Assembly: GCA_011390755.1 (NCBI GenBank)
Contig: JAABRU010000005.1
Span: forward strand, 1-64,000
Length of the DNA stretch: 64,000 nucleotides
Source of the DNA: Desulfobacteraceae bacterium
Lineage (GTDB): Bacteria > Desulfobacterota > Desulfobacteria > Desulfobacterales > Desulfococcaceae
Direction of reading: 5' to 3'
In this document: positions 1-64,000 of the stretch, piece by piece
Numbering within the stretch: the stretch's first letter is position 1
Layout: each line of letters opens with the position of its first letter
The notes under the pieces: model-generated
What the model was told of the DNA's origin: nothing
Database searches by the model: none
Seen by the model: the letters and a program-made list of their open reading frames with translations, nothing else
Made by a program: the position numbers and the translations under genes

Positions 1-190
1 TCTTTCTCCTGAACACTTCGGTTCAGGGGCTGCATTGTCCTCCGGGCTCCGTACATACCCGTTACCGGGAATGCACGCCGGAGTAAGAAACTGCCGGCAG
101 CACGGCAGGCTGAACTACCGTATTGTAGGGTATCAGCAATTAAATCAGCGACTTTCACGTCGCACCCGCTGGATCGCCGGGTTAGAAATT
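1..190 (+). pseudogene. possible degraded 3' end of an IS200/IS605-type tnpB (OrfB) gene at window edge
   Basis: Frame 3 reads ...VQGLHCPPGSVHTRYRECTPE*...ISDFHVAPAGSPG*, interrupted by several stops; the terminal AGSPG resembles the C-terminus of many TnpB proteins. No intact ORF. Confidence 0.2.
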
Positions 191-198
191 TTCTTATT

Positions 199-426
199 TC
201 AGGCAAAATCGGCAACAGGTATATTACGCTTCTCAGCAAAACTTTGACGATGAAGTTTAATGCGCTCAATTTCATGCAAAGTTTCCGCCGCCATATAAGT
301 TTCGCCGCAGATTGAGCAGTTTACAACAGGAATATTTTCAATTATCAACAAATTAATGCCTTTTCCATAGCTCCTGCTGACCCGCCGGATACGCCCGCCG
401 TCTTTTCCGCAAATTTCACAAATCAT
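199..426 (-). CDS. YgiT-type zinc finger protein (MqsA-like antitoxin N-domain)
   Basis: 75 aa, CxxC (CEIC) ... CxxC (CSIC) with GETYMAAET; directly downstream of a DUF4258-like ORF on the same strand. Confidence 0.75.
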   Translation of the reverse strand: MICEICGKDGGRIRRVSRSYGKGINLLIIENIPVVNCSICGETYMAAETLHEIERIKLHRQSFAEKRNIPVADFA

Positions 427-432
427 AGAATT

Positions 433-720
433 TCACTCTGTTTCAAGATATACAGTTATTATGACCAGACTGCCGGTAAGACTCAGTTTGCTTACAACAG
501 CAGCTTCATTTCCCCCGAATGTTTCACCGGAAATAACATATTTCCATTCTCCGGTATTTATGTCTTTTTGCCGTTCTGTGATTTCACCTGTAAGCAGACA
601 GTGCTCGACATCGAAAATTGTAAGTCCGTCATCGTTCATCTCTTCTTCAGCATGTAATGTCATTACATACTTTCGGATACGGACTTTTTCTCTGATTTCT
701 TTTAATACAGATTCAAACAT
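433..720 (-). CDS. DUF4258-domain protein (putative toxin partner of YgiT-type antitoxin)
   Basis: 95 aa; RKYVMTLHAEEEMNDDGLTIFDVEHCLLTGEI...ERQKD typical of DUF4258; 6 bp gap to YgiT ORF. Confidence 0.75.
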   Translation of the reverse strand: MFESVLKEIREKVRIRKYVMTLHAEEEMNDDGLTIFDVEHCLLTGEITERQKDINTGEWKYVISGETFGGNEAAVVSKLSLTGSLVIITVYLETE

Positions 721-1246
721 CAGACGCTTTTCATTTTAAGGCAAAGCAATAATAATTTGGTAGTGGTGTTTTTTTGACTGACGTATTTCATTGTGATAAA
801 CTTTTATTATAATGACTGATAAACATTTTTATGCGTTTTTCGTGCATATCCCGACTTTTGCTGAAAGAGAGGGTTTTCCGCACCACGCAGGGGCATCGCT
901 TCGGTTTACCCTAAAATTAAGCTCTGACAAAGCACTATGCTGAAATCTTTTTCAGATTTCAGCATAAAATTGCAGGTCGGGTTAGCGTATTTCGGCAAAC
1001 TCAGTAAGCAGGCGCAACCTGACATCTTTACATTATGTCGGAATACCAACCGTTTTAAGTGAAATCATGAATCAGGTTCTGCTGACATTTACGAGGGATA
1101 AAGGGGGGTGGAAGGGTGAAAAATCCTGCCCCCCTCTATACCCTCTCAGGAGGGGAATAAGAGAACTTAACAGTCATTATAACTCAGCATGGGGAATGAG
1201 AACTTCCCTACCCCCCTGAACCTATTCCTGAATCCCAATCCCTGTC

Positions 1247-2419
1247 TTAGGGACAGACCGATTCTGTAAACACAAACTCGCCTTTGTCACTGATTTTCAC
1301 AACCACGGCGCATTTGATGGGATCACCCTGTTCGTCAAATTTCATTTTTCCGGTAATGCCGTCAAATTCGGCAATTCCGGCAATGGCATCCCGCAGGTTT
1401 TTCCGGTCGTCTTTCAGCTTTCCGCTGATTTTGCCCATATCCTGCAGGCCTTTGAGGACAATACGGGTTGCATCCCAGGTCAGGGCGGCAACATCGGCAG
1501 GTTCATAACCGTATTTTTTGTGGTAACGGTCAATAAATTCTTTGGTGGCCCCGGTGGCTCCGGCAGCCGCATAATGGGTGGAGAAATAGTGACCTTTGCA
1601 GTCATCCCCGCACAGGGGCATGAGTTCGGAATTTCCCCAGGCATCCGCGCCCATAAAAGGGCCTTTCCATCCCAGATCATGGGCCTGTTTTACCGTCAGT
1701 GCCACTTCATTATAGTTGTTGGGCAGGAAAATAAAATCCGGTTTGGCAGCAATAATTTTGGTCAGCTGCGCGCTGAAATCCTGATCTTTGTCTCCGTAAC
1801 TTTCAAATGCCACAACAGAACCCGCGCCGTTTTTCTTTTCAAAATCGGCTTTGAAGATTTCAGCCAGTCCTTTGCTGTAATCATTGGCCAGAGCATACAG
1901 TACAGCGGCTTTTTTGGCCTGAAACTGTTTCATGGCAAAATCCACGGCCACCGGTCCCTGAAAGGGATCCAGGAAAGCCGCACGGAAGACCCATTCCCGG
2001 TCTTTGGTGGTATCCGGGTTGGTGGACCAGGGGGAAATCATGGGAGTACGGTTGTCATTACAGGTTCCTCCCGCAGGAACGGCCTGTTTACTGGAATTGG
2101 GACCGATAATTGCCAGTACATCATCCTGTTCAATGAGCTTCAGTGCGGCCGTCACCGCGGACTCGGCCTTGGATTCATTGTCTTCATAAGTAAATTCCAG
2201 CATGTATTTTTCCCCGCCGATGTCCAGACCGCCTGCCCCGTTAATATCTTCTTTGAGCATTTCGGCTGCAAATTTGGATTCTTCCCCGACTTTGGGAATA
2301 TCTCCGGTCAGGGGAATATTAAAACCGATTTTTACCACTTTCTCCGCGCTCCATGCGCAGGGAGAAAACACCATTACCGCTGCCGTACACAGGGCCAGAC
2401 CCATCAGGTATTTACGCAT
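1247..2419 (-). CDS. branched-chain amino acid ABC transporter substrate-binding protein (LivK/Leu-binding family)
   Basis: 390 aa with signal peptide; KIGFNIPLTGDIPKVGEESKFAAEMLKEDINGAGG; VLAIIGPNSSKQAVPAG. Confidence 0.9.
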   Translation of the reverse strand: MRKYLMGLALCTAAVMVFSPCAWSAEKVVKIGFNIPLTGDIPKVGEESKFAAEMLKEDINGAGGLDIGGEKYMLEFTYEDNESKAESAVTAALKLIEQDDVLAIIGPNSSKQAVPAGGTCNDNRTPMISPWSTNPDTTKDREWVFRAAFLDPFQGPVAVDFAMKQFQAKKAAVLYALANDYSKGLAEIFKADFEKKNGAGSVVAFESYGDKDQDFSAQLTKIIAAKPDFIFLPNNYNEVALTVKQAHDLGWKGPFMGADAWGNSELMPLCGDDCKGHYFSTHYAAAGATGATKEFIDRYHKKYGYEPADVAALTWDATRIVLKGLQDMGKISGKLKDDRKNLRDAIAGIAEFDGITGKMKFDEQGDPIKCAVVVKISDKGEFVFTESVCP

Positions 2420-2517
2420 CCTCTTCTCCTTTTCAAAACAATGTTTAAAAATAACAACATAAGTTTATACGAAAAAAACATCATCTGCTACCACAGGGGA
2501 AATTTTTTTTCAATCTT

Positions 2518-2943
2518 TTATTTTGCTTTTTCAGCTTTGGCGGCTATCGCTGCCCTGAATTTGGCTGCATGAATGATAAATCTCTCATGCGTTCCTTTGG
2601 AAATAATATCCGCACCGTCATGGGCCTCTATGGAAAAGGTCAGTTTTTTGCCTTCCATTTTTTCCAGCCTGACTTTCACCGTAACCGTAAAACCGGGCGG
2701 TGTGGCCGCTGTATGGCTCAGGTGAAAACCAATGCCCACACTCTGCTCATCGGGCCAGTCCAGATACGGATGAATGGCTTTGATGCAGACAAATTCAAAA
2801 AGCCCGATCATATAACCCGAAGCCAGCACATCGGGCATAATTTTTCCTTCCTCAAATTCCGGAAAAAGATGGGGAACAGTTTTATCTGCCGGAACGGTGT
2901 ACTGAAATTCAAATTCCAAACCTTCTTTCAGAGAATCTTTCAT
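2518..2943 (-). CDS. thioesterase family protein (FlK-like hot-dog fold)
   Basis: 141 aa; VPADKTVPHLFPEF...VLASGYMIGLFEFVCIKAI...SVGIGFHLSHTAATPPG. Confidence 0.8.
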   Translation of the reverse strand: MKDSLKEGLEFEFQYTVPADKTVPHLFPEFEEGKIMPDVLASGYMIGLFEFVCIKAIHPYLDWPDEQSVGIGFHLSHTAATPPGFTVTVKVRLEKMEGKKLTFSIEAHDGADIISKGTHERFIIHAAKFRAAIAAKAEKAK

Positions 2944-3048
2944 TTTTCCTCCATAAAAATTATTCGCTTATTAAGATGAAACATTCATTGCATTGAGGAA
3001 ATCCGGATAATAAACCGAATTTCCCAACTCCCTGACACCCAGGCCATT

Positions 3049-3303
3049 TTACTCTCCCGGATTTCTGCCTTTCTGACTGCCCAGGGGCACATTGCACTTG
3101 GGACATCTTCCGGCATATACGCTGACACGCCCCTGCCATCCGCAGCTTTGGCAACGGGCCGCCTGGCTGTGCGGGTCTTCCTTTTCTCCTGCAAACATTT
3201 TCCGGATAAAGGACAGCAGCATGATAACTCCCACAGCGCACCCGCCGTAAATCAGTAAATCTTTTAGAGTAAAATCTCCGAAAACAAGCATTTCCAGATC
3301 CAT
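3049..3303 (-). CDS. small membrane protein with C-terminal zinc ribbon
   Basis: Start at MDLEMLVFGDF; one TM segment then CQSCGWQGRVSVYAGRCPKCNVPLG. Confidence 0.6.
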   Translation of the reverse strand: MDLEMLVFGDFTLKDLLIYGGCAVGVIMLLSFIRKMFAGEKEDPHSQAARCQSCGWQGRVSVYAGRCPKCNVPLGSQKGRNPGE

Positions 3304-3720
3304 CACAACCTCCTTTCTCTGACTGATTATTGCAGTAAGGTTTTTAGCATATACCGGGAATGAATGCAAATTCCATATTTACAAAAAACAATATATTGCA
3401 ACAGTTCGGTAAAAAAAAAATCGGTATGAATAATTTCAGCAGCTTATGAAATGAATACGGAATATCCGTACTTAGAACCTGCCCGAAAACCTGTTTACCG
3501 GTATCCCAAACCCCTGTTTTAAGAAGATTCAAAAATTGGTTTCGGAGGTTTTCGGATATTGATTTAATGATTTCTGGCAGTTATGGTTTTATGTCCTGTG
3601 CGTCGGAAAAATTACCGAACCATTGATATTGATGAATCATTAACAATTCCGGAATTCTGATTCTGTGCTGCTCCGAATTTTCCGGGCAAAGACGCACGGC
3701 AGGGAGTTTTTCAAGAGACC

Positions 3721-3830
3721 CTAATGCATTGTCAAATTTGATTTTATGACTTCCGGGCCCAGACCGTGAGGAAGGGGAGCGCGGAACCGCTGTCTTCAGG
3801 TCATAATTTCAAAATTGACAGAGCACTAAG
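3721..3830. repeat. ~110 bp MITE-like imperfect inverted repeat
   Basis: Left arm taatgcattgtcaaatttgattttatgactt is the imperfect reverse complement of right arm aggtcataatttcaaaattgacagagcacta. Confidence 0.5.
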
Positions 3831-4172
3831 TTAAAGGTGAAGGAATTCCGAATGTTCGGCTGAGATCACGTCGAAGCCTGAACGTTTGGGACGCTGAAAT
3901 AATTCGGAAAATTCTGCCAAAATTCCGTCTCACTTCATTTTGGCATTCCGGAAATTCCTCAACTGAATGGTATTGATGCCTTTCTGCGGTCTTATCAGGA
4001 TCGGATTTATCCGGACAGCGTTATTGGATTTTCCTGCTGTTCGGATTTGTTTCATGGGCAAGTAGGAATTTTCTGCCCTTGAATACTCCCTTCATCCCAT
4101 TGATTTTTTTCTTTACAGATGGCATCTTATTTTCAACCAAAAACGGTAATATGAAAAATAAGGAGGGATCGT

Positions 4173-5300
4173 ATGTTAAAATCAAAAGTTTTTTTTCAAA
4201 AGTGCAGTTTTATTTGTCTGCTGATGACATTCATGGCTTTGATCTGTCCGGTCCGGGGTGAGGATGGTGCACAGATAGCAAGGGTTACACCTGTGCAGGA
4301 ACAGAAACAGGAACAAAAAATGAATAAAATCAAAACGCTTATGGCCCGGATGGATGCTGAGGAACTGACGGAACAGAAAAAAATTGAAATGATACCGGAA
4401 ATTCTGGAGTTGGCAAAAGAATTGGCGAATGATGCCCAACTAAACGGCAACATTGCTCTTTCGACTGAAGTATTGGATATTGTCAACAACGTAACGGAAA
4501 TTCTGTCCGGGATTCTTCAGACATCATCAGCGGATGTGAAAATAGTCGGTGCTGTGGCGGATGTATCAAAAACAACTGCACAGATCACGCAGACTGTGGC
4601 GGATACTGCCGGAGCCGCAGGCAGTCCGGAACTTGCCGGTCAGGTATTAAACACAGTGAATAAGATAACGGACAATCTGTCAGGGCTTATCCGGGCCCCC
4701 GCAGCGGATGCCAATATCATCGGTGCTGTGGCAGATGTATCAAAAACAAGCGCACAGATCGCGCAGACTGTGGTGGCGGATACTGCCGGAGCCGCAGGCA
4801 TTAGTCCGGAACTTGCCGGTCAGGCACTAAACACCGTGGATAAAATAGCGGACAATCTGTCAGCAATTATGCAGGTATCCGCAGCGGATGCGGATGCAGT
4901 CAGTGCTGTGGCAGATGTATCAAAAACAGCCGCACAGATTACACAGACTGTGGCGGATGCTGCCAAAGATGCGGATAACCAGGAATTGGCTCAGCATGCG
5001 GTAACGGTGGCAGGTGAACTGAAGGCTGTAACGCATCAGGTTGCAGTTGCAGCGCAGCAGATTACCGCTACCAGCACGGATGAGAACACTGTCAGTACAG
5101 CCGAAATAATTATTCAGGAAGTTCAGGAGACGGATAATCTTCTCCAATCTGCTGTGGATGTATCTGTACAGGCCGGTGCTTCTCCCCCTCCCGCTCCATC
5201 CGCCGGTACTTCCCAGGCAGTTACAGCAGATCCTGCTCAGATACTGGATGTGCAGATGGATGAACCGATCAGTGACAATAAACCTGCCAGTCCCAATTGA
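4173..5300 (+). CDS. secreted alpha-helical repeat protein
   Basis: 375 aa, signal peptide; about three ~58-60 aa repeats (VGAVADVSKTTAQITQTVADTAGAAG...ELAGQVLNTVNKITDNLSGLI). Confidence 0.6.
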   Translation: MLKSKVFFQKCSFICLLMTFMALICPVRGEDGAQIARVTPVQEQKQEQKMNKIKTLMARMDAEELTEQKKIEMIPEILELAKELANDAQLNGNIALSTEVLDIVNNVTEILSGILQTSSADVKIVGAVADVSKTTAQITQTVADTAGAAGSPELAGQVLNTVNKITDNLSGLIRAPAADANIIGAVADVSKTSAQIAQTVVADTAGAAGISPELAGQALNTVDKIADNLSAIMQVSAADADAVSAVADVSKTAAQITQTVADAAKDADNQELAQHAVTVAGELKAVTHQVAVAAQQITATSTDENTVSTAEIIIQEVQETDNLLQSAVDVSVQAGASPPPAPSAGTSQAVTADPAQILDVQMDEPISDNKPASPN

Positions 5301-5432
5301 TAAGTAGTACATACAGGGTGTCATATAAAACCGCCATGAGTTATGACTCACAACGAAGCATGAAAGTTTCAACCGTTCCCGGGCTCCGTCTCCGGCAGTG
5401 TGTGAGGCAGAGCCTCATCCAATGCGTTCCCG

Positions 5433-5457
5433 GGCAGAGCCCGGGAACGGGTCAGGC
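5433..5457. repeat. perfect hairpin cgttcccgggc-aga-gcccgggaacg within a repetitive intergenic tract
   Basis: 11 bp perfect inverted repeat with 3 nt loop; partial extra copy (cgttcccgggctc) ~60 bp upstream. Confidence 0.7.
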
Positions 5458-5529
5458 TGCGGAGGAGTGCGAAAATTAAGGCGGAGGCCGGTTTTTCGCA
5501 GACACTTTCATATAAAAAATAGTGACAGA

Positions 5530-5628
5530 TAAGGGATTACATCTGCTGATTTTGTCAGCACACATCCCCCGGAGTTTCCGGGGGGAAAACAGGTTCTCAG
5601 TGACAGGGGCAGCAGATTTAATCCCTTA
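5530..5628 (+). other. candidate structured leader (or small palindromic element) upstream of the EPS operon
   Basis: taagggattacatctgctg (5530-5548) pairs 18/19 with cagcagatttaatccctta (5610-5628); nested tgtca/tgaca and cccccggagtttccggggg hairpin. Confidence 0.45.
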
Positions 5629-5684
5629 GCAAATCATGAATAAATGACACTGAAATCAGAATCCACAGTAAGGAGTATCAGAGT

Positions 5685-6944
5685 ATGAAAAAAAATTTAC
5701 TTGCAACAGGGAGAACAGTTCTGATTTTTCTTGTTTTTTTTCTCTGTGTTACAGAGCATTCCCCTGCCAGTCGGATTATCATACAACCGCTTGTGGCGGT
5801 TCAGGAGGCAGCCATGGATCCGGGCGGCCGACTGCGCATTGCCCCCAAAGTATCTGCAAGCAGTCGTTATGACAGCAATTTTTATAACACAGCAAGGGAT
5901 GAGAGAGGTGTGTTCACCTATCTGATGCAGCCGGGAATCGAAATGGAATATTATACCGCCAAAAGCAGCGTCACACTGGGTTATACACTGGATGCCTATT
6001 TTTATCATGACAATGACGATGTTCCGATAGGTCAAAAGGATGCCGATGAGGATGATTATGTGGGACATACCTTCCATTTTAATGTCCGCACTGCGCCGTT
6101 TGCCAAATTGTCCCTGGAACTTGATGAAATCTATTTTAAAACCCGTGAAGAGAGCAAGGCAGACCGTTTTGCCAATGATACCAGTCGGGAAAAATATTAT
6201 ATCAACAGACTGACCCCCGGATTGTTTTACAGGTGGAATGAACGCTTTTCATCGGCTGCCAGATACCGCAATACCATTACCGAATATGACAGGGAATCAG
6301 ATGCAAGTTCCAAAGAGAACAGGGGTATTTTTGATCTGACCTACCATTTTTCACCGCTGTCTTCCCTTACTCTGGACTATCAGATATGGGACAGAAATTA
6401 TGATGTGGATATTTCGGATTATACATCCAACCAGGTGGAGCTGGTGTACAGAAAACAGGCAAAGCACCTGGGTTTTGAAGCCGGGGCAGGATATCATTCC
6501 CGCAGCTTCGACGATGATTCCAGAGACGGAACCGATACCCTGCATTATCATGCGGGTCTGAGCGCGCAGACGGCAAAAAGCAGAGGGGAACTTGTATTTG
6601 AGGAAAACTACAATGATGCTGTTACCGCCGATGATTTTTACAAAGCCAGAAAATTGAATCTGAGTCTCGGACGTACTTTCGGCAGGTATCTGGATACCGG
6701 CATATCGGGCTTTTACCAGATGAATGATTATGAAGACTGGATGGAATACCGTTCTGATCCGGAAAACCGGGAAGATGATATTTTTGGTCTTTCGGCCAGT
6801 GTCCGCTATAAATTTGCCCGCTGGCTGGCCCTGGGGCTGGAAGGCGGTTATGAAGACCGGGATTCCAATCTGGATGCATATGATTATGATAACAAATTTA
6901 TCATGCTCAAAGTGGATTCGGTTTATGATGCGGTGAGGCGGTAA
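5685..6944 (+). CDS. outer-membrane beta-barrel protein of EPS locus
   Basis: 419 aa, signal peptide; alternating beta-strand pattern, SSRYDSNFYNTARDERGVFTYLMQPGIEMEYYTAKSSVTLGYTLDAYFY. Confidence 0.75.
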   Translation: MKKNLLATGRTVLIFLVFFLCVTEHSPASRIIIQPLVAVQEAAMDPGGRLRIAPKVSASSRYDSNFYNTARDERGVFTYLMQPGIEMEYYTAKSSVTLGYTLDAYFYHDNDDVPIGQKDADEDDYVGHTFHFNVRTAPFAKLSLELDEIYFKTREESKADRFANDTSREKYYINRLTPGLFYRWNERFSSAARYRNTITEYDRESDASSKENRGIFDLTYHFSPLSSLTLDYQIWDRNYDVDISDYTSNQVELVYRKQAKHLGFEAGAGYHSRSFDDDSRDGTDTLHYHAGLSAQTAKSRGELVFEENYNDAVTADDFYKARKLNLSLGRTFGRYLDTGISGFYQMNDYEDWMEYRSDPENREDDIFGLSASVRYKFARWLALGLEGGYEDRDSNLDAYDYDNKFIMLKVDSVYDAVRR

Positions 6945-6950
6945 GGGGGG

Positions 6951-7102
6951 CGGTGTCGGGTGTTCGGTGTCAGGTGTTCGGTGTCAGGTGTTCGGTGTCA
7001 GGTGTTCGGTGTCGGGGGTTCGGTGTCAGGTGTTCGGTGTCAGGTGTTCGGTGTCAGGTGTTCGGTGTCGGGTGTTCGGTGTCGGGGGTTCGGTGGCCGG
7101 TG
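6951..7102. repeat. 14-bp tandem repeat (minisatellite), ~10 copies of GTGTTCGGTGTCAG
   Basis: Direct reading of sequence between the OMP gene and the Wza-like gene. Confidence 0.95.
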
Positions 7103-7129
7103 GATTGAAGACAGGGTTTTCAAAAGCAG

Positions 7130-8053
7130 GTGTTTATGATGTCACATTTTTATGAATTCATATATAAAAGCATATTGTCCGGAATTGCGGCAGTGATTTT
7201 CCTGATGCTGCCTGTCTCTGTGTCCGCTCAGGGAGAAGGATACCGCATCGGGCACAGAGATGTTCTTTCCCTGGCGATTTATGCCGGGGGAGAAGAGCAG
7301 CAGTCTGTCGTGGTCAGTGTGGATACCCGCGGCATAATAAATGTGCCTTTTATCGGTCCGGTAAAAGCCGACGGGATGACTCTTTCCGAGCTGCAGATGC
7401 AGATCCGGGAACCCCTGGCCAGGGATTTCTTTGTTGACCCCGAAGTGATCCTGTATATTAAAGAATACCACAGTCTTTATTATTATATCTCCGGTGCTGT
7501 GGCTTCGCCCGGCCTGTATGAAACGACTTCAAAGATCACCCTCATGCAGCTGATTGCCAAGGCAGGAGGGGTTTTGCCGGAGCGGCAGGATAAAGCCTAT
7601 ATCCTGCGGGATGCCGCCAAAGAAGTTCAGGAGGGGGAAAAACCGGAAGACCTGATAATGAAACGGGACAGCAGGGAAGAAGTGGATTTGCAAAAACTGC
7701 TGGATCAGGTGGATATGACCCAGAATATCATGCTGCAGCCCGGGGATGTGATTTATATCCCTCTGAAAGATGAAAATGAGATTGAAGAGGAAAAACCCAG
7801 TGTCTATGTGGAAGGGGAGGTACGAAATCCCGGCGCATATAACTATAAATACGGAATGACCGCCCTTAATGCCTGTATTCTGGCTGGCGGATTCAGCAAA
7901 TATGCCGCGCCCAACCGCACCCGCATTATCCGCAAAAAAGAAGAGGAACAGCTTATCATCCGCATTAACCTGGACGATGTGAAAAAAGGCCGGAAAAATG
8001 ATGTGGAACTGGAACCCGGAGATATGATTCATGTGCCGGAAAGCTGGTTCTGA
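7130..8053 (+). CDS. polysaccharide biosynthesis/export protein (Wza-like, SLBB domains)
   Basis: YRIGHRDVLSLAIYAGGEEQQSVVVSVDTRGIINVPFIGPVKADGMTLSELQ; two SLBB-type segments. Confidence 0.9.
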   Translation: MFMMSHFYEFIYKSILSGIAAVIFLMLPVSVSAQGEGYRIGHRDVLSLAIYAGGEEQQSVVVSVDTRGIINVPFIGPVKADGMTLSELQMQIREPLARDFFVDPEVILYIKEYHSLYYYISGAVASPGLYETTSKITLMQLIAKAGGVLPERQDKAYILRDAAKEVQEGEKPEDLIMKRDSREEVDLQKLLDQVDMTQNIMLQPGDVIYIPLKDENEIEEEKPSVYVEGEVRNPGAYNYKYGMTALNACILAGGFSKYAAPNRTRIIRKKEEEQLIIRINLDDVKKGRKNDVELEPGDMIHVPESWF

Positions 8054-8079
8054 ACAGAAAACAGAGAGGATAAGAGAAA

Positions 8080-9597
8080 ATGAATGATCTCAAACATGAT
8101 CCCGATGCCTTTCCGGCAATGGTTCCGGAGATGCAGCCCGAAGAAGAACCCCTGAATATTGCGGATTACTATTTTGTTCTGGCAAAACACAAATGGCTGA
8201 TTTTTTCCTGCCTTCTGATGATTGTCAGTCTGACCCTGTTTTTCACTCTCCGCATGAAACCGGTTTATCAGGCCAGCGGCACTCTGGTGATTGAAAACAG
8301 CCGTTCCGTATCTCCGGTTACCGGAGAATCAATTGAATACGGAAGTTATATCAACCAGCAGATGGCCCTGAATACCCACGCGAAACTGATTAAATCCCGT
8401 CCGGTAATGGAAAAAATTATCCGGGAGCTGAAAATGGATGAAAATTTTCCGGAACAGGGCGCGCAGATCAGTCCCTTAAAAACCTGGTTCATACAGATTT
8501 ACCTGAATATACAGATGATGCTGGGGAAAGAGGAAGAATCCCCCGGGCCGGAAGACAAAGAAAACCTTCTGATCCGTATGCTGGATCAGCAGATCAGCAT
8601 TAAACAGGTGCGGGATACCCATCTGCTTCAGATAGATGTCATGGACAATGAGCCGGAACGGGCCAGGGATATCGCCAATATCACCACCCGGGCCTATATT
8701 GAATTCGATACTTCCGGCCGGCTCCGTTCTTCCAGGGAAATGCTCGGGTGGATGCGGGATCAGTTATATGAAACCCAGAAAAAACTGGAAGATGCCGAAG
8801 CCGCATTTCTGGCATATAAGCAGAAGGAAAAAGTTTTTTCCATTGAAGGCAGACAGGATGTCATCACCCAGCAGATCCGGGATGTCAACAACACCTATCT
8901 GGAAACCCGGAATCTGCGCATGGAACTGGATACCAAGCTGGAGGAACTGGATCGTCTGGCCCGGGGCGGAAAGAATTTTTCCGGGGCAAGGATTCTGCTG
9001 GGCAATGAACTCATTGACAGTCTGTATAAACAGCTGGTGGAGGCGGAAGTGGAACTGAACCGTCTCAGCAAGGTATATAAAAGCAGGCATCCCAAAATTC
9101 TGCAGCTTTCGGGCAAAATCCGGAAAACCCGCGTAAAGCTCAATGAGGAACTGAGCCGGGAAATGCAGAATCTGAAAACCCAGCGCACCGTGCTGCTCAG
9201 TAAAGAGGAAATTTTGCAGAAAACCATGGACGATTTTGAAAACAATGCTCTGGAAGCCAATAAAAAAGAGCTGCAGTACCAGATTTTACAGCGGAACGTG
9301 GAAAGCAACCGGAAGCTCTATGATACCCTTCTGACCAAGATCAAGGCATCGGATATTGATGAAAATCTGGATGTTTCCAATATCCGCATTGCCGAAAAAG
9401 CAGTTACCCCGCTTTTCCCTGTAAAGCCGAATAAAAAACTGAACCTGCTGCTGGGAGCGGTATTGGGTCTGATGCTGGGCGTGGGACTGGCTTTTCTGCG
9501 GGAATATATGGATCAGAGTCTGCGCACCGAAGAAGATGTGCAGAAATTTATCGGACTGCCGGTTCTTTCGGTTATTCCGGAAGCAGAAAAAGTATAA
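8080..9597 (+). CDS. Wzz/GumC-family polysaccharide chain-length determinant
   Basis: 505 aa; N-terminal DYYFVLAKHKWLIF TM, long coiled coil, C-terminal P-rich TM segment FPVKPNKKLNLLLGAVLGLMLGVGLAFLREYMDQSLR. Confidence 0.9.
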   Translation: MNDLKHDPDAFPAMVPEMQPEEEPLNIADYYFVLAKHKWLIFSCLLMIVSLTLFFTLRMKPVYQASGTLVIENSRSVSPVTGESIEYGSYINQQMALNTHAKLIKSRPVMEKIIRELKMDENFPEQGAQISPLKTWFIQIYLNIQMMLGKEEESPGPEDKENLLIRMLDQQISIKQVRDTHLLQIDVMDNEPERARDIANITTRAYIEFDTSGRLRSSREMLGWMRDQLYETQKKLEDAEAAFLAYKQKEKVFSIEGRQDVITQQIRDVNNTYLETRNLRMELDTKLEELDRLARGGKNFSGARILLGNELIDSLYKQLVEAEVELNRLSKVYKSRHPKILQLSGKIRKTRVKLNEELSREMQNLKTQRTVLLSKEEILQKTMDDFENNALEANKKELQYQILQRNVESNRKLYDTLLTKIKASDIDENLDVSNIRIAEKAVTPLFPVKPNKKLNLLLGAVLGLMLGVGLAFLREYMDQSLRTEEDVQKFIGLPVLSVIPEAEKV

Positions 9598-9609
9598 AAG
9601 GATAAAGCA

Positions 9610-10863
9610 ATGATGAAGAAAAAAGAAACAGGCAGTCGGAATATCGCGCCGGAATATGATCTGGCGTTTCTGGACAGCAGCCGCAGCAATTCCCGTTTTG
9701 CCGAGGCCTACCGGACCCTGCGGACCAATATCCATTTTTCTGCCACGGACAGCCGGCTGCGTTCTGTTCTGCTTACCAGTGCGGGGCAGTCCGAGGGCAA
9801 AACCGTTACCACAGCCAATCTGGCCTTTACCATTGCCCAGACCGGAAAATCGGTGCTGGTGGTGGACGGCGATTTGCGAAAACCCATGCTCACCAGGCTT
9901 TTCAAGGCCCGCAGCAGCAGCGGGCTGACCGGACTGATGAGCGAAATGTTTCAGGCCGATATCCGCGAAGGAAGACTGGAAGACATGAGTGCGCAGGATT
10001 TGTTCCGGCTCATATCCTTACAAAAACGCAGCGGTGTGCTGGAACTGAACGGGGAAAATGAGCGGATGAAAATCCTTTTCCTCAGCGGAAATGCAGCGGA
10101 TACGGAATGGCTGACAGGGCAGGAGGAGAAAAAACTGCTCCGGATACTGATTCGCAGTCAGGTGCTTTCCAAAGAAAATGCGGAAATCGTTTTCCGCAGG
10201 CAGAAAGACACCGGGCAGAACCCTGTGCGGATTCTTCTGGATATGGGAATGGTCAGTGAAAAAGATATTATCGGGCCTGTGCATATCTCTTTGGCGGAAA
10301 ATATGCAGGTGCTTTCCGGCATGAAAAAAGGGACATTCCGTTTTTCCGAGCGATCGGAATCCTCCTTACGGTCCCTAACGGATCATTCCGGGCCTTTGCG
10401 CAGGGAAACGGAAAAAATATGTGAACAGTTCAGGGGTAAAAACGGAGAACTGATCTGGCTGGCCCAAAAAATTGACGGGGCCGTCATTCAGACAGAAATC
10501 GAGGGACTGTCCCTGCTGCCTTCGGGGGTGATTCCTCCCAATCCCTCGGAACTGCTGGGATCCGAGCGTATGTCTTTTCTGATTTCCTATCTGGAAAAAA
10601 AGTTTGATTTCATGCTCATTGATACACCGCCCATACTGCCTGCCAGTGATGCCCTGCTGGTGGCCCCCCAGGTCGGAGGGGTCAGTCTGGTGGTAAAGGC
10701 CGGAATGCTGAACCGGAAAATGGTGGCCAAGGCCGTGGAACAGCTCCGCAGAACCCAGGCCCGGCTGCTGGGCATCATCCTCAACCGGGTGGATGTGAAA
10801 CGGGAAGGTTATTATAAATATTATCAGAAATACTATAATTACTATTATTCCGAAGCCAAATGA
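9610..10863 (+). CDS. CpsD/CapB-type polysaccharide tyrosine autokinase with inserted DUF4388/PATAN-like region
   Basis: Walker A SAGQSEGKTVTTANLA, A' VLVVDGDLRKP, Walker B FDFMLIDTPP, Tyr-rich C-terminal tail YYKYYQKYYNYYY; ~180 aa insertion LFRLISLQKRSGVLELNGENERMKILFLSGNAADTEW...GTFRF. Confidence 0.85.
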   Translation: MMKKKETGSRNIAPEYDLAFLDSSRSNSRFAEAYRTLRTNIHFSATDSRLRSVLLTSAGQSEGKTVTTANLAFTIAQTGKSVLVVDGDLRKPMLTRLFKARSSSGLTGLMSEMFQADIREGRLEDMSAQDLFRLISLQKRSGVLELNGENERMKILFLSGNAADTEWLTGQEEKKLLRILIRSQVLSKENAEIVFRRQKDTGQNPVRILLDMGMVSEKDIIGPVHISLAENMQVLSGMKKGTFRFSERSESSLRSLTDHSGPLRRETEKICEQFRGKNGELIWLAQKIDGAVIQTEIEGLSLLPSGVIPPNPSELLGSERMSFLISYLEKKFDFMLIDTPPILPASDALLVAPQVGGVSLVVKAGMLNRKMVAKAVEQLRRTQARLLGIILNRVDVKREGYYKYYQKYYNYYYSEAK

Positions 10864-10864
10864 A

Positions 10865-12310
10865 ATGCCCGCGCGTCCGAATCATCCCGGCCGGTGTGTC
10901 CTCCGATCTGTAAAGACCTGCTGCACAGACCCCTCCCTCACAGATTCCGGGGACATATGCAGCAGGCCCCCGAAGGCGGTGCCGCCCCCGCGTCCCCCCC
11001 TGGGAACAATTCTGTGTATTCTGCTCATTTCCTCCTTTCTTCTCTGCCTGCTTTCACTGCGGATGATTTCGCAGATCCATATTTCCCGTGCCGATCAGTA
11101 TATCCAAAAAGAATATTACGGACTGGCGATCTCCCGTCTGGAAAAGGCCGCAGGTCTGTTTCCTGAAAATGCGGAAAAAAAGGGGGGGGATGCACAGAAG
11201 GGGTTCCGGACATTTTTCAGGCATCTGCTCCTTGATGACAGCGTGTACCGCAGGCTGGGGGAAGCATACTTCCGCATGAGCCGCATATCGCCGGATATAA
11301 AAACCGGCATTTCCTGTCTGGAAAAATCCGCAGTATATTACCGGCAGGCCCTGACTGCCAATCCTTTGGATATGCGCATTCCCTTTGGTCTGGCTTTGGC
11401 AGAGTGGCAGCTGGAAAAAATATTCCGTATGCAGGGAGCACCGCAGTCCCTTTCCGCCTACCAGGCCCTCCCCCATTTCCGGCAGGCCGTCCGCCTGCGT
11501 CCCCACGGCATTCAGAACAATTTTTCCCTGCTGCGCTATCTTGCCTGGTCCGGCAAAGAACAGGAGATGTTTTCCCTTATCCGGAAGCTGGTCCGGAATT
11601 ATCCGCCCCTGTATCATTATCTGAAAAAAGAAAATTTCTGGTCGGATGCTTTCCGGTCCGCAGGCATACAGGGGCTGGAGGAGGCCATTGAAAAAAATAT
11701 TCTGCCCCGACATGCCCGGATGATACTTTCGGGCATTATGGCAGAAGACAAAAAATGGGATAAGGCGGTTTTCCATTATGAAAAGGCCCTGACGCACAGG
11801 TCTTTTGAAAACCTTTCCGCCCATTATTACGGACTGGGCCGTCTTCTTTTTTACAATGGGGAAAAGGAAAAGGCCCGGAGGGAATTTCTGAGGGGACTGC
11901 ATATGAGCCGGAAAAGGGAAAAGGATCTGGAGCAGCTGTATCTGTTTTACAGAAAACAGGAAGAAACAGAGGCTTTTTCTGCTTTTCTCTGGGAAATCCG
12001 TGATATATTCCGCCTTTCATTCCGCGCGGAAATACTCATGGCCCGCGTGGAAATGGATCTGCAAAACCATGCGGAAGCCAAAAAAATTCTGCACAGTATT
12101 AATGAAAGAAGACCGGAGGCCGAGGCCTTTTACTGGCTGGCGAGGATTGCAGAGCAGGAAAAAGACTGGGACAGCATGGAAATTTTTATCCAGAAAGCCA
12201 CGGTTCATGATCCGGAAAACCGGCATTATCATGCTGTTTTTGCAAATGTTCTGCGGAAACTGAAAAAATTTGAACGCGCCAGAAAAGAAGATGCACTGGC
12301 AAAAAGATGA
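10865..12310 (+). CDS. TPR-repeat membrane protein of EPS locus
   Basis: 481 aa; single TM (LCILLISSFLLCLLSL) followed by TPR-like helical pairs (IQKEYYGLAISRLEKAAGLFPEN etc.). Confidence 0.7.
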   Translation: MPARPNHPGRCVLRSVKTCCTDPSLTDSGDICSRPPKAVPPPRPPLGTILCILLISSFLLCLLSLRMISQIHISRADQYIQKEYYGLAISRLEKAAGLFPENAEKKGGDAQKGFRTFFRHLLLDDSVYRRLGEAYFRMSRISPDIKTGISCLEKSAVYYRQALTANPLDMRIPFGLALAEWQLEKIFRMQGAPQSLSAYQALPHFRQAVRLRPHGIQNNFSLLRYLAWSGKEQEMFSLIRKLVRNYPPLYHYLKKENFWSDAFRSAGIQGLEEAIEKNILPRHARMILSGIMAEDKKWDKAVFHYEKALTHRSFENLSAHYYGLGRLLFYNGEKEKARREFLRGLHMSRKREKDLEQLYLFYRKQEETEAFSAFLWEIRDIFRLSFRAEILMARVEMDLQNHAEAKKILHSINERRPEAEAFYWLARIAEQEKDWDSMEIFIQKATVHDPENRHYHAVFANVLRKLKKFERARKEDALAKR

Positions 12311-12472
12311 TGTTAAAAAAAATGCAGGGACTGCCCCCCCCCCAAAAAAATCACTCCGGATGCCCGATAATAAATTGACTTGATATTTTTCCCGGTTCAA
12401 GTTAATTGTTTATCATTATACACTGACGCGAAGCGGAAAACAAAAAGGGAATAGGGAAACAGGGGGAAAAAC

Positions 12473-13735
12473 GTGGATAAAAAAAAGAATCCGCAGGTGG
12501 AAAAACTGCTGCAAAAAGGAGTAAATATTCCCTGCCCCGGCAGCGTTGTCATCGGGGAAGAAGTGGATACGGAAAGAATTTCCGCTTCGGGGCTTACAAT
12601 CTGGCCGGGCTGCAAAATTTTCGGAGCATCCACCCTTATCCTGCCCCATGCGCAGATGGGGTATGAAGCCCCGGTTACAGTGGAAAACTGTCATATCGGG
12701 CCGAATGTCCGTCTCAAAGGCGGATTTTTCAGGCAGGCGGTTTTTCTGGAAAAGGCTTCTGCCGCTTCGGGTGCCCATGTGCGGGAAGGCACGATTTTGG
12801 AAGAGGAAGCCAGTATTGCCCATACGGTGGGCCTCAAACAGACCATTCTTTTTCCCTTTGTCACCTTAGGAAGTCTGATCAATTTCTGCGACTGCCTCAT
12901 GGCCGGGGGAAGTGACAGGAAAAATCACAGCGAAGTCGGCAGTTCCTATATCCATTTCAATTATACGCCCAACCAGGACAAAGCCACGGCTTCCCTGATG
13001 GGGGATGTGCCCCGCGGGGTGATGCTGAATCAGCCTCCGGTATTTCTGGGCGGACAGGGCGGACTGGTCGGGCCATGCCGCCTGGAATTCGGTACGGTGA
13101 TTGCGGCCGGTTCGGTGTACCGCAAAGACGAACTCCGGGCAAAGCGCCTGCTGATCGGTTCGGCAGGGCGGGGAGGCAGTCTGCCTTTCAGTTCCGGTAT
13201 TTATCAGAGCATCAAACGGATTCTGATGAACAATTTCATTTATATTGCCAACCTTACGGCGCTGATGCAGTGGTACATACAGGTACGATCTCTTTTCATT
13301 TCGGAGGAATTTCCCCTGTCCCTGCTGGAAGGTCTGAAGGAAAAACTCTCAATGGGCATTGAGGAGCGCATCAGGCGACTGAAAGCCCTGGCAGAAAAAA
13401 TGCCGGATTCCGCCAGCGCCTATGAGGCCGCGAGCGGGGAAGGGGCTTCTGCTTCTCTTCTTGCACAGAAGCGGGAATTTTATGAAAAATGGCCGGAACT
13501 GGAAGCATATTTCCGGCAGGCCCGTCAGAAAAAAGGAGATCCGGAAACTGCGGACCCCTTTCTGGAAATCATGGAAAAAAAGATACGGGAAAAGGGGAAG
13601 AATTATATTCCCCTGATACAATCTCTCCGTCCGGAAGACGCGGAACAGGGAAGCCGCTGGCTGCAGGGGCTTGTGGATGAAATTGCGGGAGATGCCTTTG
13701 CAATTCTCCCTTCATTGGGAAAATACAATTACTGA
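12473..13735 (+). CDS. left-handed beta-helix protein (GlmU C-terminal-like / UDP-GlcNAc pyrophosphorylase-related)
   Basis: Hexapeptide-type repeats VTVENCHIGPNVRLKGGFFRQAVFLEKASAASGAHVREGTILEEEASIAHTVGLKQTILFPFVTLGS. Confidence 0.7.
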   Translation: MDKKKNPQVEKLLQKGVNIPCPGSVVIGEEVDTERISASGLTIWPGCKIFGASTLILPHAQMGYEAPVTVENCHIGPNVRLKGGFFRQAVFLEKASAASGAHVREGTILEEEASIAHTVGLKQTILFPFVTLGSLINFCDCLMAGGSDRKNHSEVGSSYIHFNYTPNQDKATASLMGDVPRGVMLNQPPVFLGGQGGLVGPCRLEFGTVIAAGSVYRKDELRAKRLLIGSAGRGGSLPFSSGIYQSIKRILMNNFIYIANLTALMQWYIQVRSLFISEEFPLSLLEGLKEKLSMGIEERIRRLKALAEKMPDSASAYEAASGEGASASLLAQKREFYEKWPELEAYFRQARQKKGDPETADPFLEIMEKKIREKGKNYIPLIQSLRPEDAEQGSRWLQGLVDEIAGDAFAILPSLGKYNY

Positions 13736-13739
13736 TACC

Positions 13740-14795
13740 ATGTCCATCCGCGAAGATTTTGAAGAACGGGAAAGACGTTTCATGTCTCCCCACGGCTGCC
13801 TGAGTTCCCAGTCAAAGGGGCGGAAATATCCGGAACCCCTGCGGGATGTGCGCACCGTATTTCAGTTGGACAAGGATCGCATTGTTTTCTGCAATGCCTT
13901 CCGCCGTCTGAAATACAAAACCCAGGTTTTTCTTTCCCCCCTCGGCGACCAGTACCGCACCCGCCTGACCCATACCCTGGAAGTGGCGCAGATTGCCAGA
14001 ACCATTGCGCGGGCCATGTATCTCAATGAGGACCTGGTCGAAGCCATTTCCCTGGGCCATGATCTGGGGCATACCCCCTTCGGTCACAGCGGGGAGACCG
14101 CCCTGAAAGAGATTTTTTCCCACAGTTTTGCCCATTACGAACAGAGCCTGCGGGTGGTGGATGTGCTGGAAAATAAAGGGAAAGGCCTGAATCTTACCCA
14201 TGAGGTACGGGACGGAATATTAAAGCATTCCAAAGGATACGGTAAGATTGTACCTGAAAATATCAATGAAAAACCCTGCACTCTGGAAGGGCAGATTGTA
14301 CGATTTGCCGATATTATGGCCTATCTGAACCATGATCTGGAAGATGCCATCCGCAGCCGGGTGATACGGGAGGAACAGGTTCCCAGGGAATGTATGGAGA
14401 TTCTGGGAGAAACCCATCCGGACCGGGCTACAAACATGATGCGGGATATTATTTATTCCAGCAAAGAAAAAGAGGGGGAACTGATACTCGCTATGAGTGA
14501 TGATGTCTATTCTGCCATGACCCTGCTGCGGCAGTTTCTCTATGACAATGTGTACCGTTCGGACAAGGTGCATAAGGAATTTGTCAAAGCCAAGAAAATA
14601 CTGTCCGAACTCTATCATTTTTTTCTGGAAAATTCTTCCCGGCTGGAACAGGAACTGATCCACATGGAAATGGATCATCTTATGAAAAACGGCCAGACCT
14701 ATGAGCAGGTTGTCTGCGATTTCATCGCCAGCATGACCGACCGGTATGCCATGAATCTCTACACCAGACTTTTTTTCCCCAGCCCGGTGGTCTGA
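13740..14795 (+). CDS. dgt: deoxyguanosinetriphosphate triphosphohydrolase-like HD protein
   Basis: Start at MSIREDFEERE; FCNAFRRLKYKTQVFLSPLGDQYRTRLTHTLEVAQIARTIARA...ISLGHDLGHTPFGHSGE. Confidence 0.93.
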   Translation: MSIREDFEERERRFMSPHGCLSSQSKGRKYPEPLRDVRTVFQLDKDRIVFCNAFRRLKYKTQVFLSPLGDQYRTRLTHTLEVAQIARTIARAMYLNEDLVEAISLGHDLGHTPFGHSGETALKEIFSHSFAHYEQSLRVVDVLENKGKGLNLTHEVRDGILKHSKGYGKIVPENINEKPCTLEGQIVRFADIMAYLNHDLEDAIRSRVIREEQVPRECMEILGETHPDRATNMMRDIIYSSKEKEGELILAMSDDVYSAMTLLRQFLYDNVYRSDKVHKEFVKAKKILSELYHFFLENSSRLEQELIHMEMDHLMKNGQTYEQVVCDFIASMTDRYAMNLYTRLFFPSPVV

Positions 14796-15173
14796 TACTG
14801 TCCCCCTTCCCATTGCCGTCGGCGTGAGGGACCCGGGAAAAGATAATTCCCCGTTTCATTTCAGCAGCAGAGAATAAACAACGGCCCGACCTGTTTCTGC
14901 CGGACAGTTTGAGAGGGGTTATTTTTTTGCCGGGTTCCGAATGCTTCTGTTTCATTTAAAACGGCATGTCAGTGTCACTGACGTAAGCAGAATATTCCCC
15001 TCCCCCGGCGGGAGGGGTCAGGGGAGGGGGGGGTTTTCAACGGATTTGACCCACTACCCGAAATACCTGCACAATTTTAAGTGAAACAATGCATCAAGAC
15101 TCAGTCGTGCTCTGTCAGGTTTTGAATGACGGTTTATCCGCTCCGTTTCCGCACTCGCACCGCAACCCTAAAT

Positions 15174-16172
15174 TCATAATGAATTCCCGCTTTCTTTGGC
15201 AAAAAAGCAGGCGGCCCAGTGCTTTTTTTCCACTTCTCTGAATTCCGGTTCTTTTTCCCGGCAGACCTGCTGCGCATAAAGGCACCGGGTATGAAAACGG
15301 CAGCCGGAAGGCGGTGTAATGGGGCTGGGTACATCGCCTTTCAGGATAATACGATGCGCTTTTGTGCGATCCGGGTCCGGCAGGGGGGAAGCGGAAAGAA
15401 GGGCCTGGGTATACGGGTGCAGGGGAGACTGATACAGTTTTTCACTTCGGGCCAGTTCCACCAGTTTTCCCAGATACATCACGGCCACCCGGTCACTGAT
15501 ATGTTCCACCACGCTCAGATCGTGGGAAATGAACAGATAGGTCAGTCCGAATTCTTCCTGAAGATCCTGCAAAAGATTGATGACCTGGGCCTGAATGGAT
15601 ACATCCAGCGCGGATACGGCCTCGTCGCAGACAATGAGTTCCGGATGCAGGGACAGGGCGCGGGCCACACCGATACGCTGGCGCTGTCCCCCGGAAAACT
15701 GGTGGGGATAGCGGCGCATATGCTCTTTTTTCAGTCCCACGGTTTCCAGCAGTTCCAGCACTCTCTGCTCTCTTTCCCGCCGGTTCTGTACGCCGTGAAT
15801 CCGCAAAGGCTCCCCCACAATATAGGATACGGTTTTCCGGGGATTGAGAGAGGAAAAAGGATCCTGGAAGATAATCTGCATCTGTTTCCGCAGGTTCCGC
15901 ATCTGTTTTTTATCGTATGTCAGGATATCTTCCCCGTGGAAAAAAACCTTGCCGGATGTGGGTTCTTCCAGACGCAGCAGTGCCCGGCCCAGGGTGCTTT
16001 TGCCGCAGCCCGATTCCCCCACCAGCCCCAGGGTTTCCCCTTTGCGGATATGCAGACTGATACCGTCCACAGCTTTGACCGAAGCAATTTCCTTTAAAAA
16101 AATGCCCCCGCGGATGGGATAGTGTTTGACAATATTTTCCAGACGGACCAGTATTTCGTTTTTTTCAGGCAT
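15174..16172 (-). CDS. oligopeptide/dipeptide ABC transporter ATP-binding protein (OppF/DppF)
   Basis: [36 protein letters not shown]-terminal oligo/dipeptide signature [15 protein letters not shown]. Confidence 0.95.
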
Positions 16173-17139
16173 ATTTCAGACACCTTACTTTATGATTTTT
16201 CCCTGCATCATACATATCGGGACGCGTATGGCGGCAGTCGGCAAGCACATCCGGGCAGCGGTCACTGAAAAGGCAGCCTTCGGGCAGGTTGAACAAAGAG
16301 GGGACCACCCCGGCAATGGTACTGAGTCGTCGCACTTTTTCCCGTCCCATCACCGGTACGGACTGCATCAGTCCCACGGTATAGGGATGTCCGGGATTGG
16401 AAAAAAGTGTCCGCACATCTGTGTATTCCACTACTTTTCCCGCATACATCACGGCCACATGCTGGGCCATTTCTGCAATTACGCCCAGATCATGGGTGAT
16501 GAAGAGAATGGATGCGCCTGTTTCATCCTTTAATTTGTTCATGAGGTCCAGAATCTGGGCCTGAATGGTCACATCCAGGGCAGTGGTGGGTTCATCTGCT
16601 ATCATGAGCCGGGGATTGCAGGCCAGGGCCATGGCAATCATTACCCGCTGCCGCATTCCGCCGCTCATCTGGTGGGGATAGTCTTTCAGACGGCTTTCCG
16701 GCGCAGGGATTCCCACCAGTCGGAACATTTCCCTCACCCGTTCTCCTGTTTCTTTGCGACTGCTTTTCCGGTGCAGGCGGATAACCTCCCCCACCTGTTC
16801 CCCCACGGTGTAGACCGGGTTGAGGGAAGTCATCGGCTCCTGAAAAATCATGGAAATCCGGTTTCCCCGGATTTTCCGCATCCCGGATTCGGAAAAATCC
16901 AGCAGGTTCTGCCCTTCAAAAAGAATTTTTCCCCCCACTATTTTTCCGGGGGGGACGGGAATGAGCTGAATAATGGAATGGGCTGTCACACTTTTGCCGC
17001 AGCCGGATTCCCCCACCAGTCCCAAAGTCTTCCCCGCTGCAATGGAAAGACGGACATCATCCACGGCCTTTGCCACCTGCCCCCGCACAAAAAAATGGGT
17101 TTGCAGGTTCTGAATATCCAGGAGGTATTTTTTATTCAT
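16165..17139 (-). CDS. oligopeptide/dipeptide ABC transporter ATP-binding protein (OppD/DppD)
   Basis: [50 protein letters not shown]; overlaps the OppF gene by 8 bp. Confidence 0.95.
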
Positions 17140-17321
17140 ATTGAAAAGTTCCGTTTTGTAAATAATTCAGATATGATTTTATATCAGATGCAGCAGGAAT
17201 TTCAACACCTGAATTCAAAACAAATTTGCGTTGGGAGGAATAGCATTGTATTATATCATTTCAAAAAAACATGCTGTTTTTGGATTTTCAATAATAACAT
17301 ATAGGAAAATAAGGAAAAACC

Positions 17322-18650
17322 ATGATAAAATGCCCTGTATGCCAAAGTGAAGTACACAAGCCCGTTCCCCCTTTCTGTTCCCGATGCAGTTGGGATCTGA
17401 AAAATGATCTGACAATGGGGACCTTTCTGGACCTGCCGGATGCCGTGATTGAGGAATACCGGCAGCGGGTGGGGATTGCTGTAAAGAACTGGAATGAGAA
17501 AGCGGAACTGCTGAAAAAGCAGGCGGAACTGGAAGAAAAACTGCGGCGGATGGAAGCGGAGAGGAAGCAGAAAAAAGTGGCGGAATCTGCGCCGGAGCCG
17601 GAAGCTCCCAAAGCAGCGGGAAAACCCGCATCAAAGCCGTCTTCTGCGGAATATTCGGAAAAAACAGCGGTTCCCTTACTGAAAAGAGACCCTTTTGAAA
17701 CCCTTGCGGAATTTGAAAAGCGGATCAATGAATATCCCCCGGTTCCGGCCGGAATGGCGGAACTGATGAAGGATGAATATGATATTCAGTCCGGGAAATT
17801 TCCTTTACGGGTGAAATGGGCCGAATGGATGATAAAAGAACTGCCGGATTCTCTTCAGAAGAATGACAATCTGCATGTCCTTGCGGAGCGGGACAAAGCC
17901 CGCAGAATATATGAAGCCGGAGCAAAACACTGCCTGTTTGTCTGCCTGAAGGCTTTTGGAGAAAGGGTTTCTGCCGAAAAACCGGAAATATCTGTCCGGA
18001 ACCGGATTCTTTCGGTTGTAAGCAATTTGGCTCCCAAAGTCTGGAAAGAACCGGTAAGCGGCATGGAGTTTGTTTATATTCCAGCAGGTATCTTGGAGGA
18101 AAAATGGCTGAAAGGTTTTTACATGAGTAAATTTCCTGTGACACAGGGACAGTGGAAAGAAATTATAGGGAGCAATCCATCCCATTTTCAGAAGGGGGAT
18201 GACTACCCCGTTGAAAGTGTGTCTTGGAATGATACAAAGGAATTTATCAGGAAACTCAATGAAAAAAATCAGGGAAGTTATAAATTCCGCCTTCCTATGG
18301 AAGCCGAATGGGAATATGCAGCTCGGGCAGGGTCGGACAGAGTTTGGTGCTTCGGTGATGATGAAAGCCTGTTGGAGCAGTACGCTTGGTATAAAAAAAA
18401 TTCCGGCGGTTCCACCCATCCCGTTGGGCAGTTGAAACCCAATGCCTGGGGGCTGTACGACATGCACGGCAATGTATGGGAATGGTGTGAGGATGCGGAA
18501 GGGGCAGGCCGCGTGCTTCGCGGCGGGAGCTGGTACATCGGGGCGGACGACTGCCGGTCGGTCATCCGGAATTGGAACGACCCCGGCGGGCGGCTCAGCA
18601 ACCTGGGCTTCCGTGTCCTCGCAGTTCCGGCGCAGGGTCGGGCCAGGTAA
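17322..18650 (+). CDS. FGE-sulfatase (C-type-lectin-fold) protein with N-terminal zinc ribbon; putative DGR variable protein
   Basis: CPVCQSEVHKPVPPFCSRC ribbon; VTQGQWKEIIGSNPSHF, YPVESVSWNDTKEF, FRLPMEAEWEYAARAG, GLYDMHGNVWEWCED, RVLRGGSW...CRSVIRN...GFRV. Confidence 0.9.
   Translation: MIKCPVCQSEVHKPVPPFCSRCSWDLKNDLTMGTFLDLPDAVIEEYRQRVGIAVKNWNEKAELLKKQAELEEKLRRMEAERKQKKVAESAPEPEAPKAAGKPASKPSSAEYSEKTAVPLLKRDPFETLAEFEKRINEYPPVPAGMAELMKDEYDIQSGKFPLRVKWAEWMIKELPDSLQKNDNLHVLAERDKARRIYEAGAKHCLFVCLKAFGERVSAEKPEISVRNRILSVVSNLAPKVWKEPVSGMEFVYIPAGILEEKWLKGFYMSKFPVTQGQWKEIIGSNPSHFQKGDDYPVESVSWNDTKEFIRKLNEKNQGSYKFRLPMEAEWEYAARAGSDRVWCFGDDESLLEQYAWYKKNSGGSTHPVGQLKPNAWGLYDMHGNVWEWCEDAEGAGRVLRGGSWYIGADDCRSVIRNWNDPGGRLSNLGFRVLAVPAQGRAR
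18507..18650 (+). other. candidate DGR variable region (VR)
   Basis: 3' end of FGE gene; run of NNC codons (tac atc gac gac gtc atc aac gac ggc ctc agc aac) at the positions occupied by AAC in typical DGR templates; GC-rich relative to the upstream gene body. Confidence 0.7.
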
Positions 18651-18660
18651 AGCGGAGGTC

Positions 18661-18715
18661 GGAAGGGGTACGGTTTCCGTTCGTGCGCTAGCCGAACGGA
18701 AACCGTACCCCTTCC
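18661..18715. other. perfect 23-bp inverted repeat (9-nt loop) 10 bp downstream of the VR-bearing gene
   Basis: ggaaggggtacggtttccgttcg-tgcgctagc-cgaacggaaaccgtaccccttcc. Confidence 0.95.
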
Positions 18716-18825
18716 GTACCGGAGCGTCCGGTTTTCAGTCAGGAAATTAAAAAGGGGGGTGCAGGGGGGATATATCCCCCCTGCTTTTCCCGCGCGGTAT
18801 AAATGAGAATTATCTTAGCTACTGA

Positions 18826-18916
18826 ACAGGATTATGCAGGATGGGCAGGATTGTTTTGGATAACTACAGGGATTTCGGATAAGAAAGGATTATTGATTGT
18901 CTGAACGCTGAAATCC
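18826..18916 (+). repeat. 91-bp dispersed direct repeat, copy 1
   Basis: acaggattatgcaggatgggcaggatt...aagaaaggatt...ctgaaatcc, shared with 25062-25152. Confidence 0.85.
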
Positions 18917-18973
18917 ATGCCACATGGAAATCTCATCATTTACAGACAGTTAGGATACAAAGGAGGGGGTATT

Positions 18974-19228
18974 ATGAATCTTATCGAAGCAATATATGAA
19001 AACGGTGTATTTCGGCCCGTTGGAAATCCGGGGTTTGTCGAAGGTCAGCGTGTCAGAATCATTCCTGTATCTGAAAATAAGGAATATGCCATGCGTACCG
19101 AAAAATTCAGGGAACTGTTCAAACGCACACAGTCTCTGCCTCAGTTGCAAACCATCACAGAAGATGACATCATTGCAGAAATAAAAGCTTACAGGACAGA
19201 AAAGCAATTCACCATTCAACATTATTAA
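18974..19228 (+). CDS. AF2212/PG0164-family antitoxin-like protein (DUF104)
   Basis: MNLIEAIYENGVFRPVGNPGFVEGQRVRIIP is characteristic; preceded by aggaggggg RBS. Confidence 0.8.
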   Translation: MNLIEAIYENGVFRPVGNPGFVEGQRVRIIPVSENKEYAMRTEKFRELFKRTQSLPQLQTITEDDIIAEIKAYRTEKQFTIQHY

Positions 19229-19243
19229 AATTAAGGAAACTCC

Positions 19244-20596
19244 ATGAGCGGCGAAAAACGCACCTATGTATCGGTGGAAGAGCGGGAACTGCAGCGGCTG
19301 AGAGAGCAGGAAAGCCGTCTGCGGACCGTAAACCGGGATCTTCCGGAGCGTCTCAATGCCATCCGGCAGCAGGCACAGCGGGAAATGCAGAACCGGCTTG
19401 CGCCTATGGAAGCCCGGCAGCAGCGCCAGGAAAAAATGGTCAAAGGACTGCAAAGCGACCTGTGCCGTCTGGAAAAAGACACGCAGCAGCGTCTGGCCCG
19501 TCAGCACCGGGAATTCACAGACAGTCTGCGGCAGCAGCGGGGAGAATACCTGCGCCTGTTTGAGCAGCAGGATCGCAAATTCACCGGTATGGTGGAAAAT
19601 GAGCGCAGGGAGCGTCAGGCCGCTGTGCGGGATTTGCAGAACCAGATAAACGTGATTGTGGCCGATGCAGACCGCAAACAGGCAGCGGCCGCCGCTTTTG
19701 TCTCCGATCTGTCAAAAATTATGCAGGAAACCGCAAATCTTCCCCATGACCGCTTTGCACCCGGTCACATGGAAAATATCCGCCGCCATGCCGAAGATGC
19801 AAATCGCAGTCTGAATGCGGGAATGCCCGAAGCCTGCCTCAGCACGGCCCAGAAAGCCTATTGGGATTTGGCGGATTTGCGGGTACTGGTATTGCAGAAG
19901 GAAAGGGAATTCATGTTTCTCCATCAGGCAGCAATGGAAGAAGCCCGTGCCATTCTCGAAGAGGCCCGCGCCAACCGTCAGTATCAGTTGGAAGTGGGGG
20001 AAGGCACGGAGCGGGATGTGTTTTCCCTGGAAGTGGATCACTGGACAGACGGGGATTTGTCCGCATATGAAAAGCAGATTGCGGACTTGGAAAATTACCT
20101 GCGGGAAGGGGAAAATAATTTAAGCACGGAGCAGGTGCGGGACATACTGGAACAACTGGAATCCTTAAAACCCCGGATGCCCGAAATTGTGGAACATGCC
20201 CGGCAGAATATCCTGGCCTCCCAGTTGCGGAGCAATATTGCGGAACTGGCTGTGGAATCCTTTCAGAGAGAAGGTTTTTCCGTGGATGATGCTGCCTATG
20301 AGGGCGATGACGAGCGCAATGCCTATGTGGTGAAAATGAAAAACCGGGCAGGCAGCGAGGTGGTCACGGTCATCAGCCCGGTGCAGGGCGAATTCGGCAA
20401 AAATACCGTGTCCGTCCATTCCTATGATGAACTGTTTACAGATGAAATCACCCTGCAGCAGCGGGCAAAGGAACTGGTGGGAATGCTGAACGAAGAAGGA
20501 CTGCAGGCAGGTCCGCCGGAATGCAGGGGCAGCGCAAAACCGGAATTCCGGGATATGGCAGCCGTGCGCACACGGAAAACCGGAGCATCCGCATGA
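19244..20596 (+). CDS. coiled-coil protein of AAA+ module
   Basis: 450 aa, Arg/Gln/Glu-rich heptads; ATGA overlap with the AAA+ gene (20593-20596). Confidence 0.7.
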
Positions 20597-23157
20597 ATAT
20601 TCCCCGCATTTGTCATTCCGTCCGTGCCGACAGCGGAAGTCCTTTTATCATCTGGTACGGAAACGTCAATGACGAGTTCTGCGATGAAGACCTGATCTTC
20701 GGCAATATTGACTTTATGCTCTGGCGGTATTTTCAGCAGCAGGGATACCGGCGCATTGTGTTTTTCCAGGGTGCGGAAAAAATCTATTTCTTTGATGAAC
20801 AGTCCCGCAGCCTCTGTCTGCCGCAATCCGCAGCCCCGGCCCGGCAGACCCTTTCCCCGCTTTCCGGCATCCGCGGCGGGCCGTTGGGAAAACGGAATCT
20901 GCTGGGAAGACGGTCTTCGGCTCCGGCTTCTTCTGAAAACGGAAACAGAAATAATCCCCCGGAAAATCCTGTAAGCAGACCCCAGCGGAGCATGAGCGAT
21001 CTGTCCGCGTTGCAGATTATGGATCACATCATCCGGCGGGAAAACATTCCCACGGCTGTTATCTTCACCCATGCCGAAGACCTGCCGCATCTTCAGGGAG
21101 TCCGGGAATTGCAGAACCGCATGGTGCATTGGGCCAGAATGCCTTCCCGCAGCCCCGGCCGCTGTGTTTTTGTTTTCCAGTCCTGGGATCGGGAAAAACT
21201 GGAGCGGACCGTAGAGGGGAGCGGGCTGAGTGTGCTGTCCAATTTTCTTTCCGCGGGACAGGAGCGGGAAAGCAGTATCATCCGCATTGCCGGGCCGGAT
21301 CAGACCGAGATTCTGCACACCATCCATTATTACCGCATCTGCAAAGGACTGCGGGTGGACTGGAAACACCTGGAAAAAATCGCTGTCCGCTTATCCGCCG
21401 AAAACCTTCGCCTTTTCGAACTCCGAAGCAGGCTGGAGCAGTCAGAAGAACTCAGCACGGACACCCTGCGCGCATGGTTCCCGGCTTCCCGTATCTGTAA
21501 CGACAAACCTCCTTTGGAACGTCTGGACGAACTGGTCGGCCTTTCCGGAGTGAAAAATCAGATCCGCAGAAAAACCGCAAGAGCCGAGGTTTTTCGGGAA
21601 AATTCCTTCGGAACCCTTCACATGGCTTTTCTGGGCAATCCCGGAACCGGCAAAACCACTGTGGCCGAACTGGTGGGCGAGATTTACCGGGACATCGGGC
21701 TGCTTGCACGCGGCCATACGGTGACAGCCGAAAACCGGGAAGCTCTGGTGGCCGAATATGAGGGACAGAGCGCAGTAAAAACCAACGGCCTGATTGACCG
21801 GGCGCTGGACGGGGTGCTGTTCATTGACGAGGCCCATAACCTCATCCGGGAAGAAGGCAGCGATCCTTTCGGAACCGAGGCCGTCCGCACCCTGGTGGCC
21901 CGGATGGAAAGGGAGCGGAACCGGCTTTGTGTCATCCTTGCCGGGTATCCCGAACCCATCCGGCGGTTGATAGCCTCTGATCCGGGACTCCGAAGCCGCA
22001 TCAAAGATGAAATCCTGTTTGAAGACTACAGCCCGGAGGAACTCATGGAAATTTTCCAACGCATGGCCCAATCCCGCACATCAGAAGAAATTCCGTCCCC
22101 GCTTCCGGAAACCTGTGAAGCGGTTTCCGCTGTGATACAGCGGATATATGAAGCACGGAATCCGGCAGACTGGGCAAATGCACGGGAAATCAGAAATCTG
22201 TATGAGGACATGCTGGACTCCTATGCGGTCCGTGTCCACCGGAACCGTGAACAACCGCTCCCGCACGCTCGCGGCTCAGACAATCTGCTCGCAGAGGATA
22301 TTCCCGAAAAATACCGGCCTGTCCCGCCGTCAGGAACCGAAGAAACCGAAACCCTTCTCCGGGAAATCGAATCCATGACCGGGCTGAGGGCAGTGAAAGA
22401 TTTTATCCGGCGCCAGGTGGCATATATCAAAGGCATGGAGCAGCGCAGAAAATTCGGTCTTCCTGTATCTGAAAACCGTTCTCTGCACATGGTCTTCACC
22501 GGAAACCCCGGAACCGGCAAAACCACCATAGCCCGGCAGATGGGGCGCATCTTCCAATCTTTGGGAATTCTTCGCAGAGGTCATTGCATTGAAACCGACC
22601 GGGCCGGGCTGGTGGCCGGTTATATCGGGCAGACCGCCCCAAAAACCGAAGCCAAAGTCATGGAAGCTCTGGACGGTGTTATCTTCATTGATGAAGCCTA
22701 TACCCTGAGCCGGGGCAGTAACGATAATCAGCGTGATTTCGGACAGGAGGCCATTGACCAGTTGCTGAAAATGATGGAGGATTTCCGGGGACGGCTGGTG
22801 GTCATAGCCGCAGGTTATCCGCTTGAAATGCAGCAATTTATTGACAGCAACCCCGGATTTCGCTCCCGTTTTACCCAGTATGTGGATTTTGAAGATTACT
22901 CCCCGCAAGAACTGGTGGAAATTTTCAGATATTTCTGTTATTCTTCTGCGTACCGCATGACTTCTGAAGCTGAAAAGCATCTCCGCTCCTATGCGGAAAG
23001 AATCTTTGCCGCAAAAACAAAAGGATTCGGAAACGGCCGGGAAATGCGAAACCTGTTCGAGCGGGCCGAAGAATCCCTGAACCTGCGGATTTCAGAGATT
23101 GCGGAACCTTCGGAAGATGATCTTTGCACATTTCAGCCGGAGGATTTTGCTGTGTGA
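20593..23157 (+). CDS. tandem CbbX/SpoVK-like AAA+ ATPase
   Basis: Two Walker A motifs [18 protein letters not shown] and [18 protein letters not shown]; two Walker [15 protein letters not shown] and [14 protein letters not shown]; start at MNIPRICHS. Confidence 0.92.
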
Positions 23158-23277
23158 ACACGATTATACAGGATTGTTTTTATCCTGTGAATCCCGATAA
23201 TCCCCCATAATCACAGTTCGGACAAAATGACCTTTGCACATTTCATCCAAAGGATTTATTGTAAAGGAGGAGATATA

Positions 23278-24210
23278 TTGGAATACGACAACCCGTGGAA
23301 AGAGGCACTGGAACTGTACTTTGAGGCTTTTATGAAGTTCTTTTTTCCCAATATCCATGCGGAGATTGACTGGTCAAAGGGATACGAGTTTCTGGACAAG
23401 GAACTGGAAAAAATTGTCCGGGATGCGGAACTTGGACGCCGTTATGCGGACAAACTGGTCAAGGTGTTTCTGCAAAACGGAAGGGAAACATGGCTGCTCA
23501 TTCATATTGAGATTCAGGGGAACAGGGACACCGGTTTTGAAAAACGGATGTTTGTGTACAATTACCGCATCCTTGACCGTTATGATGTGGAGGTGGTCAG
23601 TCTTGCGGTGCTGACCGATGACAATGACCGATGGCGTTCCTGCGAATACCGCAGCGGGCGATGGGGATGCGAGCATATTTTCCGCTTTCCGGTCATCAAA
23701 CTGAGGGATTACGGAAAAAACTGGGAAAAACTGGAGAGGGAAAGCAATCCCTTTTCTTTGGTGGTCATGGCCCATCTCAAATCCCGGAGTGTCAAAGACG
23801 GGCAGGAACGGAAACGCTGGAAACTTCACCTGATGCGCCTGCTGTTTGAGCGGGGATACAGCCGTCAGGATATTCTGGAATTATTCCGTTTCATTGACTG
23901 GCTGATTGAACTGCCGGAAGACATTGAAAAGCAGTTCCAGGATGAACTCACAGAAATTACGGAGGAAAAGAAAATGCCGTATATGACAAGTATTGAAAGA
24001 CTGGCAAGACTTGAAAATTCAAGAGAAATGCTCTTGGATGCTGTTTTAACACGATTTAACTCAATCCCAGAGGATGTGTCTGCCGCAGTGAACAGCATAA
24101 AAGCGGGAGATACGCTGAAATCCCTGTTCCGTCAGGCTATTTTGTGTAAAAGTCTGGATGATTTCAGAAAAACCCTGCTTCTGGTAAAAGACGGGCAGTA
24201 TAACGCATAA
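23278..24210 (+). CDS. Rpn family recombination-promoting nuclease / PD-(D/E)XK transposase-like protein
   Basis: Likely TTG start after ggaggagata; ADKLVKVFLQNGRETWLLIHIEIQGNRDTGFEKRMFVYNYRILDRY. Confidence 0.8.
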   Translation: MEYDNPWKEALELYFEAFMKFFFPNIHAEIDWSKGYEFLDKELEKIVRDAELGRRYADKLVKVFLQNGRETWLLIHIEIQGNRDTGFEKRMFVYNYRILDRYDVEVVSLAVLTDDNDRWRSCEYRSGRWGCEHIFRFPVIKLRDYGKNWEKLERESNPFSLVVMAHLKSRSVKDGQERKRWKLHLMRLLFERGYSRQDILELFRFIDWLIELPEDIEKQFQDELTEITEEKKMPYMTSIERLARLENSREMLLDAVLTRFNSIPEDVSAAVNSIKAGDTLKSLFRQAILCKSLDDFRKTLLLVKDGQYNA

Positions 24211-24266
24211 TTCAGTCTGAACCGGGATTCTTAGGATGAAGGGATTTACAGGATTTATAAAAATCG

Positions 24267-24293
24267 GAGTGCCAAACTGAAAGTTTGGCACTC
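24267..24293. terminator. perfect hairpin gagtgccaaact-gaa-agtttggcactc followed by gggtttt
   Basis: 12-bp perfect stem downstream of the Rpn gene; related stem at 59885-59905. Confidence 0.7.
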
Positions 24294-24339
24294 GGGTTTT
24301 ATAATTTCTATACAATAAAAAAACAATGGAGGGTTTGTC

Positions 24340-24588
24340 ATGTCAAATCATGGTGGAAGTTATATGCTGAATGCGGTTCTTGAATTACTGGAGGAAAATG
24401 ATATTTTTAAAATGATCGGCAAAGCCAAAACCCTGGAACTGATAAAAGGGATCATAAAAATATCCCACAGGGAAGACTGTAATACCGGTGAAATACTGGA
24501 AGACATAGGGGAACGGCTTGGGATATGTTATTACTGCCTGAATTATGCTGAGAATCTTGAGTATGGCTTATGCCCTGAATGTCAGTAA
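24340..24588 (+). CDS. small hypothetical protein with C-terminal zinc-ribbon-like motif
   Basis: 82 aa; CYYCLNYAENLEYGLCPEC. Confidence 0.5.
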   Translation: MSNHGGSYMLNAVLELLEENDIFKMIGKAKTLELIKGIIKISHREDCNTGEILEDIGERLGICYYCLNYAENLEYGLCPECQ

Positions 24589-24765
24589 TCCGTAGGGTGG
24601 GCACATGCTTTTCCGTGCCCACCGATATGCTGAATATGATTCCGGATTTTTGAAAATATCAATTATCCTGCCAATCCTTTCATCCGGAGAATCCCGGTTC
24701 AGACATACAGGAATCCGGAAATCGTCTGAACCGCAGATTTACGCAGATTATCAAATCTGCCTATA

Positions 24766-24993
24766 CTTTTGCAATTTTTACAGCAAACCGTGAAATACAC
24801 GAATGACACGAATGACACGAATGACACGAATGACACGAATGACACGAATGACACGAATGACACGAATGACATGAATGACACGAAAAATATATTTATAAAA
24901 AAAATATGATAAAAAACTGATTTTTAATTTTCTGTATCATTCGTGTAATTCGTGGCTAAAATAAAAATCAGATAGTTATAAAAAATGCGAAAC
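24766..24993. repeat. dispersed intergenic repeat (copy with 9-bp expansion), inverted relative to 59685-59843
   Basis: tacttttgcaatttttacag..gtgaaatacacgaatgac...tgtatcattcgtgtaattcgtggctaaaataaaaatcagatagttataaaaaatgcgaaac. Confidence 0.9.
24797..24884. repeat. 9-bp tandem repeat (acacgaatg), ~10 copies
   Basis: Direct reading. Confidence 0.97.
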
Positions 24994-25061
24994 TATAGAA
25001 ATCTGTGTAATCTGCGGAATCTGCGGAATCTGCGGTTCGGACAATCTCTGAACACGATTAT

Positions 25062-25152
25062 ACAGGATTATGCAGAATGGGCAGGATTTTTTTAAATAAC
25101 TACAAGGATTTCAAATAAGAAAGGATTGCCGGTTGCCTGAACTCTGAAATCC
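25062..25152 (+). repeat. 91-bp dispersed direct repeat, copy 2
   Basis: See 18826-18916. Confidence 0.85.
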
Positions 25153-25381
25153 TTTATTAAAAAAATCCTTGCAGTTTAATCTCGTTCTTTCACCGGCGAT
25201 TTGCTTCCCGGAAAATCTGGAAAGGAGTTGAAAAGATGATGATTGCAGGTGAATATGCAGTGGTATCCGAAGATGGAAAATCTTTGCTGCTGCCAGCCGA
25301 AGTTCACTCATGTCTGAAAGGCATAGACCGTTTACAATCTTATGCTGAACTTACGTTGTTTTAAACAGGAAATTCAGAAAA

Positions 25382-25741
25382 ATGAACATTGTGCAATTGG
25401 AGTTTCCTTTGTCAAAAGCGGAATATCTTCTGAACTTCACAACTGAATCCGGCAAAGGCGGTGACAAAAGGATATTCTGGCGCAGTGTGATGGGATTCAG
25501 TTCTTCGGAAGATCTTCGGACTGAATTTCTGAAGAAAGTATCGCCTGACATGCTGGATTATCAGAAACAAAATGATTACGGTAAAATATATCAGGCGGTC
25601 ATAAATATGGCGGGGCAGTCCGGTGTGATATGCAAAATCCGCTCGGTCTGGATAGTCCCTTTCGGACAGGACACAGCCAGATTCGTAACTGCCTTTCCGG
25701 AGAAAAGAGGTGGAATATGTTCCGACTGTTCGATTCTGTGA
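25382..25741 (+). CDS. DUF6883-like protein (putative toxin)
   Basis: AEYLLNFTTESGKGGDKRIFWRSVMGF...RSVWIVPFGQDTARFVTAFP. Confidence 0.65.
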   Translation: MNIVQLEFPLSKAEYLLNFTTESGKGGDKRIFWRSVMGFSSSEDLRTEFLKKVSPDMLDYQKQNDYGKIYQAVINMAGQSGVICKIRSVWIVPFGQDTARFVTAFPEKRGGICSDCSIL

Positions 25742-26121
25742 TATTGAAGGAATCTTTGAGGATTTCAGAAGATACAAGTTTTTTGCCAGGTACTCCCGGA
25801 ACCATTGTCGAGATATTGGGAAACGGTGAGGCATTCATGGTGGAACTGTTCGGTAATTGGGCAGTCTGTGACGAAAGCGGCAATCTGACAGACGCTGACC
25901 CGGATACGCCGGGAGCTTTCCGTGAAACTGCCGGAGTGGAGACAGTTCTTTCCCACCAGATACAACCGGCAGTTTACACAGAACAGATTCGTATGAAACT
26001 GCTCAGGATTATAAATCTCTTATCCGAGCAGCATTTGGAAGAAATCAGCGATTTTGCCGAATTTCTGTATCATAAACAGCATCAGGCTCCGGGTATTGCC
26101 TGTCAGCAGTTTCATGAATAA
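25717..26121 (+). CDS. DUF4926-like protein with C-terminal DUF2281-like segment (putative antitoxin/immunity)
   Basis: MFRLFDSVILKESLRI...GTPGTIVEILGNGEAFMVELF; C-terminal LLSEQHLEEISDFAEFLYHK; 25-bp overlap with upstream ORF. Confidence 0.6.
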   Translation: MFRLFDSVILKESLRISEDTSFLPGTPGTIVEILGNGEAFMVELFGNWAVCDESGNLTDADPDTPGAFRETAGVETVLSHQIQPAVYTEQIRMKLLRIINLLSEQHLEEISDFAEFLYHKQHQAPGIACQQFHE

Positions 26122-26223
26122 GGGCCTGATAAATCAATCTTCTGTAAATCCGGAGAATCCCCATAATCCCGGTTCAGGATAAAAACGGATTACATAATCA
26201 AAAATACCGGAAAAGGAAACTCA

Positions 26224-27831
26224 ATGACATTCAAAATCGGCATGGACTTCGGCACCACCAACTCCACCGTGTCTTATATCAATGCTTCGGGCCGTCCCGA
26301 AGCCTTCCGCTTTCCCGGTCCCGAAGGAAATGAATACATCCCCAGTTGCGCGGCCTATGAAGCGGACGGAAATATTCACATCGGCAGGGCTGCACTGGAT
26401 TTTGCCGGTGATTCGGAAGTCCTCTTTTGCAGCAATCTCAAGATGATTCTCCCCCTGAAAAAAAGTGAACAGTCCGCATACGGCTGGCCTGGCAAAAAAT
26501 CCCCGGAAGAGGTGATTGCGGATTATCTCCGCCATCTTCTCAGCCTGCCGGACGGGGAAAGCGGCAGTTTCATCAGCCAGAAAGGGGAAATCAGCGGCCT
26601 GGTTCTCAGTGTTCCCCATGTCTGGGCCAAAGGCATGGATCATGCCGGACGCAGCCGTTTGCAGGATATTGTGCAGGAAAAACTGAAACGTCCCCTGATC
26701 CGGCTTATCAGTGAACCGGTGGCTGCGGCCGCATACTACGCGTGGCAGTATCAGAAGGAAAATCCCCGGCCTTTCTGCGGAAACCTGCTGATCTGCGACA
26801 TGGGCGGCGGAACCTTTGACGTGACCCTGTGCCGGGTGGAACCGGGAAAGGTGGAGGAACTCTACAATGACGGCAACGGGCGTTCTGCCATGGGCAGGGC
26901 CGGTGTGCGGTTTGACCGCCGCCTGATCTGGGAAAAACTGCGGGAAAAAGCGGAAAATATTGCCGAAGACAGCCCGGAATATTATGAAATCTACAATAAG
27001 CTCCAGGATTACAAAGCCAATCATCATCCCAAAATCACCCAAAGCATTATCAATGCTGTGGAGGAACCGGATCTCCGGGAAAAGCCCATCCTGAGAGCCG
27101 GGAAGTACACCTTTCATTATCAGGATATAAAAACCGCATTTCAGGACATTGACATAGGTATTACGGATGTCATGCAGCGGTTCCGGAAAACAGTGGATGA
27201 AAAAGGTTTTCCCATAGATGCGGTTTTTTTCTGCGGCGGGTTTGCCCAGTTTTATCCGGTGCGGCAGAGCATCTGCAAATCTTTGGGAATGAAAAACGGT
27301 GACACCCGCCTGATCCGGGATGAAAAAAAGGAAATTTCCCGCTTTGCCATTTCCTACGGTGCGGCTTTGGTGGCCAATGATCTTATCTCCGTGGAAGAAA
27401 GATACGAACACAGTATCGGCATTGAAGGATATACCCTGTGCAGTACGGGAACATCCGGGGAATTTATGCGGAAGGAATGCAGAATTCCCATTATCATCGG
27501 CGGAAAAACACTGTCCGAATATGAAAAAGTCCGCTTTGCCGAATACGAAGTCCGGGCGCATAATGAAAGCCCGGATGTCATCATCTATGCGGACCCGGAA
27601 TCCAAGAACCGGATTGTAAAGGAAAAACTTCCGGAATCCCTGAACATCCGCCTGCCCAATGCGGCCTTTCCGGGCAATCGCTGGAAAGTGGGAATGCGTA
27701 TCAACAAATCCAAAGTGGTCTATCTGGTCCTTGAAGATACGCAGGGAAACCGGGCCGAATACGAACTCGGAGACATTATCCGGAAAATCTTCGGCGGTCT
27801 GGAAATCATCACCGGAAAGGAAAACGCATGA
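26224..27831 (+). CDS. Hsp70/DnaK-like protein, divergent
   Basis: GMDFGTTNSTVSYI, ISEPVAAAAYYAW, CDMGGGTFDVTL, FFCGGFAQFYPVRQ. Confidence 0.9.
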   Translation: MTFKIGMDFGTTNSTVSYINASGRPEAFRFPGPEGNEYIPSCAAYEADGNIHIGRAALDFAGDSEVLFCSNLKMILPLKKSEQSAYGWPGKKSPEEVIADYLRHLLSLPDGESGSFISQKGEISGLVLSVPHVWAKGMDHAGRSRLQDIVQEKLKRPLIRLISEPVAAAAYYAWQYQKENPRPFCGNLLICDMGGGTFDVTLCRVEPGKVEELYNDGNGRSAMGRAGVRFDRRLIWEKLREKAENIAEDSPEYYEIYNKLQDYKANHHPKITQSIINAVEEPDLREKPILRAGKYTFHYQDIKTAFQDIDIGITDVMQRFRKTVDEKGFPIDAVFFCGGFAQFYPVRQSICKSLGMKNGDTRLIRDEKKEISRFAISYGAALVANDLISVEERYEHSIGIEGYTLCSTGTSGEFMRKECRIPIIIGGKTLSEYEKVRFAEYEVRAHNESPDVIIYADPESKNRIVKEKLPESLNIRLPNAAFPGNRWKVGMRINKSKVVYLVLEDTQGNRAEYELGDIIRKIFGGLEIITGKENA

Positions 27832-28868
27832 CAGAGAAAATTTTCCGGCAGATAAAAAATAACCTCTCCGATCTGGAAAATCAGGAAAACGGAGATGAGT
27901 TTGACAGGGTTTCCCTTGTTTTTTCCCTTTTACAGAATTCCCTGATCCTGCTGCATGAAATGTACGGCCCGGATGATCTGGAAAAATGGAAAAAACAGGA
28001 AGACCCGGTATCGGACCGTTTCCGTTCCAGACTGAAAAATATAATGGAATATCAGCGGGATTATCTTCAATCCCTTCCTCTTTCCCCGGATGAGGATATG
28101 ATTTCCCGTAAAATTGCGGCCTGTCAGGCAGAAATGAAGTCCCTGCTGGAACAGGAAAATTCCGTCCTGATGCAATCCCAACATCTGTTTTCCAAAGAAA
28201 AGGAAGTGCTGGAACAAAAACAGAAACTTGCAGAACTTTTCCGCAGAAAAACAGATTTGGAACAGGCCGAAAAAGAACTTTCCGGATATGATCTGAAAAA
28301 ACTGGAAAAAGAAATTGCGGAAGGGGAAGAAACCAGGAACCGGTTTCAGGAAGAATACGCCCCGCTGCTCCACAAAAAACAGGTTTTGGAAAAAGAAGTC
28401 GGCGAGTTGGATGAAAATCTGCGGAATGTGAAAGAGGCAATGGACGGTCTGGAACAGGCTTACGGAGAAGATGCCCGGCAGATATCTGAAAATCTTCCCT
28501 TATGGGTGAAAAAACTCCGGCGCAGAATCCGGGATCGGGAAGAAAAAGATGAAAAATATCTCCGGGATTTGGAACTGGAGACCGCGGAACTGAAAGAAAC
28601 AGAAGCCCGTTTACAGACGCATCTCCGGCAGATCAGTGAAATCGCTGAATCCCATGCCCGTTATCAGGAAATACTGCAACTGCATTTTGCATCTGATAAA
28701 CAGTTGGGGAAAAATCTGTCATCCTCCCTCGGTCAGATGCAGGGAGAAACAGAAAAACTCACAGGGGAAATTGAGGATAATCTGAAAAGATATGATAAGA
28801 TGCTCCGTCAAATACGGCAGAAAGCAGAGGAAGTCAGGGCGGAAATTCTTCCGTTGGGATCGAACTGA
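27828..28868 (+). CDS. coiled-coil protein translationally coupled to the Hsp70-like gene
   Basis: 346 aa, extended heptads; ATGA overlap (27828-27831); FDRVSLVFSLLQNSLILLHEMYGPDDLEKWKKQ. Confidence 0.7.
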   Translation: MTEKIFRQIKNNLSDLENQENGDEFDRVSLVFSLLQNSLILLHEMYGPDDLEKWKKQEDPVSDRFRSRLKNIMEYQRDYLQSLPLSPDEDMISRKIAACQAEMKSLLEQENSVLMQSQHLFSKEKEVLEQKQKLAELFRRKTDLEQAEKELSGYDLKKLEKEIAEGEETRNRFQEEYAPLLHKKQVLEKEVGELDENLRNVKEAMDGLEQAYGEDARQISENLPLWVKKLRRRIRDREEKDEKYLRDLELETAELKETEARLQTHLRQISEIAESHARYQEILQLHFASDKQLGKNLSSSLGQMQGETEKLTGEIEDNLKRYDKMLRQIRQKAEEVRAEILPLGSN

Positions 28869-29502
28869 TAAATTTTCCCCGCTGCCACTGCGACAAAGAT
28901 TCCGCACCGGGAATACCGGCCAGAAACACCTCATTTTCCAGTAAATGCAGTTCTGCATTCCGTCCCGGTCTTCCGTAATATTTTTCTGCTGCCCCTTTGT
29001 AGCGTTCTGTCAGTTCATGTACCTTCTGATTGGACGCCCCCCGGAGACTCTGCCCGTCATCCAGTTCCCGGATATAAGGCCCGTCAATGAGCAGATCCGT
29101 CTGATCCAGCAGATTGCGTACATCTTCCTTTCCTGCACGGATTTTTTCCTGAAGTTCCGCCAGGGTAAAACCGGTATAAACAATCACTCCCATATCCCGT
29201 GTTTTCCGAATCCGGTCAAGCAGTCGGGCCAGATTCCGGGCCTGCAGAAAAGGTTCCCCGCCGCTGACGGTAATGCCTTCAGCTTCCCTTACCGAAAGCA
29301 CCTGTTCTGCCAGCATTTCAATATCCGTTACAGTTCCGCGGTCCAATGCCTGTGCATCCGGTGTCATACAACCAGGACAGTTCCTCAGGCAGCCCTGCAC
29401 CCATAAGGCAAAGCGGAGATACGGGCCGAGTGCGCGGGTGCGGGGGAGAAAGGCATATATTTGAAGACTGACAGATTCTGAGACAATGCATTTAGGATTC
29501 AT
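28834..29502 (-). CDS. radical SAM activase-like protein (NrdG/anaerobic RNR-activase type 4Fe-4S)
   Basis: FALWVQGCLRNCPGCMTPDAQ (CxxxCxxC), ITVSGGEPFLQARNLARLL; tail-to-tail 35-bp overlap with the coiled-coil gene. Confidence 0.85.
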   Translation of the reverse strand: MNPKCIVSESVSLQIYAFLPRTRALGPYLRFALWVQGCLRNCPGCMTPDAQALDRGTVTDIEMLAEQVLSVREAEGITVSGGEPFLQARNLARLLDRIRKTRDMGVIVYTGFTLAELQEKIRAGKEDVRNLLDQTDLLIDGPYIRELDDGQSLRGASNQKVHELTERYKGAAEKYYGRPGRNAELHLLENEVFLAGIPGAESLSQWQRGKFISSIPTEEFPP

Positions 29503-29514
29503 TTCAGAAAATAC

Positions 29515-30399
29515 TCAGTCTCTCAGACGCGGATCCAGGGCATCCCGCAGGCCGTCTCCGAAAAGGTTGAATCCCAGTACGGCAAAGAGGATGGCCAGGC
29601 CGGGGATGGTCATGACCCACCAGGCTCTCAGGATCAGGGAACGTCCCATGGCGATCATGGCCCCCCATTCGGGTGTGGGGGGCTGCGCGCCCAGTCCCAG
29701 AAAACTCAGGGCCGCGGCATCCAGAATAGCCGAGGCAAAACCCAGTGTCGTCTGGACAATCAGAGGCCCCAGGCAGTTGGGAAAGATCGCCAGAAAAATG
29801 ATCCGCAGATCTCCGGCCCCGATGGCTCTGGCCGCGGTGACATAATCTTTGCCGCATTCTTCCAGTACAGAACCGCGCACAATACGGGCAAAGCGGGGCA
29901 CATAAATAATACCGATGGCAATCATGGCATTGCGCAGACTGGGGCCCAGATAGGCCACCATGACAATGGCCAGCAGAATATGGGGAAAGGCCAGCACAAT
30001 ATCCATGGCCCGCATAATCAGGTTGTCGCACAGGCCCTTGTAATATCCGGCAAGAGAACCCAGCAGAGAACCGATGAAAAATGCAATCCCCACACTGGCC
30101 ACGGCCACCAGCAGGGAAATCCGCGCGCCGTAAATAATACGGGAAAGAATATCCCGCCCCAAATCATCCGTACCCAGAATATGTCTGAGCGAACCCCCTT
30201 CATACCAGACCGGCGGTTTGAGCTGATCGTAAAGGGATGCCTCCACAGGATTATGGGGACTGAGCAGGGGAGCGAAAAGGGCCGTGACCACAAAAAGAAA
30301 AATAATGAGCAGACCGGCCACGGCGGTTTTGTTGCGCCATAACAGATCCATCTGATCCGCAAAAGGATGCCGGTCTTCGGGGTTTTTGTTTTTTTTCAT
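29515..30399 (-). CDS. oligopeptide/dipeptide ABC transporter permease (OppC/DppC)
   Basis: Start MKKNKNPEDRHPF; HILGTDDLGRDILSRIIYGARISL; permease EAA-type loop. Confidence 0.93.
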   Translation of the reverse strand: MKKNKNPEDRHPFADQMDLLWRNKTAVAGLLIIFLFVVTALFAPLLSPHNPVEASLYDQLKPPVWYEGGSLRHILGTDDLGRDILSRIIYGARISLLVAVASVGIAFFIGSLLGSLAGYYKGLCDNLIMRAMDIVLAFPHILLAIVMVAYLGPSLRNAMIAIGIIYVPRFARIVRGSVLEECGKDYVTAARAIGAGDLRIIFLAIFPNCLGPLIVQTTLGFASAILDAAALSFLGLGAQPPTPEWGAMIAMGRSLILRAWWVMTIPGLAILFAVLGFNLFGDGLRDALDPRLRD

Positions 30400-31403
30400 T
30401 ACTGCACACTGATCCTTGGGTTTATCACTGCGTAAAGCAGATCCACCAGCAGATTGATGACAACAAAAATGGTCGCGATAAACAGGGTTCCTCCCTGAAT
30501 GACCATATAATCCCGCTGCATGACCGCGTCGAAAATCCATTTGCCCACACCGGGCCAGGCAAAAATGGTTTCTGTAAGAATGGCCCCGCCCAGCAGTACG
30601 CCGAACTGAAGACCGATGGTGGTGACAACGGGGATGAGGGCATTGCGCAAAGCATGTTTGAAAACAACGGTAAAGCGGGAAAGTCCTTTGGCTTTGGCGG
30701 TTTTGATATAATCCTGGCGCAGCACATCCAGCATACTGGAGCGGGTCATCCTGGCCACAATGGCCATGGGGATGGTGCTCAGGGTGACGGCCGGGAGAAT
30801 GATATGCCACACGGCATCTTTAAAGGCCGGCCAGTTGCGGGTGAGCATGGCATCCAGAATATAGAAACGGGTGATGAATTCCAAATCCGTGCTGATGCTC
30901 AGACGGCCGGACATGGGCAGCCAGCCCAGATGCAGAGAAAAGATGAGCATAAGCACCAGACCCAGCCAGAAGATGGGCATACTGACCCCCACCAAAGCCC
31001 CTACCATGCTGAGATAGTCAAAAAAAGAATACTGTTTGGTGGCCGAGATAATGCCGAAAATCATGCCGAAAAAACAACTGATGATCATGGCCGCGACGGA
31101 AAGTTCTATGGTGGCCGGAAAACGCTGTTTTACTTCGGTCCAGACTTTCTGACGGGTCCAGATGGTTTCTCCCAGATCACCTTTGAGCAGACGTTTGAGA
31201 AACATGCCGTACTGCACATGCAGGGGTTTGTCCAGCCCCAGATGGCTGCGGATTTCCGCAATGGCCGAATCCGTGGCCCGCTCCCCCAGCAGCAGTTCCG
31301 CAGGATCGCCGGGGGTGGCATGGAGCATGAGAAAGACAATAACGGAAACGCCCAGCAGGGTGGGAATCATAATCAGTATACGGCGGATGACATAAGGCAG
31401 CAT
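30399..31403 (-). CDS. oligopeptide/dipeptide ABC transporter permease (OppB/DppB)
   Basis: MLPYVIRRILIMIPTLLGVSVIVFLMLHATPGDPAE; TMSRL-like RMTRSSMLDVLRQDYIKTAKAKGL. Confidence 0.95.
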   Translation of the reverse strand: MLPYVIRRILIMIPTLLGVSVIVFLMLHATPGDPAELLLGERATDSAIAEIRSHLGLDKPLHVQYGMFLKRLLKGDLGETIWTRQKVWTEVKQRFPATIELSVAAMIISCFFGMIFGIISATKQYSFFDYLSMVGALVGVSMPIFWLGLVLMLIFSLHLGWLPMSGRLSISTDLEFITRFYILDAMLTRNWPAFKDAVWHIILPAVTLSTIPMAIVARMTRSSMLDVLRQDYIKTAKAKGLSRFTVVFKHALRNALIPVVTTIGLQFGVLLGGAILTETIFAWPGVGKWIFDAVMQRDYMVIQGGTLFIATIFVVINLLVDLLYAVINPRISVQ

Positions 31404-31544
31404 ATTTTTTTCCCTCTCTTATTGCATGGTTCGGTAATTTTTTCTGATTTGCAGAGCATAAAAATATAACTGTCTGAAACCATTACATTCGGATCTTTTG
31501 TATGAGTTTTATCAGCTGCTGATTTTTTTTTTACCGGACTGCTG

Positions 31545-34500
31545 TTACGGATGAACCGGCAGAAAGATGGAAGTCCGCAGCGGAAGATGGATGATAAAAC
31601 GGCTTCCTTTTCCTTTTTCAGATTCAGCGATCATCCGGCCCTTATGATTATTGGTAATAATAAAATAGGAAACCGAAAGACCCAGACCGGTTCCGTCTCC
31701 CACCTCTTTGGTTGTGAAAAAGGGTTCAAATATCCGTTTCCGGACCTTTTCATCCATTCCCGGGCCGTTATCTTCCAATTCAATCCGCATGGCATCCTTT
31801 TCTTTCCGAAGACGCAGCCATATCCGGGGCTGCGACCGGGGCGGCTTCATTCCGGCCATGGCATGGGCCGCATTTCGGAGCAGATTTAAAACCACCTGCT
31901 CGATTTCAGTTGCTACGCAGGAAATTTCAGGCAGATCTGCAGAATAATCCCGGATAATTTCAATTTTGCGGAAATCGTATTTCTTTTTCAGATCATAATC
32001 ATGGGTTGCCAGTTCCACGGCTTTATCCAGCAGTTCCGCCAGATCAACCGGGGCGATTCTGGATTCGCTCCGGCGACTGAAAGTGAGCATGTTCTGTACA
32101 ATATCCGCGGCTTTTCTGCCGGAAATCTGAATGCCGTCCAGAAATTTGAAAATACTCCTTTTTTCCAGATATACCTGCAGTGCATTCAGATCAGTACCGC
32201 ATTCCGCAGCGGTTTCCGCATTTTTGGCTAAATCCGGAGAAAATCTTCTCCGGATATTCTGCGCACTCTGGAGAATACCGCCGAGGGGATTGTTGATTTC
32301 ATGGGCCATCCCTGCGGCCAGTCCGCCCACACTCATCATTTTTTCTGTCTGTATCATCATTTCTTCAAAGCGGACTCTTTCCGTAACATTGTCAATGCGG
32401 AGTACGGCCCCCTCCGGCCCTTCCGCACTTAAGGGATAGATAATAATATCATAATAGCGGATACCGCCGTCTTTTTCTTTTCTCACTTTTTCCCGGATCA
32501 GGGGTTTCCGTTCTTTCAGTACCTGGAAAATATCTTTGCAGCAGTCTTTGAAATCCGGCATGACTTCCGAAAAAATTTTTCCGTATGCCGCTGCACGGGG
32601 AATACCGCTCAGTTTTTCCGCTGCCGGATTGAAAACACTGATATTTCCTTTGGTATCCAGACCGATAAGGGGATAGGGGGAAGAGGTGAGGATATTGTCA
32701 AGATAATTTTTGGTTTTTTTCAGTTCCTCTTCGGCTTTTTTCCGGTCGCTGATGTCCTGGCCGATAATCAGGGCGGCGTTGCGATCTCCGAGCCGGATGG
32801 GAATCGAAACAGATTCAATGGGCACTGTGCTTCCGTCCTGTCTGAGAATTTCTATTTCAATGGACGGATTGGGTTTTAATGTATCCAGTTTTTCGGCTCT
32901 TTCCAGAATTTTTTCGCGATATGCCGGGGCTATATATTCTATCCCCGGTTTTTTTCCGAGCTCCTTCAGATCGGAGATGCCGAATAAGCGGATTCCGGCA
33001 GGATTTGTAAATACAATATATCCATCCTGAAAAATGGAAATGGCTGCGGGAGATGCCTGCACCAGTGAGCGGTATCTTTCTTCACTTTGCCGTAAAGATT
33101 CTTCGGCCTGTTTTCTGTCTGTCACATCATCATACATGGCCACAATTTCTCCGGTGGGCAGTTTGTAAACATAATTTTCCCGCCACCCGGAAATCCGCCC
33201 GTCCTGATATACACTGACCGGATGCGATTCCGGCTTTCCGCTGCGCCATACCCTTTGCAGTACATCCAGAAGACCGAAATCCTTTATAGCCGGAAATATC
33301 TCTGTTACTTTCCGGCCGATGATGTCTTCTTTTTTTAAATTTTCAATACGCTCGCCGGTGCTGTTGAAATCTTTGAAAATAAAATCCTTTCCGCCTTCTG
33401 CCGCCTCATACACTGCGACACCGCTGCTCATATTATTAAAGAGTTCCCGGTACCGGGCCTCACTGATCCGGAGGGAGTCTTCCATCTGTTTTCTGTGTGA
33501 AACATCTTCAATTACACTGATAAAATAATCCGGTTCCCCGGAATTTTTGCGAACCAGGGAGGTCCCCACATTTCCCCACATCACAGAACCGTCTTTCCGG
33601 ATATAGCGTTTCACCCTTCTTGTTTTGTCAGTTTTCCCTTCCAACACTTCCTGCATCCGTACTTTATCCGCCTCAATATCATCCGGGTGGGTAATATCCT
33701 GAAACCTGAGACCGGTAATTTCTTCAGGCGTATAACCGACTGTTTTGCAGTAACTTTCATTAGCAATGATATACCTGCCGTCGGTTTCAATATGGGCAAT
33801 CCCCAGGGCAGCGTGTTCAAAAAAGCTGCGGAAACGTTCTTCATTTTTCTGCAGGGCCGACTCAATCCGCCTGCGGTCTTCAATCATGCGATTGGCGGAT
33901 AATGCCAGTTTTTCAAATTCGCCGTAATACAGGTGCCCGGTTTCAATACGGATATGCTTTGTTGCGGCAGTTTCAAAAAAAGAGCAGAACACTTCTACAT
34001 TTTCCATAATCCGCCCCGACATATAACGGGCCGTCAGGTACACGGCAATGAGCAGGGTGCAGAGAATCGCAAGGATGCGGACAATATAGTTTTCTATATC
34101 TTCCCGGAGCACTTTTCTCTTCTGCCGAATCACAGCATCCACCTCATCAGTATAAGCACCTGCTCCGATAACCCATTGCCATTCGGGCATTCCCATGACA
34201 AAGGAAATTTTGGGGGAAAGTTCCGGATTGTCCAGTTTGTACCAGGTATAGGCCAAATATCCGCCTTCCGGTTTTCGGGCCAGTTTTATCTGTTCCTGAA
34301 TAATTTTTTTCCCCTCCGGGTCGGTCAGTTCCCAGACACTCTTCCCGCCTGCGGTAATTTTGCCGTTGGTAAAGAGAGGATCGCCGGTAAAACTGCTTCC
34401 GAAAATATAACCGCCTTTCCCGAAACGGATGCGGATCAGGCGTTCCATGGCCTCCTGCTGAATATCTTTCTGCATATCATCCAGATATTCCCCGGTTCCG

Positions 34501-35132
34501 AGAAACCAGTCATAGGGTCCAAAATGTTTTACAAAAGCGATTTTGGGATAATCCTTCCCCCCTCTGTCGGGTTTTGTCCAGAAATACTGATAAAACCCCT
34601 CCTTTTTTTCCTGTACAATCCGGATCATATCCCGGATCACATAGCGACCCTGCGTATCCTGAAGTCCGCCCAGATATTTTCCTTCCATTTCCGGCCGGTC
34701 TGCAAAAAGCTGCTCTATCCCCTCAAAATCTCCTGCAAAAAAATATCCCCGGCCCTGATTAAAGCGGATGGGGCGCAGGGCATCCTTTATCATTTTAACA
34801 ATTTCAATATCACTCCGCTTTCCTTTGTTTTCTCTATATATATTCAGTGCAATGCTGTGGGCTTCATACACTCTTTCCCGGATAAGGGCTTTGAGTCTTT
34901 TTTCTGTGGTGGAATTCATATAGCGGATATAATTCACCGTCCGTTCCACTTCATCTTTTAATCTCTCTTTCCGGGCAGCAATATATTCTTTTCTCAGCTG
35001 CGCCGTATGCCGGGAAAATCTGCTGTATTCATGGGAAATCCAGAAATATGCAAAGACCGTTACCGAAAAAAAGGTGAACAGGGTCATATTTATCAGAAAA
35101 ATCCGGCTGAGGGTCTTGCGTTTTTCAGACAT
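31545..35132 (-). CDS. sensor histidine kinase with Cache sensor domains and ~4 PAS domains
   Basis: 1195 aa; two Cache-like segments (NQGRGYFFAGDFEG; FGKGGYIFGSSFTG), PAS repeats, HisKA GGLAAGMAHEINNPLGGIL, HATPase DNGPGMDEKVRKRIFEPFFTTKEVGDGTGLGLSVSYFI. Confidence 0.95.
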   Translation of the reverse strand: MSEKRKTLSRIFLINMTLFTFFSVTVFAYFWISHEYSRFSRHTAQLRKEYIAARKERLKDEVERTVNYIRYMNSTTEKRLKALIRERVYEAHSIALNIYRENKGKRSDIEIVKMIKDALRPIRFNQGRGYFFAGDFEGIEQLFADRPEMEGKYLGGLQDTQGRYVIRDMIRIVQEKKEGFYQYFWTKPDRGGKDYPKIAFVKHFGPYDWFLGTGEYLDDMQKDIQQEAMERLIRIRFGKGGYIFGSSFTGDPLFTNGKITAGGKSVWELTDPEGKKIIQEQIKLARKPEGGYLAYTWYKLDNPELSPKISFVMGMPEWQWVIGAGAYTDEVDAVIRQKRKVLREDIENYIVRILAILCTLLIAVYLTARYMSGRIMENVEVFCSFFETAATKHIRIETGHLYYGEFEKLALSANRMIEDRRRIESALQKNEERFRSFFEHAALGIAHIETDGRYIIANESYCKTVGYTPEEITGLRFQDITHPDDIEADKVRMQEVLEGKTDKTRRVKRYIRKDGSVMWGNVGTSLVRKNSGEPDYFISVIEDVSHRKQMEDSLRISEARYRELFNNMSSGVAVYEAAEGGKDFIFKDFNSTGERIENLKKEDIIGRKVTEIFPAIKDFGLLDVLQRVWRSGKPESHPVSVYQDGRISGWRENYVYKLPTGEIVAMYDDVTDRKQAEESLRQSEERYRSLVQASPAAISIFQDGYIVFTNPAGIRLFGISDLKELGKKPGIEYIAPAYREKILERAEKLDTLKPNPSIEIEILRQDGSTVPIESVSIPIRLGDRNAALIIGQDISDRKKAEEELKKTKNYLDNILTSSPYPLIGLDTKGNISVFNPAAEKLSGIPRAAAYGKIFSEVMPDFKDCCKDIFQVLKERKPLIREKVRKEKDGGIRYYDIIIYPLSAEGPEGAVLRIDNVTERVRFEEMMIQTEKMMSVGGLAAGMAHEINNPLGGILQSAQNIRRRFSPDLAKNAETAAECGTDLNALQVYLEKRSIFKFLDGIQISGRKAADIVQNMLTFSRRSESRIAPVDLAELLDKAVELATHDYDLKKKYDFRKIEIIRDYSADLPEISCVATEIEQVVLNLLRNAAHAMAGMKPPRSQPRIWLRLRKEKDAMRIELEDNGPGMDEKVRKRIFEPFFTTKEVGDGTGLGLSVSYFIITNNHKGRMIAESEKGKGSRFIIHLPLRTSIFLPVHP

Positions 35133-35285
35133 TTTTTTCCTTCCCGATGCAGTCAGGGAAATAAGTCATTATCGAACCATTGCTCAAAAAACAGCACTGA
35201 ATCTAATGCTGGCAGTGGGTCAAACCGCCTGATTTGAAATTCCCCTCCCCCGGCAGTCAAATACTGCTGACGTAAGGTCGGAGGA

Positions 35286-35371
35286 GCCCGCAGGTCGGGT
35301 TAGGCGCTAACCCGACACATCACAGCCCGTAGTGGGAATGTCGGGTTACGCTATCGCTAACCCGACCTACA
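35286..35371. repeat. palindromic GTCGGGTTA...TAACCCGAC repeats (two hairpins)
   Basis: gtcgggttaggcgctaacccgac and gtcgggttacgctatcgctaacccgac; related motifs near 975 and 59990-60035. Confidence 0.8.
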
Positions 35372-35384
35372 TGCTGAAAAGAAC

Positions 35385-35655
35385 ATACGGCACGCGGGCG
35401 CGGGAAAAAGATTCGTGAACATTCGTGAAATTCGTGGCTGCCCCCATACGGCACGCGGACGCGGAAAAAAGATTCGTGAACATTCGTGAAATTCGTGGCT
35501 GCCCCCATACGGCACGCGGGCGCGGAAAAAAGATTCGTGAACATTCGTGAAATTCGTGGCTGCCCACATACGGCACGCGGGCGCGGAAAAAAGGATTACA
35601 ATCTTCCGAGGTTGTTATAAACAGATACATACGGCACGCGGGCGCGGAAAAAAGA
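35385..35655. repeat. 61-bp-periodic array: five copies of ATACGGCACGCGGGCGCGGAAAAAA at 35385, 35446, 35507, 35568, 35629
   Basis: Exact 61-bp spacing; three intervals nearly identical (gattcgtgaacattcgtgaaattcgtggctgcccc), fourth interval different but same length. Confidence 0.95.
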
Positions 35656-35664
35656 ATATCAGAA

Positions 35665-36210
35665 TTATTCCCGGATAAACTGTTTGACAATTTCCGAGCT
35701 TTTGGGATTTTTGTTTTTTTCCAGTAATTTACGGATGGAAATAAAACACTCCCGGATAATGGCGGTTTTGGGAGCAGGAGAAAGCATCTGCGTTTCTATG
35801 GTTTTGATATCTGTCATGATTTCATCCGAGGATTCACAGGAAAGTTTCATCTCCTGCACCTGCTTTTTCAGATAGTGCAGTACTTTTTTCAGTGAATCCA
35901 GACTTTTTTCATCCATCACCGCTTTGTTCCCCAGTTTTGCTTCCTGAGCCCCGGCCGGAAAGACCCCCCGTTTCCGCACTTCGGCAACACCTTCCGCGCA
36001 GATACCGATGCCGCCGCTGAGTGTCCGTATTTCTGCAAATCCGAAAGACATCAGCGCTTCTGTTGCGCGGGAAGCCTGTTCTTTGTCCATCCCCAAAGGT
36101 CTTCCCACGTCCGACATGGAAACCTGTGCGGACAGGTCGCCTTTTGTGCATTGGAAAAGTTCCAGCAGAAAAGCCCGTTCTTTTTCACTGAGTTCATTTT
36201 GTATGCTCAT
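35665..36210 (-). CDS. hypothetical protein, winged-helix-like
   Basis: Start MSIQNELSEKERAFLLELFQ; DVGRPLGMDKEQASRATEALMSFGFAEI. Confidence 0.55.
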   Translation of the reverse strand: MSIQNELSEKERAFLLELFQCTKGDLSAQVSMSDVGRPLGMDKEQASRATEALMSFGFAEIRTLSGGIGICAEGVAEVRKRGVFPAGAQEAKLGNKAVMDEKSLDSLKKVLHYLKKQVQEMKLSCESSDEIMTDIKTIETQMLSPAPKTAIIRECFISIRKLLEKNKNPKSSEIVKQFIRE

Positions 36211-36259
36211 CACGATACTCCTTTCACAGGCGGAACCGGAACACAGGGGAAATGTCCTT

Positions 36260-37087
36260 TTATTTTTCCCCAATCCCAATCCCTGCGCTCTGAATCCTGT
36301 TTCCTGATTGGCTGCTGCAGGGAATCACATCCAGTGCGTTTTCAATATGCCGGCAGTAAAGTTCCACAATTCCCCGGCAAAATCCCAATCCCTTTGTCTC
36401 CACTTCCACATGAATCCCTTCTTCTTCCAGGGATTTCTGCCAGGAGTCCTCTTTTCCGGTCAGGTCTTCCCGGAAATGCATTCCGGTCACCAGCATAAAG
36501 GGAATGATCCGTACTTTTTTATATCCGGTTTCTTTGATGCAGCGGATAACAGATGCACGGGAGGGATAGCCGTTTTTTTCCACGACTCCCACAAAAATCC
36601 CCCTGCCCCTGTTTTCCTGAAAAATATGATGCAGGGCCACATAACTGCACCAGCCGGGATGATCTGTCCCATGTCCCACCATCAGCAGGGCTTCATCCCC
36701 CGCATAGGGAAAAGAATCGGTGAATATTTTAACCGTGCTGCAGTAATCCTCCGGTTCGGTCAGCAGGGGAAGTCCCAGGGAGGTGCGGATACCGCAGCTT
36801 TTTACTTCTTCCGTAAGTCGGTAAAATTCGTGTCCGCACATCAGATGCATGGACTGCACCACAGCCCAGGTATGACCTTCTTTTTCCAGTTTGTTCAGTA
36901 CCTGGTGCGGGTGCAGCATATTTCTTTGCTCTCTCTGTTTTGTCCAGTCCCTCACCATGCGGGAGGAAAAAGCCCAGTAAAGGGGATGCCCGGGGAATCG
37001 TTCTTTGCATATCCTGTGGATATAATTATAGGTATTCATGGCCTTTGTGGTGGTTCCGAAGGCGGCCATTACAATGGGGATTTTCAT
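36260..37087 (-). CDS. cbiK: anaerobic sirohydrochlorin cobaltochelatase (CbiK type)
   Basis: IPIVMAAFGTTTKAMNTYNYI, MVGHGTDHPGWCSYVAL, IPFMLVTGMHFREDLTG. Confidence 0.88.
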   Translation of the reverse strand: MKIPIVMAAFGTTTKAMNTYNYIHRICKERFPGHPLYWAFSSRMVRDWTKQREQRNMLHPHQVLNKLEKEGHTWAVVQSMHLMCGHEFYRLTEEVKSCGIRTSLGLPLLTEPEDYCSTVKIFTDSFPYAGDEALLMVGHGTDHPGWCSYVALHHIFQENRGRGIFVGVVEKNGYPSRASVIRCIKETGYKKVRIIPFMLVTGMHFREDLTGKEDSWQKSLEEEGIHVEVETKGLGFCRGIVELYCRHIENALDVIPCSSQSGNRIQSAGIGIGEK

Positions 37088-37764
37088 TCCGTCCCCTTTA
37101 CAGTTCCGGTTTTCTGAAAATCGGAAACTGCGTTTTCATATTTTTCGTACAAATCCTGAAATACCACGGGAATCCGTGCATGGAAATCCGCAAGCAGGGG
37201 CAGCATGATTTCCCGTATCTGGGGATGGGCCGGTCTGGAGCATCGCAGACTGATGACATGCCGCCATTCCCGCAGGTTGGCTGTCATGACAATTTCCGTT
37301 TTCAGGCTGTTGGGAAGCACACTGCGGGCTTTTTCCGGTGCGGCCCCTTCCCGAATCAGTTTCATATAGATTTTTTCGGCATATTCCATGGCCGACAGCC
37401 AGTCTTTGTAAGCCTGTGAATCCTCAGTCCAGAAAAAGGGCCGGATGAGCGTGAGCTCATTGCCGAATCTGTCTTTGGCATAATTGGCATAGCGGGTGGA
37501 TTCCTGGGAATAGGCCGCCAGGCGGTGGCGCACCAGTTCATGGCTCACTCCCCGGTCACAGATAAAACGGACCGTGATATTCATATGTTCAATTACACTG
37601 TGATGACCGGATTTGATAATTCCTTTCACAAAACCCGCTGCTGAATCCGGGGTAATCCGATCCTCGCTTTTATAGCATGTGCGGCCCGCGGCCTCTGTAT
37701 TTTTCAGAATGCTTTCACCGTCCGGCATAAACAGAATTTCATGGGACGGGGGGATGATTTTCAT
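37084..37764 (-). CDS. thyX: FAD-dependent thymidylate synthase
   Basis: HSVIEHMNITVRFICDRGVSHELVRHRLAAYSQESTRYANY (ThyX RHR...S motif); 4-bp overlap with cbiK. Confidence 0.93.
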   Translation of the reverse strand: MKIIPPSHEILFMPDGESILKNTEAAGRTCYKSEDRITPDSAAGFVKGIIKSGHHSVIEHMNITVRFICDRGVSHELVRHRLAAYSQESTRYANYAKDRFGNELTLIRPFFWTEDSQAYKDWLSAMEYAEKIYMKLIREGAAPEKARSVLPNSLKTEIVMTANLREWRHVISLRCSRPAHPQIREIMLPLLADFHARIPVVFQDLYEKYENAVSDFQKTGTVKGTE

Positions 37765-37776
37765 GTGTTATCTCCT

Positions 37777-38175
37777 TTATTTTTTGCAGTCTGCAGTAAC
37801 TTTTGTAATTTCCCATTCCATATCTTCACTTTTATTGACTTTTCCTTTTACCACTTTTTTTTCTGCGCGGATGGTGCGGGAAGCGGAACCTCCGGCATCT
37901 TTTACAACTTCGGATATTTTTTTGCTTTTCCCCTCTTCATTTTCCAGCGTAAAAGTGATTTTCAGACGATCGCATACCGGGCCGTAACTGACTCTGCCCC
38001 GTATTCTGATTTTGCCGTCTTTCTGCTGTACGGAAACATCAATGATATAACCCTCAACTTCAAATTCTTCCATATTTATCTTTCCGGCCATTGCCGCAGC
38101 AGGGGAAAAGATATATCCGCAGACAATACAGAAAAGCAGGGGAAAAACAAGAAAACAGGAATAATCACGTTTCAT
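37777..38175 (-). CDS. secreted hypothetical protein
   Basis: 132 aa, N-terminal signal peptide FLVFPLLFCIVCGYIFSPAAAMA. Confidence 0.5.
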   Translation of the reverse strand: MKRDYSCFLVFPLLFCIVCGYIFSPAAAMAGKINMEEFEVEGYIIDVSVQQKDGKIRIRGRVSYGPVCDRLKITFTLENEEGKSKKISEVVKDAGGSASRTIRAEKKVVKGKVNKSEDMEWEITKVTADCKK

Positions 38176-38657
38176 AATATACCTCCCTATGTATATATTT
38201 TATGTAAAATCATCCGCTAAAAAGTAGGGATTTCAAAATCTGCCTCATTCCGGCCAAAGTCTGACTCCGCTAATTTCAGGATGTTCCGGACTCCGGCTTT
38301 GGCAGGAGTGACGGAGTTTTTTACTTTTTACGGGACTGTCCTGTAAAAAAAAATTTCCGATGGTTCCGAAATTTCTGAAATCTGTACGGAAGAATTCATG
38401 ATTGACTGCATAATTTTTGTACCTGCAAAATATTTATTCTGTGCCGAACCGCCTTCCGTCAGTATAAGCAACTGATTTTTCAATGTCGGAGCTTCGGTTC
38501 TGATACTTATCACAGGTTCTTGCGCAGGATGTGATTTTTATGCAAAACGATTATTAACAAATCTGCCATGTAAATCAATCCCTCTTTTTCGGAAACTCAG
38601 TAGATCGGAAAGTTTCCGGAGGAGTGCAAAACTTTCACAACCTGCCTTATTTCTTTT

Positions 38658-39046
38658 GTATTGAGTATTACCGGAGGATAACCTGAATCCGCAGTCCGCA
38701 CGCGGATCAATTCTGTTTTGCCGAAATTATACCAGGCGGACCGGAAATGCAAGTTTTTATCATCTTCTGCTGATTTTTCAGTATTATATATTTTTTCAAA
38801 AACCCAAATCCCGAATTTCTGCCCGCCCTCCTTTTCTGACTGTGCTACTGCTCTGCCAACTCTGAAATTACGGATTAAAAAACCGGTTTTTCCAAAAAAT
38901 CCGTTTTTTCAGCGGAACCGGAGTCACAGATTCAAAATTGACAATGCATTACTCTGCCGCCAGAATGACTGAGGATTCATGATTTGTGTTTGTAAGGGAT
39001 TTTTCAGGCCGGAAAGAAGTCAGCATATTTTTCATTCCCGAAGCAT
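38658..39046 (+). repeat. long direct repeat, copy A (downstream of AAA-ATPase-like gene)
   Basis: tgtattgagtattnccggaggata...ctgatttttcagtat...actgaggattcatgatttgtg...gtaagggatttttcag.ccggaaag...tttttcattcccgaagcat. Confidence 0.9.
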
Positions 39047-39052
39047 CCTCCC

Positions 39053-40720
39053 TTATCCCTGTCTCACCCACAGTTCCCTGCCCTGAAAGGCAATGGCCAG
39101 TTTCAGTATTTTATTCACTCCCGCGGCCTGCAGTTCCGTTGCATATTTCTTTTCCTCCATCTGCCGAACCGCTTTTTCCAGGGTCTGTTCCGGTGTCTCT
39201 TTTTTCCGCTCATTCACTTTTTTGAATTCCATGACAATTCCGTACCGGGACCGGTCACGGGGCAGGAGCATCACATCATATCTGCCCAGCCCGGACTCCC
39301 GGTTGCTGCGGATATCATATTCCCCCTCCAGCCAGACCAGAAGGCCCAGCACAAAGGCGTGATAGAATTTTTCCGGTTCCGGGCCTCCGGTATCATGCAC
39401 ACTCAGCACCCTTTCCACTGTATCGGCCAGGTAAAATTCAAATGTCTCGGCATCCCCCTGTTTCAGTGCACTGAGCATGTTTTCAATTCTGGCGGATTCC
39501 GTCTTTACCGAAAACCATCTTTTTACCATTTCCCGGTACATGACATGCACTTCCCGGTTGGGTATTTTCAGTTCCCATTTTTCATAGTCAATCTGCCTTT
39601 CCGCTTTCAGATAGCCGCTGAAGAGCAGGAAACTCCAGAGCAGATCATCCCTTTTTTCCAAATCCCTTATCACAATGCTTTCATACACGGGTTTGCAGAT
39701 GGCATGCCCTTCCAGCAGCAGCCCGATTTCCTCCCGCAGTTCCCTGCCGCCCTGTGTGGCCAGCCGGTCAATCATCCCGGTTCCGCCGGTATTGACCCAG
39801 TAGGGTTCGGGAACTTCGGGACGGGTATCCGTATAATTCAGCACAGACCAGGGGTTGTATATCACGGTTCCTCCGAAAAGATAACCGTTGTACCAGCGGG
39901 AAATACATTCATAATGATCCGGGATGGCGTAGTAATCCAGAAGGGTATCCACTTCCTCCTCCGTGAAACCGAATGATGCGGCGAACTGTCTGTCCAGAAT
40001 GCTGTAAACCCGCAGATTGTTCAGATCGGAGAACACCGATTCTTTGGCAATGCGAAGAATGCCGGTAATCACGCCTTTGAACAGGTGGGAATTGTCTTTC
40101 AGACCGCCTCCGAGGAAATTCCGCATGAAGGAGATGATTTCCCCGTAATACCCGTTTTCCAGGGCCGCATGAACCGGGGTGTCATATTCATCAATCAGAA
40201 TCACGGTCTGCGCTTCGCTGGAGCGGAAGAGAAAGGAACTCAGGTAGCGGAGTGCATCCGTGCATTCCCTCAGATTTCCCTTTCCGTCCGACATGGTGCG
40301 GAAATATTTTATTTCCGCTTCCGACAGATGCTCCGGTTTCAGCATCTGTTCATGACGGAAAAATTCATCCCGCAGAAGATGCTGTATTCCCCTGAGCATT
40401 GCATCCCATGATCTGTCTTTCAGGTCTTTGAAGGTCAGATATATTACCGGGTATTTCCCCTGATGCTGCCGGAATGTTTCTGTCCGGGAGATAAGGGTAT
40501 CCCTGAAAAGAGAACTTCTGTCTTCCTCATTTATTTCAAAAAAATACCGCAGCATACTCAGGTTCAGGGTTTTGCCGAAACGCCGGGGGCGGGGAAAAAG
40601 CAGCACTTTGGCCGATAAATTTATTACATCCTCTGCCAATAGCGTTTTATCCACATAACAGAAATTCCCTTCCCTCACTTCTTTGAAATCGGACTGACCG
40701 ATGGGTATCTGTTTTTTCAT
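39053..40720 (-). CDS. AAA-ATPase-like protein with C-terminal PD-(D/E)XK (DUF1703-type) nuclease domain
   Basis: MKKQIPIGQSDFKEVREGNFCYVDKTLLAEDVINLSAKVLLFPRPRRFGKTLNLSMLRYFFE; C-terminal YDVMLLPRDRSRYGIVMEFKKV. Confidence 0.92.
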   Translation of the reverse strand: MKKQIPIGQSDFKEVREGNFCYVDKTLLAEDVINLSAKVLLFPRPRRFGKTLNLSMLRYFFEINEEDRSSLFRDTLISRTETFRQHQGKYPVIYLTFKDLKDRSWDAMLRGIQHLLRDEFFRHEQMLKPEHLSEAEIKYFRTMSDGKGNLRECTDALRYLSSFLFRSSEAQTVILIDEYDTPVHAALENGYYGEIISFMRNFLGGGLKDNSHLFKGVITGILRIAKESVFSDLNNLRVYSILDRQFAASFGFTEEEVDTLLDYYAIPDHYECISRWYNGYLFGGTVIYNPWSVLNYTDTRPEVPEPYWVNTGGTGMIDRLATQGGRELREEIGLLLEGHAICKPVYESIVIRDLEKRDDLLWSFLLFSGYLKAERQIDYEKWELKIPNREVHVMYREMVKRWFSVKTESARIENMLSALKQGDAETFEFYLADTVERVLSVHDTGGPEPEKFYHAFVLGLLVWLEGEYDIRSNRESGLGRYDVMLLPRDRSRYGIVMEFKKVNERKKETPEQTLEKAVRQMEEKKYATELQAAGVNKILKLAIAFQGRELWVRQG

Positions 40721-40879
40721 TGTTTTTTTATCCTTTTCCGTCTCACTGTCCGAACCGCAGATTCACGCAGATTGCCGGATACCGCAGATTTTGGGATGAT
40801 ATGCCGTATATCATTTCCGGATATACGGGTTGGGCGGAAACCGGTCAGAAAACTGATATCTCCATAACTGATCTTCTGT

Positions 40880-41167
40880 ATTGAGTATTTCCGGAGGATA
40901 TCCTGAATACGCAGTCCGCACACGGATCAATTCTGTTTTTCTGAAATTATACCAGGCGGACCGGAAAAGCAAGTTTTTATCATCTTCTGCTGATTTTTCA
41001 GTATGATATTCTTTTTTTCAGAAGGTCGGTTCCCGAATTTCTGCCCAGCCCCTTTTTTGGGCTGTGCTACTCTGCCGTCAGAATGACTGAGGATTCATGA
41101 TTTGTGTCTGTAAGGGATTTTTCAGACCGGAAAGGAGCCATCATGTTTTTCATTCCCGAAGCATTGG
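40880..41167 (+). repeat. long direct repeat, copy B (upstream of AAA-ATPase-like gene)
   Basis: Matches 38658-39046 except for a ~95-bp segment present only in copy A. Confidence 0.9.
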
Positions 41168-41199
41168 GTAGCGTAGCCAAAACGAACAGAGGAAAAAAG

Positions 41200-41610
41200 A
41201 TGAATATCCGCATTTATATTTTTGAAGACAACGACCAGGTACGCCTGTGGTTGGAAGAAATCCTGGGGATGTACGGTTACAAAGTGCAGGCATTTTCCCA
41301 TCCTTCCCCGGGGATTATCCGGGAAATGAATACCCGGAAAAATCCCGGACAGACCGATATTGTCATCACGGATATGGATATGCCGGAAATGAGCGGAAGC
41401 GAACTGACACAGAAACTCATTTCCGCCGGATTTGATGAAAAGAATATTGCCATCATTTCCGGATACTGGACAGCGGAAAACACATCCGAAGCAGAAAAAG
41501 CCGGGGTGAAAATGTTCCGCAAGCCTTTTTCCATCCGGGAACTGCTGGTATGGGTGGAAGAGCGGAAATGCGGGACGGAGAATCAGTGTCTGGTGGTGGA
41601 TATATCTTAA
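41200..41610 (+). CDS. stand-alone response regulator receiver protein
   Basis: Start MNIRIYIFEDNDQVRLWLEEIL; DIVITDMDMPEMSGSEL; MFRKPFSIRELLVWV. Confidence 0.88.
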   Translation: MNIRIYIFEDNDQVRLWLEEILGMYGYKVQAFSHPSPGIIREMNTRKNPGQTDIVITDMDMPEMSGSELTQKLISAGFDEKNIAIISGYWTAENTSEAEKAGVKMFRKPFSIRELLVWVEERKCGTENQCLVVDIS

Positions 41611-41824
41611 TAAGATAAGGTCAAATTTTCATTTGAAATATAAATGAAAAATATCGTCAATATTTTTTATCATTTAAAATTAAAGTATTATACCATAAAA
41701 CACCTGTCGGACAGGACGTTTTTCCCCATTTCTGCCCAGACGGTATTTTGGGGTGTGGTAGAAGGCAGTCAAACTTGCGTTCAGGTGCAAAAACAACGTG
41801 AATCAAACAGAAAGGAGAAACAAA

Positions 41825-42019
41825 ATGGGTCTGGCATGGGATGAAACAATGGCAAAAACCATCAGTGACAAATGCACTCGCTGCGGGAAACCGGTATCAG
41901 ACAAATCAAAAGCATATCACGCCACAAAACTGTGGTGCGGGACATGTCGCATTTACTTCTGTACAGGCTGCGCTCCGAGAAAAAGATACTGTCCCCAGTG
42001 CGGAAAGGACTGTCACTGA
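41825..42019 (+). CDS. small zinc-finger protein
   Basis: 64 aa; CTRCGKPV...WCGTCRIYFCTGCAPRKRYCPQCGKDCH. Confidence 0.6.
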   Translation: MGLAWDETMAKTISDKCTRCGKPVSDKSKAYHATKLWCGTCRIYFCTGCAPRKRYCPQCGKDCH

Positions 42020-42103
42020 AAAATCAGAGCCGCGACCGTCAGGGAGCGGCTCCTGCTGATTCAATTAACGTATTTGGAAATCCCGAAAAGACGGGTTGAT
42101 AAA

Positions 42104-42210
42104 GCAGCACAGGAAAACAGATCAGCCCCAAAGGGGCGGATTGATAAAGCCCAGGGTGAAGCCCTGGGAAAAAAATTACCCCAAAATATTTCAGCCCTGA
42201 AAGGGCGTAT
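42104..42210. repeat. short palindromic intergenic repeats (agcccc-aaa-ggggcg, gcccagggtgaagccctggg, cagccctgaaagggcg)
   Basis: Three successive hairpin-forming motifs read directly. Confidence 0.6.
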
Positions 42211-42234
42211 TACTTCCAAAAACAAGGAGAAAAA

Positions 42235-42756
42235 ATGAAAAAGACTGTTTCAGTTATTGTAATGGCAATATCTGTTTTTGCTCTTTCTTCCGGTGCATGG
42301 GCAGTGACAGACAAAATGAGAGAAACAGCAAACAAGGCAACAGACTGTTTTGACCGGCAGGATTATGACTGTGCCAGAAAAGGTTATGAATCCCTGTTGA
42401 AAATGAAAATGGGCAAAGAGCAGACGATTTCAGTCAAAAAAATGCTGCGAAGCACTTATTTTGATCTGGTGAAAAAGGATACGGAAAACGAACGCTACCC
42501 AAAGTCTGTTGAAACATACTGCATCAAAGGTATCCGGATGGGAGATGAACTGAAAATGGATTACGATGAGGAGGATGTGGCATTTCATGTATGGCTTACC
42601 CTCTATTATTTCCACAATGGCAAAAAAGCTGAAACCCAAAAATATATCGGCAAACTCAAAACAATGAAGGACAGTATAAAAGGAGGCTCAGCAGTGGATG
42701 AAGCCAAAAGAAACTGGATTGGTCAGGTGGTTTCGGCACTGGAAAGCCGGATATGA
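42235..42756 (+). CDS. secreted hypothetical protein (TPR-like)
   Basis: 173 aa, signal peptide; ANKATDCFDRQDYDCARKGYESLLKM. Confidence 0.55.
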   Translation: MKKTVSVIVMAISVFALSSGAWAVTDKMRETANKATDCFDRQDYDCARKGYESLLKMKMGKEQTISVKKMLRSTYFDLVKKDTENERYPKSVETYCIKGIRMGDELKMDYDEEDVAFHVWLTLYYFHNGKKAETQKYIGKLKTMKDSIKGGSAVDEAKRNWIGQVVSALESRI

Positions 42757-42822
42757 TTCAGGACATTCAGATGTTCTGAATCTGTTATGGATAATAATCA
42801 GTCATAAAAAAGGGAGGTTAAA

Positions 42823-43047
42823 ATGGTCAGTGTTCAGGTTGTCAGGCAAAGTTCCGGGAAACCGGCTGAAGGAAAGAAAGTGATGCTCAGTTTTGACGGA
42901 CTTTCACGGGGCGTAACCGGTCATGAATACACCAACCGGAACGGAGAAGCCCATTTTGACGCGAATCCGGGAAGCGGAAAGGTAATTGTGGACGGGAGTA
43001 CGGTTTATAATGGCAGGATTGCGGGGAGGGTTGTTGTTTATGTGTAA
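42823..43047 (+). CDS. small carboxypeptidase-regulatory/Ig-like beta-sandwich protein
   Basis: 74 aa; VQVVRQSSGKPAEGKKVMLSFDGLSRGVTGHEYTNRNGEAHFDANPGSGKVIVDG. Confidence 0.55.
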   Translation: MVSVQVVRQSSGKPAEGKKVMLSFDGLSRGVTGHEYTNRNGEAHFDANPGSGKVIVDGSTVYNGRIAGRVVVYV

Positions 43048-43063
43048 TTTCGGAGGTGAAAAT

Positions 43064-43432
43064 ATGATGAAAAAAATGGTGATGTTTCTTTTTGCAGTGA
43101 TTCTGTTCCCCTGTATCTGTAATGCAGGATGTATCAATAAAAAATATTGCTCTGATTGTAATATGGAGTCCGTCTGCAAGGATTGTTTTTATGAAGGAGC
43201 AGTTGTTTATGAAGCAGAAGAGGTCACAGGTTTTGAACGGACGATAAGCGGAGGTTTTTCCGGTATGCTTTTTGAAATTGCAGGACAGGCTGTCGGAGTA
43301 CCAAAGTACAGATGGCACAAAGTGAAGATATTATCCATCAGGCAGGACGGCAGTGGTGAGGTTAAGGTCAAAAGAATGAAATATGATAAGGTGCGATGGG
43401 TAGATATTTCTGACCTTGACTGTACGGATTGA
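43064..43432 (+). CDS. secreted Cys-rich hypothetical protein
   Basis: Signal peptide MMKKMVMFLFAVILFPCICNAG; C-rich CINKKYCSDCNMESVCKDC. Confidence 0.5.
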   Translation: MMKKMVMFLFAVILFPCICNAGCINKKYCSDCNMESVCKDCFYEGAVVYEAEEVTGFERTISGGFSGMLFEIAGQAVGVPKYRWHKVKILSIRQDGSGEVKVKRMKYDKVRWVDISDLDCTD

Positions 43433-43500
43433 ATGATTGGCAGCAAGAGTTATTCCTGCTGCTGAACAGCCATTAAAGACCGTCAAAACAGAATCGGAGT

Positions 43501-43821
43501 TTGAAGATGAGATTTTGGATTATTTTAATAGTTTTAAGCATTCCGGCATTACTGGCGCATATTCACCTTAACAATGTCAATTCCTTTCATGCTGCCATGT
43601 TTCTGCTTGTCGGGCTGATCGGGTTGATTGTTTCGGAGAAACTTGTCGGCCATCACAGGGAGAAAAGTTTTGATTACCTGGATCGGAGGGAAAATCTGCT
43701 CTACCGGATCACCAGATTTCAGTCACGCATGGTATTCGCTCCCATCCGTTTTGTGTGCATTGTCTTTGTATTCATTTATATTTCAGGCGGATATTTTTTG
43801 ATTTTGACAAGAGGGTTTTAG
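43501..43821 (+). CDS. hypothetical membrane protein
   Basis: 106 aa, three hydrophobic segments. Confidence 0.5.
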   Translation: MKMRFWIILIVLSIPALLAHIHLNNVNSFHAAMFLLVGLIGLIVSEKLVGHHREKSFDYLDRRENLLYRITRFQSRMVFAPIRFVCIVFVFIYISGGYFLILTRGF

Positions 43822-43864
43822 CAGGAACGATAGTTGTTATGAAACTTTTCAATAGGAGGTTGCT

Positions 43865-46447
43865 ATGAGATGTTTATTTAAATTTTATATTATATCAAAA
43901 TATTATCTTGTCGGTGCATTATTCTGCGTAATTTTTATGGGGGGTAATGCTCAGGCACAAATTGAGAATGGTTGTATGCAGTTTGATTCTCATCAGACGT
44001 TAGAGGATGGAAACTATGTACCTGTTGGGGTCAGCCTGAAAAAAGAATGGAATATTACAAATAATTGTGGCGAAGAAGTCAATGCCAATGATGTAAAACT
44101 TCAGATTGAATCTTTTACATACGGTCCAAACCTTGAACTTAACCAAGAATCTCCACATGAAATTCTTTTGGAATATTCATCTCTGGAACAATGTAAGTTT
44201 ACACCGGTAACAGATAATAAATACATTGTCAGCACAATAATTCACTTTAGTCAATTACCTCCGGATAGCACGGACAATATCGAAAGGGTAAAATTAACAT
44301 TCACTCTGGTTGCCGGAGAAGTGACTGTTTCCACATTGTCTACTGATCTTTATCTCGTAAATATACCGGAAGAAGCTGATGTTTTCGATCTTCCGATAGG
44401 TAATAGAGGATATGTTGGTCAGGCTTGGGTTCCATACCGTGAATCTTTTGGAGTGAGAGATAGTTATTCTTTAAATCAATTTGCTAATATTAATATTGTA
44501 AATGATGAAGAAACAGAATTAAAAAATCCATATATTAGAGATGGTAATCCCAATACAGGGGAAAGATGGTATAACCGCCAAGATGTATGCAGCCGAAACT
44601 GGTATGATGGTTATCATCAAGGTGAGGACTGGAATTATCTTCCAAATGACGTTGGGCAAGAAGTGTATGCAGCTGCAAATGGTGTGATCATTAAAAATGT
44701 AGTAAATAAGGGCATGTATGATGGACAACCTTATGAATATGGTCAATATATTGTCGTGATGCATAAACTGTCTCGACCTATTAAAATTTATCCCTATGGA
44801 GAACAAACTTTTTCATATGTATTTTCCGGCTATACTCATTTGAACAATGATTTGTATACTACTCCAGAATTTCTTGATGTTGTTAGAGGTAGAAACGTTG
44901 AAAGAGGAATGATATTAGGTAAATTAGATGGTGTTTTTGTTGTACCGAATAATGGTTCTATGGGGCCTCATTTGCACTTTGAGATGATGACAACACATCA
45001 AGAAAAATATAAATATGGTAATTCTGTATATCCATTGGGAACCGGAGAAAATTCATATCTCATGAATTTTGCTGAATTAAAAAAGTTTGGAATTTTCGAT
45101 CCCTCAGATTTCATAAATGCAACTCATAATTTCAAAGATAACGTAACATATGAAAATGATGTTCAGTTACCTGATTATCCATATTACGGCTATCCGCAAA
45201 CTTCTTTTTCCAAGCACCAGGTTTTATTATCACCAGTAGCCGGGTTTGCAAATCCTGTAAAAATTTCCGCTGTAAGTGATATAACTCTGGGACAGGATGA
45301 TGAGTTTGTTATTCTGGCTGATAATATTAACAACAGTAATAACAATGTCTTTTATCCTCTTGGTAAATATGGTCAAAATTTTGACCGATTGGATGGTATG
45401 AGTGTATTTGTGCCGTCTTTAAAAGATATATGTAAGGATGGTACAGAGACTTGTGAACAGAATGATTTAATATCTCCCGCAATGAATAAAGTTATATACA
45501 AGATATGTAAAACCTCATTAGATAACTCAGGAAACCTGATTCCCTATCCTGATGAATGTGTAATTTTGACATTGGAATTTGATGAAACTTTGACAACACA
45601 AGGTAATATAGCCCAAAACACACCATTATTGCATGATTCAAATGCTGCTGATGGTTTTTCTCAGAAGGGAAATGGAAAGGCAACCTTTTTGTTTAAAAAC
45701 ATTATTGGTGGAAATTACCAATTCCAAAATGGTGAATTTTATTCAATTGTTGCCAGCAGATCAGTTAATGATGATGAGAACGGTGTTGCTTTGGGTAAAA
45801 TCAGAGTTTTCGGAAATTTCATTAGAGAAGTTGCGATTTTACCCTTTCCCGATATCTGGTATTCCGATTATCAGACGGAAATTATCAACCTGTATGCACT
45901 TGGAATAGTAAAAGGAAACGATAATACAGGAACATTTACACCTGAAAAACTTGTAAACAGGGCAGAGTTTGCAAAAATGCTGGTTTTAACCGCCAGATAT
46001 GCAAAATACGGGCATCTATATACACAAATTGAACCTATATCGGAAAGAGAAAATGTAAACAACATTTTTCCTGATGTTGAAACTGATTCCTGGTATGAAG
46101 AGTTTGTTGACGAGGCATATAAAGCAGATCTGATAGACGGTTATGATAACGGATATTTTGGTCCTACGAATAACATCCTGCGTTGTGAAGGCATGAAGAT
46201 GGTTGTGGATACATTTCATTTGTTTGAAGATGATGTTTTAGCCTACAACCTCCCGCAGGATTTTTTTGGAAAATATCAGGATATGAACACATCTGAATGG
46301 TTCACGAAATATGTAGCCAGATGTGATGAAATCGGAATTATTGAAGAATACAGTTCAAACAGCAACTTGTTTGAACCCGGCAGACCGATGCGGAAAGATG
46401 AAGCTGCTGCTTTGATATACAGAGCATATCTGAAATATAACCAATAG
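43865..46447 (+). CDS. secreted M23-family peptidase with C-terminal S-layer homology (SLH) repeats
   Basis: M23: HQGEDWNYLPNDVGQEVYAAANGVI...GPHLHFEMM; SLH: FPDIWYSDYQTEIINLYALGIVKGND.TGTFTPEKLVNRAEFAKMLV plus two further repeats. Confidence 0.85.
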   Translation: MRCLFKFYIISKYYLVGALFCVIFMGGNAQAQIENGCMQFDSHQTLEDGNYVPVGVSLKKEWNITNNCGEEVNANDVKLQIESFTYGPNLELNQESPHEILLEYSSLEQCKFTPVTDNKYIVSTIIHFSQLPPDSTDNIERVKLTFTLVAGEVTVSTLSTDLYLVNIPEEADVFDLPIGNRGYVGQAWVPYRESFGVRDSYSLNQFANINIVNDEETELKNPYIRDGNPNTGERWYNRQDVCSRNWYDGYHQGEDWNYLPNDVGQEVYAAANGVIIKNVVNKGMYDGQPYEYGQYIVVMHKLSRPIKIYPYGEQTFSYVFSGYTHLNNDLYTTPEFLDVVRGRNVERGMILGKLDGVFVVPNNGSMGPHLHFEMMTTHQEKYKYGNSVYPLGTGENSYLMNFAELKKFGIFDPSDFINATHNFKDNVTYENDVQLPDYPYYGYPQTSFSKHQVLLSPVAGFANPVKISAVSDITLGQDDEFVILADNINNSNNNVFYPLGKYGQNFDRLDGMSVFVPSLKDICKDGTETCEQNDLISPAMNKVIYKICKTSLDNSGNLIPYPDECVILTLEFDETLTTQGNIAQNTPLLHDSNAADGFSQKGNGKATFLFKNIIGGNYQFQNGEFYSIVASRSVNDDENGVALGKIRVFGNFIREVAILPFPDIWYSDYQTEIINLYALGIVKGNDNTGTFTPEKLVNRAEFAKMLVLTARYAKYGHLYTQIEPISERENVNNIFPDVETDSWYEEFVDEAYKADLIDGYDNGYFGPTNNILRCEGMKMVVDTFHLFEDDVLAYNLPQDFFGKYQDMNTSEWFTKYVARCDEIGIIEEYSSNSNLFEPGRPMRKDEAAALIYRAYLKYNQ

Positions 46448-46463
46448 CAAAAAGGAGGGGTTT

Positions 46464-49400
46464 ATGAATATCAGAAATGTGGGATTCAAATTGTACATTA
46501 TATTGACCTGTTTACTTATCGTTAACGCAACTTCACAGGAAAGTATTGCCGCCAGAATCGGCAATAACTACGAACAGCAGATGCCCATTGAAGGCGTTAC
46601 GCTGCCTACAGTCAGTATCGAACCTCATCCCGGAGTTAATCCCGGTGAAACCCTTGATGTGGCTGTCAGTGAAGTAAATGTAGATACCGCAAACGGCGGA
46701 AAACCGTTTTACTACTGGTACGCGGACAAAGGCTCCTTTGCAATACATCCGAGTTATCCGGATTACAGTATGGTCAAATATACCGCCCCGGATACCTCCG
46801 GCATTGTCAATATTTCTGTACGGGTTGGGGATACACTGGGATATGTTGCCAAAGACACCATCACAATCACTGTAGGCAAAGGCACCACAGTTGACCCCGG
46901 CGATCTCACTCCCCCGGTCAACGAAGAATGCACCTACACGGTTTCATATCCCAACTGGCAGCAGGTTTATCACACCGAATACCTGCTGACAGCCGAAAGA
47001 ACCGCCAATTACAAACCCACCGGACATTTCCGGGTACAGCCCGTATTTGATGACATGCTTTGGGATTACAGCGGTCAGGTGCAGGTAATCATCAACGGAT
47101 CAGCGGTAACTTTATATGAAGACCCAAACCTTCAGACAGAACACGGACACAATTTCGGATACCATCCCGGAGGACAGGGCTTTGAATTCTGGTTTGATGC
47201 GGATTTTTCCAGCCATAAAAGCATCACCCTTCATCACAGTGAGGATTCACAATCTGACGGATGGGATACAGTCTGGATGATGAAAGCTGATTGCCCGACC
47301 GATCCGCCGGTTCAGGGTGATCCGGATCTGCAGATTGATGCTTATGAAGTCAAACCATCCTATGCGGAAGCCGGTCAGGAAGTTCAGTTCAGAGTCCGGG
47401 TCCGCAATATCGGAGACGGAACTTCCGGCCCCTGCAAAATCGGCTACTATCTTGCGGATAACGGAAATTTCACCGAACTCTATGAAGATTATATCGGTTC
47501 CCTGAACCCCGGCATGACCTCCATCCGGGAACCTTTTATCAGGCTGCCCGCCAACCTCGGCAATGGGCAGTATGAAATTGCATTCAAGGCAGATGACGGA
47601 AACAAAGTTCCGGAAATCAATGAAAACAATAATGACAGATTTGCCACACTGATTATCGGAACCGGTGCATCCGAAGCCGACCTGATTGTGGACAGCTATA
47701 CATTCAGTGCGGACAGTGTTGTACCGGGTGAGAGTGTCACTATGGGAGCCAGTGTGAAAAATATCGGCGGTTCAGGCACATCTGCGGCTTCCCGCATCGG
47801 GTATTTCCTGTCGGAAGATCCCTATTATGATGCCTCGGATATTCTGCTGGGTACGAATTATTTCGGTTTTCTTCTTCCGGGCGCAGGAACCGAAATCTTT
47901 AACCGCACCTTTATCCTTCCCGGCACACTGAAAACGGGTCAGACCTATTATATCCTGTTTTATGCGGATTATGAGGATAAAGTGGTGGAAGAAGATGAAA
48001 GCCCCAACAACAATATTGCAGCCAGGTCAATAACAGTTTCCTATTCCGAAGAAATGACCGTATTTCAGCCGGAGGGAAACAGTGAATGGGGGCATGACAG
48101 AACTTATGACATCATCTGGACCAGCAATCTGGGCGGAACGGTGAAAATCGAGCTGTATAAAAGCATCAGCCCCCTGATGACCATTGCAGCAGCCGCAGCG
48201 AACAGCGGGACTTATCAATGGACAGTGCCTTCGGAGCTTCAGGTGTTGCCGGATACGGAAAAACAGTATTGGATCAAGATTACCGCCAATGCCGATTCTT
48301 CTGTATCCGATGACAGTGAGCGTTTCCGGGTTGTCTATTCCGATTCTCTCACTGTTCTCTCCCCCAAAGCCGGGGAGGAATGGGGATATGGAACCAGCCG
48401 GAACATCCGTTGGAACAGTACCTTTGACGGAAAAGTGGAAATTCAGCTTTACAAAGACGGAAAATATTTTCAGACCGTGGACAATGCGGAAACTTCCAGA
48501 GTGCGTGACTGCGATTATATCTGGCTGGTGCCTTCGGATATTCCCCAGGGGATCAGCTATCAGATCCGCATTGTAAACGCCGGTGATGAGCAGACAGCCG
48601 GGATTTCTCCGGAATTTTCCATTGCTGCAATTCCGCCGGAAGAGATTTCTGTTACCGTTCCGGATACGGAAATCACGGAAACGGATACACCTGTGAGCAT
48701 CTCTGTTCTGCTGAATGACAATCCCCCGATTGGTGAAAAACTTTATGTGGATGCGGTAACACAGGCGCAGAACGGTTCGGTTGTCATCAACGGGGATTTC
48801 CGGACAGTTACCTACACACCGAATCCCGGATTTTCCGGAGAGGATTCTTTCACCTATACCTGCAATACCTTCAAAGAAGGGGCTTCAATCGCGCAGGTTT
48901 TTGTTACGGTGGTCAATTCTTCGGGCAGTTCATGGCTCAATCACACGTCTGACAGCATGAACAGCATTGCAACAGACAATACGGGCAATGTTTTTGTCAC
49001 AGATGGCGGAAACATTGAAAAATACAATGCCTCCGGTGAATTGCAGTGGACACGGAAAATTGAAGGGGCATACAGTTACAGTCATGATTCCCTTGCAACG
49101 GATAATGCAGGCAATGTTTATATTGTCGGTTCCTGGTCTTCCGATTCCCCGCTTGTTTTTTATACGGACAATGTTTCTGTAAATACAGTCAATGCTTCCA
49201 ATACAGGCGGTGAACTCTTTATCGCAAAATATGATTCCGCAGGAACTCTGCTCTGGGCGCAGGCATCACAGGGGGCATATGATGACTTCGCTTCTGCCAT
49301 TGCTGTGGATGCAAATGCAGGCTCTTTCTATATCTCCGGACAGTTTGACGGAGAAATTACTCTGGGTTCCGGTGCTTATGCTTCCACACTCATAGCAGAA

Positions 49401-52400
49401 GGTTCCGAATTTTTTCTGGCGAAATTCTCTTTGGACGGCACGCTGAGATGGGCAAAGCAGATCAGCGGAGAAGGCGGAAATATCCTTGCTCTTTCTGTGG
49501 ATGCTTCCGGCGATATTCTCTGCACAGGTCATTTTGATGAACTGGCTGTTTTTCCGGGTACATCTCCGATAACACTGAATGGAACCGTAAATACCGATAA
49601 TCTTTTTGTGGCAAAATTTGATGCATCCGGAAATGTGAAATGGGCGCAGAAAGCCACAGGAAGCTCCAATATTATCGGTATGGATATCTGCACGGATACT
49701 TCCGGTGCCATTTATACCACAGGCGTTTTTGACCGGGGAATCAGCTTTTTCCAGGGCAGCACTTCTGTAATGACATTGGCGGAAAATCCCCAAAGAAACC
49801 GGGACATCTTTCTTGCCAAATACAGTGCGGAAGGCGGCATTCTCTGGGCTGAATCTGTCCGGAGTTCCGGAGACGATTACAGTTATGCCGTGGGAACCGA
49901 CAACTCCGGAAATCCCCTGATCGCGGGATTTATCGGAAGCGGTGCGGTATTCGGGAAAGATACATCTGCAAAAACAGTTATACTTCAAAGCAGTTCCGGC
50001 TTTATTGCTTCCTATACACCGGAGGGTGAATTCATATCTGTTGCAACTGCAATAGGAGGAAGTGAATATCTGGATATGCATGTCAACAGATTCGGTCATA
50101 TCCACATTGTCGGCAGTAATGGTGAAAATGTCCATCTGGCTACTTCGGATCATGTCTTTGAACTCACCACTGCCGGAAATTTTGTTGCCAAACTCATTGA
50201 CCCTGAATCACTGGATCATGACGGAGACGGTATAAGGGATGAAGTTGACGTTTTCCCGAATGATCCCGCTGAATGGGAAGATACGGACGGAGACGGTGCG
50301 GGAAACAATGCAGATGCGGACGATGATGATGACGGAATGCCGGATGCTTTTGAAATATCCAACGGCTTTGATCCCCTGAATGCTTCGGATGCTTTGGCAG
50401 ACCCGGACAGTGACGGATATACAAATCTGGAAGAATTTCAGTTGGGAACCGATCCGCATAAAGAAAATACAGATTCGCCCAGCCGGTGGATTTGGGGGCG
50501 GCAGTCTGTGGGTGCGGATGCTGAAGGCGGATATGCCCTTGCCGCGGATAAAAACGGAAATGTTTTCGCAGTCGGCATGATCCGTGCAGAAACGACTTTC
50601 GGCAATATCACGCACACACCGGAAGGATGGGGCATCTTTACCGCCAAGTATGACAGTGAAGGCAACTGTCTGTGGGTAAGCAGTGCAAAACTGGGCGGAA
50701 ATTACGGAGCATACGGTATCACAACTGATAATGCCGGAAATGTATATGTGGCCGGATATTTTCAATGGGCAGCGTATTTCGGCAATACCGCATTGACTTC
50801 CAATGCCCAGAGCATGGATATTTTCATTGCAAAATACAGCGGCACCAACGGAAATCTGCTGTGGGTGAAACAGGGCGGAGGAAGTGATACAGACTATGTG
50901 CAGAGCATGACCTCGGACGGTGTGAATCTTTACATCACCGGGAGATTTTACGGTGCATCACAGTTTGGGGGAAAATCTGTAAGCTCAAAAGGGAGCAGCG
51001 ATGTTTTCATTGCCAAATATGATGCAAACGGAAACTGCCTGTGGGTTCAGAGCGGCGGCGGAACAGATTCGGATTACGGACGCTGTATCGCAGCCGATAC
51101 GTCGGGTAATCTTTTTGTTACCGGTAATTTCAAAGGGAGCGCGGTTTTCGGAAACACAACACTGGTTTCCAAAGGGAATGCCGATATCTTCCTGGCAAAA
51201 TACAGTACAAACGGGGTGTTGCAGTGGGTGAAAAGTGCCGGTGGCGCATCCACAGATTACGGATACAGTGTAAGCACTGATCCTGCCGGTAACGTTTATA
51301 TCGCCGGACAGATCACCACATCCGCAATTTTCGGTACATTATCCGTAACAGCAGGCGGAGCGGGTGCGGGAGTGCTTGCCAAATATAACGCTAACGGCAA
51401 TCCTCTCTGGATAAGAACCATGTCCGCTTCCGGTACGGATTACGCTTATACCTATGCAGTAAGTACTGTGGGAACGGAGAATATCGGTGTAAGAGGATAT
51501 TTCAGCGGAATGCTTACCCTGGGTACGGAAACCCTTTCTGCCCAGGAAGCCGGGAACAATTTTATCGCAGTATACAACAGCAATGGAGAATTTCAGTGGG
51601 AGGATCATGCGGCTACTGCCTCATCTTCTTACGCTTGTCAAAGCATTGTTTTCGACGGTTCTGAAGGAATATATGCCACAGGAACATTCAATCAGAATCT
51701 AACGTTGGGCAAAGATACCTTATATCCGACCGGGGGATCGAGTTCTGATTTTTTTATCGGAAAACTCGGTAACAGCGCAACAACAGGAACACTAAGCGGT
51801 TTTACCCTTACACCGCCGATACAGGAAGTGCCGGAACAGTCCGGGACAGTATCATTCCAAGTGAAAAAAGTGGGAAGTTCCCCGGTAGTGTGGACAGTTG
51901 AAAGCGATGCTTCCCCCTGGTTTTCCATACAAAGTGGCGGATCAGGAACAGATGACGGAATTATTACGGTTTCTTATCAAAGCAATTCCGGAAAAGCCAG
52001 AACCGGTATTCTGACCATCGGTTCCGATACATCAGGCCAGTCCATTAATGTGGAAATCCGGCAGACTGCAACGACTGATTCAGACGGAGACGGCGTGTCT
52101 GACAAAGACGATGCCTTTCCCAATGATCCCAATGAATCAATAGACAGTGACGGAGACGGCATCGGGAATAATGCAGATACCGATGATGACAATGACGGCA
52201 TGTCCGATACATTTGAACAGCAGTACGGTCTGAATCCGCTGAATCCCGGTGATGCCAGCACAGATATGGATAATGACGGATTCAGCAATCTTGCGGAATA
52301 TCAGGCAGACACGGATCCAACCGATCCGGAATCCAAACCCGAAGAGGAAATCACCCAGGAAATCCCCTTAACTGCCGGATGGAACCTGATTTCCCTGAAT

Positions 52401-52850
52401 GTGTTTCCGGAAGATATGCGTCCCTCACAGGTTTTTGCTTCCGTATCAGACAAACTGCTGGAAGTGAAAAACATCAGCCAGACCTATGATCCTGCTTTGC
52501 CGGATTTTCTGAATACACTCACAGAACTGGAAGACGGCATGGGATACTGGGTGAATGTAAGTCAGGATGTGATGCTGAGTGTCAGCGGTCTTCCGGCGGA
52601 TCTTTCTGCCCTTTCCATTCCCCTGAAAGCTGGATGGAATCTGACCGGCTATCCGGGACAGAATGCCGCAGCGATTACGGAAGCCCTTGCAGGCATTATG
52701 GGTGTGCTGACGGAAGTGAAAAGTATATCGGAAAGCTATGATCCGGCGGTTCCTGAATTTCTGAATACTTTGACAGAGCTTCGTCCGGGTTCAGGGTACT
52801 GGATCAACGTATCCTCGGATACATGGCTGAACTATCCGGCAGGGTTATAG
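46464..52850 (+). CDS. giant secreted multidomain protein: CARDB x2, cadherin/Ig-like, two blocks of SBBP beta-propeller repeats, TSP3 calcium repeats, BACON, tandem C-terminal GWNLI...GYW module
   Basis: 2128 aa; DLQIDAYEVKPSYAEAGQEVQFRVRVRNIGDG (CARDB); GNVYVAGYFQWAAYFGN...DIFIAKYSG (SBBP); DHDGDGIRDEVDVFPNDPAEWEDTDGDGAGNNADADDDDDGMPD (TSP3); duplicated GWNLISLN..GYWVNV. Confidence 0.9.
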   Translation: MNIRNVGFKLYIILTCLLIVNATSQESIAARIGNNYEQQMPIEGVTLPTVSIEPHPGVNPGETLDVAVSEVNVDTANGGKPFYYWYADKGSFAIHPSYPDYSMVKYTAPDTSGIVNISVRVGDTLGYVAKDTITITVGKGTTVDPGDLTPPVNEECTYTVSYPNWQQVYHTEYLLTAERTANYKPTGHFRVQPVFDDMLWDYSGQVQVIINGSAVTLYEDPNLQTEHGHNFGYHPGGQGFEFWFDADFSSHKSITLHHSEDSQSDGWDTVWMMKADCPTDPPVQGDPDLQIDAYEVKPSYAEAGQEVQFRVRVRNIGDGTSGPCKIGYYLADNGNFTELYEDYIGSLNPGMTSIREPFIRLPANLGNGQYEIAFKADDGNKVPEINENNNDRFATLIIGTGASEADLIVDSYTFSADSVVPGESVTMGASVKNIGGSGTSAASRIGYFLSEDPYYDASDILLGTNYFGFLLPGAGTEIFNRTFILPGTLKTGQTYYILFYADYEDKVVEEDESPNNNIAARSITVSYSEEMTVFQPEGNSEWGHDRTYDIIWTSNLGGTVKIELYKSISPLMTIAAAAANSGTYQWTVPSELQVLPDTEKQYWIKITANADSSVSDDSERFRVVYSDSLTVLSPKAGEEWGYGTSRNIRWNSTFDGKVEIQLYKDGKYFQTVDNAETSRVRDCDYIWLVPSDIPQGISYQIRIVNAGDEQTAGISPEFSIAAIPPEEISVTVPDTEITETDTPVSISVLLNDNPPIGEKLYVDAVTQAQNGSVVINGDFRTVTYTPNPGFSGEDSFTYTCNTFKEGASIAQVFVTVVNSSGSSWLNHTSDSMNSIATDNTGNVFVTDGGNIEKYNASGELQWTRKIEGAYSYSHDSLATDNAGNVYIVGSWSSDSPLVFYTDNVSVNTVNASNTGGELFIAKYDSAGTLLWAQASQGAYDDFASAIAVDANAGSFYISGQFDGEITLGSGAYASTLIAEGSEFFLAKFSLDGTLRWAKQISGEGGNILALSVDASGDILCTGHFDELAVFPGTSPITLNGTVNTDNLFVAKFDASGNVKWAQKATGSSNIIGMDICTDTSGAIYTTGVFDRGISFFQGSTSVMTLAENPQRNRDIFLAKYSAEGGILWAESVRSSGDDYSYAVGTDNSGNPLIAGFIGSGAVFGKDTSAKTVILQSSSGFIASYTPEGEFISVATAIGGSEYLDMHVNRFGHIHIVGSNGENVHLATSDHVFELTTAGNFVAKLIDPESLDHDGDGIRDEVDVFPNDPAEWEDTDGDGAGNNADADDDDDGMPDAFEISNGFDPLNASDALADPDSDGYTNLEEFQLGTDPHKENTDSPSRWIWGRQSVGADAEGGYALAADKNGNVFAVGMIRAETTFGNITHTPEGWGIFTAKYDSEGNCLWVSSAKLGGNYGAYGITTDNAGNVYVAGYFQWAAYFGNTALTSNAQSMDIFIAKYSGTNGNLLWVKQGGGSDTDYVQSMTSDGVNLYITGRFYGASQFGGKSVSSKGSSDVFIAKYDANGNCLWVQSGGGTDSDYGRCIAADTSGNLFVTGNFKGSAVFGNTTLVSKGNADIFLAKYSTNGVLQWVKSAGGASTDYGYSVSTDPAGNVYIAGQITTSAIFGTLSVTAGGAGAGVLAKYNANGNPLWIRTMSASGTDYAYTYAVSTVGTENIGVRGYFSGMLTLGTETLSAQEAGNNFIAVYNSNGEFQWEDHAATASSSYACQSIVFDGSEGIYATGTFNQNLTLGKDTLYPTGGSSSDFFIGKLGNSATTGTLSGFTLTPPIQEVPEQSGTVSFQVKKVGSSPVVWTVESDASPWFSIQSGGSGTDDGIITVSYQSNSGKARTGILTIGSDTSGQSINVEIRQTATTDSDGDGVSDKDDAFPNDPNESIDSDGDGIGNNADTDDDNDGMSDTFEQQYGLNPLNPGDASTDMDNDGFSNLAEYQADTDPTDPESKPEEEITQEIPLTAGWNLISLNVFPEDMRPSQVFASVSDKLLEVKNISQTYDPALPDFLNTLTELEDGMGYWVNVSQDVMLSVSGLPADLSALSIPLKAGWNLTGYPGQNAAAITEALAGIMGVLTEVKSISESYDPAVPEFLNTLTELRPGSGYWINVSSDTWLNYPAGL

Positions 52851-52876
52851 GATAGTCGGCAGAAAACAATCTTTTT

Positions 52877-52950
52877 ACCACAGAGGACACGGAGAAGACA
52901 CAGAGAAAGGCTCTCTGTGCCCTCTGTGAAACCTCAGTGTCCTCTGTGGT
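52877..52950. repeat. CACAGAG-type palindromic intergenic repeat
   Basis: accacagaggacac ... gtgtcctctgtggt inverted arms. Confidence 0.85.
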
Positions 52951-52998
52951 TTTAACTTTTTAATATAAAAGAATATTAACTGAAAGGAGATTTTAACC

Positions 52999-54570
52999 AT
53001 GATAAGAACTTTAAAAAAACAAATGATTTTCATCCTGATGATTCTGCTCTGCACGGCTCCCCGTACATGGGCAACCTGCGCACCGGACTGGAATCCCGTA
53101 ACTTACACCAACAGCACAACCGCTTATACCCTTATCACGGTCAACGGCCAGCCCGCATCTGCCGGGGACATGGTGGGGGCTTTTGTGAACGGGGAATGCA
53201 GGGCTGTGGGTACGGTTGTACTGTCCGGAGGGATCGCCTATGCCACGCTCGTTATTCAGGGAACCGAAGCGGAAACCGTTCATTTTAAAGTATGGGACGG
53301 CAGTGAATGTACGGTAAGGGATTCCGGATACACCGTTCAGAGCAACCCCGGAAACCGCATCGGGCTTCCACCGGACTATCTGCCAATCAGTGCGGAAAAT
53401 GCTGCAAATCCGCTACTGTCTGTTAACCCGGTATCTCAGAATCTTCCTGCGGAAAGCGGCACATTCACTGTCACAGTTGCCAATACCGGTGCAGGCGGAA
53501 TGAACTGGACAGCCGGAATTTCCGGAGGAAACTGGCTGCGGATTCAGGGAGAAAACAATGGGACAGATGCAGGAACACTGACACTGGTATATGATACCAA
53601 CTCCGGCAGTGAAAGAAGTGCCACTGTCACAATTGTATCCGCAGAAGCGGAAAACAGCCCGCAGACCGTAACTGTAAAGCAGACTGCTATGGCAGTGACC
53701 GGGGAAAACACTGTTACCATCGTTCCCTCTGCCACAACAGTGGAAACCGGTAAAACATTTACCGCGGAAATAAAAATAAGCGGAAAAGACATCTGGGCCG
53801 TTCACGCAGTCTGCAATAATGCACCGGAATCGCTGGAACTGATACAGAAAGGTACATACGGGGATTTTATTGATCCGAAATACCGCTTTACGATTCCTGC
53901 TGTAATGGATGCGGCAGCAGGCACATGGACAGGAGCGCAGACCCTGAAACACCCGGCGGAACCGGTATCCAGGGAAGGTGTGTTTGCATACAACCTGAAA
54001 TACAGAGCCCTGCCGGGTGCATACGGGGAAACCTCTGTCACAGCCGAAATTATCCTTACCGACCGGTACGGAAATATTCTGCCGGTACAGGTTGCGGATG
54101 CGGTTGTGACAATAGATGACGGCATACACGGCGGAGACGGTGTGATTGAAGGTACGATCACCTATATTGACGGCACCCCTGTTTCCGGTGCGGAAGTGAC
54201 GATTTCCGTCAACGGGAAGGAATACACCGTTACCACGGATGAAAACGGGCATTATGTGCTGGATGACCTGCGGGATCTGGCAGAAGGGGAAAGTTTTACA
54301 GTGGAAGCCGGAAAAGAGGGATTTTATGCTGAAGCCGAAGTAAACAGCGTGGAAAATCCGGTTTCTCTGGACATGGAAATCCTGAATACCGAACTGGCTG
54401 ATCTGAACAAAGACGGCACCGTGGATATAGCGGACTTCACCCTGCTGGCAAACAGCTACGGACTGTCTGAAGGAGCGGAAGGTTATGATTCCAGAGCGGA
54501 TATCAACGGGGATAAAACCGTCAGTATTCAGGATTTGGCCCTGCTGGGAAGTCACTGGAAGATAAAATAG
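52999..54570 (+). CDS. secreted protein with BACON, cohesin-like, carboxypeptidase-regulatory-like and type I dockerin domains
   Basis: NLPAESGTFTVTVANTGAGGMNWTAGISGGNWLRI (BACON); GTITYIDGTPVSGAEVTISVNGKEYTVTTDENGHYVLDDL; DLNKDGTVDIADFTLLANSYG...DINGDKTVSIQDLALLGSHW (dockerin). Confidence 0.85.
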   Translation: MIRTLKKQMIFILMILLCTAPRTWATCAPDWNPVTYTNSTTAYTLITVNGQPASAGDMVGAFVNGECRAVGTVVLSGGIAYATLVIQGTEAETVHFKVWDGSECTVRDSGYTVQSNPGNRIGLPPDYLPISAENAANPLLSVNPVSQNLPAESGTFTVTVANTGAGGMNWTAGISGGNWLRIQGENNGTDAGTLTLVYDTNSGSERSATVTIVSAEAENSPQTVTVKQTAMAVTGENTVTIVPSATTVETGKTFTAEIKISGKDIWAVHAVCNNAPESLELIQKGTYGDFIDPKYRFTIPAVMDAAAGTWTGAQTLKHPAEPVSREGVFAYNLKYRALPGAYGETSVTAEIILTDRYGNILPVQVADAVVTIDDGIHGGDGVIEGTITYIDGTPVSGAEVTISVNGKEYTVTTDENGHYVLDDLRDLAEGESFTVEAGKEGFYAEAEVNSVENPVSLDMEILNTELADLNKDGTVDIADFTLLANSYGLSEGAEGYDSRADINGDKTVSIQDLALLGSHWKIK

Positions 54571-54606
54571 AAAGAACTCTGTGTTCTTCTGTGCCAATTA
54601 TTATGA

Positions 54607-54689
54607 ACCACGGAGAACACAGAGAATTTCACAGAGGGCACGGAGTTTTTCTCTGTGCTCCTCTGTGCCTGCTCTGTGTTCTCTGTGGT
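54607..54689. repeat. CACAGAG-type palindromic intergenic repeat, second copy
   Basis: accacggagaacacagag ... ctctgtgttctctgtggt. Confidence 0.85.
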
Positions 54690-54723
54690 AAAAAAAAGAA
54701 ATCAAAAAATGAGGAATAATTTC

Positions 54724-55338
54724 ATGAAAAAATCATTCATCTTTTCCGTCCTTCTCATTACTGTCATATCCTTTTCCGTCAGCCATGCAGCGGCATCCCC
54801 CCGGATGCAGATGATTGCGGAACATCCGGAACTGAAACCCGGTGAGGTCACAAACATTGACCTCCGGATCAGCGACATTTCCCCGGTGTACGGTGCGGAA
54901 ATGCTGCTGACATTCAACCCGGATGTCCTGGAGGTTATTTCTGACAACCCGGATTCCGGCAATATGGAAATTCAGCCCGGAGATTTTTTCGACCTGAATC
55001 AGCAGCATTTCCCCCTGCAGAACCGTGCGGATAACAAAGCAGGCCGGGTTTACTATGCCATGAGTATGCTCAACCCCGCTCCGGAAGCATCAGGAGAAGG
55101 CGTACTTATCCGCGTCCCCTTCCGTGCCAAAGCTGTGGGAGATGCGGGGCTGTCTGTTGAAAAAATCAGATTCGGTACAAGAGAGGGGAAGGGAATCACA
55201 CCGGAAGTCAGTACGGCCCAACCCCTGACAGTGATTTCGGGAGAAAAAAATCCGCTCCGTTTTCTTATCGCGTCCGTGTTTCTTATTCTTATTGCCGGAC
55301 TCGGACTGATTTTCAGAAAAGGCCGCAATAGAATGTGA
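54724..55338 (+). CDS. cohesin-domain protein with signal peptide and C-terminal membrane anchor
   Basis: ELKPGEVTNIDLRISDISPVYGAEMLLTFNPDVLEVI...GEGVLIRVPFRAKAVGDAGLSVEKIRFG; C-terminal FLIASVFLILIAGLGLIFRKGRNRM. Confidence 0.82.
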   Translation: MKKSFIFSVLLITVISFSVSHAAASPRMQMIAEHPELKPGEVTNIDLRISDISPVYGAEMLLTFNPDVLEVISDNPDSGNMEIQPGDFFDLNQQHFPLQNRADNKAGRVYYAMSMLNPAPEASGEGVLIRVPFRAKAVGDAGLSVEKIRFGTREGKGITPEVSTAQPLTVISGEKNPLRFLIASVFLILIAGLGLIFRKGRNRM

Positions 55339-55563
55339 TAAACGCATGTCTCCCTGCCTCTCCTATTCTCTTTTCCTGCTCCTTCAATTTCCATCCTTGA
55401 CATCTTTATGTGTAGCCGGTATTTTCAAATATATGTTGCAGACAGGAAGAATAACGGTAATGAAAGGTGGTTCAGAGAATTATGACATTACAGTAACTGG
55501 CAGGACTGGTCGTATCTGACTTTTTCCCGATATTTTTATATTTCAATCCGGCAGGAGGTTTAC

Positions 55564-55812
55564 ATGAACACATCCGCCATAAAAAAAATGGAGATCATGA
55601 ATTCTTTGTCCCGTATTCGCGGCGGCAGCCTTGATAAAATCAAAGAATATATTGATTCTTTTTTAACTGAATCAGATATTTCAAAACCGGACAGAGGCAG
55701 TCTGAAAGGAATTTGGAAAGATAAAGGATTTGAGAGAATTGCTGATCTGGATACTGAACTGAAAAATATTCGGCAGGAAATGGGAAATTCCATACTTGAA
55801 AGAAAGTTCTGA
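55564..55812 (+). CDS. putative antitoxin of a PIN-domain TA pair
   Basis: 82 aa, immediately upstream of a VapC-like gene (1-bp gap). Confidence 0.6.
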   Translation: MNTSAIKKMEIMNSLSRIRGGSLDKIKEYIDSFLTESDISKPDRGSLKGIWKDKGFERIADLDTELKNIRQEMGNSILERKF

Positions 55813-55813
55813 A

Positions 55814-56203
55814 ATGCGATATTTACTTGATACAGTTGCTCTTGTCCGCCATTTTACAGGCAAAGGTAAAATCGGAAATAAGGCAGCTTATATTCTGGAT
55901 ACCGTTGATGAAAATGAACATGATTTTGTAATCTCAGTTATCAGTTTAATGGAAGTTATGTATCTTGCAGAGAAAAACCGGATTGAAATCAGCCTTTCAG
56001 AAACATTCAATCTTATAAATTCCTCATCAAGATACACAGTCGCAAACCTGAATCCCGAAATTCTGAAAGTTGCAGAATTCATTGATTTTTATGAACTGCA
56101 CGACAGACTGATACTTGCCACGGCAAAATGGATCGGGATCAGGATTATTTCAAGTGACAGTAAATTTGACGGCATAGAAGGTATTAAAGTTGTTTGGGAT
56201 TAA
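55814..56203 (+). CDS. PIN-domain protein (VapC-like toxin)
   Basis: MRYLLDTVALVRHFTG; VISVISLMEVMYLAE; LHDRLILATAKWIGIRIISSDSKFDGIEGIKVVWD. Confidence 0.85.
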   Translation: MRYLLDTVALVRHFTGKGKIGNKAAYILDTVDENEHDFVISVISLMEVMYLAEKNRIEISLSETFNLINSSSRYTVANLNPEILKVAEFIDFYELHDRLILATAKWIGIRIISSDSKFDGIEGIKVVWD

Positions 56204-56209
56204 GAAATC

Positions 56210-57565
56210 TCAGAAATAAATTATCAGAGAAGCATACAGCGTATGCTCCCGCACATCCTGTGAGAAATTCCAGCTTTCCAGGATGTATTCCCCCACGGAG
56301 TTGCCGAAGCGGTACTGGTAGGCCAGGTCAAAGGTGAAGTGTTTTCTGTCGGATATGCCGGTGCCGAGGGTGAGGCCGAAAAAATCGTCCGGGCTGCCCG
56401 GTGCGGGGGCCGGGTCGTAGAATGCGCCGAAGCAGAGGGGGAAGACATAATCTGCGGTCTGAAATCCGAGGTATTCGCCCCCGATTCGTACCTGATGGGT
56501 GGGGTCAATATCCGACTGCGCCGCACTTTTCCCGGTAATGGGGGAAATTTCGCTGCCGTCCGCTCTTTTCAGGATAAAATCATCCCACTGGGTCCGGTAA
56601 ACATCCAAAGACATGGTGAAATTATCAGAAAATCGCCAGGCCATGCCGATACCGTAAGACAGGGGCATGTCCAGATCGGCATTTTCTTTATGGGAACGGA
56701 ATTCTTTTTCGTCATCGTCCGAAGGCAGATTCGGGTACTGCGTAAAGCGGTAAAGGGAATGGTGAGAATCCAGATCCGCTTCAAAGGGCGTTTTGATAAC
56801 GGCTCCCAACGTCAGGGGAAGGTCAAAGGCGTTTTTCCATAATACTCCGATATTGAAATTATATCCGCTGAAATCATATTCGTCGTGTATGCGGATTTCT
56901 TCCACAAAATCATTCCTTTCATCTGTTTCACCCCTGCTGTCATTTCCCGAACCCCATTGAAATGTTTCCTGCTTCCATGAATTATCCGTCAGTCCGTCAT
57001 CCCGGATATTTACAGAGACTCCTATTGAAATATTTTCTGTAAGTTGCACACAGTAAGCCAGAGCTACCGCCGATAACTTTCCTTCGGACTGGTAATCTGT
57101 ATGGATGAAACTTTCCGCATCCTGCTGAAATGAAAAATTCCATTTCCGGGTGAAATCATATAAATGCTGGTAATTGAGGGAAACCACCATATTATAATCC
57201 ATAAAGCGGAAAGGATAGGCCGCGCTGAGATAATTCAGTTCCATACGGGAAACGCTTTCTTCCCCGTCCGCCTCCGGGTGCAGCCCGAAAGAGTTGTCTT
57301 CCACCCGGTGAAATCCCGCTCCCGCAACAGAGATTTCCGGACGGTCCAGCCGGATCAGCCCTCCCGGATTCCAGGAAGCTGCGGTGGCATCATCGGCCAC
57401 CGCAATAAAAGCCCCTCCCATACCCAATGCCCGCGCTCCCGAACCCACGGGATTGAAAGAGGAGGGAATTTCAATGCGCTGCATTTCGCCCTGGGCCTTG
57501 CAGACTGTTTCAGACGCTGAAAGAAAAAGAAAAAACATCGAAATGAGAATCATCAGTTGTTTCAT
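56210..57565 (-). CDS. FadL/OmpP1-like outer membrane protein
   Basis: Start MKQLMILISMFFLFL; NPVGSGARALGMGGAFIAVADDATAASWNPGGLIRLDRPEISV. Confidence 0.8.
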   Translation of the reverse strand: MKQLMILISMFFLFLSASETVCKAQGEMQRIEIPSSFNPVGSGARALGMGGAFIAVADDATAASWNPGGLIRLDRPEISVAGAGFHRVEDNSFGLHPEADGEESVSRMELNYLSAAYPFRFMDYNMVVSLNYQHLYDFTRKWNFSFQQDAESFIHTDYQSEGKLSAVALAYCVQLTENISIGVSVNIRDDGLTDNSWKQETFQWGSGNDSRGETDERNDFVEEIRIHDEYDFSGYNFNIGVLWKNAFDLPLTLGAVIKTPFEADLDSHHSLYRFTQYPNLPSDDDEKEFRSHKENADLDMPLSYGIGMAWRFSDNFTMSLDVYRTQWDDFILKRADGSEISPITGKSAAQSDIDPTHQVRIGGEYLGFQTADYVFPLCFGAFYDPAPAPGSPDDFFGLTLGTGISDRKHFTFDLAYQYRFGNSVGEYILESWNFSQDVREHTLYASLIIYF

Positions 57566-57638
57566 TGCCCAACCTTTCTTCAAAAAGTCCCGGTGGGACG
57601 ACACATAATAGCCCGGAGTTTCAACTCCGGGCAACACA

Positions 57639-59615
57639 TCACCTTGTTATCACATACTGCCCTTCCCGGATGGTCTGCGGGTCTCCTTTGGTAATTCCCG
57701 CATAGGATCTGTCTTTCTGTATTTTGCGGATGCGGGCCCTTCCCATGTTTGGGAAATCCTTTTCCGGTTCATCCGGATTTTTCTGAAAAACAATCAGGTC
57801 CATCCCCGCTTTGATCCGGCTTTCTTCTCCCAGGTCTGTGGCAATGATTTTTTCGTCCCCTTTTTCAATGACTTTTCCTTCGGTCAGGGGGACTTCATCT
57901 GCCAGTTTCAGATAAATTTCCCTGGCCATTTCTTCTATTGTCTCCCTGTCTGCTGCCGGTTCTTCTCCGCTGTTTCCAAATTCCCGGTAGGTGTCCACCC
58001 TGGCGATCCGCCTCTGTTTTCCGCGGGATTCATTCAGGTACAGATCCGCACTGACTTCAATATAGGCGGGACGTTTACGGATACTGCCCTCTAAAATACA
58101 GTCTGCCGGATGGGTGTTAATTTCTGTAAGACTTACGGTGCGGAAGCGTTTCCGCTGAAACATCACTGTGTCCAGTATATCCTGAAACCCCGTATGCGGT
58201 ACAGGAGTTTCCGAAAAACTGCTGACCAGAATCCGCAGCCGGGCTTCGTAATCCCGCACAGAGGGTTCTTTTTTCATAATCCGGATTTCTTTCCGGGTTT
58301 CATTACCTGCCGCATCGCTGCTCCGGATAAGGATGATATTGCGTCCCTTTTTCAAAGGATAAATATAGCTGAAGCGGTTGTTTTTTCCCCTGAAAGCGAT
58401 ATGTTCCCGGTTGAACCAGAGTCCCCTGACTTCCCGGTTGTCGCTGATCTGTCCCTGAATGAGGATTTCATCCAGAAAGGTTTCTATGTTTCTGCTCTCA
58501 TTCGGATAAGTAAATGTGAGCCGGGGCGGTGTGCGGTCTGCCTGAAGAGTCAACCATGTATTTTCCTGTTTTCTCTTTTGGGAAATAATCTGCATTGCCA
58601 GATGCTTGCCGTTTTCAGCAATGAGATTGCTGTAAGATGCGGTTTTTTCCATCCGTTTATAGGCCCCGGATGTCCGGTTTCCGGCGATGTCCGTGACGGA
58701 TATATTCAGAAATTCATCTTCCGGATCTACAGAAATTCTTTTTTCAAAAGACAGTTCCTTTTCTCCTTTGCACGGTGTTTCATTCCCGTTTATCGAAATG
58801 CTTCGGATACCTGAATTGTCAAAAAAATCTGCGCTGAAATATATTTCTCCCCTGCCTGCAGAAAAGTTTTCCATGCTGATCACCGGGCCGATACGGTCAA
58901 TACGGACGGTTATTTCCCTCTCTGCTGTTTTGCCTGAAAGGTCTTCCGCAATAACGGAAATGCTGTTTGTGCCGGGAATTACCGGCACTTTTACAGAAAA
59001 AGGGATGGTTTTTTCTGAGACATATATGGGGATATCCTGATTTCCCACCCGGATATGACGGACAAAGGTATCATCCCGGACTTCCCCGCGGATGAGTACG
59101 AAGGAAGCATTTGAAATCAGTTCTGCTTCAGGTGACAGAATGCTGATTTCCGGTGCTTTCTCATCGGTTCCCTTTTTTTCAATCAGGGATTTTCTGGCCC
59201 GATCCAGATATACGGCCGCGCGTGTGCTTGTTTCATTTTCATAGGAAATTTCCAGTTCCCGGATGGCATCGCTCAGCCTTCCCTGCTGAAAAAGAACAAT
59301 TCCCAGTTCCCGGCGGGGAAAATAACCGGAATCACGGCCCGGAAGATTCAGCCAGTGCCTGCCGTATGTGCGGACTTTTTTCTGATCCTCTTCCCGTCTG
59401 CGCAGGGCCTCCCGCAGATCGCTTTCGGCATCTTTCCACAATTCACCGTCCCCATAGGAAAGTCCCCGCTCATAATAATGCCACCATTCCCCTTTGAAGG
59501 GAACATCTGTTACCCCGTAGCGTTTCCCGTCTTTGATGATGCTCTGATCCGGATAATTCTGGCAGGAGCAGAGCAGGAACAGCAGGATAAACATTGTTTT
59601 TATTATCGGATTCAT
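57639..59615 (-). CDS. lipoprotein with TPR-like and Ig-like (Bacterial Ig/FlgD-type) repeats
   Basis: Start MNPIIKTMFILLFLLCSC (lipobox); DIPIYVSEKTIPFSVKVPVIPGTNSISVIAEDLSGKTAEREITVRIDRIGP; annotated ORF start 59693 lies in a dispersed repeat. Confidence 0.7.
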   Translation of the reverse strand: MNPIIKTMFILLFLLCSCQNYPDQSIIKDGKRYGVTDVPFKGEWWHYYERGLSYGDGELWKDAESDLREALRRREEDQKKVRTYGRHWLNLPGRDSGYFPRRELGIVLFQQGRLSDAIRELEISYENETSTRAAVYLDRARKSLIEKKGTDEKAPEISILSPEAELISNASFVLIRGEVRDDTFVRHIRVGNQDIPIYVSEKTIPFSVKVPVIPGTNSISVIAEDLSGKTAEREITVRIDRIGPVISMENFSAGRGEIYFSADFFDNSGIRSISINGNETPCKGEKELSFEKRISVDPEDEFLNISVTDIAGNRTSGAYKRMEKTASYSNLIAENGKHLAMQIISQKRKQENTWLTLQADRTPPRLTFTYPNESRNIETFLDEILIQGQISDNREVRGLWFNREHIAFRGKNNRFSYIYPLKKGRNIILIRSSDAAGNETRKEIRIMKKEPSVRDYEARLRILVSSFSETPVPHTGFQDILDTVMFQRKRFRTVSLTEINTHPADCILEGSIRKRPAYIEVSADLYLNESRGKQRRIARVDTYREFGNSGEEPAADRETIEEMAREIYLKLADEVPLTEGKVIEKGDEKIIATDLGEESRIKAGMDLIVFQKNPDEPEKDFPNMGRARIRKIQKDRSYAGITKGDPQTIREGQYVITR

Positions 59616-59684
59616 GTGATTTTCCTGTATTTGGCAGTAAGGCGATTTCCAAATATGAATGTACCATTTCTGAAGGAGTCTGCA

Positions 59685-59843
59685 GTTTCGCATTTTTTAT
59701 AACTGTCTGATTTTTATTTTAGCCACGAATTACACGAATGATACAGAAGATGAAAAATCAGTTCTTTATCATACTGTTTTTATAAATATATTTTCCGTGT
59801 CATTCGTGTATTTCACGGTTTTCTGTAAAAATTGCAAAAGTAC
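59685..59843. repeat. dispersed intergenic repeat, inverted copy of 24766-24993 without the 9-bp expansion
   Basis: gtttcgcattttttataactgtctgatttttattttagccacgaattacacgaatgatacag...cgtgtcattcgtgtatttcacggttttctgtaaaaattgcaaaagta. Confidence 0.9.
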
Positions 59844-59850
59844 AGAAGGA

Positions 59851-59905
59851 GTCACAGACTGAAAGTCTGTGACTTTTCAGGTACTGCCAAACTTTCAGTT
59901 TGGCA
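59851..59905. terminator. two adjacent hairpins (gtcacagact-gaa-agtctgtgac; tgccaaact-ttc-agtttggca)
   Basis: Perfect stems; positioned downstream of the minus-strand gene ending at 60031. Confidence 0.6.
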
Positions 59906-60030
59906 CTCCTTTGGTACTTTCTTTTCAGGAAATAACCTAAGTCGGAGCAGTAAAGCGTACCGGGCATAACTTTCTGATTCTGTTGGGTTACGTCCGGTTA
60001 TTGAGCAAAGCCGAAATACGCTAACCCAAC

Positions 60031-61500
60031 CTACTTTTCCCACACCAGCCGGAATCCGACATCACTGAATTTTTCCTCCTGTCCGTAGCGGAAGCGCCGG
60101 GTGCAGGGTTCATATTCCGGGGGACTGCTCCAACTGCCGCCCCGGACTACTTTGTATTCGCTCTCTCCGGATACGAGTGGGGAAAATATCCCGTGTTTTT
60201 CATAGGCATTATCCTGAAAACGGTCTTCACACCATTCCAGCACATTTCCTTTCATATCACATATGCCGGAAGCATCCGGGCAGAAATTTCCAACTTTCCG
60301 GATTTCCTCCGTATCCGGCAGGAATTCTTCCTCTTCCCCCATCCTGCAGGCATACTCCCATTCGGCTTCGGTGGGAAGTCGGTAGCTTCCGGAAACGTCG
60401 GGATGCTGATTCCGTCTGCGGATAAATTCCTGTACATTTTTCCAACTCACAGATTCCACCGGGCAGTCCGGCCCGCAGTCGGAAAAAGTCGAAGGATTGC
60501 TCTGCATTATTTTTTCCCACTGTCCCTGTGTCACTTCATTCCGGCTCATGTAGAAAGAATTTAGGCAGACTGTATGGAGCGGAGTTTCATTTTCAAAGCA
60601 TTCACCTTCTTTTCCGCATCCCATTTCAAAGCATCCGCCCGGAATCCCCATGAAGGCCATACCGGTCAGGGGATCAGTGACAGACGGATCGCCCGCATGG
60701 GAAGAAAAAAACAGTTTGGCATTCCAGCAGAGCACAGCGGCCCGGACGGATATTTTCTCTATGCGGAAGATCATAAACAGGCAGATACATATCAGAATTC
60801 CGATGCCTGCATATTTCCGTGTTTCCGGACGGATAAATGAGGCAATGGGAAAAGCGGATTTGCCGAAAATATACCGTACCAGGGCTTCCAGTTCATTCCC
60901 GTGAATCTTTAGGACGGTTTTCTGTTCAAATACCTTTCGGGCAGACATTCTGCGGAATTCCGCCAGAGACATCACCCGCACATCCGCGGCTTCGGCCATC
61001 TGTATGTGTTTTGTTTTCAGATTGGCAAGGGGAACAATGAACAGCCGGTCTTTTGTCTGTGAGATAAAAGATGCCATCTTTATGCCAAAAAGATTGGGAA
61101 AGACTTCTTTTAAAAAAGGTCTGTCATTGACAATATGAACAGTCCCGGTACACCAGATATCCTGTGTTTCGGATTTCCACCGGCTGCGCCCCCCTCTGCG
61201 GATCAGTGCCAGCAGATAGGCCAGCCCCTTGGAATCTCCCAGATAGGGCAGCGGTTCATCCTTGCACTCATAAATCCGCAAATCCGTTTCAAAGGATTCC
61301 GGGGCCAGCATGGAGGCCACGGTCAGCACTTTGGAAAGAGAACCCATTTTCGGATCATCAGCTTCCTGCGCATCCCCGATCTCAGGAGCATCATATCTGG
61401 CCGTAAAATAGCGTCCGCACCCGATAAAACGGTTTTGGGAATCAATATTGGGATAGGCAAAGCGGATGTCAGTTATCAGTGAACAGTTATCAGTTGTCAT
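60031..61500 (-). CDS. FGE-sulfatase domain protein with N-terminal Lon (S16)-like region and central TM
   Basis: C-terminal GIPGGCFEMGCGKEGECFENETPLHTVCLNSFYMSRNEVTQGQWEKIMQSNPSTF...VVRGGSW...DVGFRLVW; TM YAGIGILICICLFMIF; N-terminal LGDSKGLAYLLALI...DIWCTGTVHIVND...LFIVPLANL. Confidence 0.8.
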   Translation of the reverse strand: MTTDNCSLITDIRFAYPNIDSQNRFIGCGRYFTARYDAPEIGDAQEADDPKMGSLSKVLTVASMLAPESFETDLRIYECKDEPLPYLGDSKGLAYLLALIRRGGRSRWKSETQDIWCTGTVHIVNDRPFLKEVFPNLFGIKMASFISQTKDRLFIVPLANLKTKHIQMAEAADVRVMSLAEFRRMSARKVFEQKTVLKIHGNELEALVRYIFGKSAFPIASFIRPETRKYAGIGILICICLFMIFRIEKISVRAAVLCWNAKLFFSSHAGDPSVTDPLTGMAFMGIPGGCFEMGCGKEGECFENETPLHTVCLNSFYMSRNEVTQGQWEKIMQSNPSTFSDCGPDCPVESVSWKNVQEFIRRRNQHPDVSGSYRLPTEAEWEYACRMGEEEEFLPDTEEIRKVGNFCPDASGICDMKGNVLEWCEDRFQDNAYEKHGIFSPLVSGESEYKVVRGGSWSSPPEYEPCTRRFRYGQEEKFSDVGFRLVWEK

Positions 61501-63022
61501 TGTTCATTGGTAACATCATCAGGGATGTGGCCCAGCGTTCTTTGGAGGGATCGAAGCCCAGAATATCACCGGTGATGATTTTGCCTCCTTCGGGTTCCTC
61601 ACCCAGCAGCACTTCCGACAGCACATCACGGGTCAGGGGATTGACAAAACGCAGCCACAGTTCGCATTCGGTCATTATATCCGCTGTCCAGGAGATTTCA
61701 ATATAGGCCGGGGTATCACCGTATGCCCCCCGCCAGGAGCAGGAAATATCAATATTTCCGTCCCGCATGGAAAAGTCATGCTGCTGCTCCGGAACATCCC
61801 CGGCAGTGACAGGCACACCGGCCCACTGCGGTTCCCACAGGGGGGAAATCCAGCGGATCAGGCGGATGATGCTGTCGGCAATCCCCGCAGATTCCTTACC
61901 GGATTTACTCCGAAGATGCTTTTCCCCGTAATATTTCCCGATCCGCTTCCGCACATATTCACATTCGGCCATGCGCTTTAACATGCGGATTTTCGGGGAA
62001 CGGTCTGCGGTTTTTTCCATGATCTGTTTTTCTTTTTCATTCAGACCGGAGGAACCGCATTTTCCGGCTATTTTTTTCAGAATATCCGTGATTTCATCGG
62101 ATACGGGATTCGGATCATTTCCGGCTTCTGTTATCTGTTTTTCTATCCTTTCGGACAGATTATGGTGAAAATTCATTGCACCCCCCTTTGTTTTCGGGGT
62201 CTGAGCCATATGGCGGTGGAAAGCATGGAGGAAGGTCTGCCAGGAATCAAAATTGGCAATAACCGCATGACGGGTTTCGGTTTTTTTCTGACACGCGATG
62301 TTTCCCATGGGATTTTCCATAAAACTGAAAATGCGTTCCGGAGAATCCCCGCATGTTTCACCTTTGCCGTAATAATATTTTTCCAGATCCGCAGTAACAT
62401 ATACATTCCAGGTATTTCCTTTCGATTCGGACTGTTTCTGACAGATAAACCGGGGCCTGCTTTTGCGTTCTTCCGGTTTCCGGAGCAGATACATCTCCGC
62501 ATAATTCCGCATGGCATCCAGGGAAAAAGAGAGTGTTTCCCCGCAGAAAAAAAAATCCTTCTCATCCGGGGAAACTCCGGGAATATCCGCTTTTTCCGGC
62601 GGGGAAAATATTTCCTGCTTCTCATGCAGTCCCCGATCCCAGAAGCGGACTTCACTCCATCCCATAAGGAAAATTTTCTTCACAGTCCGTTTTTCAATTT
62701 CATACAGATATTCCTCCCCCTGTATTTCATAGGGAAAAATCCGGATGGTTTCCCATCCGATGGGATCATTGGCCGTACCGTAGATATCTTTTTCCCGGTA
62801 ATGCCCGGAACGGATAAGGCCGCACAGTTCTTCATACAGTTTCCAACCGTTTTCCGAATACAGCACACGGTTTTCAAACACATAGAGCTGTTCGGCAATA
62901 TCCTCACCCCGGATTTTTTTCACATAGTCGCGGAGTTCTTTCAGTTCGCCGCAGAGAAATTCCTCACATTCTGTAATTTCAGACGGCAGCCAGGATTCTC
63001 CGTCCGGATGCTCTTTTCCCAT
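61490..63022 (-). CDS. conserved-looking hypothetical protein coupled to the FGE gene
   Basis: 510 aa; overlaps the downstream FGE ORF by 11 bp. Confidence 0.55.
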   Translation of the reverse strand: MGKEHPDGESWLPSEITECEEFLCGELKELRDYVKKIRGEDIAEQLYVFENRVLYSENGWKLYEELCGLIRSGHYREKDIYGTANDPIGWETIRIFPYEIQGEEYLYEIEKRTVKKIFLMGWSEVRFWDRGLHEKQEIFSPPEKADIPGVSPDEKDFFFCGETLSFSLDAMRNYAEMYLLRKPEERKSRPRFICQKQSESKGNTWNVYVTADLEKYYYGKGETCGDSPERIFSFMENPMGNIACQKKTETRHAVIANFDSWQTFLHAFHRHMAQTPKTKGGAMNFHHNLSERIEKQITEAGNDPNPVSDEITDILKKIAGKCGSSGLNEKEKQIMEKTADRSPKIRMLKRMAECEYVRKRIGKYYGEKHLRSKSGKESAGIADSIIRLIRWISPLWEPQWAGVPVTAGDVPEQQHDFSMRDGNIDISCSWRGAYGDTPAYIEISWTADIMTECELWLRFVNPLTRDVLSEVLLGEEPEGGKIITGDILGFDPSKERWATSLMMLPMNNDN

Positions 63023-63126
63023 ATGCGCTCCTACTGAATCTCTCTATAGCAAATTGATAAACCCTCATTGGGCAGAAAGATATTTGTTTTTCATGAATTT
63101 ATCGTTAAATAAGATAATTATATATT

Positions 63127-64000
63127 TTATTGTACAGAAATACGGATGAAACATCCGCCGCTGCTGACATCGCTGCGGGGAGGTTCCGGTTGTATGATTT
63201 CCCGCCGGTCAGTTTCTTCTTTATCCTGTATGCAGTCCGCAATTCCCTTATTATCATCATCCCTGTCGGAAATACCGCAGCCGCATTCTCCGGCTTCGGT
63301 TTTCTCCGGATCCTTCGGGCATTGGTCGTGACAGTCCGGTGTGCCGTCCCCGTCTTTATCTGTATCCGGAATCCCGCAGCCGCAGATGCCTTTTTCTGTT
63401 TTGCCGGGATCATCCGGACATTCATCTTTGCAGTCCGGAGTGCCGTCTCCGTCTTTATCTGTATCCGGAATGCCGCAGCCGCAGATGCCTTTTTCTGTTT
63501 TGCCGGGATCATCCGGACATTCCTCTTTGCAGTCCGGAGTGCCGTCTCCGTCTGAATCTGCATCCGGAATGCCGCAGCCGCAGATGCCTTTTTCTGTTTT
63601 GCCGGGATCATCCGGACATTCATCAATTGGAAATACAGAAGGCTGTTCCGGTTTTGAAACTGTTTCACACAAACCGTCTTCACCCGGTTCCGGAATCCCG
63701 CATCCGCATTTTCCGGGTTCGGTTTTGTTCGGATCTTCTTTGCAGACTTCATTACAATCCGGAGTGCCGTCTCCGTCCCTGTCTGTATCCGGAACATCAC
63801 ACCCGCATTTTCCGGGTTCGGTCTTCTTCGGATCTTCCGGGCATTGGTCGTGACAGTCCGGAATGCCGTCTCCGTCTTTATCTGTATCCGGAACACCGCA
63901 GTCGCAGATACCGGGTTCTGTTTTCTCCGCATCCTCCGGGCATTTGTCGGAATTATCGCCTTTGCTGTCTCCGTCCGAATCTTTCCATTCCGAAGCATTA
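63127..64000 (-). CDS. Cys-rich calcium-repeat (thrombospondin type 3-like) protein, partial at window edge
   Basis: Open frame from edge: NASEWKDSDGDSKGDNSDKCPEDAEKTEPGICDCGVPDTDKDGDGIPDC...; 33-aa repeats CPDDPGKTEKGICGCGIPDTDKDGDGTPDCKDE; 99-bp DNA periodicity at 63409/63508/63607. Confidence 0.8.
   Translation of the reverse strand, partial: NASEWKDSDGDSKGDNSDKCPEDAEKTEPGICDCGVPDTDKDGDGIPDCHDQCPEDPKKTEPGKCGCDVPDTDRDGDGTPDCNEVCKEDPNKTEPGKCGCGIPEPGEDGLCETVSKPEQPSVFPIDECPDDPGKTEKGICGCGIPDADSDGDGTPDCKEECPDDPGKTEKGICGCGIPDTDKDGDGTPDCKDECPDDPGKTEKGICGCGIPDTDKDGDGTPDCHDQCPKDPEKTEAGECGCGISDRDDDNKGIADCIQDKEETDRREIIQPEPPRSDVSSGGCFIRISVQ

Follow-up and report, generated by a model that had tools for sequence, protein, structure and literature searches.

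The target gene and its surroundings

The window, by which we mean the whole stretch of 64,000 nucleotides analysed here, carries on its forward strand an open reading frame of 442 amino acids (positions 17322-18650) whose C-terminal end reads ...GRVLRGGSWYIGADDCRSVIRNWNDPGGRLSNLGFRVLAVPAQGRAR. Residues 260-433 form a C-terminal FGE-sulfatase or C-type-lectin-fold domain (Pfam FGE-sulfatase, E=6e-37), and the best PDB sequence match of the product is TvpA, the variable protein of the diversity-generating retroelement (DGR) of Treponema denticola (2y3c, E=6e-29). The N-terminus, described by eye, is zinc-ribbon-like and includes a coiled coil. As to the active-site cysteine pair that marks a catalytic formylglycine-generating enzyme, the aligned paralogues have a single invariant cysteine in the C-terminal loop, and the neighbouring slots are variable. 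A preliminary description of this DNA had remarked on a GC-rich 3′ segment in an otherwise AT-richer gene, and indeed the GC content is 0.67-0.69 across 18450-18674 versus 0.39-0.53 in most of the gene body.

Downstream lie a gene (19244-20596) for a coiled-coil protein that could be placed in no known family and, adjoining it on the forward strand, a gene for a CbbX/SpoVK-like protein with two AAA domains and an AAA_lid_6 domain (20521-23157). A further FGE-sulfatase gene occupies 60031-61500 of the reverse strand; its body matches that of the gene at 17322-18650, and it shows no match to the template treated below.

One template and three variable repeats

The preliminary description had read the 3′ end of the gene, from 18507 to 18650, as the variable repeat (VR) of a remote DGR target, with neither a reverse transcriptase (RT) nor a second copy of the repeat in the window, and had proposed a genome-wide search allowing A-to-N mismatches. 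The genome of the organism itself (G000) is a draft assembly of 6.9 Mb in 379 contigs, 91% complete, and it was searched with the VR and then with the pattern of the candidate template in which every adenine was masked. This masked pattern occurs at exactly four places in the 6.9 Mb, each with 0 mismatches, so that the template came to light with every non-adenine base in agreement: the template repeat itself on contig C47 (2072-2176, minus strand), the VR of a cis target on the same contig (2783-2887, minus strand), the VR of a remote target on contig C190 (41283-41387, plus strand), and positions 18509-18613 of the window, in the gene under study. The pattern run backwards as a control gave 0 matches in the genome. 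As expected from the description, the other three matches, and all eight RT matches of the genome, lie on contigs other than that of the window. The VR pattern found no match in IMG/VR, and therefore no phage origin is indicated.

When extended, the template repeat comprises 124 bases with 31 adenines (G000:C47:2061-2184, minus strand), and the VR copied from it spans 18501-18624 on the plus strand. The two differ by 15 substitutions, all of them at template adenines (15 of 31 changed), while the 93 non-adenine positions are identical (93/93; hypergeometric P=3.8e-11). The same rule holds for the VR on C47, with 18/18 differences at adenines (hypergeometric P=1e-13), and for that on C190, with 16/16 (P=6e-12), which makes 49/49 for the three VRs pooled; the pairwise differences between VRs (18, 20 and 14) also fall without exception at template-adenine positions. 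Judged by how its sequence departs from the template, 18501-18624 is a genuine DGR variable repeat, and a single template serves three genes, its neighbour on C47 and two remote ones, namely 17322-18650 and the target on C190. The identity proposed for this region thus stood, although its 3′ limit had been set 26 bases too far. The VR lies at the 3′ end of a gene with a predicted C-type-lectin fold, the placement by which DGR targets are recognised.

The account of the codons fared less evenly. Twelve slots had been listed as NNC codons derived from AAC, and this is right for the eight that face AAC in the template (TAC, ATC, the second GAC of the DD pair, the ATC after GTC, AAC, CTC, AGC and AAC), whereas three others face GAC (the first GAC of DD, GTC and the GAC of ND) and the listed GGC is fixed, the template also having GGC. 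Two further variable slots had been missed, in which AAT became CTT (L) and AAG became GGG (G). The widest slots of the template are its eight AAC, two AAT and one AAG codons, a stop being reachable only from AAG, and with 17 codons open to change it could in theory encode some 10^16 different proteins.

A C-terminus of this kind could in principle belong to an ordinary FGE-domain gene with fixed codons that merely looks like a DGR target, since the FGE-sulfatase family is large and the RGGSW and GFR motifs are common to all its paralogues. The existence of a separate template copy, with adenine-directed differences only, already refutes this reading, and the homologous target in the family member G002 differs from our gene at the variable slots, which leaves an ordinary gene with practically no probability. 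No template matching its own target was found in G002. The template of another DGR in the same genome, on contig C60, was also considered as a source of 18501-18624 and was rejected, because a search of the genome with it matched only the VR of C60 itself.

The bases that should not vary are strikingly uniform. All 93 non-adenine positions are identical for every pair of targets and against the template, whereas in the 200 bases just upstream of the VRs the pairwise identity among the three targets is 82.5%, 68% and 65.5%. At third-codon non-adenine positions, 38/38 are identical between the VR at 18501-18624 and the template, versus 43/67 upstream between the gene 17322-18650 and the C47 gene (Fisher P=4e-6). 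Such a contrast is not expected from selection on the protein, and rewriting from one template accounts for it.

The sequence downstream of the variable repeat

The stretch just 3′ of the VR, from 18625 to 18660 on the plus strand and including the stop codon, was delimited by the flank identity profile and by alignment. It is not part of what the template supplied, yet the three targets agree in it at every aligned base (32/32), the gene 17322-18650 differing only by two small insertions, and it is probably a target-recognition segment. Identity of this sort, present in the three genes and not in the template, is also what would speak for plain gene conversion among the three FGE genes, or for their having been duplicated recently, without any retrohoming. 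That process, however, should scatter differences over all bases, instead of confining the differences from the template and those between VRs to template adenines, and the flanks are 62-83% identical as against 100% for the non-adenine bases of the VRs; we therefore hold it to be very improbable.

Immediately beyond, 35 bases past the end of the VR, begins an inverted repeat able to form a hairpin or cruciform (18660-18716), with perfect arms of 24 bp at 18660-18683 and 18693-18716; a hairpin or cruciform 3′ of the VR is a further mark of DGR targets that is present here. The hairpins behind all three VRs are far more stable than shuffled sequences (z of -10.3, -8.1 and -9.5) and their apex is largely conserved among the sibling targets. 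Across the 29 pairs of the arms, 21 are constant and 6 are compensated, while of the remaining two one is disrupted in a single target and the other falls in a gap, a covariation that comes from three sequences, all paralogues. The compensated arms suggest that pairing of the stem, rather than its sequence, may be what is needed at 18660-18716. This agrees with the Bordetella phage BPP-1, where the hairpin 3′ of the VR requires stem pairing and not sequence, and where the loop follows the consensus 5′-GRNA (PMC3240598). An inverted repeat close behind the VR is likewise shared with BPP-1, and the C190 hairpin has a GGTA loop, but the GCTA loop of 18660-18716 departs from GRNA, the stems of the targets reach at least 24 bp instead of 7-10 bp, and the distance of 35 bases from the VR compares with 4-34 reported for phage DGRs (PMC3240598).

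For a wider comparison we took 79 loci with related RTs. In most of them we found a template and a VR that differ mainly at adenines, and the usual arrangement is VR-accessory-RT-TR. In these related DGRs, z is below -2.5 in 25/51 of the 110-base segments 3′ of a VR, versus 2/44 for equal lengths 3′ of a template repeat (TR), the 51 VRs being a hand-picked list from loci that are partly non-independent. The changes in the hairpin arms and this contrast between VR and TR extend the requirement for a target hairpin, proved in one phage, to a chromosomal lineage of HRDC-type DGRs. The C60 DGR has a hairpin loop GGAGGGACGGA 3′ of its VR, with a similar form in several relatives.

Farther downstream of the target gene there is a second perfect palindrome (12+12; 18761-18784), whose 24 bases read GCAGGGGGGATATATCCCCCCTGC. 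It is present on C47 as well, downstream of the sibling target there, and it recurs on contig C56 inside a 39-base match.

We are nearly certain that 18501-18624 is the VR of a DGR target, rewritten from the template at C47:2061-2184 on the minus strand. RNA from this repeat would be copied by a DGR RT with misincorporation opposite adenines, and the mutagenised cDNA would then take the place of the 3′ part of the target. Two elements would guide its homing, the hairpin 18660-18716 and the sequence identity in which the repeat ends on its 3′ side. The outcome would be a new ligand-binding surface on the FGE domain of the product. The sequences themselves show the pairing of template and VRs, the adenine rule, the homogenised non-adenine bases, the compensated hairpin arms and the deletion of the RT on C47, which is described below; we infer retrohoming as the mechanism, its recent activity and the ligand-binding role.

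A template without an intact reverse transcriptase

The genes on C47 are ordered as cis target, accessory ORF, RT remnant and template, so that a DGR accessory ORF and an RT C-terminus precede the template, in the order VR-accessory-RT-TR also seen in C60 and in many relatives. The first ~80 residues of the accessory ORF are 40% identical to the HRDC accessory protein of C60 over 77 aa, and its frame is fused directly to the last ~55 residues of a DGR RT (RT query 279-332). Relative to C60, C47 lacks about 1.1 kb, which corresponds to the HRDC half of the accessory gene and the whole RT catalytic core; the remnant and the C60 RT share no more than about 33% identity. From its gene content, the C47 locus is a degenerate DGR, whose template does not stand beside an RT with the (I/V/L)GxxxSQ motif of a complete cassette. 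The description of 17322-18650 as a remote (trans) target was borne out in that its template lies beside DGR components on another contig, even though the RT itself has been deleted there.

The DGR-type RTs of the genome that carry an IGNLxSQ motif are those of C60 (IGNLISQ, complete, 336 aa), C159 (IGNLSSQ, complete) and C213 (truncated), and the remaining RTs carry QGxxxSP. The C60 DGR (L040:148-5480) is a complete HRDC-type system with a metallophosphoesterase-NACHT-FGE target, an HRDC accessory gene, an RT and a template, in which 16/17 differences between VR and template over a 128-bp repeat fall at adenines; the best named matches to its RT are mostly from Desulfobacterales. The C159 DGR (L043:3658-7969), also complete, has an Lcl_C target, a bAvd-like accessory gene and an RT that ends in a MutS_I domain (Pfam E=2e-9), and 15/15 of its differences lie at adenines. 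These two intact RTs have templates of their own and belong to classes other than that of the C47 template. The C213 DGR (L039:7446-13498) is degraded, with an RT truncated at both ends and an FGE target with a VR-like end, for which neither template nor second copy was found on its contig; toxin-antitoxin-like genes flank it on both sides.

With the RT beside the C47 template deleted, a working enzyme must come from another locus or from the allele of another cell, or else the system has recently died. The last of these possibilities, to which we give slightly less than an even chance, concerns present activity and does not dispute the identity of the VR: past retrohoming would be real, and since the deletion no RT would recognise the template, leaving the three VRs frozen. 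The loss of the RT core, together with the larger part of the accessory gene, points in that direction, as do the degraded C213 DGR of the same genome and the leftover targets retained by T. denticola strains without core DGRs (PMC4891356). On the other hand, the non-adenine bases are still 93/93 in each of the three VRs and the three reading frames are open, so that any death of the class must be recent. Moreover, trans diversification of degenerate loci is still possible in Thiohalocapsa PB-PSB1 (PMC10907252), where activity in trans was considered the best explanation for degenerate loci whose VRs agree with a template at every non-adenine site.

Given the draft state of the genome, the deletion could also be peculiar to some strains or stem from an error of assembly. 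Most cells would then possess a complete accessory-RT-TR cassette acting both in cis and in trans, which is unlikely but a serious alternative: intact and broken DGR variants coexist in natural Thiohalocapsa populations (PMC10907252) and our genome is a multi-contig draft, but the junction is internal to a single contig of 56 kb, and neither an RT of the C47 class nor an orphan RT core of that class was found elsewhere in the assembly. If retrohoming from C47 continues, the RT and the accessory protein would be supplied either by cells with an intact C47 locus or by one of the sibling DGRs, for instance that of C60. A split class, in which the RT-less template feeds three scattered targets with the help of an RT of a different class (e.g., C60) in trans, seems to us possible though doubtful.

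This is a known kind of element, and the less usual feature is a template class without an intact RT in the assembly. The T. denticola DGR, with an HRDC accessory gene and several remote targets (PMC4891356), is alike in the HRDC-type accessory overlapping the RT gene, in its FGE/C-type-lectin-fold targets and in the several remote targets per template; it differs in that C47 has lost the RT and the greater part of its accessory gene, and in that the N-terminal parts of the targets are of other kinds. Thiohalocapsa PB-PSB1 likewise has several DGR loci, some of them degenerate, remote targets, and FGE domains on conflict-type proteins (PMC10907252), but it keeps one complete locus per class.

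Ternary conflict systems of the MoxR-vWA/iSTAND type contain DGR-diversified FGS domains with templates elsewhere in the genome (PMC7159879). The C190 target (L038:67-5422) is arranged as in those systems: an iSTAND gene and one for a MoxR-type AAA protein precede it, and its C-terminal domain is FGE. By this neighbourhood the locus may be regarded as ternary-conflict-like, and the FGE end of its target draws on the same template as 18501-18624; a vWA domain in this target was not confirmed by Pfam. Unlike C190, no such iSTAND or MoxR-type neighbours were identified around the gene 17322-18650. Published systems and the sibling targets together suggest that its product could be a diversified sensor in a conflict or immunity-like system.

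A large contig-based survey of DGRs stated that remote targets were beyond its detection (PMC8144416); here such a target was first spotted from the codons of one gene and then proved through a template on another contig. The C47 case offers a natural test of the trans use of a template without its own RT and, if the split class were true, the pairing between templates and RTs would be looser than thought.
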